Source of the DNA: Phytoseiulus persimilis
Taxonomy: Eukaryota > Arthropoda > Arachnida > Mesostigmata > Phytoseiidae
Direction: 5' to 3'
Assembly (NCBI GenBank): GCA_037576195.1
Contig: CM075102.1
Span: 13,946,745-14,010,744, forward strand
DNA: 64,000 nucleotides
Both the position numbers and the translations under genes were made by a program. Of the stretch, positions 1 through 64,000 are shown one piece after another. Each line of letters begins with the position of its first letter. Positions within the stretch are counted from its first letter, which is position 1. The notes under the pieces were generated by a model. It was not told the origin of the DNA. It did no database searches and was given only the letters and a program-made list of their open reading frames with translations.

Positions 1-1
1 T

Positions 2-493
2 TCGGGTTCAGATGAAAACAATGCATGGATCGATATTCAGACTAGAATCCAGGAAATTTCCGAAAAAATGGTTCGCTCACAGCTTCATGGTTTGCCAAGT
101 TCCGAAGTCTGGTGCCTCAAAAACAAGTTTCATGGAGCCTGGTTCCCGGAAAGATACGAGTGCTCCATCGGTGCGCTCACGGAACGACATAGGAGACACC
201 TCGGCGAGATTGTGGATTACCAGAACTTCGTCGTTCGGTTCTGGGCCTTAGTTCTGGAGATCAATCGTAGACGCCGGACACAATGGCCCAAAGTCGTAAT
301 CCCAAAGCTAATGTGTGCCGAATGCCTCAAAGTCAGAAGGCAAAGCGAAAGGAAAAAGATGGATCGAAACAATTTCTGTCGATTTCACGTTTCGGCCCCT
401 TCGCAGCCGTCATCACATTGTCAAGATGTTCCTCTGCGATCCGCTTCTCACCGGATTAGATCTTCCTACAACGAAACGCAACGTCGAAATTGA
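2..493 (+). CDS. Unidentified coding-like ORF, open at the left edge
   Basis: The frame is open from base 2 for about 160 codons. Its first 120 residues look like real protein: mixed helical composition, several Trp and Tyr, and a pair of Cys spaced as MCAEC near residue 103. I recognise no family. The first ATG in this frame is at 68, but the reading frame runs off the window, so the start is probably upstream. From about position 315 a second frame (to about 560) also reads like protein, so the region may be an exon with an unseen splice, or an old gene or element in decay. No clear GT donor was found. The composition fades into ordinary noncoding sequence after about 560. Function unknown. 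Confidence 0.3.
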   Translation, partial: SGSDENNAWIDIQTRIQEISEKMVRSQLHGLPSSEVWCLKNKFHGAWFPERYECSIGALTERHRRHLGEIVDYQNFVVRFWALVLEINRRRRTQWPKVVIPKLMCAECLKVRRQSERKKMDRNNFCRFHVSAPSQPSSHCQDVPLRSASHRIRSSYNETQRRN

Positions 494-3400
494 AAAGAGC
501 TACAAAGAAAATGTTCATGTTGGAGCGGGAAAATTCAAATACGGATCAATGCACGCAATCAGTGTCGACCGCGATCGTCTCGCCGCTTTTCCGCGAGAGG
601 CAACGGCGCCTTTTAGCGATTGCTTCGCGTCTCGGATCGATCGATGGCTCGCTCGGCTAGCAAGACACTCGACGAGAGGATAGCTCGAAAGTGTTCCCAG
701 GTGCCGAGTCATAGGAAAGAGCACAAAAAGAAGAGTCGCCACGTTCGCCGAAAACCAGACCACCACGCGACTCCCTCTCATGCTGTCATGCCCGCTGTTC
801 CATTCCACGAAGGAATTCTCGTTTAGCAGAAAGTAACAGCTCGACGCCGTCTTCGTTGCTGTTGTTTTTCGATCGATTGGACATGCCGTTAGGCCTCTGT
901 CGTACCTGACAGCTCAGTCATCATGATTCCGCAATATCATCGTGCTCGAGTTCCAGACTGAACGCACTGGGACTTGCTCTTCGCCCATGTCAAAGAATAC
1001 TCCGAACCGGTTCCCGAAAGATCTCGATCACAGCCACGACGAGGGACGCGAACTCAGAAGATAACCACCGGTGAGAGAAGAGAGGAACTGACAAGCCCCT
1101 CGATGATCGCTCCCGAGATCCGAAAAAGGACGTGCTGTATGACTCTGGGTCTCCTCGTGTTTTCCGTGGAGTTATTCCGTCGAAAAAAAACGAAATGCGT
1201 TCGAAAATTCGAACTCGATGGAAAATACGAAAGTTATACCCGATGGATTCATTCCTGAAGCTCGTTCCGTCGATCGCTCTAAACAGTTGAATGGTTTGAA
1301 TTCTGCGCTCTATACTCCCCCGTGATGACAGGGTAGGCCCTGCGATTCGTCGACCGATGCTCCACAAAGTGACCATTATGGGTGCACGACTGGTGACACG
1401 AATGTTCGGGGTCTAATTCTATCAGTTACTGTTGAATGGGCATTTCGCGAATGAGAAGATCAAACACCCGAGCCGGTTTACACTTTGAACGACTCAATTC
1501 AATCCATAAAGGGCGGAGTCGACTGCGCCTCAATCACTCTCACATCGGTTTCGAATTACTCGGGAGCCTTTAAAACTTGCAGACCGAAAACTCCAGTCGC
1601 TTTCTTGCCGCGCGATAGGTTCGCTGGCCAGGAAAGTAGACTCCACTCGACGACGGCGTCGATGCGGCTGTGGCGCCGCAGGCGAATCTGCACGCGTCGT
1701 TCAAACCGCGCAAACCCATCCGCCATCTATCCGGACCTCTATTCTTGGGCAGAGCTGCTCTAGCAGGACGCTCACGCGGTTTTTCCCCTGCCCATCCTGA
1801 GCGACTTCAACACAGAGCCGCTGCTCAACAGTTGACATCGATCTGATTTCGGACGGTCATCATGTTGAGTTTTCACACCGCTAAGAAGCACGTCTGATAC
1901 TGACGAGATGGAGTCTTGGCAGCGGGCCGTTCTTCAGTTGTCCGCCGCCGGTGTGTCGAGCTCTCTCTCTTACTTCTCGGTTTCCCTCCGCTCCCTTCAC
2001 CAGTCCGGATAACAGCGATCCTCGCTTTAAACACACGGTGCTTGACGTTCGGCCTGTCCTGCTTCTGCCATGGCTCCCTGGTGCAGCTCCTCGTGCTGCT
2101 ACCGGCGGACAGAATACCATTAATGCTCAGTTCGAGCATCCGGTGACAAATGGACTTTCTAGCTGGCATTAAGATTGATCGTTCGGTTGTAAAAAGCGAA
2201 TTTCAATTATCAATCAAGCCAGCCAGTCAGCAAGCAACTCCCGCGACATTGTTCAAGCAAAAATATGCATCGGTCTCAAGTGGAGCGATGTGGTGTCGCG
2301 GTTGATCGATTCGGCCCGCAAGCTAACGTGCAATCCGATGAACTGAGAAACGAGCGGCGCTCAAACACCACCTTCCGAGATTCCCTCCGAACCCGTACCG
2401 GGCTCACCAGAGACGAGCGGGGTGATGCGTCGTCTCTCGTTGCTCTTTCCAAAAGTTTCGCGACTTAGTGGATGGCTCGGCCCATATCGTCAACGCGCAA
2501 AAACACAGCGGAGGTTTTAGTGACGTCGCTTCCGTCCATCGGTAACGCGGTAGAATCAGGGAACGAAAGCTATCGTAGTTGACGACAGAGGTTTCTGCGG
2601 AATCCCGCGAAATCGGAGCCAGGGCGCAACGAAGAAGAGTTATATTTTCGGTGGCACCAGCATAGAGCACCAGGGTGAACGGTGGATGCGAATCGCTGGA
2701 AGTTGATGGCAGCGTTTCTCACATTCGTCTACGAGTTCAGAGAATCTACGAGTTCTGACGGCGTGAAACTCTCATCGCTCGGCTGTTTATGTTGGCATTG
2801 ACAGATTTGTACCTGAGAGACCTCTGGACGGGCCATCGCAGGGAAACCCACATAAATCAGAGCACCGCGAACACATGGCGAAGTTGGCCGCAACGGATGC
2901 ACGCGGGAAACTCCCTCGACCGCGCTAAAGAGATACATCTAAACCGGCGAGACGGCAAACGAGGGGTCAGCGTGCTCTGTTACGCGCGCGTGTAACACAC
3001 AATACCAACACTCGGTGCCTCAAGCCGGCATCACCCGGAAGAGTTTGCTGGAAGCAGCAAAAAAGAAAAAGCCAGCGTCAATCTTCTAGTCGAAGCGAGC
3101 GCACGAAAGTGATCGGTTCCGACATCCCTCCTCAGGCTGCGACTGAAGCGATGATGGGAAATTAGCGACGATGGCGAAACCACTCAGTCGGAGACATGTA
3201 TCGAGGCCGGTATCTCTGGAGCGCAAAAGCTCTGTTTTTGTCCATCCTGTGAGACAATCCGTCGCGGCTCGCTGCGTCGGCAGAAAAAAAACTGCACCGA
3301 AGATACTCGGAAGGCGCCTCCTATCGCCAAAAGCGCCGATGATGATTATGTCGACGAAATCAGCGGCAGTTGGGCCTGTGAGTGCAATCGAGCGATTTCA

Positions 3401-6073
3401 TTTTCAAGTTCGACTGAGTGGATGCGCAACCTCTCCCGAGTTTCGCGAAGCTTTCAGCCGTGTTGATAAATTCCTCCTCGGATGGGCTCCCTCTGCTTCC
3501 AACAACGCGCGCCGAATGAGGATCAATGATAGCCGAGAACGTTGCTTCCCGGCAACTCGAAGCGTCGCTCCGCCACGTGTTGAACTTTCGCCCGTTGTGC
3601 AGCAGCTGAGCGGCTGCGCGTCCGCACGGACCTTGCTCTGGAAGTGGGCAAAACCCGAGCCAAGTGTAACAGAGTCGTTTCGGAGCTATCTCTCTCATAT
3701 CCATTTGTACGCCGCGAATTCCTCCATCCAGAAACCAGGCGCGGTGCTTTCATTGCGTCTAGAACGTGCGGAGAGCTCCACCAGTCGGAGATTCATCTTG
3801 TCCCCGCCAAGAATGGGATTGTTCTGCTGCGGGAGCATAACTTCGTTACAGGATGAGGAATCCTCGGAAGGAGTGTCGAAAACAGCCAGAACGGGATGTC
3901 TCGAAACAGGCTGTGAGAAACTGAGAGGATCGGCCGAACTTCTCGAAACAAATAGACTCCACGGATATTCGATCATTAATCTCGCTTTTGTTAACACCCA
4001 CAGCAACGCTAACCGTGATCAAACAACTCAACACGCATTCGAAAACGCAGCGGAACTAACGAACACTCTGAAAACTCGTGGTAAATCGAGAAGGTAGACC
4101 TCCGCGGGCCATGACGGCTCGAAGAAGAACCGAGGATACAGAGAAAGAATGAAGATCTGCTCCACCGAAAACCGTAACCGAAAGCCGAAACTTTTGAGTT
4201 TCTGTTGGCGGATCCTGCTGCTCGGTCTGGCGTTCGCTGTGACTCGAAGTTGTTACGTTGTGGCTGTCAGCACAAGAAGCGGACACTAGCCGGCCCGAAG
4301 GCAAACATTTTCGGCAACAAAAGCTCGCCTACGAGCTTCGGCGCGAGCACCGTTTGATGATGGCCACGTCAGCATTCGTTACGTGAGACATCAGGGTTCC
4401 GGCTCGAGTTACCCGCGATGCTTAAAAAAGTTCTGAGGCTGATCTTGAGAGTTCAGATTAATCCCGTGCGGTCTTTGTTGTGACGCTGCCGCAACTGCTC
4501 AGCCGACGGAACAGCCTTGATTGAAAATAATTCGATGATCCAATGTCAGACAAATCTTTCTCTCGGGTCGGCAGTGCTTTTCATCAATATTCCACCTTGA
4601 GCCGCACTTGAAACAGAGCCGGCAGATTTGAATTCAGCCAGGATGAATACTAATAAAGCGCAGCTGATTGAATCGGGATCCCACTCGTTATCCTTAACTG
4701 CCGGACTGCGGGAACGGTCGAGAAATCGGAACTTTCCAGAATCGCGAAGTTCTCCATTCGATCGTAGTCATGGCGTTGCCCCCGTTTGAGGCAGTCCGTC
4801 ATGTGAACCCGTGTTACGGGTTGGATTCAGGACTCCACTAGTATACCCCGAGAGTTCTGTCACCGTCGAAGCGACAAAAACATCGATACAGCTGTAGTTC
4901 CTTCTTGATGGTTGTCCACGGAGCAATCGCCGCGTGGTCCCGAATCGTGCGCTCGCCACCGGTTCCCTTTCCCCTTCGGGAGAGAGGTCGGCGGAGGAAC
5001 CCACCAACTACTGTGGATCCAACGCGCTTCAGATGGAACTCGTTGGCCTTCGAGTCGGGATGTGATCATCATGTGGATTGCAAAATGCGGATTTGAAACG
5101 GATGCTTCCGTCATGACGTTCGACGTATTTCGCGTAAAATGACTATGGATATCTGTTCTGTGCTCGCGCTTCTGATTTGGGCCGAAGCGGCCCATGGAGG
5201 ACTTTGTGCAGTTCTGAAGATCCGCGCGGATTCAGCCCAGCCTGGCGAAGAAATATTCCAACGTGAGTGACAGACGACCTGTCTGATAGATTGAAAGGTT
5301 GACGGGTCCATGGATAAATATTCCGTCGAGTCAACAGGAAGGGTCTGATGGACGCTCGCCAACGAGCCCAAGAACTGGATGAATTTCGAGTCTCGTTCGG
5401 GAGCTATCGCGGGTCGAGCCAGTGTCGGATCGAATCATCTCAGCTCAGATTCCCGCGAAATCACACCGCGCGAAAAGGGTCACTCCGTTCAAACTTCTCA
5501 ATGGAGCCGTTGACACACAAGAGACGCGTGGGTCGAAAGCCCAACGAGAGAACTGAAGTCACGGGGAAAAAAATCGTAAAACAGATTCCGTCGCGAGAGG
5601 AGAAGCAATTTGTTTGTTCCGGGGGCGTCCACTGGCCGCTATGATTTTCAAAATGACGATCTTGGAGGAGCTGCGGAAATTCCAGAGTTCGACTCGACAC
5701 GCAATCTGGTCACAACCGTTCGGCAATAAATTGGATGAATTTGTGAGCTGGTTCCCGTTTTAGTTTTTGAGTAACGGCCAGGGCCATGAATGGCGCAGTT
5801 TGGAACGGGTGCGAGCGTCGATGAAGCACGAGCATGTCACGTTTCTCCGAACCTTCCCTGGCCAGGTTATGAGGCGAAAAAAAATTCGGGAGGAGGCGGG
5901 GAAGTAGAAGGTTAATGTTGAACACATGTTCCTGGAATCGTTGCCTGTTTTGCCGGCTATTTAGCATGCGACGGCTATTTTTCACCGCTTTCCAAGCGTC
6001 CAGTTCCGATGAGTATTCCATAAGCGAATGCGCAGACTTCCAGGGACGAGGTGCGAAGAGTGAACCCGCCCCG

Positions 6074-6084
6074 CCCCCCCCCCC
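6074..6084 (+). repeat. Poly-C run
   Basis: Eleven consecutive C, preceded by further CCGCCCC sequence. This is a simple homopolymer with G-quadruplex potential on the other strand. Confidence 0.9.
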
Positions 6085-9000
6085 AATCTGCGTTCGCGAA
6101 GCTCCCCCAGTTCATAAAGGGATCTGCCCATAGCGAACGTCGGAACTCTAGGTACCTGATACGGCTTAGTGAGCATCGTCGACTGCGTTCCCTGGAAAGG
6201 GTTCAGTTATTCTCAGATTTTCTCATCGTTGAAGTCATTTCGCATGTTTAGAGACACCACACATCATCCAGATGGGAGTAATCAACCTGAAATGCGTTGA
6301 ATTTTCCGACCAGGTTTCCTTTTGCGGGCAAAAACATCATCATCAACAGGTGTTGAACTCATTACGGCAACGCGCCCACCGGGCTCTCTTCTCAGTACTA
6401 TTCCAACGGGTTCCCCGGCTCGGATGATTTGCAAAACAACTCCTTGAGCGGCGTGCAGAACTCCGATCGGTTTGGTTCCGGTGATACTCTCCGAGAACCG
6501 GGAGAATTTGAGGATGTTCCAGAATCGTGGATGAGTTGACCTATGTCACAGGGTTCTGCTGAGCCTTTCTTGTATTCCAGCGACCCGATGCGTGTCGGAG
6601 GGAAGCTTCGCGCAAATTTTCAAATTATCATTTTAAATAATTGGTGTCGTTGCCTCGCCCAACGGCTGCGGACGGTTCCTCGGAGCGGCTTTCGCGGAAC
6701 GATTTTAGGCGCGTCGAGCTCCTCCGAATTCTCCTCATTCAGATTCCGTTACACGCGAGAGAGCGAGTTTCTCCTGAAAATCGAGCCGTGACTTCTGCTT
6801 GTGTTGTACCATTAGCTATTTTGATTCGGCCGATTCTCGAACTTCTGAAGTTTCTTCGACATCGGCCATTCCGAGAGCCATAAATCTGAAACCGTCTCTG
6901 CGGGTAGCGTAATCGCCCGCCGACTGGCTCTCCCTGTTGAGCAAAGCAAGGGATCCGAGCGGATAACTCTACGTGCGAATAAATGAACAGAAAACGACAT
7001 CAACGAAATTCACAGCACCTTCTGAACGATTTCGCACCGGTTATCGGCTCAAGCGCGAGCTCCGATATCGCCTTCAAGGCGCCACGCGGCGCCGATCGGT
7101 ATCTATCTATTCGCTGATCGAGTATCGAACGACGCGGGGATATCATCCACGATTAGTGACGAGCTCGGAGCCCGGGAACAACTGCGGAGGGACAGAACGG
7201 CTTCAGCTCAGTTTCCAGTTGCACGCGCAGCGTTTGGACACCCACCGCGTTGTTGATGGTCGCGTTTCACTTCACTCTGAATGCCGAACCTTTGACTCGG
7301 AGCGTGACGTGAACGAATCGGCGATGCATGCGCGAGGAAGTAGACATTGCTCGATCGATTGGACATTGAAAGGAACAGTACAACCTCGAGGGCCTCGGAA
7401 GGTCGAAGCCGGAGGCCGCGCCGCCATTTCCTCGCGAACGCCGCGCCGTGTTATCATTTCTAAAGCTCTGTGACTCGGAGACAGTCAATGATATCTGCGC
7501 GACTTCGTTTGAATGCGTGCACCGGCGTATGTGGGGCTGCGTTCCGCGACACGTTCCACGCCCATTGATGTTGCTCGTCATCGTGGATGATGAATAAAAC
7601 ACATGCTATCTGAGCGGTCATGATAGCGTGTGTCGCGCCTTGCGTAGCTAGCTCGCTCCCTGTTGGTCTTTCCTCGTAGTGGGTCTCCTTGCCCCCATGG
7701 TTCTCGTCGGTATTTCGATTAGTGCCGAATAAGGAATTGGATACCACTTCCAAGAACTCTCACTAATTGCTGATAGTTTATTCAATGGCAACGTTCTCCA
7801 CACCTGGGAGAGGATCTACCACAGCCTCCGATGGAGATGCAGAACTCTTCCATCGCGATCCTGCATCTGGCGACTGGATGAATTCGCATCCAGACGGCGG
7901 AGCGGGCCTAGCGCAGGACAGAAACGAACCTCGGCTGAAATCCTGAAAGTGGACGGAACTCTACGGGGCTTATCAGCCAAGCGAGATCCGAGGTTGACAA
8001 GAAGCTCTGACTGCTCGGTCTCGGAACAAGATCGGCGTCAGCTGGAATACCTTGACGGAAACTCGATGGATGAACCATGAACTTCGGCTAGCTCATTGTC
8101 TCACAAGTTATTACGACGCTGCATCCATTCGACTCAGGTACCAGCGGAGAAGCGATCGTTCACGGAGCTCTGTTCGAGCCGGCGATCGTCTGTAGAAAAC
8201 GCATTGTTCCTGCCGGCAACGGAATCGAGCAGCTGGAAAATCATTTTCCAGAGGCCTTACCCACTTTGCCAAGCCATCACCATCTGAAATTGGGATCGAA
8301 TAACGCGGAAAAGATTCAACAGGCTCCGCAGCGGATTCGTAGGCTATATTGGGGTACTTTTTGTACTTTTTCCTCCGCGGAACTTTCGGAATTATCAGAA
8401 GGACTGTTCAAGAGACTGACGGTTTTGCTCATTCTCCAAGGAGAACGAAGTATTCACTCAGTGTGTTCGGACACATGCTCCGGATTCCATGTCTTGCCTC
8501 CCTGGATCCCATGCGGAATGGATTTAGCGGAGAAAATTGTGATCCGCGCGCAACGACGTCGTATTGGGCTATCGTTTGGCGTCGTTCGACACGTTGACGA
8601 TGCGTTTTATGTGAAATTGATGAGACTCGGATCGACGCGGAAAAGTTTCGAGCGTGCGAAACAACAGCGGATAGCCTCTGGTTGAGGAGCCCTTTAGCAA
8701 AAGAGCGCGCGACTCCCAAGAGGAGGAGTGGAACAGCGAAAGTGATCAGGATCCTAGCTGGTTATGGAAAACCGCCGGAGAGCGCTCAACAATCAAATAG
8801 TGAGGACGGAGCAGCCGTCACCGCTAGCACAGTTCATATCAGGAACTGTGATCATCGAGATCGTGTTTCAGAATTCGGGAATTCCCTGCAGCGGCGGAGT
8901 TTCGACGATCTGTTCCACCGACGCTCGCCCCAGTTTATATCCCTGCTGGAGAAGGTAAGCACCATGAGTGGGCTTCGGCAGGACACGCATGACATCGCAA

Positions 9001-12000
9001 AACTACGGAAACCGCCAGAGTGAACCATTTTCGAACGCGGAAGGAATATCATCTCAAAATTCTCCCGTTTTCTGCCGAAACCCGTCGCACGATCGTTGCC
9101 TGATGGACGTTCCAGTCCTCGACAGCGAATCCCGAAACGATCGGAGCCATCTCCCGGAGGATGCGCGGCAGCACTCTAAACATCCCGAACGTTGTTACAG
9201 CCATGGCCAGATCTCGTGGAAACGAGTTCGGTCGGAGCTCAAGTGCACGAATCACTAGCAAAATACGAGGTCCAAGTTCTATATCTGATCGAACAACTCT
9301 CTATTTATTTATTCTGCGGGCGAATCTGACTGGGGAATTTCAACGACTCAACGATGACTATTCGTTCGTCGGCTGTTTACCTCCAAACGGAGATGTCTGC
9401 GGGAGCTTTTCAGAGGTGATCGAGTGGCATCGGTAGCTCTAGTCACACCCGCGCTCAGCCGGAAACACTGGAAGCCTGTTCACCTTTAGCTTTGTCCCCC
9501 GCGGACTCGGTTGCTTTGGAGCGGTCTGCTTTTCTAATCTCTAAAAACAGCCGCATCCACAGCGACGCCACATTTCCATATGGCAGTGGGCTCTGAGACG
9601 CGTTGTCTGGCTGCGACTTCCCCTGATCTCGCTGAACTCCACCACCACGGTAAAATGAATTATTCAACTTCCCTATTAGTTGCCACTCCGTCGAGAAGTC
9701 GCTGTATGGCCAACTGGAGCTTCTCGTTCGGATTGACAAGAACCACTTTGATCTGAACGGCAGCAGCAACTCTGTGTGCCAGCCCACGACTGGGAATGTT
9801 TCATTTTTCCACAACGACCACTCGTTGTTCCGAAGCGTTGGGGACCCTGATCTGGAAAATGAAAGTTGTTACACCGAGGAGGAGAACACAACCATTAGAT
9901 CATATAAATCAGTGACGAGTTAGCGGAGGTCAGAAGATCGACCCAGACACTTTTTGGCTCGAGGACCGCTCGCCCACCACAAACTCCCTCCCGCTGGCTC
10001 TCTCACTCTCCAGGCTTGTAAAACTATCCTGCGGGCGGAACGAATTCGTGCGAGCCTTAAAATATCTTCTCCCGAGCCGTGCGGCTTTCCCGAAGCTCAA
10101 TTGATAGTTCGGAGAAGGTCGTTTCCTCAACTCTTCTTCTGACTTTCCTGAGTAATTCGGGGAGCCGAATCCCTGGCGACTCATGGATGAATGATCAGTT
10201 TGAGGCGATCTCAATCTTCCGAGGTTTAGCGGTGCGCGATGGCGGCACCGTGCCCTTGACGTCGGAGCCGTTAATCCGAGTGGTGATAATGACGAACACC
10301 TGTCGAAGCAGACGCGTACGGGAACGAAGGCTGGATGCGAGGTTTTGTTTCAATGAAATTCGAGGTCTTTTCTCCATGATTCATCCGACTTCAATGTGCT
10401 GTTACCACCCGGTAATAGAGCGATAAACGTACAGAACGCTTCAGATTGACATCGTGACTGTATTGATTGATGGAGCCACACACCGATCGTCGGGAGGACA
10501 GACCGACCAACGGTAAATCGGAAGATCCCAGCGCGTATTCTCGAATCGTGCGACGGTGTTGGTTAATCGCACGAAATTTATTTTTGATGACCGCCTCGAT
10601 CGCCAGAACAGGAGCCGTTAGACGAACGCTCATCCCAAGGGAACTTGTCATCGCTGACGTACATCAACAAACCGATCGATCGATCTTCGAACGGAACACG
10701 GAAAAGCTGAAGAGAGGCTTCGTGATCACGAGGGGAGTTTCGGATTACGATTCGGGTAAAACGCTAGTGAGATCCGCGACGACCACCTGCAAAGTTCATG
10801 GGAGCGATGGTTACGACACCGTTCTCGAGTCTGCTCACAGGAAAACATTTTCCTCGATTTTCCCGATCAGGAGCTGATCGCTCATTCCGAGTATTCTCCC
10901 CTACAGTCGCTGCCTCGGTAAGGACCAGAGCGTTTTCTGGCGCGAATGACGCGTATGATGATGATCGCTGTCTGTTACGTGCGCTTGCGCAGCTAGAGAC
11001 GCCGTTGGCCACCTGACCAACTGCTGAAGCTTGGTCAAGTGAAGATCACCAATCAGCAGAAATTTGGATGGAGAAACAGGAAGAAATGGATGAAAGGAGT
11101 CTATTTGAACAAAACCCGGGACGAGAATCAACCTGACCTCGCGCGCATTAGGAACCCTCCTCAAACCTGGAAGCGAGCTTCAGTTGAAACAAGTATAGCT
11201 CGGTTAATTCTTATGGGAAAAGACTGATCTTAGCACTCGCTCCGTTTCCGACTTCGATGATGCTCAAAGTGCGATCTCAACAAAGAAAATAAAGTTCTGC
11301 GAGGCGGCCCACAGTTCGCCAAGCTGACCTTTTGACTTTCACGCGAGTTCAGGAATATCAACTCAGATAAGAAGAAATTATCTGCAGGTCCCTCACGAGA
11401 TTTTCAAACAATTCCATCAACTTGATGAGTTTTGATGCAGTGCTTTCACGGCGGGGGTCTACTTTTGGAGGGGATGGATCTAGCGAAGATTGAGAAGAAA
11501 AACTGTGATTCACTAAAGCGAGAAGGGGCGTCTGGCTACGTATTTGAGCGTTGTGCGTCACCCACGCGAGCCCGATTAATCGTCGGGGCAGTGGACAGTT
11601 GACTCCAGAAGTTTGATATTCTTGGTTCCGAGTGGTCTACCTGACGCATGTTAACCTTAACGTAAACGGTACCGATCGCTTAAAGGCGCTCCACGGAGAG
11701 TCGGTGAAGATATTGGAGTCAATTGGTGGACAAGAATTACGGCGGCAACAGAGGATCGTGGAATTCGCCCAGGATGAGCGGTTGAATGGATCTCATCCAA
11801 CTGTTCCAGCGGTACATTACGGTCACTAAATTGAGGGAATATTTGGAATATGTAGCCTCTTGGTGGATCCATTCGCTCCAGCTGGAATAAACGTCGTTGA
11901 GGTAGGGAGACAGAGGCCGCGGAAGTGTTAAAAACTCATCCATTTCACGCACCGATATCCGCGCGCTCCAGAGAAAGCTGTTCTCGAGTGAGGGTGGGAG

Positions 12001-15000
12001 CTTTCAATCTCATTGACACTCAAAGTTCCACCCTCCGCCAAAGTCGGGGAATTTCAAAAATTCGTCGAATCTCCAGGAGTGCGAAAATCGCAATGATTAC
12101 CACCTGTTCGAGGCTCGCACCCCGAAGTGTGATGGATGATAGCCGGGTCGGTCGGGTGATCTGGTCAACGGCTTCTGGAAAGATCTCGCCCCGCTCGGAA
12201 ATTAGGCTGATAGTCTTCATAATAAAAACCTTGATATGTTCGTCGATGGCATGTGGACAGGCGATCCGACCCGCTGCGCGACGTTCTCGCGCTCTGAAAT
12301 CGGTTGCGAACAACTGTCGACCGGGATCCTGTGAATTCCTTCCGAGATCTATCGAGCGGAGAAGGAGTGAATCACGATAGTCCTCAACGCTATTGCCAAC
12401 AGCGTGACGTCAGGTTCGGGCTCTCATCTTGTGGACAGACACACTGGTCCAAAGACCGCGTAACCCGTCCAGCGGGTAACTCTGAACAATTGAGCGCTGC
12501 GTTTGCGCACATCGTGCGAGGGGAGTCTGGTGGTTTAATCCGGGAACTGAGGCTATTTAGATTGTTAACTCGAGACGTCTGAAAGATCTGAGCTCTGCTG
12601 CTCTGCTGGATAAGTTTGTCGATTAGCTGGGTTATCATTTAATGACATCCACCACGGTAATCCTCAAATGAGATAAAGCCACCGAAGGGCTTGATGAAGG
12701 CGCCCGACGCATCTCGGATTAATTCGCTGAGCAACGGCGGATAGAACTTCCTGTGAACATTCTCCGGTATCTTCCCGACCTCTGAGCGAGATCTCGACTG
12801 GTTCCCGGTTTCCAACAGCATAACTCACACGTCGGACATCAGTTCAGGTTGAGACAAGTTCCGAGCGCTCAACGGGACTGCGTCGGAGCTCAGAACAGCG
12901 AAGCTGGATGCGACCGTGTCAACTTCGTCGGCTTTATCCGCCTTCCGCTTTGCTGTCCCTCCTCACTCGGTTCATTTCGTGCTCGTCGAGAACATTCACC
13001 AGCTGTTGCGCAAACGAAACGACAATCTCCTTCGGAGATATTCTATTCAGATGTTGCGACCCACGTGACTCAGATTTCTTCTATGTTTGGCGACCGGCCG
13101 GGCGAGAGTCTCGGGCTCGAAAAGTCAACATGTTATTCGTCAGAGCACAGACTCAATCTGATGATGGTGTTCTGGAGCGAGCCAGCTAATCACGGGCTCT
13201 GACATGCTGGGCGTGGTACTTCCGCACACCTTGAGATACACAAACAGAGTTGGACACTGACAAACACACACCTTTGATTAGCCCAAGTAAGAAACAGCCT
13301 TCATCCACGAAGGTACCATCCCGGGTGACGATAAACGCCGCGGCGCGAATGGAAGAGAGCGATGTGAACACAGTTTCATCTGATTCACTATCAATTTCAG
13401 GTGAGTATCGACCTGCAGGAACCCTGAAAGGTGTTCGACCCCAGTCGAAAACGTTGTCGGGAAAGCGACAGATGCACCCTCCACGAGCGTTTTCGACGGT
13501 GTCAAGCGAAAGTGTTCTAATGTGCGTGATGTTTCCACACTGCGACATCGACTAGAACCGAAGCGAAAGCCGGCGCTGCGGCAGCGAGCCGGGTGGGGAG
13601 CCCACGAGCCCACGAACAGTTTCGTCCCTGGCTGTTAGTTCGCCGTGGACTCTTCATGTTGCTCGCCTTAACAGTGTTTTCTTTCCCTCTGTCAAATGTG
13701 TGTAAGGTGTCTGACCGTCGCTCGTTCCGCTCGCTATCCTTCTCTCTCCCCATCGGAGATGTCGTTCTGTTCGAGGAGGGCATTTTGATTCTGTGGTCTC
13801 CGGTAGGTGGTCCAGAGCTGATGTTGCTGCGATAGAAAAAGAAAAAACAGAGGAAAGACAATCTGCGTCCCTGAGTGACGATCGAGACAATGGAGAATCG
13901 AAGCGATTCAGTCTGGTCTGCGGATACCTTATAGGTGCCCAGAGTTGATTCATGACCGATCCTGTTGAGCAAGTCCTCCGTGACGGGCTCTGAGCGCAGA
14001 CCTCGGATTGCTGGGAGCTGTGAAGTCGGAGGTAACCCCGAGAGCTCCCTTCTACGCACCCCATCGATTTGGCCTGCTCCACTCTCTCGAATTCATTCTT
14101 TTGCCCACATCTGCTACGCCAAGGTAGTCTGGGCAGCAAGCGGCGTTTTCCATTCGAGTTCGTTCATCTTACTTATCAAAATGCTGCTGCTGCCGCTACC
14201 GCCATTGCTCAGTGTTGAATCGTCGCCGATGACTCGCTCCTTGCCTCGAACCTTTGCCTCAGCTTCATCGCGGTTACCTCCGACAGCGAACGCGTTCATA
14301 GCATTCGCTGGATCGTTTCTTTGAGTGACCGCCGCCCCCGGTGTCTCCTCTGCGGAGTGGATGAACTAGAATTGGTGGATTAATAGGCCAACCAGCGGAG
14401 GGGCAATTCGCCCCAGCATGCACAGAACATCAACGACTGCAGTTGCGGGTCAGGCTTGGGATCAGAGGAGAACTCACTCAACCGCACGGCACATCACCCC
14501 ACCTCTGGGTGTTCTGTTCCCAAAACTCGGAGTCTCCGTTCCCCGCTCCCTGATGCTCTTGGTGGAACGTATCCGAAACTGCAGCGCCCCACGGGGCGAA
14601 GAATATTTCACTGATAAGAAGAAGACTTTAGGGTAGATGCGCGCATGGCCCCGGAGGCAGCAGTTTCGGCTCGAGCTCATTTAGAGAGTGGACGCAGTGG
14701 TTCAAGGCAACACACTCGTCAGCTCAAAGATATGAGTTCTGCTCCCTGACTATCCCCCCTGGCTCCCGTCAGCGGGCTCTCCTTCCGATTTGCCCTGCAG
14801 TTGGAGGAGCCGACGCAGCTCCTTTCCTTGCCGGTCTTGCCCGATTTGGCAAGCTTGCCTCCCCGGCTAGCTGCGCGTTTGGCGTCCTAGCTTACCTTCT
14901 CGCTAGTCTGCTTGGTTTCTGCAGCAGGCGGACATGGGTTTATATCAAATGAGAGACACTGAAGACCTAGCGGCACGAATGAAGATGGAACTACCACAGA

Positions 15001-18000
15001 ACAGAAGCCCGAGCTCGGGAGAGTTCGAGAAGACCGTCCTTTCTGATGAGTTGATCACTCTCGGATTACAGTCATCTTCATTTTGGTCTTCTCGGGCGGC
15101 AGGCCGACGCATCGATCGATCGACTAGCTGCTCGCTCGGTCACTGAGTTGCCTCCTTGTTGACTCAAGAGATGACTATACAACGAATCCGACCGGATACT
15201 GCGTTGCTGCCGAACTTCTCGGGGAATTTCCCTCCAGGATCGTCATTGTTCTAGCTCGGTTTCGCACCGGCCTGAGCCTGTTTTCCGGAGTCCTGCAGAG
15301 TGTAATCCCGAAGAAGCTTCCGAGCGGAAGGATAATTATCACTCGTTCGACTCTGGTAACTTGACAGCATCCTCATCGGTGCGACGATTCGCGGAGGGAG
15401 CTGGCTCCCAGTTGGCCGGGCGGGGAAATATTATCGATATCGTTTCAGATGGGGACGCTGTATGAGAGTGCACGTGAGCGTCAACCGACATGTCGACATA
15501 CGCCGATTGGAGTGGGTCGGACGGCAACTCGACCGGGGTCTCGCTGCTCGCGTCTGGATTGGTTGGTTCACTCACAGCTCCGAGACGTCTGCAAAGAGGG
15601 GGCGCAAGGGAATGACCGCGGTGACGCGTCTTCGTTTGCTCGTGATAGCTCCGCGTAAACTGGTCGAGTTCAGTTATCTGGACGCTCAGTTCGTGCTCAG
15701 TGGAGACATCGCTAAAAAGGTGAAGTCCTCCAGATATCTTAGCGGTTCGTCCATCCTGAACTCCCGTGACCAAAAATCATGGTGTACGGCGCGGGGGTTA
15801 GGATCTACCTCCTCCCCCTCCTCAGGACCACTGTCACGTATTAACGGCAGAGACAATGTGGGCGACACGAGTTTATCACCGTATCAATGAGTGATGGTCT
15901 CTGAGGAAACGTATCCGGAATCAATACCCTCCCAGAGGAGGATTAGTGAGCGTTCACGAGCGCAGACAGCCGAGCGTACTCAGGAGAAGGAGTCGGAGCA
16001 CAAATCCCGGACCAGGCGATGATTCAGGAGACAGCTGTCACGAGCCGGCATCACAGAATTCAATTATGAGATGCGTCCAATCGTCGTTTGTGCTCCTCTT
16101 GCTCCGACTACAGTAACTGTAGCAGTTCGAGCCTGATCTTGTCTTCGAGGATGCTCCCCTCATTTCTAGATTTACCTCCGCCCGGTATTCGCGTCCTCCT
16201 GGTTGGTCTGCCTCCGCTAATTTTGATACAACCTGTCGACCATGCTCCATCGATCCTGACTCCGACAACAGCAACAACCACTACAACTACGACAATGGCG
16301 GCAGCATCTGTGCTCAGCTAGCCGCACCGGTCCATCTCTGATTCCGATATGGGATCGAAGGGTAAATTACCCGATTCAATGGATGGTTTTCGCTGACACC
16401 TCCGTAGAGGTGGAGGATTACCACTAATTCGTTGGCTGCGCCTAAGATTTGTTTGCCTCTGAGGTTCTCAGGCATCTCTCCGCTCTGAAGTTCGATGATT
16501 ACAACCGAAAACAGGTCAAGAGAATACGAAAGAGCAGCTGGGGAAGCCCCTGGCTCCAGCGTTCTCCAAACGTCGAAGAAAAAAAAACTTCTGTGACGTA
16601 TTGGCCTTGGATCCCGCACGACTCTGAGAGAATATGCAACGCTAATGATGACTGTGAAATGCAATTCATTCACAGTTGTCGGTCACAACGCGCGGCTAAG
16701 CGCCGGCTAGCATCGAAGCGGAACGGCGTTTGAATGGATTCCGTTTCAATCGTTAGATAATGAATATCCCACTGAGACCGGTTCACGCGGGGCTCTCCAA
16801 CGAATCCCTTGATCATCCATCCGCCGGCTGCGAGAAAACAACGATAAGAAAGAGGGGGGAGGGGGGGCATACTTGTCGAATTGGTACGCGAGGAAGGTTC
16901 GGTAGGACTTATTTTGTTCTGGATCAGGATATAAGGACAGCCATAGAATTTTTGCGCGATTATTTCATTTCGTCGAGGCGCCACCATCATAACAAAGTCT
17001 CGTCTCCACTGGTTAACAGCTGGTCTACGGAACGTATGTTTGGTTGTTTTTGACCATGTGCGCTGTCCACCATGAGTATGTGCGCTGCATGTGGATGCTC
17101 AGTTTGTATGTTTGGGTGCACTGTGTATCAGGCGCTACGAAGCTTCACATCCAGACGCTGGCAGCGTCAGTGGAAACGCTGTTGTTTCCCAACAAGGCAG
17201 CGATACAGGGTGGAGTGTATGAGCATCTGCTCTGTGGCTGCTGCCTTGGCTTGTCTACCTCGTTGCTCGACTGGCCAACCAGCCAGCCATCCAACCAACC
17301 AGCCAACCGGCTTCACTTGCCGGCAGGGCTGGCTCGTTCAGCCGCTCGCAGTTCGTATTTGGTGCTCAAATCGTGATGTGACAATGGTGTGACCAAAAAG
17401 CCGAGGTGTCGAAACTTTATTTCGAACCTTTTTCGCAAATGCCTTCATAACCAACAATCGTGTACAGCCCGCGACTCGTAGGCTGGGAGGGGTTCAGATC
17501 TGGAGCCTGTTTAGGCAGCGCCCGGGATAGGATTCGCGTTCTCTGGCGCTGGAGGGAGGAATCGGGTTTTCCGAGGACGACATCCCGATTCTCCAACGTT
17601 CGAGGCATTCACACTCCTGGCGCTGACGGATTTACTCCGCCTGGAGGACGCGAGTCTTTTCGTGAAAAATCTTTCCCAGGACACCCGTTTCCCACATCAA
17701 TGAAGTGAAGCGGTGAAACGGATACCGATCGCGAATGTTACGTCAAAGTAATCCGATCCGCGACCTTGGCATTACATCTATGCGCCGTTCTCATCAATCC
17801 GCTCATCCGCAGGAATGTCGCTCCACCGTTCCGATCATGTGACTGTACTCTGACCGAGTCAGTCAGGAAAGATCCGAAAGGAACAGTCGGTTATGACGAA
17901 TGGCGTAACAAGAGAACATTTAGGTCTCAGCCAGATTGACTGCTCTTCCCAGAACGAGTTACTGTAGCGAAGCATACTCCTGGGCCAGCTGAGAATCACA

Positions 18001-19641
18001 TATTTTTCCGAAAAGCAGGTCCTGACTTGATTCAATGGAGTTGTGGTTCGAAACCATCCGACCGTGAGAAAGTCGAGCCTTTGATTGAGCTACGCGCGGA
18101 CTTGCCGAGAAATCTGTGAGCTGCTCAACTCGTCGACCGATAAATAATGAATTGTTGGGAGTGAAGAAAACTCCTTTTCCGGATGAATGGCCTTAGCGTT
18201 GACGAAGATTCAAAAGAGTTTGAAAAACGCTCAAAAATATTTATACGCGACCTTTGAGATTGAGCGCTGCCTTCTCCCTGGCTTGAATCAATCAAAGATG
18301 GCGGCGTTCAATTTCACGCTTCTTTCTGCCACCATCACCAACCAGCACCGCCGCCGACACCACGACGGCCGTTGCTTCTAACAGCCGGACGGTTACGGAC
18401 GGACCGACGGTGGGAGACGTGCCCTCAGATTAGTAAAAGGAGAAACGTGTTCGCGGTCCGATCCAGCCGTGAGACCGATGGGTAGATACAACGAATCAGG
18501 GACAGAGTGAGAGGAGCGGATATTCGAGGACTTGATCTTGAGTGATCTCATCGAAACCGCCGCGCAGCGCCGGCCGCATTCGGTTGTGCGCAACGCTGGA
18601 CTGCCAAGCGCTCAGTTCGAAGTGACAGTTTCACAGAACGTTCACGAAACATGCACCTGATCGCTCTTTCGTCCGTCAGAGAGACGAGCAGAGGGGCAGC
18701 GCGAGGCGCATAAGTCTCGATGGTGTTTCGAGAGGAAGTTGGGAGCGTGAGCCCCGCGTCCGATCGTGATGCTCACGCTCTCGATCCAGAATTACCAAGA
18801 CCGTTGCGTCGTACGTCTTTGACGCGGATCCGGCCATAATAGGCTCCTCGAGCTCCTTCGAACCACGGTGATCCAGATGAAACTCAACGACGGATGAGCG
18901 TTTCGATCCGAACCGCGTTGAGCTCGGCTGGCAGTTCAAGTTCAATTACGTCACGGCGCACCTGAGGGAGACACCGAAATCGCTCCCGGTTTTCGCGACG
19001 CTCATTCGAAGCGAATTCGATTGTCATGCGGGAATCTCGATCGGGTAGTAGAGAGGTTGCTCGTTTCATGCACCTAGAGTAGAGCCGAGGGGATGGAAAT
19101 GTTGCTAGAGCGAGCATCGCGCAGGAATGATGTGAACCTGAGTGGAATGGAAGCAGCTCGTTCGATTCCGGAGCGAACTCACAGCGCTTGGAGCGATCAA
19201 ATCTCGATAGCGATCATAATGACTCCTCGAGATCTCTTCCAAAGCACTTCCAAATGAGCTCAGGATGCCGGAAAAGCGCCGCTCGAGAGAGACCAAACGG
19301 GTAACTGCATGCAGAAGTCAGGTGGGATGCGTGTCCGTCCGGATGCTTCCGCTCATTCTACTGGACGGCTAAGAATTCGCGGGGAAGAAAATGTTCGGAA
19401 ACTCGGAGTAGAATCCTCCGATAGAGTTCAGAGAGACCGTCCACGGCAGACCAGCGGAGTGTCTGCTTGAATCACTGGACTGTTCGTTTAGGTCTCTCGT
19501 TGTGATCCACCCGACTGTCCACTGACGAAAGCAATGCCCTACAGAGTCAGAGTACCTGCGTTCCTTTTCTTTATTTTCTCCGTCGGCCGTCTTTTTCTGA
19601 TGTTTCTGTCCATTTTTGGCGATTTTTCACCACCCTTTTCG

Positions 19642-19664
19642 TGACTGACTGACTGACTGACTGG
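19642..19664 (+). repeat. (GACT)n microsatellite
   Basis: Five perfect tandem copies of the tetranucleotide GACT. It is not inside any recognised gene. Confidence 0.85.
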
Positions 19665-19915
19665 TTTCAAGCAGCATCAGATAGACGTTTATGGTGTGCG
19701 GGTCAGAGCGTCTCGACCAGAACTCACTGATCGGAACGACCAGGACGATGAAAAGAAAAATAGAGAGAAAAAAGTACGTGTCAAGGCACAACTAACCGAG
19801 CGAGAGGCTCAGTGTGCTCGCGGAAACGTTGTGTGTGTTCGTTTGTTATCAGATCGCCCGTCCGACTGGGCACCGAAATCCGCAACCGAAAACGGTCGGT
19901 AGCAACAGTATACGC

Positions 19916-19941
19916 CACGTGAAGCACTTCACGTGACGTCA
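19916..19941. promoter_or_regulatory. Palindromic double E-box fused to a full CRE
   Basis: Two CACGTG E-boxes (19916-19921 and 19930-19935) sit in a 9-bp inverted repeat, CACGTGAAG and CTTCACGTG, separated by two bases. The second E-box overlaps a perfect palindromic CRE, TGACGTCA, at 19934-19941. CACGTG is the core bound by bHLH-ZIP factors (Myc/Max, USF, MITF/TFE type) and TGACGTCA by CREB/ATF. The motifs are directly visible; that they act as an enhancer or promoter is inference. The nearest recognised gene start is the receptor exon 3 kb downstream. Confidence 0.4.
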
Positions 19942-22861
19942 TTGTCAATGAGAAGTGGACACTTCGTCGGTGGGATATTGAGCCGAGGGATTTTTCGAAA
20001 GTTCTCAAGTGGTGGCTCCCGGGGATGAACGTGATCGGAGTCCATCGCCAACGAATCGCTGACGGATGGACGAAAAAGGAAAATACGGAGGCGACTTTCA
20101 ACAAGCTTAGATGTTATCATCAAGACGCGATGTCAGGCCGAAAAAGGTAACAATGAGCAGTGCTAAAGATAACAGGGGTGGACCGGAGGTCGGAACTCCT
20201 GAAGCGTGGGATGATTCGCCCGCGGGAGTTCTCGGTGCTTTTCTTGAAACCATAAGGATTCCTCAACTAATGAAAGCCGCTCACCAGCTCTCCCCGGGGA
20301 GCCGCCTGGGAGGTTCTCCACATCGCGCTACATTTTCAGGCTACGGGGGAAAAGCAAGCCTCAGGATTCCCGACCTTCGTGGGAAATCTGGGGTTCCGTC
20401 AGGAACTGTTTTCATTGGCGAGAGATCCTGCGCCGGAAGTACCAATTCATCTTCAAACTCGAGCAGCATCTGGAACTTCGATGCGTTTCCGAGTTGCGCT
20501 ATGCAGGCAGAACGCCTGACCGAGAGGGTGGGACGGAGATCGAGCTCCCAGTGGCAGTGAGGGGGAGCCTCGAGGATGGCATCTTAGGTTTGTGGGCAAA
20601 TGAGGGGGAGGAGAAGATGTATCTGAGAAGAAGAAAACACGAGACGCAAAGTGTTTTCATTCCTTGAGACAACAAAACGCACGATTGCTCGTGGCGTAAA
20701 CGGCACGACGTACTGTTGGAGGGCCAGACAGGGTCGACTGGTCTTGCCGCCGTCGCCGCATCGGAACCGCTCGGCATTCCATATCGTCTGAGTGACAGCC
20801 GAGGTCGAATCGAGCCACAATGAGAGCACAACGCCTGGATACCGACAGAGTGCGCTCGCTTCAACGTTGTCCCGTCACAAGCGACAAACTATCCAGAACC
20901 TATTCTTGATTCAGTCGGTGGAGAATCCCAGGGCATAAAGCACGATGAAGCTCGTTCTGAGGCTCTTTTGCCAAATCAGAATAACAGCAAGCTGTCACAT
21001 TTCTGGTCGTCATTCGACTCACCCGATTCCGATTTGTGGAGAGAGAGAACGCGTTGATATCGGGACGCTCATCCTGTGACGCGACTTTTCCTTCATGAGG
21101 AGTTTCTCTCGTCCTGAAACCATTCACGACACACCCACTCACAGTCTCAGAAGGAACAGCGAGACGTTATGCCGGAGATGAGCGTGGCAGGAGGCGAGAC
21201 GAGTTATCAGAGACTCGATGAGTTTGGGGGAGATTCTCGGACGACGAGTTCGAGCTGGACTCGGCGTCAGCAGGAGGTGGACGGAAATTTGAATCAATCT
21301 TGCCCCTGGGCATGACAAAACGCTTCCACAGAGGTGACGACTACACTGTGACAACCGTTATGTAAATGAAACGAAACGACAAAACGCTGACCGCGTTGTT
21401 AGATGCTTGCAACGAGAGCTGACAGCTAAATGGGAAAATATATCATGTTCAAGCCGGTGGGAAGCGGGTTCCGTTCCGCAAGATCGCCCTCGATCCCAGT
21501 GAAACGAAACTCAGGTCGCTAACGATCACCGTCCGACAGGCTGCCGCTGACAGGCCAAAAGACAGAGGTTAGTCGTCCCGGCGAAACCACCGGATGATCC
21601 GGACCGCGTGAGACTCACTTCGCGCTCGAAACCAGCGCGAGATGTCTCTCCGGCGCGAACATCACTTCAAGGAGAACCGGAGACTCCTGAATTGGGTCCA
21701 GGAACTGCTCCTTGACCGTGCACCACGTACACGAGAAGCGAATCTGCGATTTCTCCCTCGGATCGAAGGAGTGGAATCGGGGATGCTCTTCAGTGGCTCG
21801 GGTCGATCGTGTGGCAGCTTCTGAGCCGCGAATGTCAGACTCAACTCGCTGCTCGTCATCGAAAACACCGCGGCCTCAGCCGAGCCGGTCCCCCAGTCAC
21901 CTGTGTCCTGGAACTCAGTCCCAGGCGATCACCCGAGCCGCGCACTCATCCGCCTACTTGCCCGCCCGGGCGACGCTCCTCAGCCTCAGTTGAGCAGGGC
22001 GATTCGTCACTGCCAGACGCGCCTCGGGCCTTCGAATCGTTTTCGCAGGGATTCTCGCGGAACCGGATACGTTTTCCGTCGGACCACCCCACCCGTTGAA
22101 ATTTCGCTCCGGAAGCTCCATGAAGCAGATACACCGAGATACTCGACTAGACGTACCGTCAGAGACCGATCCGAGAAACCTGAAAGAAACTAAGGTATCT
22201 GTACGTGACATTCGCGTGTCACATCGAAGTTGCTGTGGTTACTAGACACCGCCGGCTGTTACTGCGAGCCATTTGCTTCACCTCGTTCAGGAAAAGTTAC
22301 CGAAGACGGTCTCGCTCTGGAAGAGAATTTGGAGTTTTTCCCGCGAAGAAACCCTCCTCCTGTCATCTGCAAACCGCACATAACAGGCGTGACCATGCCC
22401 CGAGTTCGTAAATTCCGGAACTGAGCCTCGAGTTCGTTCTCGTCTTCAGGATGTCATCGAGCAAGGCGCTCGGGTTACGGTCGTTGCGGCAACTCCGCTC
22501 GCCCTCCAGGTCGTGGTTGACGTCACTGACGTGGGGGAACTGTTGTTCGTCGTGTTGACAACGGGTATTTTGGGCGACCACCCAAATTCACGATGTGGCG
22601 GTCGGGCAGGCTAAGGCTGGCGCAGAGACGAACAAACGAAGGAGCCAACGAATGACGATCAGGTCCGAGCATCGGGACATCTTCAAAGTCGGAGCTGTCG
22701 CGCAGGGAGCGGTCGTGGCGCCGTTTTTGACGACAACGCCATCCCAGCTCAGGTTGAAATTCTGATGACAAATATCCGCAGCCGCCGTTCCTCCACTTTT
22801 CTCCTCCGTTTCGTTCCTCTCTTCGGTTGTTCGCTCATTCCGATTTCGTTCTTCTTTTTAG

Positions 22862-23096
22862 CTGTTGGCTCTAGATTCAAAGTGCTACCCGCACCGGGAA
22901 GAAGCTCGTGCCGTTTCCTCTGACGACAACTGCGGACTGATGAGGGTCGCATTGTTCAGCGTATTTCACCACAGTCGTCTCTCTGGTTTCCCTCTTCTCT
23001 TCACTTTGTTCTCCTATGCTTTCGGTCTGGCTCTCGCTCTTCCCTGTGTCCGTCTCGCGATTTCCGATATGGTGGCATGCTCCGAAACAAAGAGTC
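22862..23096 (+). CDS. Probable first coding exon (signal peptide) of the SUEL/CUB/sushi receptor
   Basis: A long pyrimidine tract ending in CTTCTTTTTAG gives an acceptor just before 22862, and CGTGAGT gives a strong donor after 23096. The only in-frame ATG before the hydrophobic part is at 22940, so 22862-22939 would be 5' untranslated. The predicted 52 residues include a hydrophobic core (LLFTLFSYAFGLALALP) suited to a secretory signal peptide, then Cys- and Ser-containing residues. The exon ends in phase 1, exactly what the lectin exon at 27482 needs, and the join codon would be CCT (Pro). The link rests on phase, splice quality and the need for a signal peptide, with no direct homology. 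Other signal exons further upstream cannot be excluded. Confidence 0.42.
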
Positions 23097-24012
23097 GTGA
23101 GTACCGGGCCGAGTGTCAGAGTAAATGTCCGAAGGCAGCCACTGTTTTCGGGACTCTCATGTTCCTGTGGGTACGAACGCGTTACACCGGCCGTCGAGGA
23201 GCTCGTTAGCATCACCTCCGCAGCGCCGCTGCGTGCAGCTAGTCGGTCGACTCCGCGTGGTGTGTGTATGTGACGTACGTGATCGTACAATTCGATAGAT
23301 AACCTTTGATGGTTCAGCAGGCAGTCGGGCTGAGGAACGAACAAGCAACATTCAATCAGAGCCCACTTGTGAAGCCTTACAGCTGAAGCTCAGCTCTCGA
23401 TATCACGTCCGACGCCGGGAGCTTTCCCCCTTGAATCGCGCACCTCGGTCGGTGACCATCGAGTCCGGTTGTCGTCGTCAACACCATGCTCACGGCCGGT
23501 CCGAACGACACCGTCCCAGCCTCGAGTACATCACGAGAGGAACTGCTAGAATCGAGGAAGCGACATCGGCCTCTGCCTTCAGAGCGAGGGCGCTGCTCGC
23601 TTCGCTCGTGTCAGTTGCTCCAACCCAGTATTTTCGTCGGGGCAGGGACACCCGAGGCATTTTTACTCACGATTCGAGAACCACTTGACGGTGCAAAGCG
23701 CATCGCAAGAACAAACGTACTGCTCCTATTCAGCATCGGAGGATCACAAACCGAGGCGCTGGCAAAAACGATCCCGATGAAGTTCTCTATTTTTGCACTG
23801 TCATTTCCAACTCGCTGCGTGACACCGTGCGAGTAGACTCTGAGCAAGCCTAACAGTAGTACATACATACCCGCTCAGTCTACAATTACCCGCGTCACTC
23901 CTGGCGCGCGTGTGTTGTTCGCTAGCGTGTTGAGCTCACATTTTTCTTCTGCCTAGAACCGTGGTGGAATTCGCACCTTTTGTTCGAGCACTCGTATTTG
24001 CTCAACACACAT

Positions 24013-24032
24013 TGGCTGGCTGGCTGGCTGGC
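24013..24032 (+). repeat. (TGGC)n microsatellite
   Basis: Five tandem copies of TGGC inside the presumed first intron of the receptor gene. Confidence 0.85.
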
Positions 24033-27000
24033 TCGACCTCGCGAAAAAGTTCTCATCCGCGCCACGCTGATCCCAAGAGCTGCTCTAATCGTTGATCAGG
24101 AGTGTCAGGAGGCGAAAGATGCTCGCAATATCATTTGTATGTATGCAACTGTGATCAACCATTTGACTGGGAAAGTTGTGAGATCCGAAAAGACTCGGGC
24201 ACAGAGTATATCTCAATCAACATCTCAAAACACCAGAAACTGGTAAATAAATGCTTCTAATAAAGTATCAGGAGGCGTTTAACGAGCGCTTATGACTAGG
24301 GCTAGACGTTCATTGCGGCACCGATGAAATCCGCGAATCTCCGCCTCGTTTCCGTGCTTCCTCGAATTTCGGCTCTTTTTTCATTTGGTTTCCTTCCATT
24401 TCAGGGGTGAATTGTATTGCGTTCACAGATCATACTCCGTTGTTCTCCCATTGCCTTAAGATAACCATCGTCCTTCTCAGGTTCCTCGCTGTTGAATCAG
24501 GGCGAAGTCCTAGTCGGAAGGGGAATTCCGTCTGAGAGTATTTTCCTTGCTCGCATTCCAGAATGACATCTTTGTCGGTTTCCAAGGCTCCACGTCGAGC
24601 GCATTTCATGTCTATGGAAGAATCCCGGGAGTCTTGCCGGGGTCTGGTGTTGAGCATTCCCGCTCTGGCCAGCGCCAACAACCGACTGGCCCGCAAAATA
24701 TCGTTGATGAAAACAGTTTTAACGGCGAAATTTCGCTGAAATTTGCGGAGGCCGAAAGCGAGAGAGATGAGATCGAGAGAACCGGTTTCCCGGAGAATAA
24801 CAGAGAATGGAAGCGATCGGCCGCGAGTCAACCACGAATCGATTGCGCGAACGATGAGTGGTATAGTAACGAGTTGGGATGTGTTCCCTAACCTCTCGCT
24901 TTAAAGGCGAGCTGCTTGCCACCATACATTCTATTTCGCGGCCTTTGCGAATTTCTGACCCGAATTCCGCGATGCCCCGCGAATCTCCAACCGAAATGCC
25001 CCGATGAACGTCCAGCCCTAGTAATGACGAAATTCTCGAATTGCAGATGTTCGGAAATAGTTGAAACACTCGGAATCACCCCAAGTTCATCACGAGTCGC
25101 AGGACGTGTTCTGGGCGAAGTGGTCCGATACAGAGCGAGCAAGTCGCGTTCGAAACGTTTCGAGTTCGCGGTCTCGAGCGAAGGTCAACTCTGTTATTTC
25201 GGAAAGGAGCAAGACTGTCATTTCGCAGGCGTGAAGAGCAGTAGGAAGCGAATTGCATCTTTGGTCGAGGGCTACGCCGGAGTGTGCTCCGCTCCTTGAG
25301 TTTTCTTTCGAGAGCTCCAACTCTTCCTAGCTCCGTTTCGCCCTCCGTCTCCTCCGGATCCTTCCGGTCTCGGCCATAAATCTGCACAAGATCCTCCTGA
25401 AACCGTTCACGGAACAGAACTTGACTTTCCCGTGGGAAAAACAGCGATCGGTTGGCAAGCGAGTCTCGGTTTGTTTGTGAGTCCCGCCCCGCGTACGATC
25501 CATGAGTGAACAACTAGACACCTCGTCAGCTTGTTACTCCTCTCTGGCTCCACGAACGTTTTTTTTGTTCTCGCTCAGCGGGTTGACGCCAAGCCGAAAC
25601 GATCCCACAACGAGATTTCGACCTTCGCGGTCAGCTCGTGGGCAGAAACCGAGAAAAGTAGCGAGGGAGGCGAGAAGTTTTTCTTCGGGTGTCACCCACA
25701 ACCGAACCGATTGCTACGTGGCCCTCGGCACGAACAGCTCCGAGACTGTAGATATCAGATAGCTGCGGGGGAACTTTCAGACGCTGAGTGTCTTGAACTG
25801 AGTCAAGGTCGGTTTTCGTGCATCTCTTGCGCTGCTCGATAGTTCCTCACCGGATCTGAACGCGCGGGGGTTCCTCTGTTTGTTTCTCGAAGCGAAACCA
25901 GCGACCGAGAGCACGAAGTCCAGCACGGGACGGAAAAAAATAAATTGTTGTCGCTATTATCGACATTCAATGAAAGTCGGCATCGGAGCGTCCTACTGGG
26001 TCAGCTTCCCCAGCGGAAACGCGTCGACCAGCGACTTCCTGCCTCATGAGGCTCGCAGTGCTGCTTCAAGGAATCCAGTTCAGAACACAGCGGTTGGAGT
26101 CAGGGAGATCGACGACAAAGGAGGAAACCGAGAGCGAAAACGGGAGAGTAGGTACGCGAAGGGCTCGTGCGGGAAAGTACAATGGGGCACGCTAAACCAG
26201 CCACCAAGCCAATAGCATTACATTCGACATTAGCGTCAATTCGGCTCCCAGCGAATCCGAGTCCCCATGCTATTTCCGTTGTGCCGACACGAATCATCGG
26301 CCAATAGAACGAGTTGAGGGGGAAGCGAGCTTTCGATTCAGACAAATCGTTTTCGGGCTTTTTTTTGCTCAACTCCTTTCCCCCTGAACTCGTAAGCAAG
26401 CACTGACCACTCATGACCCGTCCATGAGTTATTGCATTTTCGGTCATCCACCGATCCGATACGACGCGTGGAAAAACTTGGAAGACTTGGCCGGGACTTC
26501 GGGGACGGGGGTTTCGTAGATCCGTCCACTACGGCATCCATAAGCGGTTGAGAGTTTCTCCACATTGTCTGGTTAATATCGACTCCAAATCAGCTTGGTA
26601 AGGTCCCCTGGCTGATCCGCCGCCCCCTGCGTCGACTGATCTGTGGCAGCTGTCCCAGGTAACGCGGATCATTGTTCGGAGTATCATGCACAACAACGGG
26701 GCGACAGCTCACGTTGACACCTGGGCCAGGCTCCCCCATCGAATCACTCTCTCCCTCATCGGGAGGCTGCCACCGGAACTCTTGAGGACTGGATCGTCGA
26801 TCGCGGATCTGACGGTCATTCGAGAGAATCGGAAGCTGGACTTCCTCAATCAGAGGGACACCGGAGACCTCGACTGGAATCTGGTCTTGGATCGGACGCA
26901 TGGGTTATTTTTTCTACGCGAAATAGACCGTTGATTTTTCTGTTCCGAAGCCCCCTTCCCTTCCTGGGACTATTCATCCATCGGAGGTCTGGGCCAGTGC

Positions 27001-27348
27001 GAAATCGTCTCCCGCGACACCTTCACGTACTGAACGCCGAACGAATTTTTATGAGTCCCTTGATTGTACTACCTACGTGCTTTTTTCGTCGGTTTTGAGC
27101 CTGATTCGAGCGCCGCAAACCGAGAAGAGAATTGTTCGCGCCCATTGTTTATTGGCGTGGCACTACATCTGTCGAGAGTCATAATAGTTTTCGGTCTTTT
27201 CTATTCCCGCTCGTTAATGGACCTGTCATGAGAACGCGCAGCGTGAGAGCGCCTCAGACGGACGACAATCCGTTGTTTCGTCCGTCAATACCACAGTCGG
27301 CTGAGTTTTCGTTCACTTTCTTCTCTCGAGCTCGCCCAGAATCCAACA

Positions 27349-27364
27349 GGGGGGGGGGGGGGGG
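27349..27364 (+). repeat. Run of 16 G
   Basis: Uninterrupted G homopolymer 117 bases upstream of the lectin exon, on the sense strand of the receptor gene. Similar runs occur at 42310-42321 and 45196-45205 in other introns of the same gene, and at 61289-61298. Confidence 0.95.
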
Positions 27365-27481
27365 AGGAATCGGTTCCGTCCAGCTTCCGTGAGCGCCAGA
27401 GTAGAAGTGCACCTGAGAAACTGTCGTTCTGTTTTCGTTCCGGAATTGAGGGATGACTCACGCGGAAATTCTCTTTTGCAG

Positions 27482-30400
27482 CTCTCCAATCGGTGACTAC
27501 CTGTAGCCGATACGACGACGTTCGACTGCATTGCGATGCACCAGCGCGGATTGTGATCCATGAGGCCCGGTTTTCGTCTGAAATGCCTCTATTAGAGCTC
27601 GAGCAGCGCTGTAACCATACTGACCCTGGCACGTACGTTAAAGTGCTCAACGGTCAGCACGGCTACAACTGCTCGGAAGACATCCGTTCGTCCATCAATC
27701 AGAGGTGAGTCCGTTCCCTGTCTCCTTCAGCTGGGTCGTTGTTCAGCAGTGCATGGAATCTCTCGACTCGCCCCGGTCCAAGTTACTTGTTGTGCTTTCT
27801 TCGCCGCGCGGCTCAGCTCATGACGGGGTACTTCTTTTTTTCTCGAGGAGTCCGAATGAGACGAAAATTTCTCAGACCTAGAGTCTGCGACAGGCGTGAA
27901 ACGGCCGATGCGTGTCGACTCAATGATGGTGCGTTCGCCATGTCGGCTAAAAAATGAATGAAATTCGGAAACGCTGCCCATGGTCACCGCAGGCCGTGAT
28001 TGCCACCGGGGCCAACTAGCCGATGGTCCCATTTGTGGACAGATACGCGCCATGCTCGCTCCATCTGATGCACGAGACGTAATTTAACCTCATGGGGGGG
28101 CGACCACCCTCAACATTGTTGATTTTGGCTGTTGGTGAAGCTTGCGCGGCCTGTACGAATTCCAACGGATTCCCTGATAGGGACCATGTGGGCGGAAGGG
28201 AGCGTGGTGGAGGTAGAGCTTGAGCCCGGGTTTCACCCAAACTGGAAAGAGATCCGCAGCCGCTCGGTGGGGTGCGGAGTAATCAGCGAGGTCCATTCAG
28301 CGACTCCCCAAGGCTCCCCCGGCTTTCTCAGCGGGGTCAAAGTGTTGCAGAGCCCGGGAGAAAGTCGGGCGCGAAGGTGTTTCAAATTGTTTGCGGGAGC
28401 TTTGAGAAACGCCACTCGTCGGGAAGCTTCGCGAGGAACAGATTCAGACCAAAAGGAGGAAGAGGGGCAATTTCAACCGTTCCACAACGCATCAGAATTC
28501 CTCAAGAACTGCGGTCTGCGATACACCGAGAAGGTTCACCTCCTATCTAGCCCCCCAAGTGAAGCCGAAACTCATTTCAAATGTTCCTCCTTCCCTGTTC
28601 CGTAGGGGAGGAGAGAGAGTGAAGTCAATTATTTGATTCGGTTGAGGATATGTGTATTCCACCAAGGAGTCATCATGGATCGCCGAAATGCTGATGCCGT
28701 CCGCTAATGGCCTCGGGCGCTTCCCAACAAAAGACTGCGGTTCTCGCCGAGCCGGTACGAATGCCCCTGCTCCCCCAGGACGGGCTGGTTTCACTTCTTG
28801 ATCCGATTTCTCTATCATCTGACATGAGTCTCATGCGGCGCATTGTCGAGGGGGAACTGATAATCGACCACGAGTAGTGGGGGGCATTCGAGGAGACAGC
28901 GAGGAGCAATCGAGTCCCGGTGACATCATCAGGAGGGGATACCGAATAACAAAGACTACAATCAGGTAATTCGCATCTGGCGTGGATTATGAGGACGCAG
29001 CGACCGCCTCCAGAAATCGGACCGAGGTCTCGTAACGAAACGAATTCGTCAAAAGTCTGCTCGGCTGGACAGAGAACAGCCACGAAAATCGAGCCGCGCT
29101 GATCGGACAAACAAACAGAGAAGTTGTGGAGCCTGGACGGCTGGTCGCCGACGGACGAGCTCACTGTCAATGAGGCGGACGTTGATCCGGGCAGAAGAAA
29201 AGAAGAAACTTCTCCTAAAAAAAGACCTTCGTCCCAAATCGTCGAAAAATCGCTCGCAACTTGACCGGCAGTGAGACGCTCAGTGGAGCCCCCTACGAGC
29301 GGGGACCCGGGCTCATTTTCGTTAGGCTCCGCAATTCACAACGCGCGCTCACACACAGCGACCGACGTCGCCAAAATCGACACAGGAAACTCGCGCGGTT
29401 CTTCTCCTCGCGTTTTTGCGTCGAAGCTGTTCCTCAGTCGTCCCTTATCTTCCCTCGTTTCCTCCTGTGAGACTCCTTGTGCGTCCGATTTGACCAAATC
29501 CGGATCGCAAATTGTCTCCGAGAACTTTCCCACGTTGAGAACTTGCATTCGTCGGCAATTGGAAAACATCATCGTCTGATGACCAGGATGTCGGAGGTGG
29601 CTTGATGGAAGCGATTCGAGCACCCAGAGAGCCGAATCCACAAAGGCCGCGGAGGAAAGACAGTTGCTTGGGAGCAACTTGATTTTCAACGAGCCCATTA
29701 GGACTTCGCTCGACTAGTGATTCGAATTCTGCGTCGTCCGGAAGACCGATCGAACAGAATGGACTCGTGAGCGACAAAACGAAAATCCAGCGGCAGCTAT
29801 AGAGGCAACGTTTTGTCGAAGTTACCTCATTACTAGCCGCGGCTCTGCATTTGTCGGCGGATGGAGAAACGTCGCCGCGCCAGTCGTTGAGCTTTATCGC
29901 AGAGGCGGGGATGCGATCCCAAATGCGTTTCGGGCGTCTTTGCTTTCGACACTTGACGTCCTAGTAATCTCACCGCAGTTGTTACCGCAGTCTTTCTCAG
30001 AGAAGAACCAAAGGTCAGTGACTTTTGTTTTACGATCGTCGCTCGGACTCTGGCTCTGGACGTGTTTGGCCGTTGAACAACCTCGGACCACCGTTGCGGT
30101 CGGATCCGGGGTCAGTGTTCACAGGAATCGAATCTGGAGTTTTATGCCCGTTCTTCCTCTCCCTCTCCTCATTATTCCCCTCGCGTTCTGCCCCTTGTCC
30201 CCCCCCCTCTCCCGGTAGTTCCAGGTTCGGTTTCACTCATAGTACAGAGTATTTTTCGGAGATGTTCTTGGACCGAGCTGGGTGGATTTCGTCTGAAACC
30301 CTTCGAGAATGAAAGACGTCATCTCCGAAGTTGTTCAAGGTCGTCGAACGTGCCCTCAGGACTTGATGTCAGAAGGAAGACCTCATCCGCGGGCAGAGGT

Positions 30401-33400
30401 CTACCTTGTCAGGATCAAGATCTCGGATGAGGGGATTTCCGGAAATGAGCTCATCTGTGAACTATGCTCCATACTTGTGTTCCTTGCATGCTCGGTACGT
30501 GCCAGAGCTGCACGTCCGCAGAGTCGAGGCGCGGTCGCGAGCGAGCACACCGCTCTAGTATGCCAACTTCCGTCGCGAGCTGTTTACATGGGGCCTCTGG
30601 CGGGCTCGCTATAAAGAGGCTGTCTTACGAGTCTGTAGGTTGAATCGTCGTTTCGTATCATCAAAAACAAATGCCTCCTTTGCTGCATTCTCGATTCGAT
30701 CTCGTTCGCGGGTTACGAAAGAGCAGTCGGGGACCGCCGGTTACACAGCGATGGATGGCCGAAGAGAGCGCCGGCGATAAACTGCGCGAGAAAAGCGAAA
30801 GATTCGTAGATACTAGCGATCGGCATGCCTTCTGCGCCATCGTAAATTCTTGCCGGTCGAAGCGTCAATTGAAACGGTCTGGGTGAGCCCCGAGAACAAG
30901 TTTCAACATCGCTCTCATTGCCTCCGAGCGAGTGCGGCGTAGGGTGTCAACATGCGGCCAGAGTGACAGATTGTTTAATGATTCTCAATTTGTTGCGTTT
31001 GATGTCGGGATGCTCTCGTAACCACCCAAGAACCCATTCTGTTGAAGGGTGGAAGGTGTTAAGCGGAGCGAGATTCCACCGGCTCTCCGCTGCGTTTCCC
31101 ATGATCAGTACGTGACGCGAACGAACTATGTTGTCTGCGACGGGGTGATCCAGGTGATCCGCCATGCAGCTGTTCCGGCAGACAACTTCCACGGAAGAAC
31201 CGATTTCCACCAGAACCCGGTGTCCTGGAATTTGGCGAGGATATTCGAAGATTATGCTCTGAGCTTCATGGAACGCAGAGAGCTCCCGGAGAGCTCCCAA
31301 CGATTGTTGACTGACTAACGAAAAAGATAATTCCCGTCGGGTAGGATAGGCCGGCCACTTGGCAGGCTAACGACATCAACTCCAACGGTAATTATTGTTA
31401 TCTGGAGCTCTTCTGTTCCTTCAACACTTGTGTGTCCAAGTGGGTGCGAGACCCCGTCCGAGCTCATGAGCATCGAAGTTCGAGGAAAGCTTGTTTGCGT
31501 TTCTGCTAAGCGGGGCTGGACTCCGCGTTTCCGAAATGGCCTTGTTCCGTTCGTGAAAGAGAGAAACCGAAAATCAGAAAATGAGACGGAGAGGAGCGTC
31601 GAGGTCGTAGTTCAGGCCATGATGGCTTTTGTTCGTCGAAGGACGGTCTCAGGCATGAAACAATGGAGGACCAGTTCATCTCGTTATCTCAAATGATTCT
31701 CCCCCCAATCGATCGAACGCTCGGATGATGAGGGCGTCTGTCGCGGATGTGTTCGGAGTCTGAAGAGCTTCGGAGGATGCGCGAATCCCTTTCTCCGAAG
31801 CTCCGGGAAGCGATCTCCCAATACCTGGAGGACGCGGGTTCCGCTGACTCCCCAGCTGTCCTTCCTTGCTCCCTGCGTCCTTCTTTTCTTGCTTCGGGTG
31901 GAGAAGCAGGAGAACTTTGCTACTTCAGATCCGGAGGCGGATTTAATGGGCACCAGACGAGCATCAAGGGGAGCCTTTGTGAGTCACTTCGCTTGCGGGG
32001 TGCTCCCAGGGCTTCGTCGACTCCTGCATTCCTTCAGCACACAGCTTGGGGGGAGGGGGGAAGAATGTTCTCTTGGAATGAAGCAACATAAAAAACAAAT
32101 CCAGCATCTGTATTTCATCTCGGTTCGGCCGGATGGCGCTCAGACAGTGGCCGTAGATTTCAGTTAGGAAGTTATCGATGAACGGACGCGGTGATTACGT
32201 CGATCGGGACGCTCGGTGGGGTGGTCATGATGCGGAAATATTTTGCACCGACTTCTCTCAGCTAACGAACTCGAAATCGCTCCCGTTGCTCCAGCTACGT
32301 GACATTGATTCCCCCACGGCTTGACTTGCGGATGAGTTCGCGGACGATTATCGCGCTCGAGAATCTCACGCCGTCATTCAGGCTCCGAAGCCGGACCATG
32401 GTGAACCGCAGAGAGAACAACCTCCGAAAACAGGCCGACTCGGCAACTGTTTACGGCTCCGAGAGCCTTCCCTCAAAACTCCTCGGAGTCTTTCCGGTCG
32501 ACGGACTCTCACCGTCTGGGGTTCCGACACTGAGCGATTTGGAAGTCGTACAGCATTGAGCAACAACAGCTTGATTTTTGACGCTGAAAAGTGTGCTCGC
32601 TCCGAAACTAGGCGGGGAGAGGAGGAAATGAAAAAGTGAGAGAGGGAAGTCAGACAAACTATGCGTCAAAAAAGCATCACAGCAAAGAGTGGATCTCCGC
32701 TGCTACATGTGATACTTGTGCAACTCGGAGGCTAGAGGAAATTTTTCCGGTGATTTTCGTCGGAGAACCTGCAATCGTAGAGACCGATTTCGGCCGTCAA
32801 CTGGAGCACCTCGGTTCTCTCTCGCGGTTCCCGAGGAAAATGCGCAAATGAGAGGGGCAGGAAAGAAGTGACGAATGGAGCGGGGCAATCGCATGAAGCA
32901 AATTCGATTTCGTTGGCATTTTGAATTGAGAGCATCACTTGAAAATCCGCGAATCCGGAGTACTCGACAGTGTTCATGGTCCTTTGCAGGAGTTCGATTT
33001 CCGGAGAAAACCGCGACTGAGTAATGAAGGCGAGAACAGCGGCTCCGCTGAATCGGTTATATCCCCGCTCGATCGTACACGTTTCGTGGAGAGGGAGACA
33101 ATCTTGAGCCCTGAGGGTTTCAGAAGTGGGTGTTCAAAGATTCAGAATCTTTGGTTAGGATAGCTCGGATGGAACCGAGTTTCTGGATTTCTCGGGACAA
33201 TGACTCGAACTGTCGGAGTTTGAGTTGCTTATGCGGGAAACGATTCAATGGAACGAGGGGGAGCGAGTCGGAAGGGAAGCACAATGCCTCAGACTCACGC
33301 ATCAATGGAGGAAATCGTCGCTATCTCAGGGATGTCAACCTCCCCTTGGTAAACATATTGTGCCAAACGAATTGCGACCCCGACTTCAGACGATATTTTA

Positions 33401-36400
33401 TACACGTGACACCCAGCGTTCAATCCGCAGCCATTGGTGGCGATCGGTGGTGAAACTCTCATCTCAAATGAGTTTTTCGTCTTCACTTCTATCAGCGAAC
33501 GACAATTTCGACGTGCTTGCGCTCGCCGTTGCGGTTTGAAATGTGAGTTTCTGACTCGACGACACCGGAAATCGTTTCCGTCGTCAGTATCGGATGCGCA
33601 TTCGTCTCACGGCCCGCACTTCTCTTTCCTAACCGGAGCATGGGATTGAAATCCAAGTTTCCGGAGCTCTGAGTGCATTGTTGATGTTTATTCATTCCAT
33701 TCAAAATCGAGCGCGAGTGGGCGAAGGAACGAATCTTCCTGTTGATGACACGGATGAAAACCCGTGCGACCTCAGGACTCAAAGCTCGTTTCTCCGGAGC
33801 TCGCGAGCGCTCCCCGATATCGTTGAGGGATTCAGCCCTCTGTCTGCTCGTTTCCTTCCCGAGGCCTTCGCCTCAAGATTCCTTCGTGATTGGCTCTCGC
33901 CGTTGTAGCGTGAAAAATCATCATCACCATTCTAGCGGTTGTCGTCGTCATTCGGCGCTGTCCTGCGGCTGATCGATTGATTTTCACATCGTGGGTCTGT
34001 TCACAAACAGGGGAGAAGGGAACCGAACCGGGGAGACAGTGGCTCGTCGAGAGCACTCCTTCACAACGCCGAGGAGGGATCGATGCCAATTCGGCGGGCT
34101 GGAGCTCCGAACGAGAATGAGGCCATGAGACGAAAAAAAAAAACGCTCTGAAACCTGATTACTGGCAACGACCACGGCGGACGACAGGCACGCCACCCAC
34201 CTAATAACTCGACACCTCTCTCCTGGCTGCATAGGCTCAATATATATTTCTTGGGATGAACCGAACCCTCGACAGCAGAACTTACTGCACGAGTCGTGCA
34301 GCACGACCTTGCGCCCGGTGAGGAGTGCTGTCGCGATGTCGACGCCGTATGATCTCGTTTCGGCTTGTACAACCTCTGTGAATTTCTGCCGGGTCGTATC
34401 ATGACGCACGGGACGGTCGTGCAACCGAACAAACTGAGAAAGCACCCTTCGAAGGGTCGTCCCGCTCGGTTTCCGATGTCTCAGTCCTGTGGATGGATGG
34501 ACGGAGATGCCAAGGTCGACCGTTGGCCCAGTGGGCTACCGTGCTGTGCCCTGCTCCACCCTCGACGTTGTTAGCAGAGGTGGCTTCGTTCAGGCAAATC
34601 AAGAAACAGCCCGACACAGGAAATAGGAAACCCGGGCTGCTTTAGCGAACGAGTCGCATTAAAGTTTGTGGCTCCGATTTGTCTCGCCAGGGCAATTTGC
34701 TCGGTGAAGCGTTCGGAACGAAAAGCCGCACCACAGCACACGCGTGCCGCACGTAACGCACGCGGTGGAAGGAACGTACGAACAAACAAACGCATATGTC
34801 GCAGCGAATTTATTGCTCGGTTGATAATGTATATTGATTTGAACGTCCCGTCGTCGTGTATTGAGCTGCTGCGTGTAACCGGATCTTGTGAAGGCGCAGC
34901 AGCTCATTTCTCCATGACCTTCGCGCATTCTTGGCTCGGGCTCTTCTCATGCAAATCATGTGTACTCTGAAGCTGTGTAGAAAAAGCAGCGTCATCCGCA
35001 GGCTCCTGTCGGCGTGGGCCCGGCCAAGCTAATAACCTCACGGAACTCAGTTGGATCGACTGGTCACAGTTCGAAGATGGGAAACCAATCGAGGAGCCGC
35101 GTCGTTCCGATCCAGGATGTAAATCGGTGTCGAGCTGAGGGGTGTTGCGACGACCGTCCACGGGTTCCATTTGGCCAAAAGCCACGTGTGGATTACCCTC
35201 GTCGTAATTCGTGTTAACACACACACCGACGGGCTCACGCATTACAGTAGATGGTGTCTTGGTGAGCTTAGGCACTGGAAGGGGTGGGGTGGTGGATTTG
35301 TCGACCCACTCGGTGATTCGATTGGATTCGGCCGCGACACTCAATTATGGGAGTTATTTGGCTCGTCTGTGTTCCGAGCAGTATCAGGGCGAAACTCGGT
35401 ACCTAGGTGATTTGCCTTCGCGTCCGAATCATCGAAATGCAGGCAATGGCTCCACTCGATGTTCCGCCGTTTGCTTTCGGCCTTTCGAGAATGAGTCCCA
35501 TCGTTGGATATGGAAAGTTCGTTGAGGACAAGATCGCGGACCAAAACCACCTCCAAGGGACTCCTCAGCGGACCTATCCTCTGCCGTCCTGTAGGCCACC
35601 GAGAGGCGTTTTTCGATGAACGCATCCGGTTCGCTCCGGTTCAGAAGCTCACGACGGTTCAATCCCCCCATAGTATCTCCGTGGACGTTTGTCTGCTGTT
35701 CTGCTCGTTTGTGAGTATGTGTACGAGCTCGATCTCTCGGCGGATCGGTCGCTTCGTTAGACCATCTATCTGTGTGTCGAGCACGCTTACTTTGGTCCCC
35801 CGAAAACTCAGCAGCAGCAAACTACTGATCAAGACCCACGTGTGCATCGCAGACAATGTCAGTATCACAATTCGATCGCCACCGCCGACACCCCTCGGCA
35901 CGCTCCATATGCTCCGGAGTTCAGACCCCCGCTTCGGAGTTTTCGCGACCACCACTATTATTCGCAGCGGTGCCGATGCTGGTGGCGGTGGTATTGGTGA
36001 ACTGCGGGACCTCTGTCCTCGACTCGCTCGTTCGAGGAGCTTTCGGCTTGCCAAACCGAGCGTCCAGTCGAATCTTTGGGAGTTCTGTTCGGACATAACT
36101 CACCAGAATCAGACAGAATCGAACAAGCTGACTCATGCTCGAGTTTTCTGAGTTGGATCGGAGTGAGGTTCTTCTTCGGACCGGAGAGCATGATTCACAT
36201 TTCGCTGTTCTAAAAACACCTTTTCCGGTGAATTTTTTGTTTCATTCGTGCCTTAATGTCACGCTGCATTTATTTCTGATTACTCTGTCCCAACAGTCTG
36301 GTGTATGGATGCGAAGGCGGCTGTGGCAATGGTGGTCGCGGCACCTCGAATTTAATAAACCCCCCAGGGGGGCTATGGGCGTTCCTAAACACACACGACC

Positions 36401-39400
36401 TCGTTTTCCATCTATTCTCGTTAGCGCTGGCTTGAAGCACACGGAGCGAGCGACCAGAACGCCGGTCGAATAGAGAGTGAGGAACAAGAAGGGAGACAAA
36501 CAACCCTTTGAGAGATACACTGCTCCGATATGGTCAGCGCTAGGCAAATAAATCTTCACCGGATGCGTGATTGGTTCGAGTCCAAGGCTGCAGGACTCGT
36601 TAGTTTCGAGCAGGACGCGAGTCGGTCGGGATCGATACTCCCGAATCACCAAACTGTGGATCCTGAGCCCATGGCCCCGGACTCCACTGGAGCGAGGCCT
36701 GTCCGAACTGATTGTGGGCACAGGGTCAGGACCGGCTCTGGTGACATCAGGGCAGAGACACGTTTCTGAGCTCGCGTGACGCCCCCCATCAGTCACATTC
36801 GCGGGTAGCACTCAATCGATCCAGTTAAACGATTATCAGAGTTAGCGTTACGTAGATATGTCCATAGTATACATATTCGATCTCGTTTCAGGTGCTCGGG
36901 ACAGCACTCGTGCCTGTTCAGCTGGACCAGGGACCACGTGAAGGATCCGGAGGCCCGGGCTCGATGCAAAGGCGAGGGAATAATTCACGTGGCCTATCGC
37001 TGCGTGGCTTTCGGTGAGTTCGATTGAGCAGCGACTCATTGGGCGCCGGTCTAGTTGATCGAGTCCCATGCCGATCGGTTGAGCAACAGGATTTCGAGAG
37101 GAGCTCTCGGGTCTCGTGAGGAGGACTGTCCCATGTGCGTGATCACGGAGGATCGGGGCAGCGCTCGAAAATCTCGAACAGAGAATCAGAGCTCCCAGAG
37201 CCCGTTCTCGACAACTGGGCCGCACTGGGATCTGCTCTTTTTGGCTTAGACAGGAGTCCCCCAACTGCACCTTGTTTGGAATTCCGTTTGTTGCTGTCGA
37301 GATGGAGGGGAGCGAGGAAACTCTGCGCCCTGGCGATGGAAATTGGATCGGGGACCGGGAACCTCGCCTCATCTACCTTGGCGTGGCCTGTTGTATCGGA
37401 GGAGTTTCGTCGGAACTCATCAGCATCGGGCTCAGAAAGTTGGCCTGCCCGCCTTCCGACACTCCGCGACCGACCTGTTCTCTGCGACCACGACAGACGT
37501 TCGACTGTGTTCATGTCTGCACTTCTTGAGGCTCCCCGGATCTCGGAAACGCGTTCAGTGAATCCGGCCCGATCCGCTCGGGTTCGCTGCCGAAAGTTGT
37601 CTTTGTCCTCGAGCTCGCCTGACCGTCTACTTTGTGTCAATCAAGCTGCCGAGAACTAAATTAAGATCACTCATCGCCGACCCCATGTCAGTCATGCTCC
37701 CGCCAGCGTCCAAAATTAACCACATTGGTCGAGCACGGAAGCTAATTGAGTGGTTCGGGGTTTCTTTCTGCGAATTCGAACGTGTCCGTATCAATTAGTC
37801 CCGCAAAAATGTCTCCGAACCGTAAACGAACGCAGGCCCGTCCCGCACCGGAATTCCGAACGCGAGGCGGGCCCCTTTCGAATAAATTGGGAGCAGGCAG
37901 GGGCGAATTGTGCAGCACTCACAACTGCGGGCGGGGTAGGGAAACGGGGCGTCGTTGTGTTCGTCCGGTACGCTCTCAGGAACTACGGACGCGTGGTCCT
38001 GGAACACCGCGATCGGTGACTCGTTTTCTCGACACGCACCGAACAACTCTTCGTTTGCGGATCCGGTGAGCTCCAGTCGATCGATCCTGCCAGCCGGCGA
38101 TGTATTGACACGACGACAGAGAGTCGAGATTTGCCACAGGGAAAGAACCCAATAAATGATCTGCGGTCGAGGAGAGTTCTTCCGCTCTGCCCGAACCGGA
38201 GCATCCAGAACTGTTGAAGCCATTGGTTGCGAGATCGGTGAGTTTCCGGCTTCCTTCTCACCCAGGGAATGAGGGTATTCGATGAGGTAAAGGGTACACT
38301 CGACACGGAGCATCCGATCGCCCCACTTTACAATCGAGGGGAATTGATCACGACTTTCGGGATCGGATCAAGTCAAGCTCACAGGAGTCTCCACTCCGTC
38401 CCGTCTGAGCCGAGCCGGGATTTCCCGCTCACCACAGTTGGCATTATCCAGCGCGAGGAATCGGGAGAAAAAGAAGGGAGCTCGTAGGAGCCAGCGGAGG
38501 GAAAAGCGACACAAAGTGACTCATGAAGAGCGGCCGTGGCCAGGAAGGCGTCGTGCTTAAATGTCCTGAGGGAGGGGAGGTGGGTCTCCTGTTTATTTAA
38601 TACGAAATGCTTTATTAGATTCGGCTCGGATGATTGGCTCCTGAGCAAACAACACAAAGCGCGAACCCCCGATGGACTTTGACGAACGCGCTCATTCCTA
38701 TTCCGATCGCATAGTTCGAACGGTTTCGCTCGTCACTCAAATATCTTTCTTCATTGCGGCTTGCGATCACTCTCCGCATGGCGATCAGCACGGATCGTAC
38801 GTCGCCAAAACAACCTCAACCTTCGAGAAAATATTTCGGGATATTGATCCCAGAGCTTCTAGCTCTTGGACTCTGCACTAACGCCATGTGTTCCGTACCT
38901 GAGATCAACGAGACCGAAGTTCGAGCTCTGATTTGGAGAGACTCGTGGAAAGACATCGTGGAGCGCGTCGGGGGTCGAACATCACATCGCGTTGACAAGC
39001 GTTCAATCAGAGCCGAAACTTGTGTGAACACCGCGTGCCGTCCTTCTCAGCTCCCTCATCCCACTTTTACAGAGCTAACCATATTCTCATCTCGGATTAC
39101 GAGAAGCGTCTGGCCCAGCATACGCAGCAGCTACCACCCTCCTTGTCTCGGTCGCACAGAAGAGTGCGAACTCGAGCTGGAGGCGTCCTTGTCAGCCCTA
39201 TCGATCAGATGTACAGCCTTGGCAGCGGAAGTAATACTGGTGGTGGACCGAGATGAAGTAGTTCTAGTGGCGGTATTACAGTTCGATATAGGGAGGGAGC
39301 GCGTACTCGAAAGTAAGCTCTGCCGCTGACTCGGCGACTCAAGCCCTCGGTGGACTCTTCATGACAACCCCACTCGGACAATCCCAAGAGGTGTGTCTGG

Positions 39401-42400
39401 TGTGCCCTCTTCACAGGATGCATGCGCCGAAGCAAGTTTGAGATGGGGGAGAGGAAGGAAGTGGTCTGCCAGGACTAACTCGCCACGGGGTTTTCACGGG
39501 TACTCCAGACGCTGGGTTTGGGCACGCTGAGTTAGGGTTCATTGATTCCCTCTATACAACTGTTGAATGTGGCTTTAATCGACAGGATTCATTCCGACGA
39601 ACCAATGCTGTGACCCGACAGAGCCATCTCCCTCCGAAATTCAAGTCCTTCGGCAGCATGACTCGATTCGATTGTTCGAATTCGAGATGGGGGACGTCGA
39701 GTGACGGCACTTGCAGAGAAAAGTCCGAGGTACTTCGTGGGCCGCGTTGCCGAGAGCGACCGCCCTGGTTGAGTGCTTCTCACTTTCCCCGAAGAACTCG
39801 CTGCGAGCGTCGCAAACCTCCTGTTAGGGAACCTGCCCCGAGTCGTCTAACCTTCCCTCAAGGGAACTTACTCGTCCCCTTTGACAATTTGCTCGGCAAG
39901 ACGATCAGACATCCGTTATCACATCCTTTGGTGCGAGTGCAATCGAGCGTGATGCTCGCTCGGATGTGTTCATCGTATCACATTCTCTCAATGTCCTCGC
40001 GGAGCCCGTAGGTGATCATTTCATGATTCAGTTTCTTAGTCATAATTTTCCTCCCAGTTTTGCTTCTCTTCGCAGCCAGGGCGACTGATACAAAATGTAC
40101 GATCAGGGCGATCGCTCTAAAATGTTAGCGACACCCGCCTGATTTGTGCCGTGCGCACCTACGCAATTCGATGTGAAAATATGTGTTTCTCGGCGGAGCC
40201 CGTTGTACATATTGAACACATTGTCCGAGCGACCGGTGACCGACCTCGCTCGCGAGCCTCGAAACTCCTGTTGAGTTCTCTCCGGGTTTTCGCTCTTCTC
40301 TTAATCATTGGAAGCGCATTAGTTCGGCCTACGCTGTTGCTTAGCCATAAATTCTCGTTGGCGAAGGCGACGACTCCGATAAAGCTAAACTCGACGACGA
40401 AGTCCGATGTTTTGCTAGAATACCAGCTGTCCTCGAACGACCTCGAATTTACGACCGAGCCCCGTAGAGAAATAATTGCAAGAGACCGCGAGCACATCTT
40501 GCTGGGACGTTTTTATGCTCGCGCGCACTCGACTCGGTCACTCTTGCTGGAGATGATCATCCGACACTTCGACTCCAGCGAACAGCAGGAATTGTTTGAG
40601 GGTTGAGAATCTCGGGGATGGGCTCGAGGAAACGTACAAGAATTACGGTGGTCGACTCTTGACAGCGGGTTCACGATGCCCGCGATGAAGCTGAGCGCGT
40701 AGACGATCGGGGAGGAAAACCACACGGGAATGCATAGCAGATGGCACCTGCTGTTTTCGAGTGCCATTGTTGAAACAGCGAAATTTTTTAGAGGGGACGA
40801 GTCGGACTGAATTCGAAAGCTGCTCGGGACAACCACAGACAGAAGCCGCGTTTGAGGATTCCATGCTAATCTGGCTCAGTCTGTTGAAGTGGCCGGATGC
40901 TCCGAACCCAAAACAAGATGCTATCTACAGCTCTTGGGGTTGCTGTGCATTCAGACACCCACACTACCGGTACCCGAGGGTCGAGTTCCTCGAGGCTCTC
41001 TTCCCCCCGACCCCGGTGACCTCACAGCTGTTCGAGGGAGCGGCTAGCCAGCTAGAGACCTCCGAGCCAATGAATGAGTTCGCAGTCCTGCAAACGGGCT
41101 CGAGCTGGGGTGCCATCGAGCTGGACATTGCGAATTCCAAGTGGACTGGAGTTTCAGACTCGCTCAAGCGATGATTCGCTACGCGGCGTTCGATGCAGGG
41201 ACGCGAGGCTGTCTTCGGCCCGACTCGATGTCATCGAATCGCTACGGAAGCTGCCACCCGCCCTCTCGGAAGGAGACGAGCGCGACGCTCGCGGCAAACA
41301 GACAGGCCGGCAGGCAAGCCCGCCAGCCGCGAGCTGCATCCCGCGCTGCGACGCTGTGTTTTCCGCAGAGAGATCCTCGGTGACAGCAACAATCACACGA
41401 GGAACTGTTTCCGGTCCGACTTCCGGGTGGAGCATCAATCAAGGTTGAACTGAACAAGAGCAGCGCGCGGTGGAGATGTTGATCAGCCACAACGAGATCC
41501 GTACGGAAGGGCGCGCAGGGACTGGCGGACGAGAAAAACAGAACGACTCTGTTGTTCAAAACGAGGGTGAGAGAGTGGAGCAATGGGAAAATCATCAGTG
41601 AAGTTTTTTCTCCAATATTTCGCTACCTCGATTGTAGTATCGCTTTCCGATGCGCTGGTCTCCTTGTCATCGAAGCAGCAGCGGTTCACTCACTCCTGCG
41701 CGGCCCCCGACCACCGCCGCCGCCATCGTACCCGGACGGACGAGCGAACCGTTCGCAGCGCGCACTTGTGCAGCTTGGTCGCGGTGGTGACGATCTTCGG
41801 GAAAAAAAAACTTCCGCAGGCGAATGGATCAAAGGTCTGTATTTGCCACTGAGACCTCTCGACTTGCATCGCATCTCTCGGCAATTGGGGGTCTGTCCAC
41901 CGACCCTGTAGCTCAGACCACGTCCGGGTGCGGGGTGGGTAGTCTGGAGGGCAGCCCAGACGTAGCACCAGCAACGAACAGAAAACTATGTGCGTTTCAG
42001 AAATAGAACCGAGTCCGGGTTCATTATCGGTGCCACATGTTTCGTTTTTTCTCCTCCGCTCCCCGATCCCTCATTCTTGATCTCGAGCTGCCTCTCCAGC
42101 GCGTGCCGGGACGCAGGACCGGGACGCTTGAAATGATTCTCCCGGATATATTTATCTTATTATCACGTCGAACGACATCAGACGTCGACGTTTAATGAAG
42201 TCATTATTTGCAAGAGATAATTAGATGCCAACGACAGTGTTTAAGCCCCGACTATGTTTAGCGCTCGCGACACTGACTCTTGGCATCATGGATAGCGGTG
42301 GAGCGGTAAGGGGGGGGGGGGAGGGACAAGAGAGACAGATCCAGGGCACGCGGATGGACCCGTGGATGATGATAGAGCGAGAATCCGTGAGGGCCGTTGT

Positions 42401-45400
42401 GATACAGTCGTTGAGATTCGAACCCGCTCCCGAAGTTCAGCTTGAATCGGAACTCTGCGGAGGGTTTTTCGGATGGAGTCGAACAAAAGAATCAGGCAGG
42501 GGCTCGAATCAGTAGGCATTGTGGCAATCTCATTGAAGTTGAGTCAGTTGTTGACTCGTACTCCGAGGAAAAAACGCCCAGAAGTTTCTGGTCGATTCCC
42601 AGAGCGAACTCGGAGCTGTACGAGGTCGCGTTCGTCAAACAGAGAGTTCGTGCTGAATATCGATCGAGAGGAGATCAGAGTTTGTGTAGGGTTTTCATCA
42701 TGCTCGACGCCTCTACGCCGGAGCGGAGGCGGAGCTTTGATATCCGTTCACCTCATCACATCTCCTATTATTTTGCTCTGTCCTTCACCGTAACGTTGAC
42801 ATGGTCGACGAGTACTCGGGATCGGATTTCTATCACTGGGCGAATCAGATTCTCCCTCAAATAAGATCGTTGTAGTGTAGTCGAAGTAGAAGAACGGAGC
42901 CGTTGGAACAATTTCGAAACATCGAGAAACTCTGGAGAAACGCCTAATCCTCGTCTCGGCAGACCCCGGGGACCGAGCCGGAAATAAGTAGAGAGTCACG
43001 TGAAGAACTGAAGGTTTTTCACGTAAAAAAAAAACAGAACACAGCTTCAGGACGGACGCCCGCGGAAGGCGGGGTATGATTGTGCTCTAGCAGAACGATC
43101 GGCCGTGGGACCACGTGTGGGGAAGAGAGAGAGAGCCGAGTGGAGAGCGCCTATTCAAACTTTCACGCGCGAAATCGCGTCCGGCGTTACTTTTTGACTG
43201 ACGCTCAACTTTTCGAAATTCGAGAAGACTTCGAAGTATTTTGACCGAGACGGGCTCGATTCAAGAGCTCCCGATGCTTCTCTGGGAGAAGTGTTACCGA
43301 GAGAAACTCCATCCGAGGCCAAGTCAATCTCTCCGCGAATAAACGGCAGTGAGACTCCTAGGATGTGGAGCCGGCCTCGGTTTTCCAGTGACCGAGACAC
43401 GAGGTTGATGATTCCCCTTATGGATGAGCGATTTTGTGACCCGTCGAGACCCATTCGGCGAAAGTGTTGCCATAGCCTCATGAGAACTCATCCGGAATCA
43501 CCGGGCTTGGACAGCAGTGCTCATGGAGCAAAGTCGTTTATTCGCTCCAAGGTTGTGTGTCTTAGCCGTCTGGAGAAGATTCCCTCATGGTGGAACATTC
43601 CCTCTCGCGATGACTTTGACATACCAGGCCAACTGACAGCGATGCAGGAAACAGCTGAGATTATTCTACTGCGGAGAAGAGTAAGACATCGCCTACTGAC
43701 GGCGCTCCCCCTAGATCCTTCAACGTTCAACCCAGGAGTCGGGACAGAATCTCTATTCTATCTCGTTCGGAATACTCTCTCTCCTTCAAGTGGCTCCGCG
43801 AGGTTAACGACGAAAGGTCGTCTCGCTCAGCTACGACGGGGATATAAAGTGAGTGACCGGCTCTTATTCGCGCTTGATCCGCAGACCGTTAGAGGCTCAT
43901 AACGCCATAAAGGAGGACTCGAGGGATTGGTCGTCCAGCCTCTCGGAAAATGCTCTTCTACTTCGAGTTTTCCATCTTCCGGCATCCGTTCCCTCCTCTG
44001 GAGTTACTCTCCGTCCGGATGGTGAAGTTCCCCTCTTCACTCGAAAGTCACTCGTTTCAACAGCATGGGGCTTTTCCGATCCTCGCTTCGCCCAGCCTAA
44101 AGCACGCCACTTCAGTTCTCACCGTCAGGGGAACCGAGTGTTCAGAAATGTCAGTCGCATCGATCCTCATGCTGTGGACACTGACCGTTCTTCTCAGCGC
44201 CCCAGAACAAGAGTAATGAAAACGAATTCGAGCTCCGAACAAGCTTGTGAACAAATAATATTTACGGCTCGTGAATCGAGTTTGTCCTGGCTCCTCTTAA
44301 TTATTTTTTGACCTCGCCGAACTGTTGTTTGCTTTGAGAACGACGGAATCGTAATTTTGTCCGCCCCAGCACGCGATCGTCCGAGAGCAAGCCAGGAAGA
44401 ACGCGGAAAACTGTGACGCTCGAAAGATCGATCGCAGGAGGTCCGCTCCATAAGGATGGCCTTGCCTGCCTCGCCTGCCTCCGTCCCCGGACTCCTCGAA
44501 CGTCTGTATGATTTCTATCGGAATTCCAATCCGAACCATTATTTTTCGTCGAGAACAAATCGACGAAGATGACGCCGACGACGACCATGAGGGGAGGGAG
44601 TCGGAAAAAAATAGCGGCCTTCATAGCTTCTCCTACCGGAGCAGAAAGAATCGGTTGCGTGGCGGCGGGCACGGCGATGTATCGTCAGGGTAGCTATCGA
44701 GCTGGAAAAGCGTTGCCGTCAAATGGACATCGCTTATTCATTCGACTCCATTGATCGCTTATTAGCGTTAGCCAGCGTCGGGAAGAAAATGGTGCGTATC
44801 ACAATGCGCGTCCTACCGCAGGCTCACAGCTGATGCACCTACAGGCCAATTAGGAACGACGGAAATGGGGGCGTATCCCTCCATCCATGTCAGTACTACG
44901 CGGTCGGTACACGCCTCCTGGTCGATGGTATCGCGTGCAAGCCCAGCCATGACGTCGTCATCGACGAAACCGACCTGAAAGAAATCCTTTCTCCACGTCA
45001 TTTTCGATGTTCCTTCTTCTCGGTTTCCTCTCTTGTCCGAGCAGACACCTTGATCCGCGAATTCAGTCGAGGACACTCTGGGCCCACAAGTGGCTGTTCT
45101 CCTGCGATCTGAAGCGAAGACTGGCGGCCAAACCAGTGGCTCAACAATTAGGAGTTTCATTAGAAGATTCTCATTTGTCACGAGGACGAACGCACGGGGG
45201 GGGGGCGATAGGGGAAGCGGGACAGTCTTGGAAGGAACAGGACCTCGTGATAGCTCCACTCACAGACCGCAGGGAAGATCTTTCATCAGTCCGCGCAGCC
45301 TTCCTTGGTAAACAAGACAGGAGGAGGGCAAGGAAAACCCATAAACAGGACGGAGTGTGAGGAAATGAAAAGGACAGCACCGAGGTCAAGGCACGATGCA

Positions 45401-48400
45401 CGGAGGAGCTTCGGATGCAAGGCGCAGCGCGTCACCTTCTCCCTCAGTAATCTTTGACTTTTTTTGCAGGTACGAACAAACTTCAAGTCACATCGGTGTG
45501 CTCTCGTCGCCTCGGAGCCGAACAGAGTTACGGTTATCTGATGTCGCCCGGTTACCCGGAGTTCTACTACGTCGATGCGAAACACAGTCAGAAGTGTAAT
45601 TGGACCATACAAGGCAGACAGGGTCAGACTGTGACGGTCAACGTGCTTGACGTGCGCCTAAGACCCACTTTGAGGAGGAGCCATAATCACATCGCTTCTG
45701 AGGTTCGTAGACCGACGCGAATCGCCTGCCGGGTCCGTTCTCGAAATCGTTCCTGCCTTCAGCTCGCCTCTTTCGTGCTGTTCCTTTTGACCGGAATGAG
45801 AAACCGTTTGATCTGCTCCTGTCCCAGCGACCTGATTGTATCATCGGGAATACTCAGAGCGATCGAGCGCTCGAAAGCTTCGTTGCGTCGGGATATGCGC
45901 GCACGTTTGCAGCTACCGCGTCAGCGCATGCGTTCTGTTTGTTTAGCAACGACCCGAGTCTCCAGTGTCAGCAGTGTCTTCACTGCCAGCTTTTCATTCG
46001 TGAGTTTCGTCCTCGTGCCACGGATTCTCACTCCGTGGCGAGCGCTGTTGGCGCTCTCCGGCTTGATCGAGCTCGATGAGCCGTTTCGCATTCCGCGAAT
46101 GACGTTCTCCGTGCGGAGCTCCTTGCGACCCAGTTCGCGAGCGATGAAACTTCGGAGAATGTCGCGTTTCTCTCTGTCCGTGTGAGCAGACTCGGAGAGA
46201 TTAATTTGACTGTTTACGCTCTCGGGGCCGACTTTTAGAGTCGACTGAACGTTGCGCGGTTCACTTGTTCCAATGGGCACGCGTTTTCTTTCTCAATTCA
46301 TCCGCTTCTTCCAAAGCGACTTCGAGCTTGAGGATCAGTCAACACTGCGCTACGGACAGTAGTTTTGCGTGCTCTCCTCGATCGTCCTGGAGCGAGAGTT
46401 CACGCTCTCTTATTCCGAAAAAATGATTCAGTGAGTTCCCAAACGTCGTTTCCAAGGGCTTCGGGAGCCGAGCGGACAGGCGGACGGCTAGCCTGGTGTC
46501 GAGCTGTCTGTCAAAGCATTCTTCACGATCAGTCCTCGTCAAGAACTGGATTCATGTCTCCCTCGGATGTCCTTAATGCATTAATCCGGCCTCAGGGCTC
46601 CGGAGAGAATTATTTCCAACGGTCACCAGTCGCTCGTCACGCCATCCTCGAAGCTCATTCTTCGTGGACCCATCCGACACGAGCTCAGGTCTCGTTTTAC
46701 GCGGCGGGAGTTCCTCCTTGGCGATATCGGCGCCCGGATATTTCCCTATCCCTGCTCCCTCTCCGTGACCGTGATCTCGGGTGGATATCGAATCGACTAG
46801 AACGAAAAGTCGTTCCGACATCTGAGGGAATACGTTCGAGCTGTCTTATCAACAGCGGAGACTTCGCGCTCCAGAGTACACCGTTGCGGAGCTGCTAGAG
46901 TCCCTCACAGAGGGCGCCACAGGGTTCGATGATGCCGTCCTGTTTCTTTTGCCGCTCGAGCGACCCAACTCGGGGAAGCAAACCTTCCATCCCGCACGAA
47001 GCCTCGGAAACGTTCTTCTCGGTATTTTCTCGGGCGCAACTGATCATTCAGAGACCGTGAGTGGAAGGCAGTTAAAGGAATTCAGCTTTTTCCGCCCGAT
47101 CGTTGGCGTTAGACGTGATGATCTTCATCGCACCGCACCCTCAGCTGATGATGCTGTGTTCTCTGACGGCAATTTCTGATCAAAGTGTGGAAGCGCTCTC
47201 AGGAATCCACCTCAGAGGTATCGCGCGGACCCTTCCGCTCATCGCGTAATCCGACTCGTTTCTAATCCGCCATCTGGTTACGCGCGATACGGGTGTGTTC
47301 TCATGCCGGATAACCCCTTGCTTGCCATAAATGGATAGAATACTGGCAACGAGTAGGCAAAAATCGCGACCAGACTTTGCTGAAACAGCGCTCTCGTTCA
47401 GCGAGTGAAGCATGTTTTGCTTTCAACAGCGTCTCAGAGTGACCCTTCTTCTTCTTCTATAGTGGGCCCCTGTTCTTTGACTGCTTCTTGTCGTATCGGT
47501 CACCCGAATCGTCAGGCGGCCGGCTGTCCTCCTCTTCAAAGCAATCTTCCTTCTCACAATTTTCGAATTGAAACCAACGGAACCCGCTTGCTTCATCAGT
47601 CCGAGATTGACTTGATACTCGTTTTCCACAGGAGTGCGGCGATCTCCTCCGGTTGACGTCCGGAGATCATAGTGGATCACTTCTAGCCGACATCTGCAGC
47701 GATCAGCAACGCTACTTCCTAAATACGTTCTCCAGTGCCAATTCCATCTCTGTACAGTTCATCTCATCGGGCTTTGCGCCGCAAAGAGGTTTCATCCTAG
47801 AGTACAAAAGTGAGTGGCCCGTCGAGCCGTTCGTTTTCCTCGATCCAGAAAGTCTGCCCTATTGGTTTGATAATCGTCGCCGAAAGTCATTCATTGCCCA
47901 ATATCGCTGATACCGGCATTGATTCCTCCCGGCACCAGCTCTACAGAAGCCGAACCTCCGGAAAGATATTGGTCCGGACACCCGAATGCTCGGAACAACC
48001 GCCCGATGCGAAACAGGGAATTATTTCGGGAGTCCCGGTGTTCCATCGCTCCTCAGACATTGAAGTCATGTCAGAATTCTAGAGCTTGAGCGAGAAGAGC
48101 ATCGCCCAGGTTTAAAAATTCCTTAGAGCTTGCTCCTTCAGCTTCGAAATCGACGGAGCTCTAGCTTTGTAGACATCGAGCTGGTGAAAAAAAAACTTGG
48201 AGATCCTCGTTCGTCTCAGAACAAGCCATTCTCGGCAGATATATCGTCGTTATAGCGGGATTTCGAAAAGAGCCTGCCCGAAAATAGAAGTAATCCCGTA
48301 ATTCGATACCGTCTGAGACCGGCATTCGACTCGCGGTTGCCTCTGACCCATGTCGAACTCCTCCCCGCGGACGATCCATGAATAACCGATAACGCTCCAC

Positions 48401-49297
48401 ATTTTTTTTCGACAGTCTCGGGTTGCCCTACCCTTCCAGAGCCAGTCCAGGGTTTTCTGGAATCTCGAAACACATCAGCGGCAACCTATCGCTGCCGGCA
48501 GGATTTCTACTTCACCGATACCCTCTCTCATCACAAGACATTACTCTGCCTGAACGGCACCCGTTGGGACAGACCTTTGGGAACGTGTCTTTGTGAGTAC
48601 CTCTCGAGTTTTTGTGGGAAGAATTCAGGAAAGGAGAGCGGTGTGTAGTGTTACAGTATCGAAAGTGCTCGCCTCGAGCTGTTATCTCGAATCGTGACCG
48701 CTGGATTTGCCTGCTAGAGAGAAGGGATTACGGCGGATCGAACTTTTGGAGGTCCCGAAGAGAGTTCCGACGCTCGGTTGTGGCTGGCGACCAGCTCCAT
48801 AACGATCTCCTTCGGCGCTTCAGCTCCACAACAGTCTGCGCTCGGATTTTCGAGAAGAATTCGAGGAGGGAGTAGCGAACGCCATCGGATCCCAGGACTT
48901 CTCTCAATTGACGGAAATATTTCTCGTTTCAGCAACGTACGAACTTGCCTATAAGGGCAAGTTGATTCTCGGCTCTGGACGACCCGGCTACTCCCAGGAG
49001 CCGTCAAACACCATCGAGGACAACGACGACTTGCCTCGGGCGATAACTTCCAACACCAACCGAGAAGCGAAATCTAGTCTGAACCTTTCATCCCTGACGC
49101 GCACCATGTCGGAGTACGCGGACGTTATCATTCCTTCGATCATCGTGGGGCTACTCATTGTCGGCAACATGCTGATCGTTCTCTATATTTATCGACTGAG
49201 GAGACAAAATAAGCAGCGCATCTGTGCACGAACTCCCATTGAGCTTCCCCTGAAGGACAGAGACGAGCTAAAAATCGCTCCGCTCGCCACTATCTGA
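27482..49297 (+). CDS. SUEL-lectin / CUB / sushi single-pass membrane protein
   Basis: Six exons join in phase: 27482-27704, 36892-37013, 45470-45702, 47632-47809, 48416-48592 and 48933-49297, with the signal-peptide exon 22862-23096 probably first (total about 484 residues). The first two encode an SUEL/galactose-binding-lectin fold (starts VTTC, DVRLHC; second half CSGQHSC ... HVAYRCVAF). The next two encode a CUB domain (SPGYPEFY, CNWTIQG, then ECGDLLRL ... FILEYK). The fifth is a sushi/CCP domain (GCPTLPEPVQG ... CLNGTRWDRPLGTCL). The last gives a linker, a transmembrane helix (IIPSIIVGLLIVGNMLIVLY) and a tail of about 35 residues. Type I topology with extracellular carbohydrate- or protein-binding modules suggests a cell-surface adhesion or receptor-clustering role, as for CUB and sushi proteins at worm synapses (LEV-10, LEV-9); that is inference. 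The CUB donor at 45702 is the least certain splice; an alternative in the same phase lies at CTTGAC|GTGCGC. I do not know an established name. Confidence 0.8.
27705..36891 (+). other. Intron within the lectin domain (9.2 kb)
   Basis: It splits the SUEL domain between its two halves in phase 2. No nested gene is certain. It holds a TATA-preceded 71-codon ORF at 30671-30886 (+), a minus-strand 117-codon ORF at 30947-31300 with a transposase-like helix-turn-helix flavour, and a run of A at about 34133-34143. Confidence 0.7.
30610..30886 (+). CDS. Candidate small nested gene with TATA box
   Basis: TATAAAG at 30610-30616 stands 61 bases before an ATG at 30671 with an A-rich leader (CAAAAACAAATG), a good arthropod initiation context. 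The ORF has 71 codons, is basic and has no recognised domain. The spacing fits a TATA promoter with a short leader. There is no clear AATAAA nearby, and the peptide composition does not prove coding, so this may be chance. It would lie inside the large intron of the receptor gene, on the same strand. Confidence 0.15.
37014..45469 (+). other. Intron between lectin and CUB domains (8.5 kb)
   Basis: I see no gene in it. It contains G runs at 42310-42321 and 45196-45205. Several ORFs of 100-200 codons (for example 38754-39329 and 43291-43902 on +) show no domain, no splice partner and a Ser/Arg-rich composition typical of chance frames here. Confidence 0.7.
45703..47631 (+). other. Intron within the CUB domain (1.9 kb)
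   Basis: It separates the two halves of the CUB domain in phase 0. The CUB frame stays open by chance to 46185, so the exon end is set by the GAG|GTTCGT donor and by the domain resuming at ECGDLLRL after 47631. Nothing else recognisable. Confidence 0.65.
47810..48415 (+). other. Intron between CUB and sushi exons
   Basis: 606 bases with an AAAA|GTGAGT donor and a T-rich acceptor ending GACAG, phase 1. No other feature seen. Confidence 0.8.
48593..48932 (+). other. Last intron of the receptor gene
   Basis: 340 bases from GTGAGT to CTCGTTTCAG, phase 1, between the sushi exon and the transmembrane exon. No other feature seen. Confidence 0.8.
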
Positions 49298-49454
49298 GCA
49301 GGGGAGACGCGTTCCATATCACAACTTGTAAGAGCTGTTCTGATCTAAGCAAGCGATGCCGTCGTTGGAGCAACTGTATAGCAACGACTGAGCAAGGAAC
49401 TTCATCCTGTAAATGGCATAGAGTGTAAAGTCGTTCCCTATTCCTTCCACAAGG

Positions 49455-49460
49455 TTTATT
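49455..49460 (-). terminator. Candidate polyadenylation signal of the Nup54 paralog
   Basis: AATAAA on the minus strand, about 530 bases beyond the stop codon of the FG-less Nup54 paralog. It lies inside the 3' untranslated region predicted for the oppositely oriented receptor gene. Confidence 0.4.
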
Positions 49461-49793
49461 TAGGTAACGAGCAGACACCCGGTTCGCATTTTGACCGATC
49501 AGCAGACCGCTGTCGACCAGTGCCCCGTTTGATTGGTCGTAATTAAGTGTTTCCGTTCCCCGACACTATGTAAATCTTTTTAGATGTGGTAGATGTGCTT
49601 AGAGAGCGAGGATGCGCGAACTGGACTGGAAAACAGAGGATGTACTCGACAAGTAGTTCCCGTAGGCGGAAGCGACTGGAAAACTCGAATGAGGAAGGAG
49701 AACGAGAACCCTGTACATAATGTTACAAGTGTCCCAAGTGATGGTTCAAGGTGGATTCTTCTTCGTCGCAAGCGAGTCCTGGTGACTACCTTG

Positions 49794-49799
49794 AATAAA
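49794..49799 (+). terminator. Polyadenylation signal of the receptor gene
   Basis: AATAAA about 500 bases after the stop codon at 49297. No earlier canonical signal was seen on this strand, giving a 3' untranslated region of roughly half a kilobase. Confidence 0.6.
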
Positions 49800-49993
49800 A
49801 TTTAGATGTCGATGATTCGTGAGAAAAACACCGACTATTCATTGTGCCACCCCGGCCACGAGGGTTCGTGATTGGGCTCATCATGCCGCTGGCTTGATAT
49901 TGGACAGAATTAAGTTTCCATCTTGCGTTGAGCCGAGGAGCGGCCCCCTCCTGAATCTCCGAGTGCGTTCAAAATTCGACCAAACCTCCTCAA

Positions 49994-51709
49994 TCATCGA
50001 GAACAGTTCTCATTGGATTCGCCACGAATGTCTTGGCGCAGCTTCGCAATAACCTTCAGATCTTCTTTGAGGATATCGACCAGTGCCGTGAAACCTGAGG
50101 GGATCACTCTTCGTGAGATTCTCAGTCCTGGATGATCAGCATGAAATCCTCCGATAGCCCGAGTTGTTGGATTGAATTGGGACCTTTTTGATGCTCTTCG
50201 AAAAGTTCCGTGATATGCGGCAAATCCGCCAAGCTGATCTCTGGCAGCTCGGGATTGAAAGCGTCAAGTGTTCTTGACTTGTAAACGATGTTCTGGACTT
50301 CCCGCAGCCTACCTTTGCTGAGGCCTTCGATATCCTCGAGGAGACCCAACAACGAGCTCTGTCGGCGTGAATAGGATTGCCAAGATGAATGATCAGTCCA
50401 TTTGAAACCAGGTTCATGTGGTTGAGCATGATATATGTCACCTCCAGAGAAGTTTCGTATGGTTTCCTCTCAGTTCCACTCAGCCTATGCCGCTCGTAAA
50501 CGCCCATGACTCTTAGGATGCGATGTGCGATATGGCGCTGATCGATTGCGAATTGATCGAGTCGGATTTTCGCTAGATCATGGCGTTTCTCCAAGAGATC
50601 GATGCCGGCGGCCATGGCGGCCAGCCTCGCTTTCTGTCGCTCTTGGAAGTCACATTGACAGTTCAACCTGCAATATCGATCTTGTATCTTGAGCTTTCGT
50701 CTCGAGTCGAGAAACTATGGCCCGAATTAGAGTCGACCCATGAACAAAGATCTCGAGGAAACTCAATCTAGGGTCTTTCGAGAGAAGAACCTTCGATCGA
50801 GACTCTCAAATCCTATGAGCTGCACGGGAACCAAACTGGACGGATCTGGGTTGTCTGATTTCGCTAATTGCCAACTTTTGGCGTCGACTCCTGGGGGAGG
50901 GTTCGCCAAGTATTGCTCGATGTGACGCTGAAAATGAAAAATGCGCCACGTCGATCAAGCGAGTTGAGAACCTGTGTGGGGTGGGCATGGAATCGACAGT
51001 AGAATTCTCGGTAGTTCTCAAGGTCACCTTGTCAGGCTCCACGACTTCGACGAGGTCTACGACCCCAATATTGCTGAGGGCTGCTCTGCACTCGGGATTG
51101 TCCAGAGCGCTCTTCAGCTCTTGCGATTTCCAACGTCGTTCTCCACCAGCGAGGGTCTTTCCGATCACGTAAATGATCAACTGAGTTTGGTCTCTTCCCA
51201 TGTCGTTCATCGATTCGACAGCAATTGATATATTTTCCGACTTGATGACTTCTTTGTGCAACAGTTCCGTGAACGTTGGGACCGATTCTTGGACATCTTT
51301 GATATTCTTGTTTATGAGAAGACAGACGAGGCCCTCCTCAGAAGGATGTGAGGGCAGCCTGTTATAACTGAAAGCCTGGAGTATCGAATTGTTGTCGTAT
51401 GGGGGGAAAAATTCGGAGTGATATCGCAAGCATTTCATTGAAGCGGGATTCTCCGTGATTTGGTTCGAGCTAATAAGAATGTCGAATTTCGGAAGTATTG
51501 CTCGTGGCATTAGCAGAACCTACTCTGAAGAGGTAATACGGGTTGTCAGAAGTGGAGATGGGCGTTCCGTCTGAGCTCGCTGGAGTTACAGCCGTGATCC
51601 CGCATTGGACTTGGAGCATGCGGAACGAAGCGATGACGGCATCCCTATACTTTAAACGCTCGATGGGCTCGGTAATATCATCAGATACCTCCATCGCCAC
51701 AGTGCTCAT
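49994..51709 (-). CDS. FG-less Nup54 paralog (nucleoporin-like)
   Basis: Six exons on the minus strand: 51524-51709, 51028-51375, 50791-50927, 50442-50667, 50184-50358 and 49994-50094, giving 390 residues from an ATG in good context (CGCACCATGA). All intron phases match Nup54 next door, and the 348-, 137- and 226-nt exons have identical lengths in the two genes. By eye the 116-residue exon 3 is about 47% identical with no gap (shared EEGLVCLLINK, DMG..QTQ). The conserved YLANPPPG.DA, DNPDPS and C-FQERQKARL segments are present, as is the C-terminal coiled coil ending FTALVDILKEDLKVIAKLR. The FG-repeat domain is absent: the ATG lies just before the region equivalent to Nup54 exon 2. Coding frame and splice sites are intact, so it is probably expressed. 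It could assemble with Nup62/Nup58 partners without adding FG repeats (inference). Confidence 0.85.
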
Positions 51710-52606
51710 GGTGCGTCGCCCGTGAGATTCGAATTCGTTGTTTTCATTCACAAACCGTTGAGCTATTGAACTGCATTCAACCTCGAGGAAATGACTGGTT
51801 CAAGACCCTCCTTCTGTGTCTCATTCATTCAGGTTGTCATTCATTGAGATTTCGTTCAGCTCAGCCATCAGTTTTGACGAGGCATTTTGCTTCGAGATCT
51901 TAGCGGCCGCGGCTATTCCTCTCCTCTACGTAGCGTCGCTTCGGCCATACAGTATACTCGTATCACTCCGATCTCGTGGACGAGATTATTACGAAATACA
52001 TTTCCGATTTTGATCCTAGAAGGACGCCTTCCAGGTATAACAGGACCATGGGTTAGCCCTCCGAGTGCCAGACAAGATCGTCAAGCGCGTTGAATCTGTC
52101 GCGCATCCTCTTCCTTCTCTATAACTGGAAAACCCACTCAGGTCGAAATTCATGCGAAATCATACAAACAGCGCAATCGAACTCCTTTGCTTGATTCTCG
52201 TGGTTTTCAAAAAATCCAGGCCGGAGAATGATGATGCCACTCATTGAAGCTGATGGGAGAGTCGTCGAGCTTTGATCGATTCTTCAAGCTCGGTGCTCCC
52301 CATCGACTGCACGCCCGAGGAGAAGATGTCAGGGGACATTTCTCTTTGCGTTCGGGTCTCGAATATCAATTTTTTTAGCCCATGCGAGAGCCGTTCACTG
52401 AATTCCAAAGTAAATAAACTAAGAGCTAGATATTTGGGAGTTTCGAAGGAGTTAGCTCAGGGCCACATAAGTCGCAGGGTTTCTCCGATTGTTTCTTTCG
52501 AAGATGCGTTACGTCACATGTCTTCGGTGGAAAGGCAAGTGCGTCTTCGCACACCACAATCAGAAATGATTCGAAAAATCCCGGGGCTTCTCCGCCGCCT
52601 TTCCAT
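51710..52606. other. Spacer upstream of the Nup54 paralog
   Basis: It should contain the promoter of the paralog. I found no FG-repeat coding sequence here on the minus strand, which supports true loss of that domain. A 153-codon plus-strand ORF (52272-52733) shows no domain. Confidence 0.5.
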
Positions 52607-52744
52607 CTACCATTCACTGATGTGGCCCCTCATCATGGGCATCAGATCGGCAAACCCCAGGAAGAACGTCCATTTCCTGAGGAAATCGAATATTCTGCCT
52701 CTGGACCCTCTCTCGCTCAGAACCGACACGTAGCTCTCGGCCAT
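52607..52744 (-). CDS. 45-residue ORF with a hydrophobic C-terminal half
   Basis: ATG in a fair context (ATGAATGGC) followed by 45 codons. The second half (WTFFLGFADLMPMM) could be a short membrane helix preceded by basic residues. It lies between the two Nup54 genes, on their strand. I do not recognise the peptide. It could be a small membrane protein, an exon or chance; a longer plus-strand ORF overlaps it. Confidence 0.15.
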   Translation of the reverse strand: MAESYVSVLSERGSRGRIFDFLRKWTFFLGFADLMPMMRGHISEW

Positions 52745-52998
52745 TCATACGGAAGCACACTTGAAGTCGCAATGAACCGACAGAGCGCTCTCTGATTGGA
52801 GAGCTACGCGAGCGCGAGCTCAAGATCCTTTTCCGAGAACGCCACTTCAAGTTCAATCCGTTACCCATTTTCGCGTAGGATTCGTTGATCTCCATTAGGA
52901 GATGGACTCTCAGATCAAGCGCTCATCGCTCGAGGTATCGAAGTCCGAGCAGGCATCAATCGCCGAAGACTTGAGAAGCGTCATCAGATGCGGATGCG

Positions 52999-53320
52999 TC
53001 AGAAAGAGTGCCAACTGAAGGCCTGGAAAAGCAGGCGTAGATCGCCCGATGATAAAGTCGGGTCGTTCAATAAGCTTTGCAAGGGAGCGAGAGCTGGAAG
53101 TTCAGAGCCATCCTGGAGAAGGTCGAAAATCTCGGAGTCCTCGACGCGCCCCTACGCCGAACAGTTTCGGCTGTTGCGAATGTATACCCCAAAGTCTGGC
53201 GTATGAGCGACTACTTCTTTGACTGAAATCATTACTGGAAATTCTGCTCGTGCGCACGCATGTAAATCCCGATGACTTTGTACGGTGTCGCAACGCTCCG
53301 TCTATCACGGAAAAATTACA
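52999..53320 (-). pseudogene. Remnant of a further Nup54-like copy
   Basis: Between the two intact genes, on the same strand, about 53240-53320 reads FFRDRRSVATPY followed by KVIGIYMRAH. This matches the paralog's coiled-coil exon, where FAIDQRHIAHR runs into RVMGVYERHR. Downstream at 53151-52999 the reading starting GRVEDSEIF and containing ELP resembles the start of the paralog's next exon (GLLEDIEGL ... ELPEI). The order and strand are as expected for Nup54 exons 5 and 6. In-frame stops and missing splice sites show it is not functional. It is closer to the FG-less paralog than to Nup54. The match is short and was judged by eye. Confidence 0.4.
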
Positions 53321-53406
53321 GATGTTGGAAATTCCATCGATGACTGTGAATTCTGGGTATATTCATGGTTGAAAAAGTAGTTCCTCATACGCGAAACTTT
53401 GGGGTA
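53185..53406. repeat. Imperfect inverted repeat flanking the Nup54-like remnant
   Basis: The + strand at about 53185-53220 (TACCCCAAAGTCTGGCGTAT, then GAGCGACTACTTCTTT) is matched on the - strand at about 53406-53371 (TACCCCAAAGTTTCGCGTAT, then GAGGAACTACTTTTTC). Roughly 80% of about 36 bases agree, with a spacer of about 150 bases. This suggests a small inversion-duplication during rearrangement of the tandem array. Confidence 0.5.
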
Positions 53407-53510
53407 CTTGGATAGAGGGCCGATACGCAGCACAAGGGCACACGTGGCTGCGCAGCGGTCTCAGGAACTGTGGTCGCTCGATGAGCCCGGTGAGGTAAAA
53501 AGAAACGCAG

Positions 53511-53516
53511 TTTATT
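53511..53516 (-). terminator. Polyadenylation signal of Nup54
   Basis: AATAAA on the minus strand about 205 bases after the Nup54 stop codon (53719-53721). Confidence 0.65.
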
Positions 53517-53718
53517 CATTTTCCGCGAAATTTTTTTCCTTGTAAAAGAACGCTAGGAGTTACAATGACTCGTTCGAATGTCGTTGAGAATTGGCGCGCC
53601 CGGCGATGCTCGCTCTTGACGAGTTTGCGCGGAACCTGTTGTTCGGAGCGCACGACAGTTCTCGAGAGCCACGCAATGAACAAGTTATATACATTTCGAC
53701 GCTGGTGTTTCCGCAAAC

Positions 53719-56172
53719 TCAAACTTCGGGATTCGACAGCGCTTTTGCGATTTCATCGAGTTTTTTCGAATCATCCTGTATCAGGGTGATCAACGTCAGC
53801 AGACCTGTAAGGAATAATAGTTTTCATCACTCGAGATTTCCGAGGGGGGTCCAATGAACGAAATACGTTCTCGTTCCATGGATGCATGATTCAACTCATG
53901 AACGCACCTCTCTGCTTCTCTTGAACCAGCTGGAGCATGTCTTCCGAGAACGGCTCTTCTGCGTGAGTTGTGCCGTTTGTCTCTGCCTTCGGTGTTGATT
54001 TGACGGCCACTCGTAACTCATTCAACTTGCCAGTGTTCAGGATCTCGATTTCTCGGAGTATCTCCTCCAACGAAGCCTGGGATTGACAAGACATTTGACT
54101 CGAGTCTCTGGATGCATCCCACAATTGAATCCTGACAGCTCAACCCGTGAAATCCTTGCAAGCTCTTCCGGAGCCACCTAGGCTTACCTTGAGTGTTTCT
54201 TCCTCGCTTTGAATCCCGAATCCCATTTTCCGGTTGACTTCGAACGCGGCCATTATTTTGAGGATACGATGGGCAATATTGTGTTGCTTCTCACGTAGTT
54301 CTTCGACTCGCCCCTTAGAAAACTCGCATTTCTTCTCGAGTTCGGCTGCCTCTTCCGCCATTTTTTCCAGACGAGCTTTCTGTCGTTCCTGATAATCACA
54401 TTGGAATTTCATCCTGGGAATATCGAGAATCCATATTAGTGGAGGTGGTTCGTTGAGAGGAGACCAACCAGGTGCGACCAGGGTTTCGATCGGGCTTTCA
54501 TCCATGGGATGGTGAACTCTCGCTCTCCAGCGAATACCACCAAGACGCCTTCAGGACTAACTAACTTCCCACTGGGACGGTTTGGGTCGTATGAATTGAT
54601 ATATATCGGGCGTATCTGCGAGAATCGCCGAAAATATGATGAAATTGAAAAGTCTATCAATCATCGAACCCGCATCATACCTTCGACTCAAGTCGTCGAA
54701 ACCGATTAGGGGAACCGGAATGAGTTTTGAGGGGTCGGGATTATCTGCTTTGGCTTGTTCCCAAAGAAGAGCATCGATGCCTGGTGGAGGGTTCGCAAGA
54801 TACTGTTCCACAGCGTTCTAGAAAAAAGAAACACCTCAATGAACTACGCAGAATTCGCGCAGCTTCAGTTAGGAATGGCGTTGACATTCAGCTCAAGAGC
54901 ACTAACCTTACTGATCTCCGTCATTTCTGTCATGTTAACGACACCCAAGTTGCCCAGAGCGGTCTTGCAGCCGGGCTGCTCGAAAGCATTCATGAGCTCG
55001 GCAGAGGTGAACTTCTTCCCAGTGCCCGTGGGACTCTTCTCGTAGACATAGACAACGACTTGCGTCTGATTGTTACCCATGTCGTGTATAGAGTCGAGGA
55101 ACACTGAGATATTCGGGCATTTGATCACATCTCGATGCAACACTTCCGTGAACGATGGTGATGCGTTCTTCACTTCATCGATGCGCTTGTTGATTAATAA
55201 ACAAACCAATCCCTCCTCCGGTCGGTAGGTAGGCAGTGCGTTGTAGCCGATGGTCTGCGGAGAGCTAAGTGTCAGAAACACGGAATTCATCAGAGCGCGT
55301 GCTCGAAGCAAATAGGAACTCCCGTCAAAGTATACGGACGGACCCTCCATAAGGAAATTTCTCTACTCTAGCTTTCTGTTGAGCTGATTCAGGACGCTCA
55401 CTCTGAATTTGCAGAATGGATTGTCGGGCGTGAAATTCACTGGAGGTCCAGACTGGGCGTGGAAACCTTTGCCGACTCCCCACTTCGCTTGGAGCTGGTT
55501 GAAAGTCGCTAGGATCTTATCACGTTCGTCGTGGTAAATCATGGGCACGGTGACCGCAGTAGCAATTAGTGTGGCATCGTGAATAGCTTGTTGAGATTGC
55601 TGTTGAGCTCCACCTATTCCCGCCGCTGGAACCAGAATCGAGGTTAGACCCGGATCCCCGCATCTGACGTCTTCGAAAATACAAAAGTTCAACTAACCCT
55701 GTGGCGCTGCAGTTTGTGCGAAGGAGAACGCTGTGGTGGGTTTATTAGTGAATGAGAACTGCGATCCAAAATTTGATCCAAACCCTGTGTTCGCAGTCGC
55801 CCCGAAAGCTGAACCCGAGGTCCCGAAACCTGTACCAAAACCGGTTCCGGTGGTACTCCCGAAAGCACTGCCCGTTCCTGCGGTCGTCGTGCCGAATCCA
55901 GTCGTAGTTCCGAACCCAGCCGTTGGGGCTGAACTGGTAGCACCGAAACCCGTCGACCCGAAGCCAGTGGTTCCTGTCGTACCGAAACCGGTACTTCCTG
56001 TCGTTCCGAATCCGATGGTCCCGGTTGTTCCGAAACCTGAGGTTGCCGGCGCACCGAATCCGGTGGTCCCAGTTGCTCCAAAAGCTGAAGTCGACGCGTT
56101 ACCGAATCCTGTGTTCCACGAGCCTCCGAAACCCGTGGTCGCTGGAGTGCCGAAACCTGTTGCACCAGCCAT
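53719..56172 (-). CDS. Nup54: Nuclear pore complex protein Nup54
   Basis: Seven exons: 55698-56172, 55402-55625, 54907-55254, 54681-54817, 54188-54413, 53908-54076 and 53719-53804, about 554 residues; human NUP54 has 507. Residues 1-160 are an FG domain built from TTGFG, ATGFG and similar units. Exon 2 carries the family's DERDKIL..FNQLQAKWG.GKG and NPFCKFR segments. Later come EEGLVCLLIN, YLANPPPGIDALLWEQAK.DNPD and IPVPLIGFDDL, followed by coiled coils ending LITLIQDDSKKLDEIAKAL, equivalent to the human C-terminus. Nup54 joins Nup62 and Nup58 in the central channel and forms part of the permeability barrier. The start is uncertain: 56172 is the first in-frame ATG, but the frame is open further upstream and a possible acceptor (GATCAACAG) before 56194 allows a short extra 5' exon. 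Confidence 0.93.
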
Positions 56173-56798
56173 ACCGAACCCCGTGGTGACCAAATGCTGT
56201 TGATCCAGTCGAGCCGAAACGCGATGTGAACAAAAACCAAAACAAGCTGGAGCCCTATGGCGCGAACTTCAAATTCATGGACGGCTCAGCTTGCGATCCT
56301 TCTCATGACTCTTAATCTGGGTATTCTGCTTCGAATCAGGAGTCAATCGAAAACGCGAGCCCAAGAAAGCAATCTTTCCTGGTGTTCAGGATCCCTGATC
56401 CTGTCGGAGCGCAGTTGAATCCGGAATTGAGGTCCGTGTTCGAGCCACGCGGTATATGCTGACCCCCAGGAAACTGATGAAGCTTTTTTGCTTGCGGTCT
56501 CTGCAAGCACCGCGCCGAAGAATGGGAGTTCAACATGGCAGCTGTCTCGCGCGATGTCCCGTGAGAATCTGAGGGCATCTTGAGCTCGTTGGCGTCGAGG
56601 ATTCTCAAATTCCGTTGCGGGGGAGGGGGACACGTTGCGATCTACGGACCAGATCCACGACGCTCCAGAGGCGACTCAGTTCTTTGCAGCAACCGACAGC
56701 AGCTGATTCAACTCGTGTTGTGGTCAAGAAAATCTCAGCTGTAATTAGGGGACAGCCCTGTTGTGAGCATTGGGGTAATCCAACTGCAAGCACCAAAA
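56173..56798. promoter_or_regulatory. Shared divergent promoter region of Nup54 and eIF2B epsilon
   Basis: About 0.6 kb separates the two start codons, which point away from each other. I see no TATA box. It may hold both promoters and a short first exon of Nup54. Two small ORFs in it show no domain. Confidence 0.5.
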
Positions 56799-59700
56799 AT
56801 GGCTCCTAGAGACAAAGCTGAAATAAAGGCCAAGGAGGTTCTGCAGGCCGTGATTCTGGCCGAAACTTTCAGTCCGAAATTTCAGCCTCTGACCGACTTG
56901 ATGCCTTTTGTAAGTATAATGTGGTCGGACAACCTCACATCGCAGGCCGATTTCGCCCTGATCTACTGCAATGTACTAGGACGGCGAACGAGTTCTCTGG
57001 CGCCTGACGGAATCGCGAGACAGTATGGGCATGTGAGCTGTGTATCATTCGAACGGTTGCAACAGTAGCTTGCTTACGTCACTTTTGAACGAGTCGTGAG
57101 GTGGATATCTCTTCGCGTAGCCGTGGGCCTCTGAGCACTTAATGCGAGGACCTCGTTTGGATCGCGAAGTTTCAGTCCTTCATTGAGGTTTTTGGTTGCA
57201 GGCTTTGTTGCCACTACTGGGGAGACCGCTGCTCGATTACAACCTGGATTTATTGTACTCGAACGGTTTCCAGGAGGTTTATATATTCTGTCATAGTCGG
57301 AATGCCAGTCGCATCAAGGACTTCGTCAAGTGAGTAGATCTTCCGAGCTGGGAATCGCCTCTTCCTGTCAGTTGACACATACCTTCCGGTCCAGTCCTCC
57401 ATTTCTGCCGAACAGTCTGTAAAACATCAAAGAGTGATCATATTCATCGTACTTTCAGGAGTTCAAAATGGTCGTCGTTTGCATCCTCTCGGTTCATGGT
57501 GAACGTCATCTCGGCTGAAAACTACGTTGCACAAGGAGACATGATCCGTGATCTCGACGGCAAAGCTTACATCAGAGAGGATTTCCTCCTCATCGAAGCA
57601 GGTGTTATCACCAACACTGATCTGAGGCAACTGATGGGGGTAAGTGCTTTCCTGTTCGTCTCTCAGGGGTGATCCCACATGTGCTGGATCTGGAAGTTCG
57701 GGAGCGGTACCAAGTGCTGGATGCAGATTTATTGTGGGAGCTCCGAGCTTGATCCTGAACCAGACTGACTGTAGATTCGGATCGTGATCTTCTAGGCACA
57801 CAAGAGCAATCAAATCGTTTCGAACGACAAGAACCTTATGACGATCACTGTCAGGAAAATGGCGCCGACCCATCTCACTCGATCTAGAGACGAACATTTC
57901 GCTCTGGTGCTCGACCCCTCGCACAAGATCCTCTATGCCCACTTCAACGAGCACCACAACAAGAACATGACGATACCTATGAAGGTAACGAAAACTTCAT
58001 TCATTTGCCCCACTGCCGCATCGACCTCCGCGTATGTTCTTATTCCCACGGAGAACGTGAAGACTCAGTGAGATTTCATTTTCAGTACCTAACAAATGGC
58101 CGTGTCTCCATCAGAGCTGATCTGGCGCAGACAAAACTGGTGTTCTGCAGTAAACATGTCCCAGCCATCTTCTCAGACAATTTCGACTACCAGCACACGA
58201 ATGATTTTGTTAAAGGTGAGGACGCGGACAGCTGGAACAGGCTTCGCGACATGACCGGGGCCAACATTGAACGGTTCCATCGTCTGATTTCTCCTCCAAC
58301 CATAGAAAATTTCCGAGAGCGCTTGGTTCTTCTCGCAAGTACATCTCAAACGCGTGCTCCTGGGCCAAACTCGACCCAAAACCATGTATTGCCCCAAGTT
58401 CAGTCGAATTGCAATGGCGATTACTCCGATACGATGTGCCCGGAATCACGCAGACCAGAACTGGGACAGGAATCTTGTCCCTGCAAAATCTGATGGGAGG
58501 CGGTATTAACCCGCACATCAATCAAACTTACCGCCGGTTGGCCCCGCGTAGATTAAATTCTGAGGCCACGAATGTCGATATCATTCATAAGCTCACAGAG
58601 TGGGATATCGCTTGAATTCAGGTATCATCGAGCACGAAGACATCATGGGGAACTCAATCTACATCCATGAAGTAGCCGACTCATATGCGGCCTGCATCAC
58701 GAACATGACGTTGTACAGCAGAATCGCAATCGACGTTGCCAAAAGATGGGTGAGTCTCTTCCGGCTGAATTCCCGCCGTGGTACATCCTCGACAACTTGA
58801 GAACCACGATTAATCGCACCCTTCGTACCTGGGACTTGACACTGTTCTTCCGACCAAACTTTCCAGACGTATCCGTACACGGTCGAGATGTATTTCCGAG
58901 ACTGCCAGCTACAGCGTGGAGGGTACTACGTGTCGACAGCCGGCCGCGTTCACCCCTCCGCCAACGTCGGACAGTTTTCGGTGGTTCTCGGTCAAGTCGC
59001 CGAGGGAGCTCGAGTGACGAGATCATTCATCGGGGAGGGATCGTCCGTCGGAAGAAACGCTTGTTTGGATGAGGTGACTCTCGGAAGAAATGTCACCATC
59101 GAGGAAGGCTGCAAATTGACCAAATGCTTCGTTGGCGATGATTGTGTGGTGTTCAAAGGTGAGTTCGAGGTCTGTTCTCGGCTGAAGCGTCGGGACTCGT
59201 CCTAAACTGGTAATGGAGCGGGAGAACCAGATCTCTGAACGCAGTCTCGCTTGGTTGCAGATTCGAACCTGGTGGCAGGCTGCATTCTCAGCTCCGGAGT
59301 CAAAGTTGGTCCAAATGTTGATCTCAAACAACGACGCCTGCAAAGCATGCCCCTGGAGGACGGCCTCGGAGACGATGACGTTGACGGCGTTCCTGATGCG
59401 AAGGAATTCGGAGAACGGTGTCTCGCTTTCGAATACACAGAAGACTCTGAGTCGGACGGACAAAGCGACGACAGCGATGACCTAGATTTGATCGAAGAAA
59501 GATGGGGTAACGACGACGAGAAGCTCAGTGATGGCTTCTGCTCTCAGGAAGATGAGGCTGATGATGACGAGGATATCGACGAGGATGACGAAGTCGATGG
59601 AGGTGAGTTTCGTATTCTCCTGACTGGTGTGACTCTCGCGGAAATGTCCGCCTTCGAGTTCTGCTGGCTGAGAACTTAACTCCAGAATGGAAAGTTCATT

Positions 59701-60424
59701 CAAAGATATATCTCATTTCGAAGGCGACGTTCATGGAGGTGTGGACGACACGGATTTGTTCTTCAAAGAAGTCATGGAGAGCCTTCAAAGGGGGATCGAG
59801 GAGAACATCAAACCCGAGAATCTCATTCTGGAAATAAACTCATCGAAACACGCGTACAATGTCACCATATCGGATGTCATCGAGTTGACAACCAAGGCAC
59901 TGCTTACCATCTGTGTGGGAGACAACGTGAGTGTCGAGACTCTGCAGACTGAGTTTCGAGGAATGTCGAAACCCTCCGCCCATGTCCGCAGAGCTTATCA
60001 ATGAAACAAGGACTCAGGCCGGCTACCGGATCTGAAATATGGCCTTCCGTTAAACATGGACTCGTTTCAGAAAACCGGACCGGAGTTCATGACCGTTTTC
60101 AAGAAAGGTTCCCCGCAAATATTTGGTGTGTTGAAAAATTACTTGAAGAAAGAAGATTCCCAGAAAGTCTGCGTAGAGGAAATCGGACGGTTCTATTCAA
60201 GCCTCAGGCCGAAAGTCGACGAGTCCCTGCTCAAAACCATTCAGAATGTCCTCAACTTCCTCTATCAACGAGACGTGGTCGGTGAAGATGTTGTCCTGGA
60301 ATGGTTCGATGAGTATGACGACGAGGATATAGCGAAGCACCTGAAACAGTTTATCGAGTGGCTGCAGCAAGACAGCAGCGACGGAGCATCCGATGAAACC
60401 TCTGACGATGACGAGAGCGCCTGA
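56799..60424 (+). CDS. EIF2B5: Translation initiation factor eIF2B subunit epsilon
   Basis: Ten exons join in phase: 56799-56909, 57202-57329, 57459-57639, 57796-57984, 58086-58215, 58622-58749, 58867-59158, 59261-59602, 59673-59926 and 60011-60424. They give 722 residues; human is 721. This is the catalytic subunit of the GDP-GTP exchange factor for eIF2 in the cytosol. The order is: nucleotidyltransferase-like domain (LQAVILAETF, ALLPLLGRPLLDYNL, FLLIEAGVITN, IFSDNFDYQHTNDFV), then left-handed beta-helix hexapeptides (residues about 300-412: VHPSANVG, RSFIGEGSSVG, KCFVGDDCVVF). An acidic linker (about 430-500) leads to the W2/HEAT catalytic domain with LILEINSSKHAYNVT. Its Glu at about 554 corresponds to the catalytic Glu of yeast Gcd6. 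It ends FIEWLQQD and an acidic tail. The acceptors of the last two exons (59673 and 60011) are weak but are the only ones found that keep the frame. Confidence 0.94.
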
Positions 60425-60444
60425 ATGCGCGATTTGTTGGTGTA

Positions 60445-60450
60445 AATAAA
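60445..60450 (+). terminator. Polyadenylation signal of eIF2B epsilon
   Basis: AATAAA 21 bases after the stop codon, giving a very short 3' untranslated region. Confidence 0.75.
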
Positions 60451-60547
60451 AGTTGTCGTTTATGCAGAATAATCGAGCAGGACTAGATCAGAAATCACTT
60501 CTTGTGAAACGACACCAAATAGCACAGCTCCCTCGGAAGGCGACGAT

Positions 60548-60664
60548 TCAGTTGGTAACGACGACGTAAGCGGCGTGTAGTCTAGTGTCGTCTCTCGTGC
60601 GAACCCTGTGTTTCAGTCGACGACCTGTGGAGCCGATGTAGAGGCAGTCTCCGGCGTTTGCCCG
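60548..60664 (-). mobile_element. Possible GIY-YIG endonuclease fragment (Penelope-like element?)
   Basis: A 38-codon open stretch reads GDCLYIGSTGRRLKHRV. This resembles the start of a GIY-YIG nuclease domain (YIG, then T.R.L..R). In animal genomes this form with TGRRL is common at the C-terminus of Penelope-like retroelements. No reverse transcriptase or ATG is seen next to it, so it would be a small fragment. The match rests on under 20 residues and may be chance. Confidence 0.25.
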
Positions 60665-61288
60665 TTACATGCCTGCGAGTTTGAGTTGAAACAGACTGGG
60701 AGCTCCTCCAGAGGTCTGGCCGCATCGCTGGCGACGCTTCCGAGCGACAAACTATGTGTCCCATCCTATCGCAATTTTACTCGATAGTGGGAGGTACGTC
60801 AACACGGATCATGCACTGCGGAGTGGATTTAATACGGCCGAAGCGGGTCAACGAGAGAATTCCGCCTTCGGTGATCGCTGAGTGTAGCAAAGCCAAGCGG
60901 GTCATCACCCGCCCTCAGAGGAGAATATCGGAACACATCGTCCACTTTTACGAGATCTGAAGGCTAGCCTCCTGGGCCTGATTTTTGCGGCACGTCGGGC
61001 CTTTCCGATGCACTTGGTGCCTCGTTTCGCCGGCTATTGTTTGAAAAAAATTGGTCCCAGCAGACTGACTCAATCCAACGCCGAACAGATAGATACTGAT
61101 TTTTGATCTTAGGGAAAAGGCGGAGAGATGTCAGGTTATGCTCAATACTCCATCCAATGCCATGGATTGGGACCTTCCCTCGAAGGAAGGCTGCGAATAC
61201 ATCGCCTCGCGAGAAAGCGAGTGTATTGTCACATCATGAGTGGCTTCTTGTCGTTTACGGAGAGATGGGCGAATATGTGGAGGTTTGA

Positions 61289-61298
61289 GGGGGGGGGG
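61289..61298 (+). repeat. Run of 10 G
   Basis: Uninterrupted G homopolymer between the convergent 3' ends of eIF2B epsilon and the transporter. Confidence 0.9.
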
Positions 61299-61443
61299 AC
61301 GATGTAACAGAAGCTGTATAGTGATAGGAAGGGTGACTTTTCTCGGAACGGAAACGTGTGTTTCCAGCATCGAGTATTCATCAAAGACTCGATGCCTGTT
61401 ATCCATTCCCTCCAAGAACTTGGATTCCCAAGGCGGAACAGTT

Positions 61444-61449
61444 TTTATT
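61444..61449 (-). terminator. Polyadenylation signal of the sugar transporter
   Basis: AATAAA on the minus strand 33 bases after the transporter stop codon (61483-61485). Confidence 0.65.
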
Positions 61450-61482
61450 TCTACGACAGCGACCTCCATTCCGTGGCTGATT

Positions 61483-63006
61483 TCAGATGATTCGCCCGGA
61501 GATGTTGTGGGGCACTGATCCGTAGTCCACGGTGTCACACCCTTCCTCAGAAGCTTCACTGCCGGCCTCACAGAGCGTCTCGCTGCTGAACATCGCTTCG
61601 ATTTCTTCCAGAGTTTTGTTTTTGGTTTCGGGCACGAAGAAGTAAACGAAAACAATGCTGAGCGCGATTAGCACAGCGAGAATCGAGAACGACCACGCGT
61701 ACCCGATCGCTTTCGTGAGCCCTGGAAAGCACTTCGTGATCACGAACGCACAGAGCGAGTTAAAGGCGACGCAGAGTCCAACTCCGGCCCCGCGAGCGCG
61801 TACCGGAAGCAGCTCGCTCATTATGAGCCAAGGTATCGGCCAGAAACCGATTGAGAATCCCGCCACGAAGATCGAGAGCGACGTCGCGGGCAACCAGGTG
61901 AGCTGATCCACCAGAGGGTTGTTGCTCTCTTGCAAAACGTAGAAACCGATCAGCATGGCCATTCCGATCAGAGATATCGCGCTCGAAGTGAGCAGCAGCA
62001 CTCGACGGCCGGCGCGATCGATGAGGACCGCCGCCGGGAAGGTGAAAACAACCTGAACCGCGGCCACGATGATCGACTGCGCGGAGGCGTCCAGGCTCCC
62101 GGAAGCCGATGAGAATATCTCGCTCGTATAGAAAATCACGGCATTTATCCCACAGGCTTGTTGAGTTCCAGCCAGAATCAGCGCGATGAGCAGCGGTCGC
62201 AGAACAGCGGAAGACTTCAAGTCCGCGATCGAGAGATCGTTGCGCACGTTCTGCTTCGTGTCCAAGAGAATCTCTCGTTGAGCGTCGGCGAAGGTTGTGC
62301 GACCGAACAAATGGTAGAGGGCTTTTCGCACCATCCAATCGGGCGAGTTCTGCTTGACGAGCCACGCAGGGGATTCCGGCATGAAGACCATGGTCAGAGC
62401 AGCGCCGACCACGGGCACAAAACTCACGAACGCCAGTGGGGTGGCGCGCAACCAGCCCTTCTTGCCGAAAACGTAGGTAGCCAGAACGCCCAAGACGATA
62501 CTGAACTGGTGTCCGGTGCAATAAAGTCCACGCCGCTCGGCAGGTGTCACCTCGCTGATGTAAATCGGAATGACCATGCAGTTCATGCCGGCGCTTATTC
62601 CCAATAGGAACCTAGCGAAGTACAACATCATGATGTGATGCCTCAAGAGGATCGAAACCCATCCCCCGCTGAAGAAAAGCGTTGAGGCCAAAATCGTCCC
62701 AGCTCGTCCGCAGCGTTCGGCGAGGTGTCCTGCGAGCAAACTTCCGAACAACGCTCCCAGGGTGATGAGACTCGCGAAAAGCGAGTAGTCGATGTCCGTG
62801 AACTGTGCTTGGATCTCCTCCTGGGCCGGTGAGTTGAATCCGATCGCTGTCCCCACTGAGAACGACGCCAGGTACGCGGAGAATACCGCCGTGGCATAAC
62901 GAGGCTTCGTCGCCGTTTCGTCCATTTTCAGAACGAATGGGTTTTCGCGAACGTGCGTTTGGGCGACTGCAGAACACTCCACGAATGTTCCGTAGCTCGT
63001 TCGCAT
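61483..63006 (-). CDS. Intronless facilitated sugar transporter (SLC2/GLUT8- or Tret1-like, MFS)
   Basis: One uninterrupted frame of 507 residues with about 12 hydrophobic segments. Sugar-porter signatures appear in order: GFNSPAQEE after TM1, ERCGRAG in loop 2-3, PESPAWL in the central loop (where most members have Arg in place of Ala), QQACGINAVIFYTSEIF in TM7, DRAGRRVLLL in loop 8-9, GFWPIPWLIMSELLPVRARG in TM10, and PETKNKTLEEIE after TM12. It would carry glucose or trehalose down its gradient through the plasma or an internal membrane. Annotated start 63006 (Met1) has a weak context; Met28 at 62925 (AAAATGG) is stronger and gives 480 residues. The lack of introns beside intron-rich neighbours suggests a retrocopy or lineage-specific intron loss. 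The C-terminal tail is short and acidic (EAGSEASEEGCD). Substrate cannot be told from sequence. Confidence 0.95.
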   Translation of the reverse strand: MRTSYGTFVECSAVAQTHVRENPFVLKMDETATKPRYATAVFSAYLASFSVGTAIGFNSPAQEEIQAQFTDIDYSLFASLITLGALFGSLLAGHLAERCGRAGTILASTLFFSGGWVSILLRHHIMMLYFARFLLGISAGMNCMVIPIYISEVTPAERRGLYCTGHQFSIVLGVLATYVFGKKGWLRATPLAFVSFVPVVGAALTMVFMPESPAWLVKQNSPDWMVRKALYHLFGRTTFADAQREILLDTKQNVRNDLSIADLKSSAVLRPLLIALILAGTQQACGINAVIFYTSEIFSSASGSLDASAQSIIVAAVQVVFTFPAAVLIDRAGRRVLLLTSSAISLIGMAMLIGFYVLQESNNPLVDQLTWLPATSLSIFVAGFSIGFWPIPWLIMSELLPVRARGAGVGLCVAFNSLCAFVITKCFPGLTKAIGYAWSFSILAVLIALSIVFVYFFVPETKNKTLEEIEAMFSSETLCEAGSEASEEGCDTVDYGSVPHNISGRII

Positions 63007-64000
63007 CCATGACCACGCACTCCCGAGATTAAGTTAAACCGATGATATCGGTAAACGTCACAATCTCACGGAACGTTGGTCTGCTCCACCAAAAAATCAG
63101 AGAGAATACCTATATCTTTACAATGGGGGGAAGAGCGCAATTGATCACGATATCAAGCACACACTTCATCGGAGAAGCGCCGCACCTGCTCCAAGTATCG
63201 AAGCTCCCGCATGGGCTGGCTTTTGTTCGGAATTCCGGCGCCCCGCCAGACATCGCTAGTCATCTTGAAGGATCGAACTGAAAGGGATCAGCGCTTGGGA
63301 GCACTCACCAGCTGTTAAGAGACGCTTCGGAATCTATGTAAAGTGCCGTTTCTGAGAACTGTGCGAATCAGACGCCGGGCCACCCCGATCGTCAATTTTT
63401 TCCTTGAGCCTACTTTTCCACACCCTTTCCAGCTCCTCAGATGCTCGCGTTTGCCTCATAGAGCTACCAATGATAACGGGAATGATTGCAACACCCGCTC
63501 CGTGATCTCCTCTCAGATTCCATCTTGAGAGTATCGATGAATCGAGGTAACGCTTCCAACCGCCCTGAGACGTCAAGCAATCATGGGCATCGCCTCGAGT
63601 TGAAAAATTATCCATGCCCTATCGTTCAAGGGGAATACGTTCAGGTTGTACAGGTGAGGCTGGTGCATTCTTCACGATAAAATAGAACTCAGCAGTAATC
63701 AATAGTGTTCCTCTCACATTATCGGTTGCAATGCGCTCCACCTTAAAAACACCAATATTTCCACTATGAATGGGGGTCGAACTCTCGCGTCCAGTTTTAA
63801 TGAGCCCCTGCTTCGAAGCTCCCCGGGAGCGATTCTTTTTTACACAGAACGAGGAGTTCATCGTGTTCGAGGCACCAAGTTATTTCTTCATTTTCGCGGG
63901 TCAAGCGCGAGTGTCCAGGTTTCGTTCGGCAGCTCGTCAGGCGGGGACGGGATTCTGATTTCTTGATATCCTCCATCAGTGTTTCGCCAAATAAGGCTCA
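63007..64000. other. Right edge: promoter side of the transporter and unresolved coding-like sequence
   Basis: The first part should hold the transporter promoter. At 63797-63976 (-) an ATG opens 59 codons ending FEAGAH, and at about 63650-63790 (-) another frame reads like protein (GTLLITAEFYFIVKNA). I recognise neither. They may be exons of a gene that continues beyond the window or decayed sequence. Confidence 0.3.

Follow-up and report, generated by a model that had tools for sequence, protein, structure and literature searches.

Known Nuclear-Transport Duplicates and the Present Locus

NUP62CL, the mammalian Nup62 C-terminal-like protein, is a channel-nucleoporin paralog that has kept the C-terminal part of its parent and has no FG repeats. 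Duplicates are also described among the nuclear-transport genes of Drosophila, and include Nup93-like (CG7262), an old DNA-level duplicate with a dN/dS of 0.08 and moderately high testis expression, and duplicates of importin-alpha that have dropped the N-terminal IBB domain, several of which are retrogenes and several of which are testis-enriched (PMC8645118). In Tetrahymena, nucleus-specific paralogs of Nup98 and Nup214 differ in their repeat part and give compositionally distinct pores (PMC5450191). The contacts of Nup54 itself have been described in part: the alpha/beta region of the Drosophila protein contacts Nup62, its C-terminal helical domain connects with Nup58 (PMC8527774), and the binding site for the Nup62-Nup58-Nup54 trimer is the N-terminus of Nup93 (PMC11148069).

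Here we describe a Nup54 paralog, labeled ParA, which lies on the minus strand at 51709-49994 of the window, the whole stretch of 64,000 nucleotides that was analyzed (GC 0.49-0.55), taken from a 181-Mb assembly of Phytoseiulus persimilis in 127 contigs. The assembly gave 112 matches to Chitin_bind_4, the domain of arthropod cuticle proteins, in keeping with an arthropod, and none to a TTAGG telomere pattern. Taken together, the comparisons below show ParA, as far as can be judged from sequence, to be an old, intron-keeping duplicate of Nup54 without the FG exon, encoding a constrained protein of ferredoxin-like, linker and coiled-coil parts. These three parts are also those of Nup54 as represented by PF13874 and by the structures 5c3l, 5c2u, 7wkk and 5ijn, and exon lengths and phases are held in common with the Nup54 gene of the same genome, whereas the absent FG domain, a worn N-terminal segment and a longer branch set ParA apart. 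NUP62CL resembles ParA in having kept a C-terminal part and lost the FG part, but it is mammalian and derives from Nup62, not Nup54. Like ParA, Nup93-like goes back to an old duplication of a pore-protein gene at the DNA level, but it copies a scaffold nucleoporin, and domain loss is not mentioned in the part of the source drawn on here (PMC8645118). The importin-alpha duplicates likewise lack an N-terminal functional domain and keep the remainder, although their parent is a transport receptor and several of them are retrogenes (PMC8645118). The Tetrahymena paralogs also differ from one another in the repeat part, yet their repeats are changed (NIFN versus GLFG or FG) rather than lost, and this in a ciliate with two kinds of nucleus (PMC5450191).

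Gene Structure of Nup54 and ParA

The neighboring Nup54 gene runs from 56172 to 53719 on the minus strand and encodes 554 amino acids in seven exons of 475, 224, 348, 137, 226, 169 and 86 nt, separated by GT-AG introns. Exon 1 (55698-56172) carries the FG domain, with 18 of the 19 FG dipeptides of the protein; its start codon was picked by eye, and the true start may be further upstream. It is followed by exon 2 (55402-55625), exon 3 with the ferredoxin-like domain (54907-55254), exon 4 (54681-54817), exon 5 (54188-54413), exon 6 (53908-54076) and exon 7 (53719-53804, including the stop codon). Part of the FG domain is made up of a 24-nt tandem repeat (55958-56117, minus strand), and nine of its FG dipeptides lie exactly eight residues apart, from position 7 to position 71, a spacing that suggests unit-by-unit growth or homogenization of the repeats.

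ParA lies about 2 kb downstream of Nup54 on the same strand, across a gap of 2009 bases. In the gene model, six exons joined by five GT-AG introns form a single open frame of 390 amino acids. Exon 1 (51524-51709, 186 nt) contains the start codon and matches part of Nup54 exon 2, with no FG exon seen before it. Exon 2 (51028-51375, 348 nt) encodes the 116 amino acids of the ferredoxin-like alpha/beta domain, of which 55 (47%) are identical to those of Nup54 exon 3, and exon 3 (50791-50927, 137 nt) encodes a conserved linker segment with 67% identity to Nup54 exon 4. The first coiled-coil segment is encoded by exon 4 (50442-50667, 226 nt; 42% identity with Nup54 exon 5), the second by exon 5 (50184-50358, 175 nt; 25% identity with Nup54 exon 6), and the last helical segment by exon 6 (49994-50094, 101 nt including the stop codon; 21% identity with Nup54 exon 7). 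The five introns shared by the two genes have identical phases (0, 0, 2, 0, 1), and the 348-, 137- and 226-nt exons have the same length in both. An earlier note on this DNA, made from the letters alone, had claimed six intact exons, phases as in Nup54, three exons of equal length and about 47% identity over 116 residues, and all of these observations hold in the gene models.

Three other genes were noted in the window. A 516-codon open frame at 61486-63033 on the minus strand matches a sugar transporter family (PF00083, E 1.1e-84). A gene on the plus strand at 45451-49297 has an exon near 45451 with a weak CUB match (PF00431, 24.1 bits against a cut-off of 21.4); how far the gene reaches beyond it, and a putative transmembrane segment close to its end, were read by eye. 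Exons on the plus strand at 56745-58490, divergent from Nup54, were taken by eye as a candidate eIF2B subunit, and the two frames of this gene that were scanned gave no Pfam match.

Relationship of ParA to Nup54

Across the core, ParA and Nup54 are 42% identical over 368 aligned residues (blastp, E 2e-98). The Pfam Nup54 model (PF13874), with a cut-off of 30.5 bits, scores 116.9 bits on Nup54, 82.8 on ParA and 75.5 on a third gene, ParB, described below. Compared with the sequences of solved structures, ParA matched six, all of them Nup54 chains, the best being 5ijn_F (E 7.3e-43). Because the Pfam score stands so far above the cut-off and every structure match is a Nup54, the likeness of ParA to Nup54 is not due to chance. 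ParA residues 20-322 align to residues 20-324 of 5c3l_A, the 333-residue frog chain that we take to be the FG-less Nup54 of a Nup62-Nup58-Nup54 trimer structure. By alignment, this chain starts at about residue 135-140 of a longer frog chain, 7wkk_G (535 residues), and the part of 7wkk_G that precedes this start is presumably the FG domain.

FG dipeptides number 19 in Nup54, two in ParB and none in ParA. The two in ParB are at residues 57 and 59, inside the core; neither paralog as modeled has the FG-repeat domain of the barrier-forming FG nucleoporins.

The Assembly Region

An AlphaFold2 model of the 348-nt exon of ParA, built from a two-sequence alignment, reached a mean pLDDT of 76, and its best Foldseek match was 5c2u_A, the Nup54 ferredoxin-like domain (TM 0.82). 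Next came chains from two human pore entries, 7r5k and 5ijn, both of which contain Nup54. Thirteen matches had an E-value of 0.001 or better, and after these first three from Nup54-bearing entries came nine chains of cadherin-23 or protocadherin-15 (E 5.7e-07 and up) and one bacterial ferredoxin-like protein. The predicted fold of ParA exon 2 is thus that of the ferredoxin-like domain in Nup54. The corresponding part of ParB matches 5c2u_A in sequence (E 4.9e-12).

In both ParA and ParB, the C-terminal coiled coils have hydrophobic residues at core positions. Judging these positions by alignment columns rather than by heptads from a structure, we found that coiled-coil columns hydrophobic in both frog Nup54 and the Nup54 of the same genome are hydrophobic in 26 of 31 cases in ParA and 23 of 31 in ParB, against 9 of 92 and 15 of 92, respectively, for columns hydrophobic in neither. 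The last two exons are poorly conserved between ParA and Nup54 (the 25% and 21% given above), and the frog protein is also just 18% and 30% identical to the P. persimilis Nup54 there. The segment that follows the FG domain is worn in ParA: frog and P. persimilis Nup54 share 35 of 62 residues (56%), while ParA, in which it is encoded at 51524-51709, shares 21 of 61 (34%) with Nup54, and ParB 42%. Since this segment is worn, some contact may have been lost in ParA. Set against the known contacts with Nup62, Nup58 and Nup93, the predicted fold, the hydrophobic columns and the alignment to 5c3l_A make the assembly parts of ParA look kept and its sieve part gone.

A Third Gene and the Partner Loci

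The earlier note had presented ParA as a tandem paralog; the paralogy stands, but ParA is not alone. When the genome was searched with PF13874, a locus on another contig matched as well, and there ParB, an intact six-exon Nup54 paralog of 400 amino acids, lies on the plus strand (C1:20380730-20382420, or L005:3731-5421). Its exons are 249, 348, 137, 226, 145 and 98 nt long, with the same phases as in ParA and Nup54, and one splice acceptor, that of the 226-nt exon, was chosen with guidance from the reading frame. Protein identity by blastp is 42% between Nup54 and ParA, 36% between Nup54 and ParB and 27.5% between ParA and ParB. Genome searches with all three proteins at E-values up to 0.01 or 0.1, in which the best candidates were scored, found no Nup54 copy beyond these three loci, and the Nup54 set in the genome is Nup54, ParA and ParB.

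For Nup62, Nup58 and Nup93, the genome has one locus each above threshold, in a search that very diverged copies could escape; when the Nup62 search was extended to an E-value of 10, two further weak matches appeared (E 1.22 and 1.62), neither of which reached the cut-off. With a single locus for each partner, ParA and ParB would have to share partners.

Origin of the Copies

All five core introns are kept in both ParA and ParB, which shows duplication at the DNA level and rejects an origin as processed retrogenes. A recent tandem copy or an assembly duplicate is also rejected, given protein identities to Nup54 of 42% and 36% and third codon positions that are nearly saturated.

In 369 aligned columns, ParA and the Nup54 of its own genome share 81 residues that are absent in frog, while ParA and frog share 29 that are absent in its own Nup54; the corresponding counts for ParB are 62 and 31. 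The copies thus share more residues with their own Nup54 than with that of frog, which suggests that they arose within the animal's own lineage, with frog as the sole outgroup and a root that is not firm. In four-taxon trees with frog as the fourth taxon, all three topologies lay within 0.6 log units and none was rejected, and informative columns grouped Nup54 with ParA in 12 cases, Nup54 with ParB in 6, and ParA with ParB in 5. The ParA branch in the best tree has a length of 1.08, compared with 0.20 for Nup54.

Selective Constraint

The earlier note had read divergence with intact frames as a sign of selection and had proposed dN/dS between the genes as a check. We fitted codon models to 374 gap-free codons of Nup54, ParA and ParB. 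The three genes differ from one another at 64-70% of third positions, and omega values are rough because synonymous sites are near saturation. A one-ratio model gave an omega of 0.067, and separate ratios (0.16, 0.05 and 0.18) fit no better (2 delta lnL 2.7, 2 df). Setting omega to 1 for ParA lowers the log likelihood by 17.0 units (2 delta lnL 34.1) and is rejected, synonymous saturation applying here as well; doing so for ParB lowers it by 3.7 units (2 delta lnL 7.3), a weaker rejection, and for both copies together by 48.1. In the free-ratio fit, some branch lengths, including that of ParA, ran to their upper bound, so the rejection of omega = 1 is more trustworthy than the omega values.

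The intact frames themselves bear on the question. In a neutral simulation of substitutions only, along one branch, 0.4 substitutions per site brought identity down to about 44%, with a mean of 11.1 stops and an open frame in none of 500 runs. Both copies preferentially retain the residues that frog shares with the P. persimilis Nup54, ParA in 74 of 133 cases, versus 81 of 236 elsewhere, and ParB in 67 of 133, versus 62 of 236, a contrast that could come partly from changes in Nup54 itself. In a cleaner comparison, ParA keeps these frog-shared residues more often where ParB does (45 of 67, versus 29 of 61; five columns dropped), a marginal difference (p 0.03). A dead copy or pseudogene is rejected by the intact frames and splice sites and by the rejection of neutrality, which for ParB is only weak. 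The reading of the earlier note is thus upheld, and these tests together show purifying constraint on both ParA and ParB, more firmly on ParA.

Possible Function and Alternatives

We favor, with a probability of roughly 55%, the reading that ParA is an alternative Nup54 subunit in FG-reduced trimers of the Nup62-Nup58-Nup54 type in some cells or stages. ParA would take the place of Nup54 in the coiled-coil trimer, which would be held in the pore by Nup93, and would share Nup62 and Nup58 with the normal protein. Such trimers would have two FG arms, not three, and may form a changed or looser sieve; ParB, which has diverged further, would be another subunit of this type. We infer in this that ParA would be expressed, form trimers, be located at the pore and act in a particular tissue. 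Alternative channel trimers, use in the germ line and competition with Nup54 had been suggested in the earlier note, an interpretation that is plausible but incomplete.

Two other explanations concern what kind of gene ParA is. A distant or unassembled upstream exon might supply an FG domain, making ParA an ordinary second Nup54, and such a 5′ exon is possible by sequence because the frame of ParA exon 1 stays open beyond the chosen ATG to 51799, with no other ATG. The gap up to Nup54, however, when scanned for frames of at least 20 amino acids with at least two FG dipeptides, contained none on the coding strand and one with two FG on the opposite strand, so the remark of the earlier note that the FG part has no counterpart upstream survives the scan. 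Nor did the coding strand of the 3.7 kb before ParB contain an FG-rich frame like Nup54 exon 1, its single frame with two FG being one of 35 residues at the far end (L005:1-105), and we regard a hidden FG exon as very improbable. The copies might instead be dying or unexpressed, and only lately released from constraint, which would suit the weak rejection of omega = 1 for ParB (2 delta lnL 7.3). Yet both copies have open frames and GT-AG introns, neutral drift this far would leave about 11 stops, and for ParA omega = 1 is rejected at 2 delta lnL 34.1, all of which leaves little credence for decay.

The remaining explanations accept a constrained protein and assign it another role. ParA may have left the pore, so that its ferredoxin-like and coiled-coil parts serve another assembly and its resemblance to Nup54 is due only to constraint on the fold. 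Its worn N-terminal segment (21 of 61 residues, versus 35 of 62 between frog and P. persimilis Nup54) and its branch of 1.08 versus 0.20 for Nup54 fit such a departure, but retention of the coiled-coil hydrophobic residues (26 of 31 columns) and of the linker (67% identity) suggests the same partners, and we consider an exit from the pore rather unlikely. ParA could also be a competitor, an FG-less protein that binds Nup62 and Nup58, cuts the number of normal trimers and so regulates their dose. The lack of FG repeats, the retained assembly parts and the single locus found for each partner would all agree with this; as far as sequence goes, however, a competitor predicts the same as an alternative subunit, and one inhibitory task would need two separate FG-less copies. 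A role as dose regulator thus appears distinctly unlikely.

If ParA is an alternative subunit, where it acts can only be guessed at by analogy. The Drosophila nuclear-transport duplicates whose expression has been studied are testis-enriched (PMC8645118), and germ-line or otherwise tissue-limited expression of ParA is our guess on that account. Meiotic entry in fly spermatocytes needs the Nup62 complex, including Nup54 (PMC7072204), and channel nucleoporins have been linked to the making of piRNA (PMC10192361).

Implications

Among 30 Drosophila nucleoporins examined, only Nup93 is duplicated; the part of this survey drawn on here covers other insects only for genes duplicated in Drosophila and is silent on Nup54 in other arthropods (PMC8645118). 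By comparison with the fly, in which Nup93 is the only one, it therefore looks unusual for a channel nucleoporin to have multiplied through duplications that kept the introns. No FG-less Nup54 copy is described among the literature matches listed on Nup54 paralogs and nucleoporin duplication, as far as the portions seen of those sources go. The case is an uncommon diversification of a channel nucleoporin and not a new kind of system, as nuclear-transport duplicates that have lost a domain are already known.

The locus touches on two open questions, namely the number of FG arms required in the central channel, and whether the cells of an animal differ in the make-up of their pores. Two apparently constrained FG-less copies of Nup54 beside a normal one, with single partner loci, provide a case in which these can be tested directly. 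We think it unlikely, though worth stating, that the animal has distinct classes of pore, its central channel being tuned by exchanging Nup54 for either of the FG-less subunits. The FG-less copies would then serve cells that call for unusual permissiveness or selectivity of their pores, such as those of a germ line or early embryo, and paternal genome elimination in phytoseiid males would be a possible setting for such pores. If they exist, distinct pore classes would amount to a natural experiment on the number of FG arms that a pore requires.
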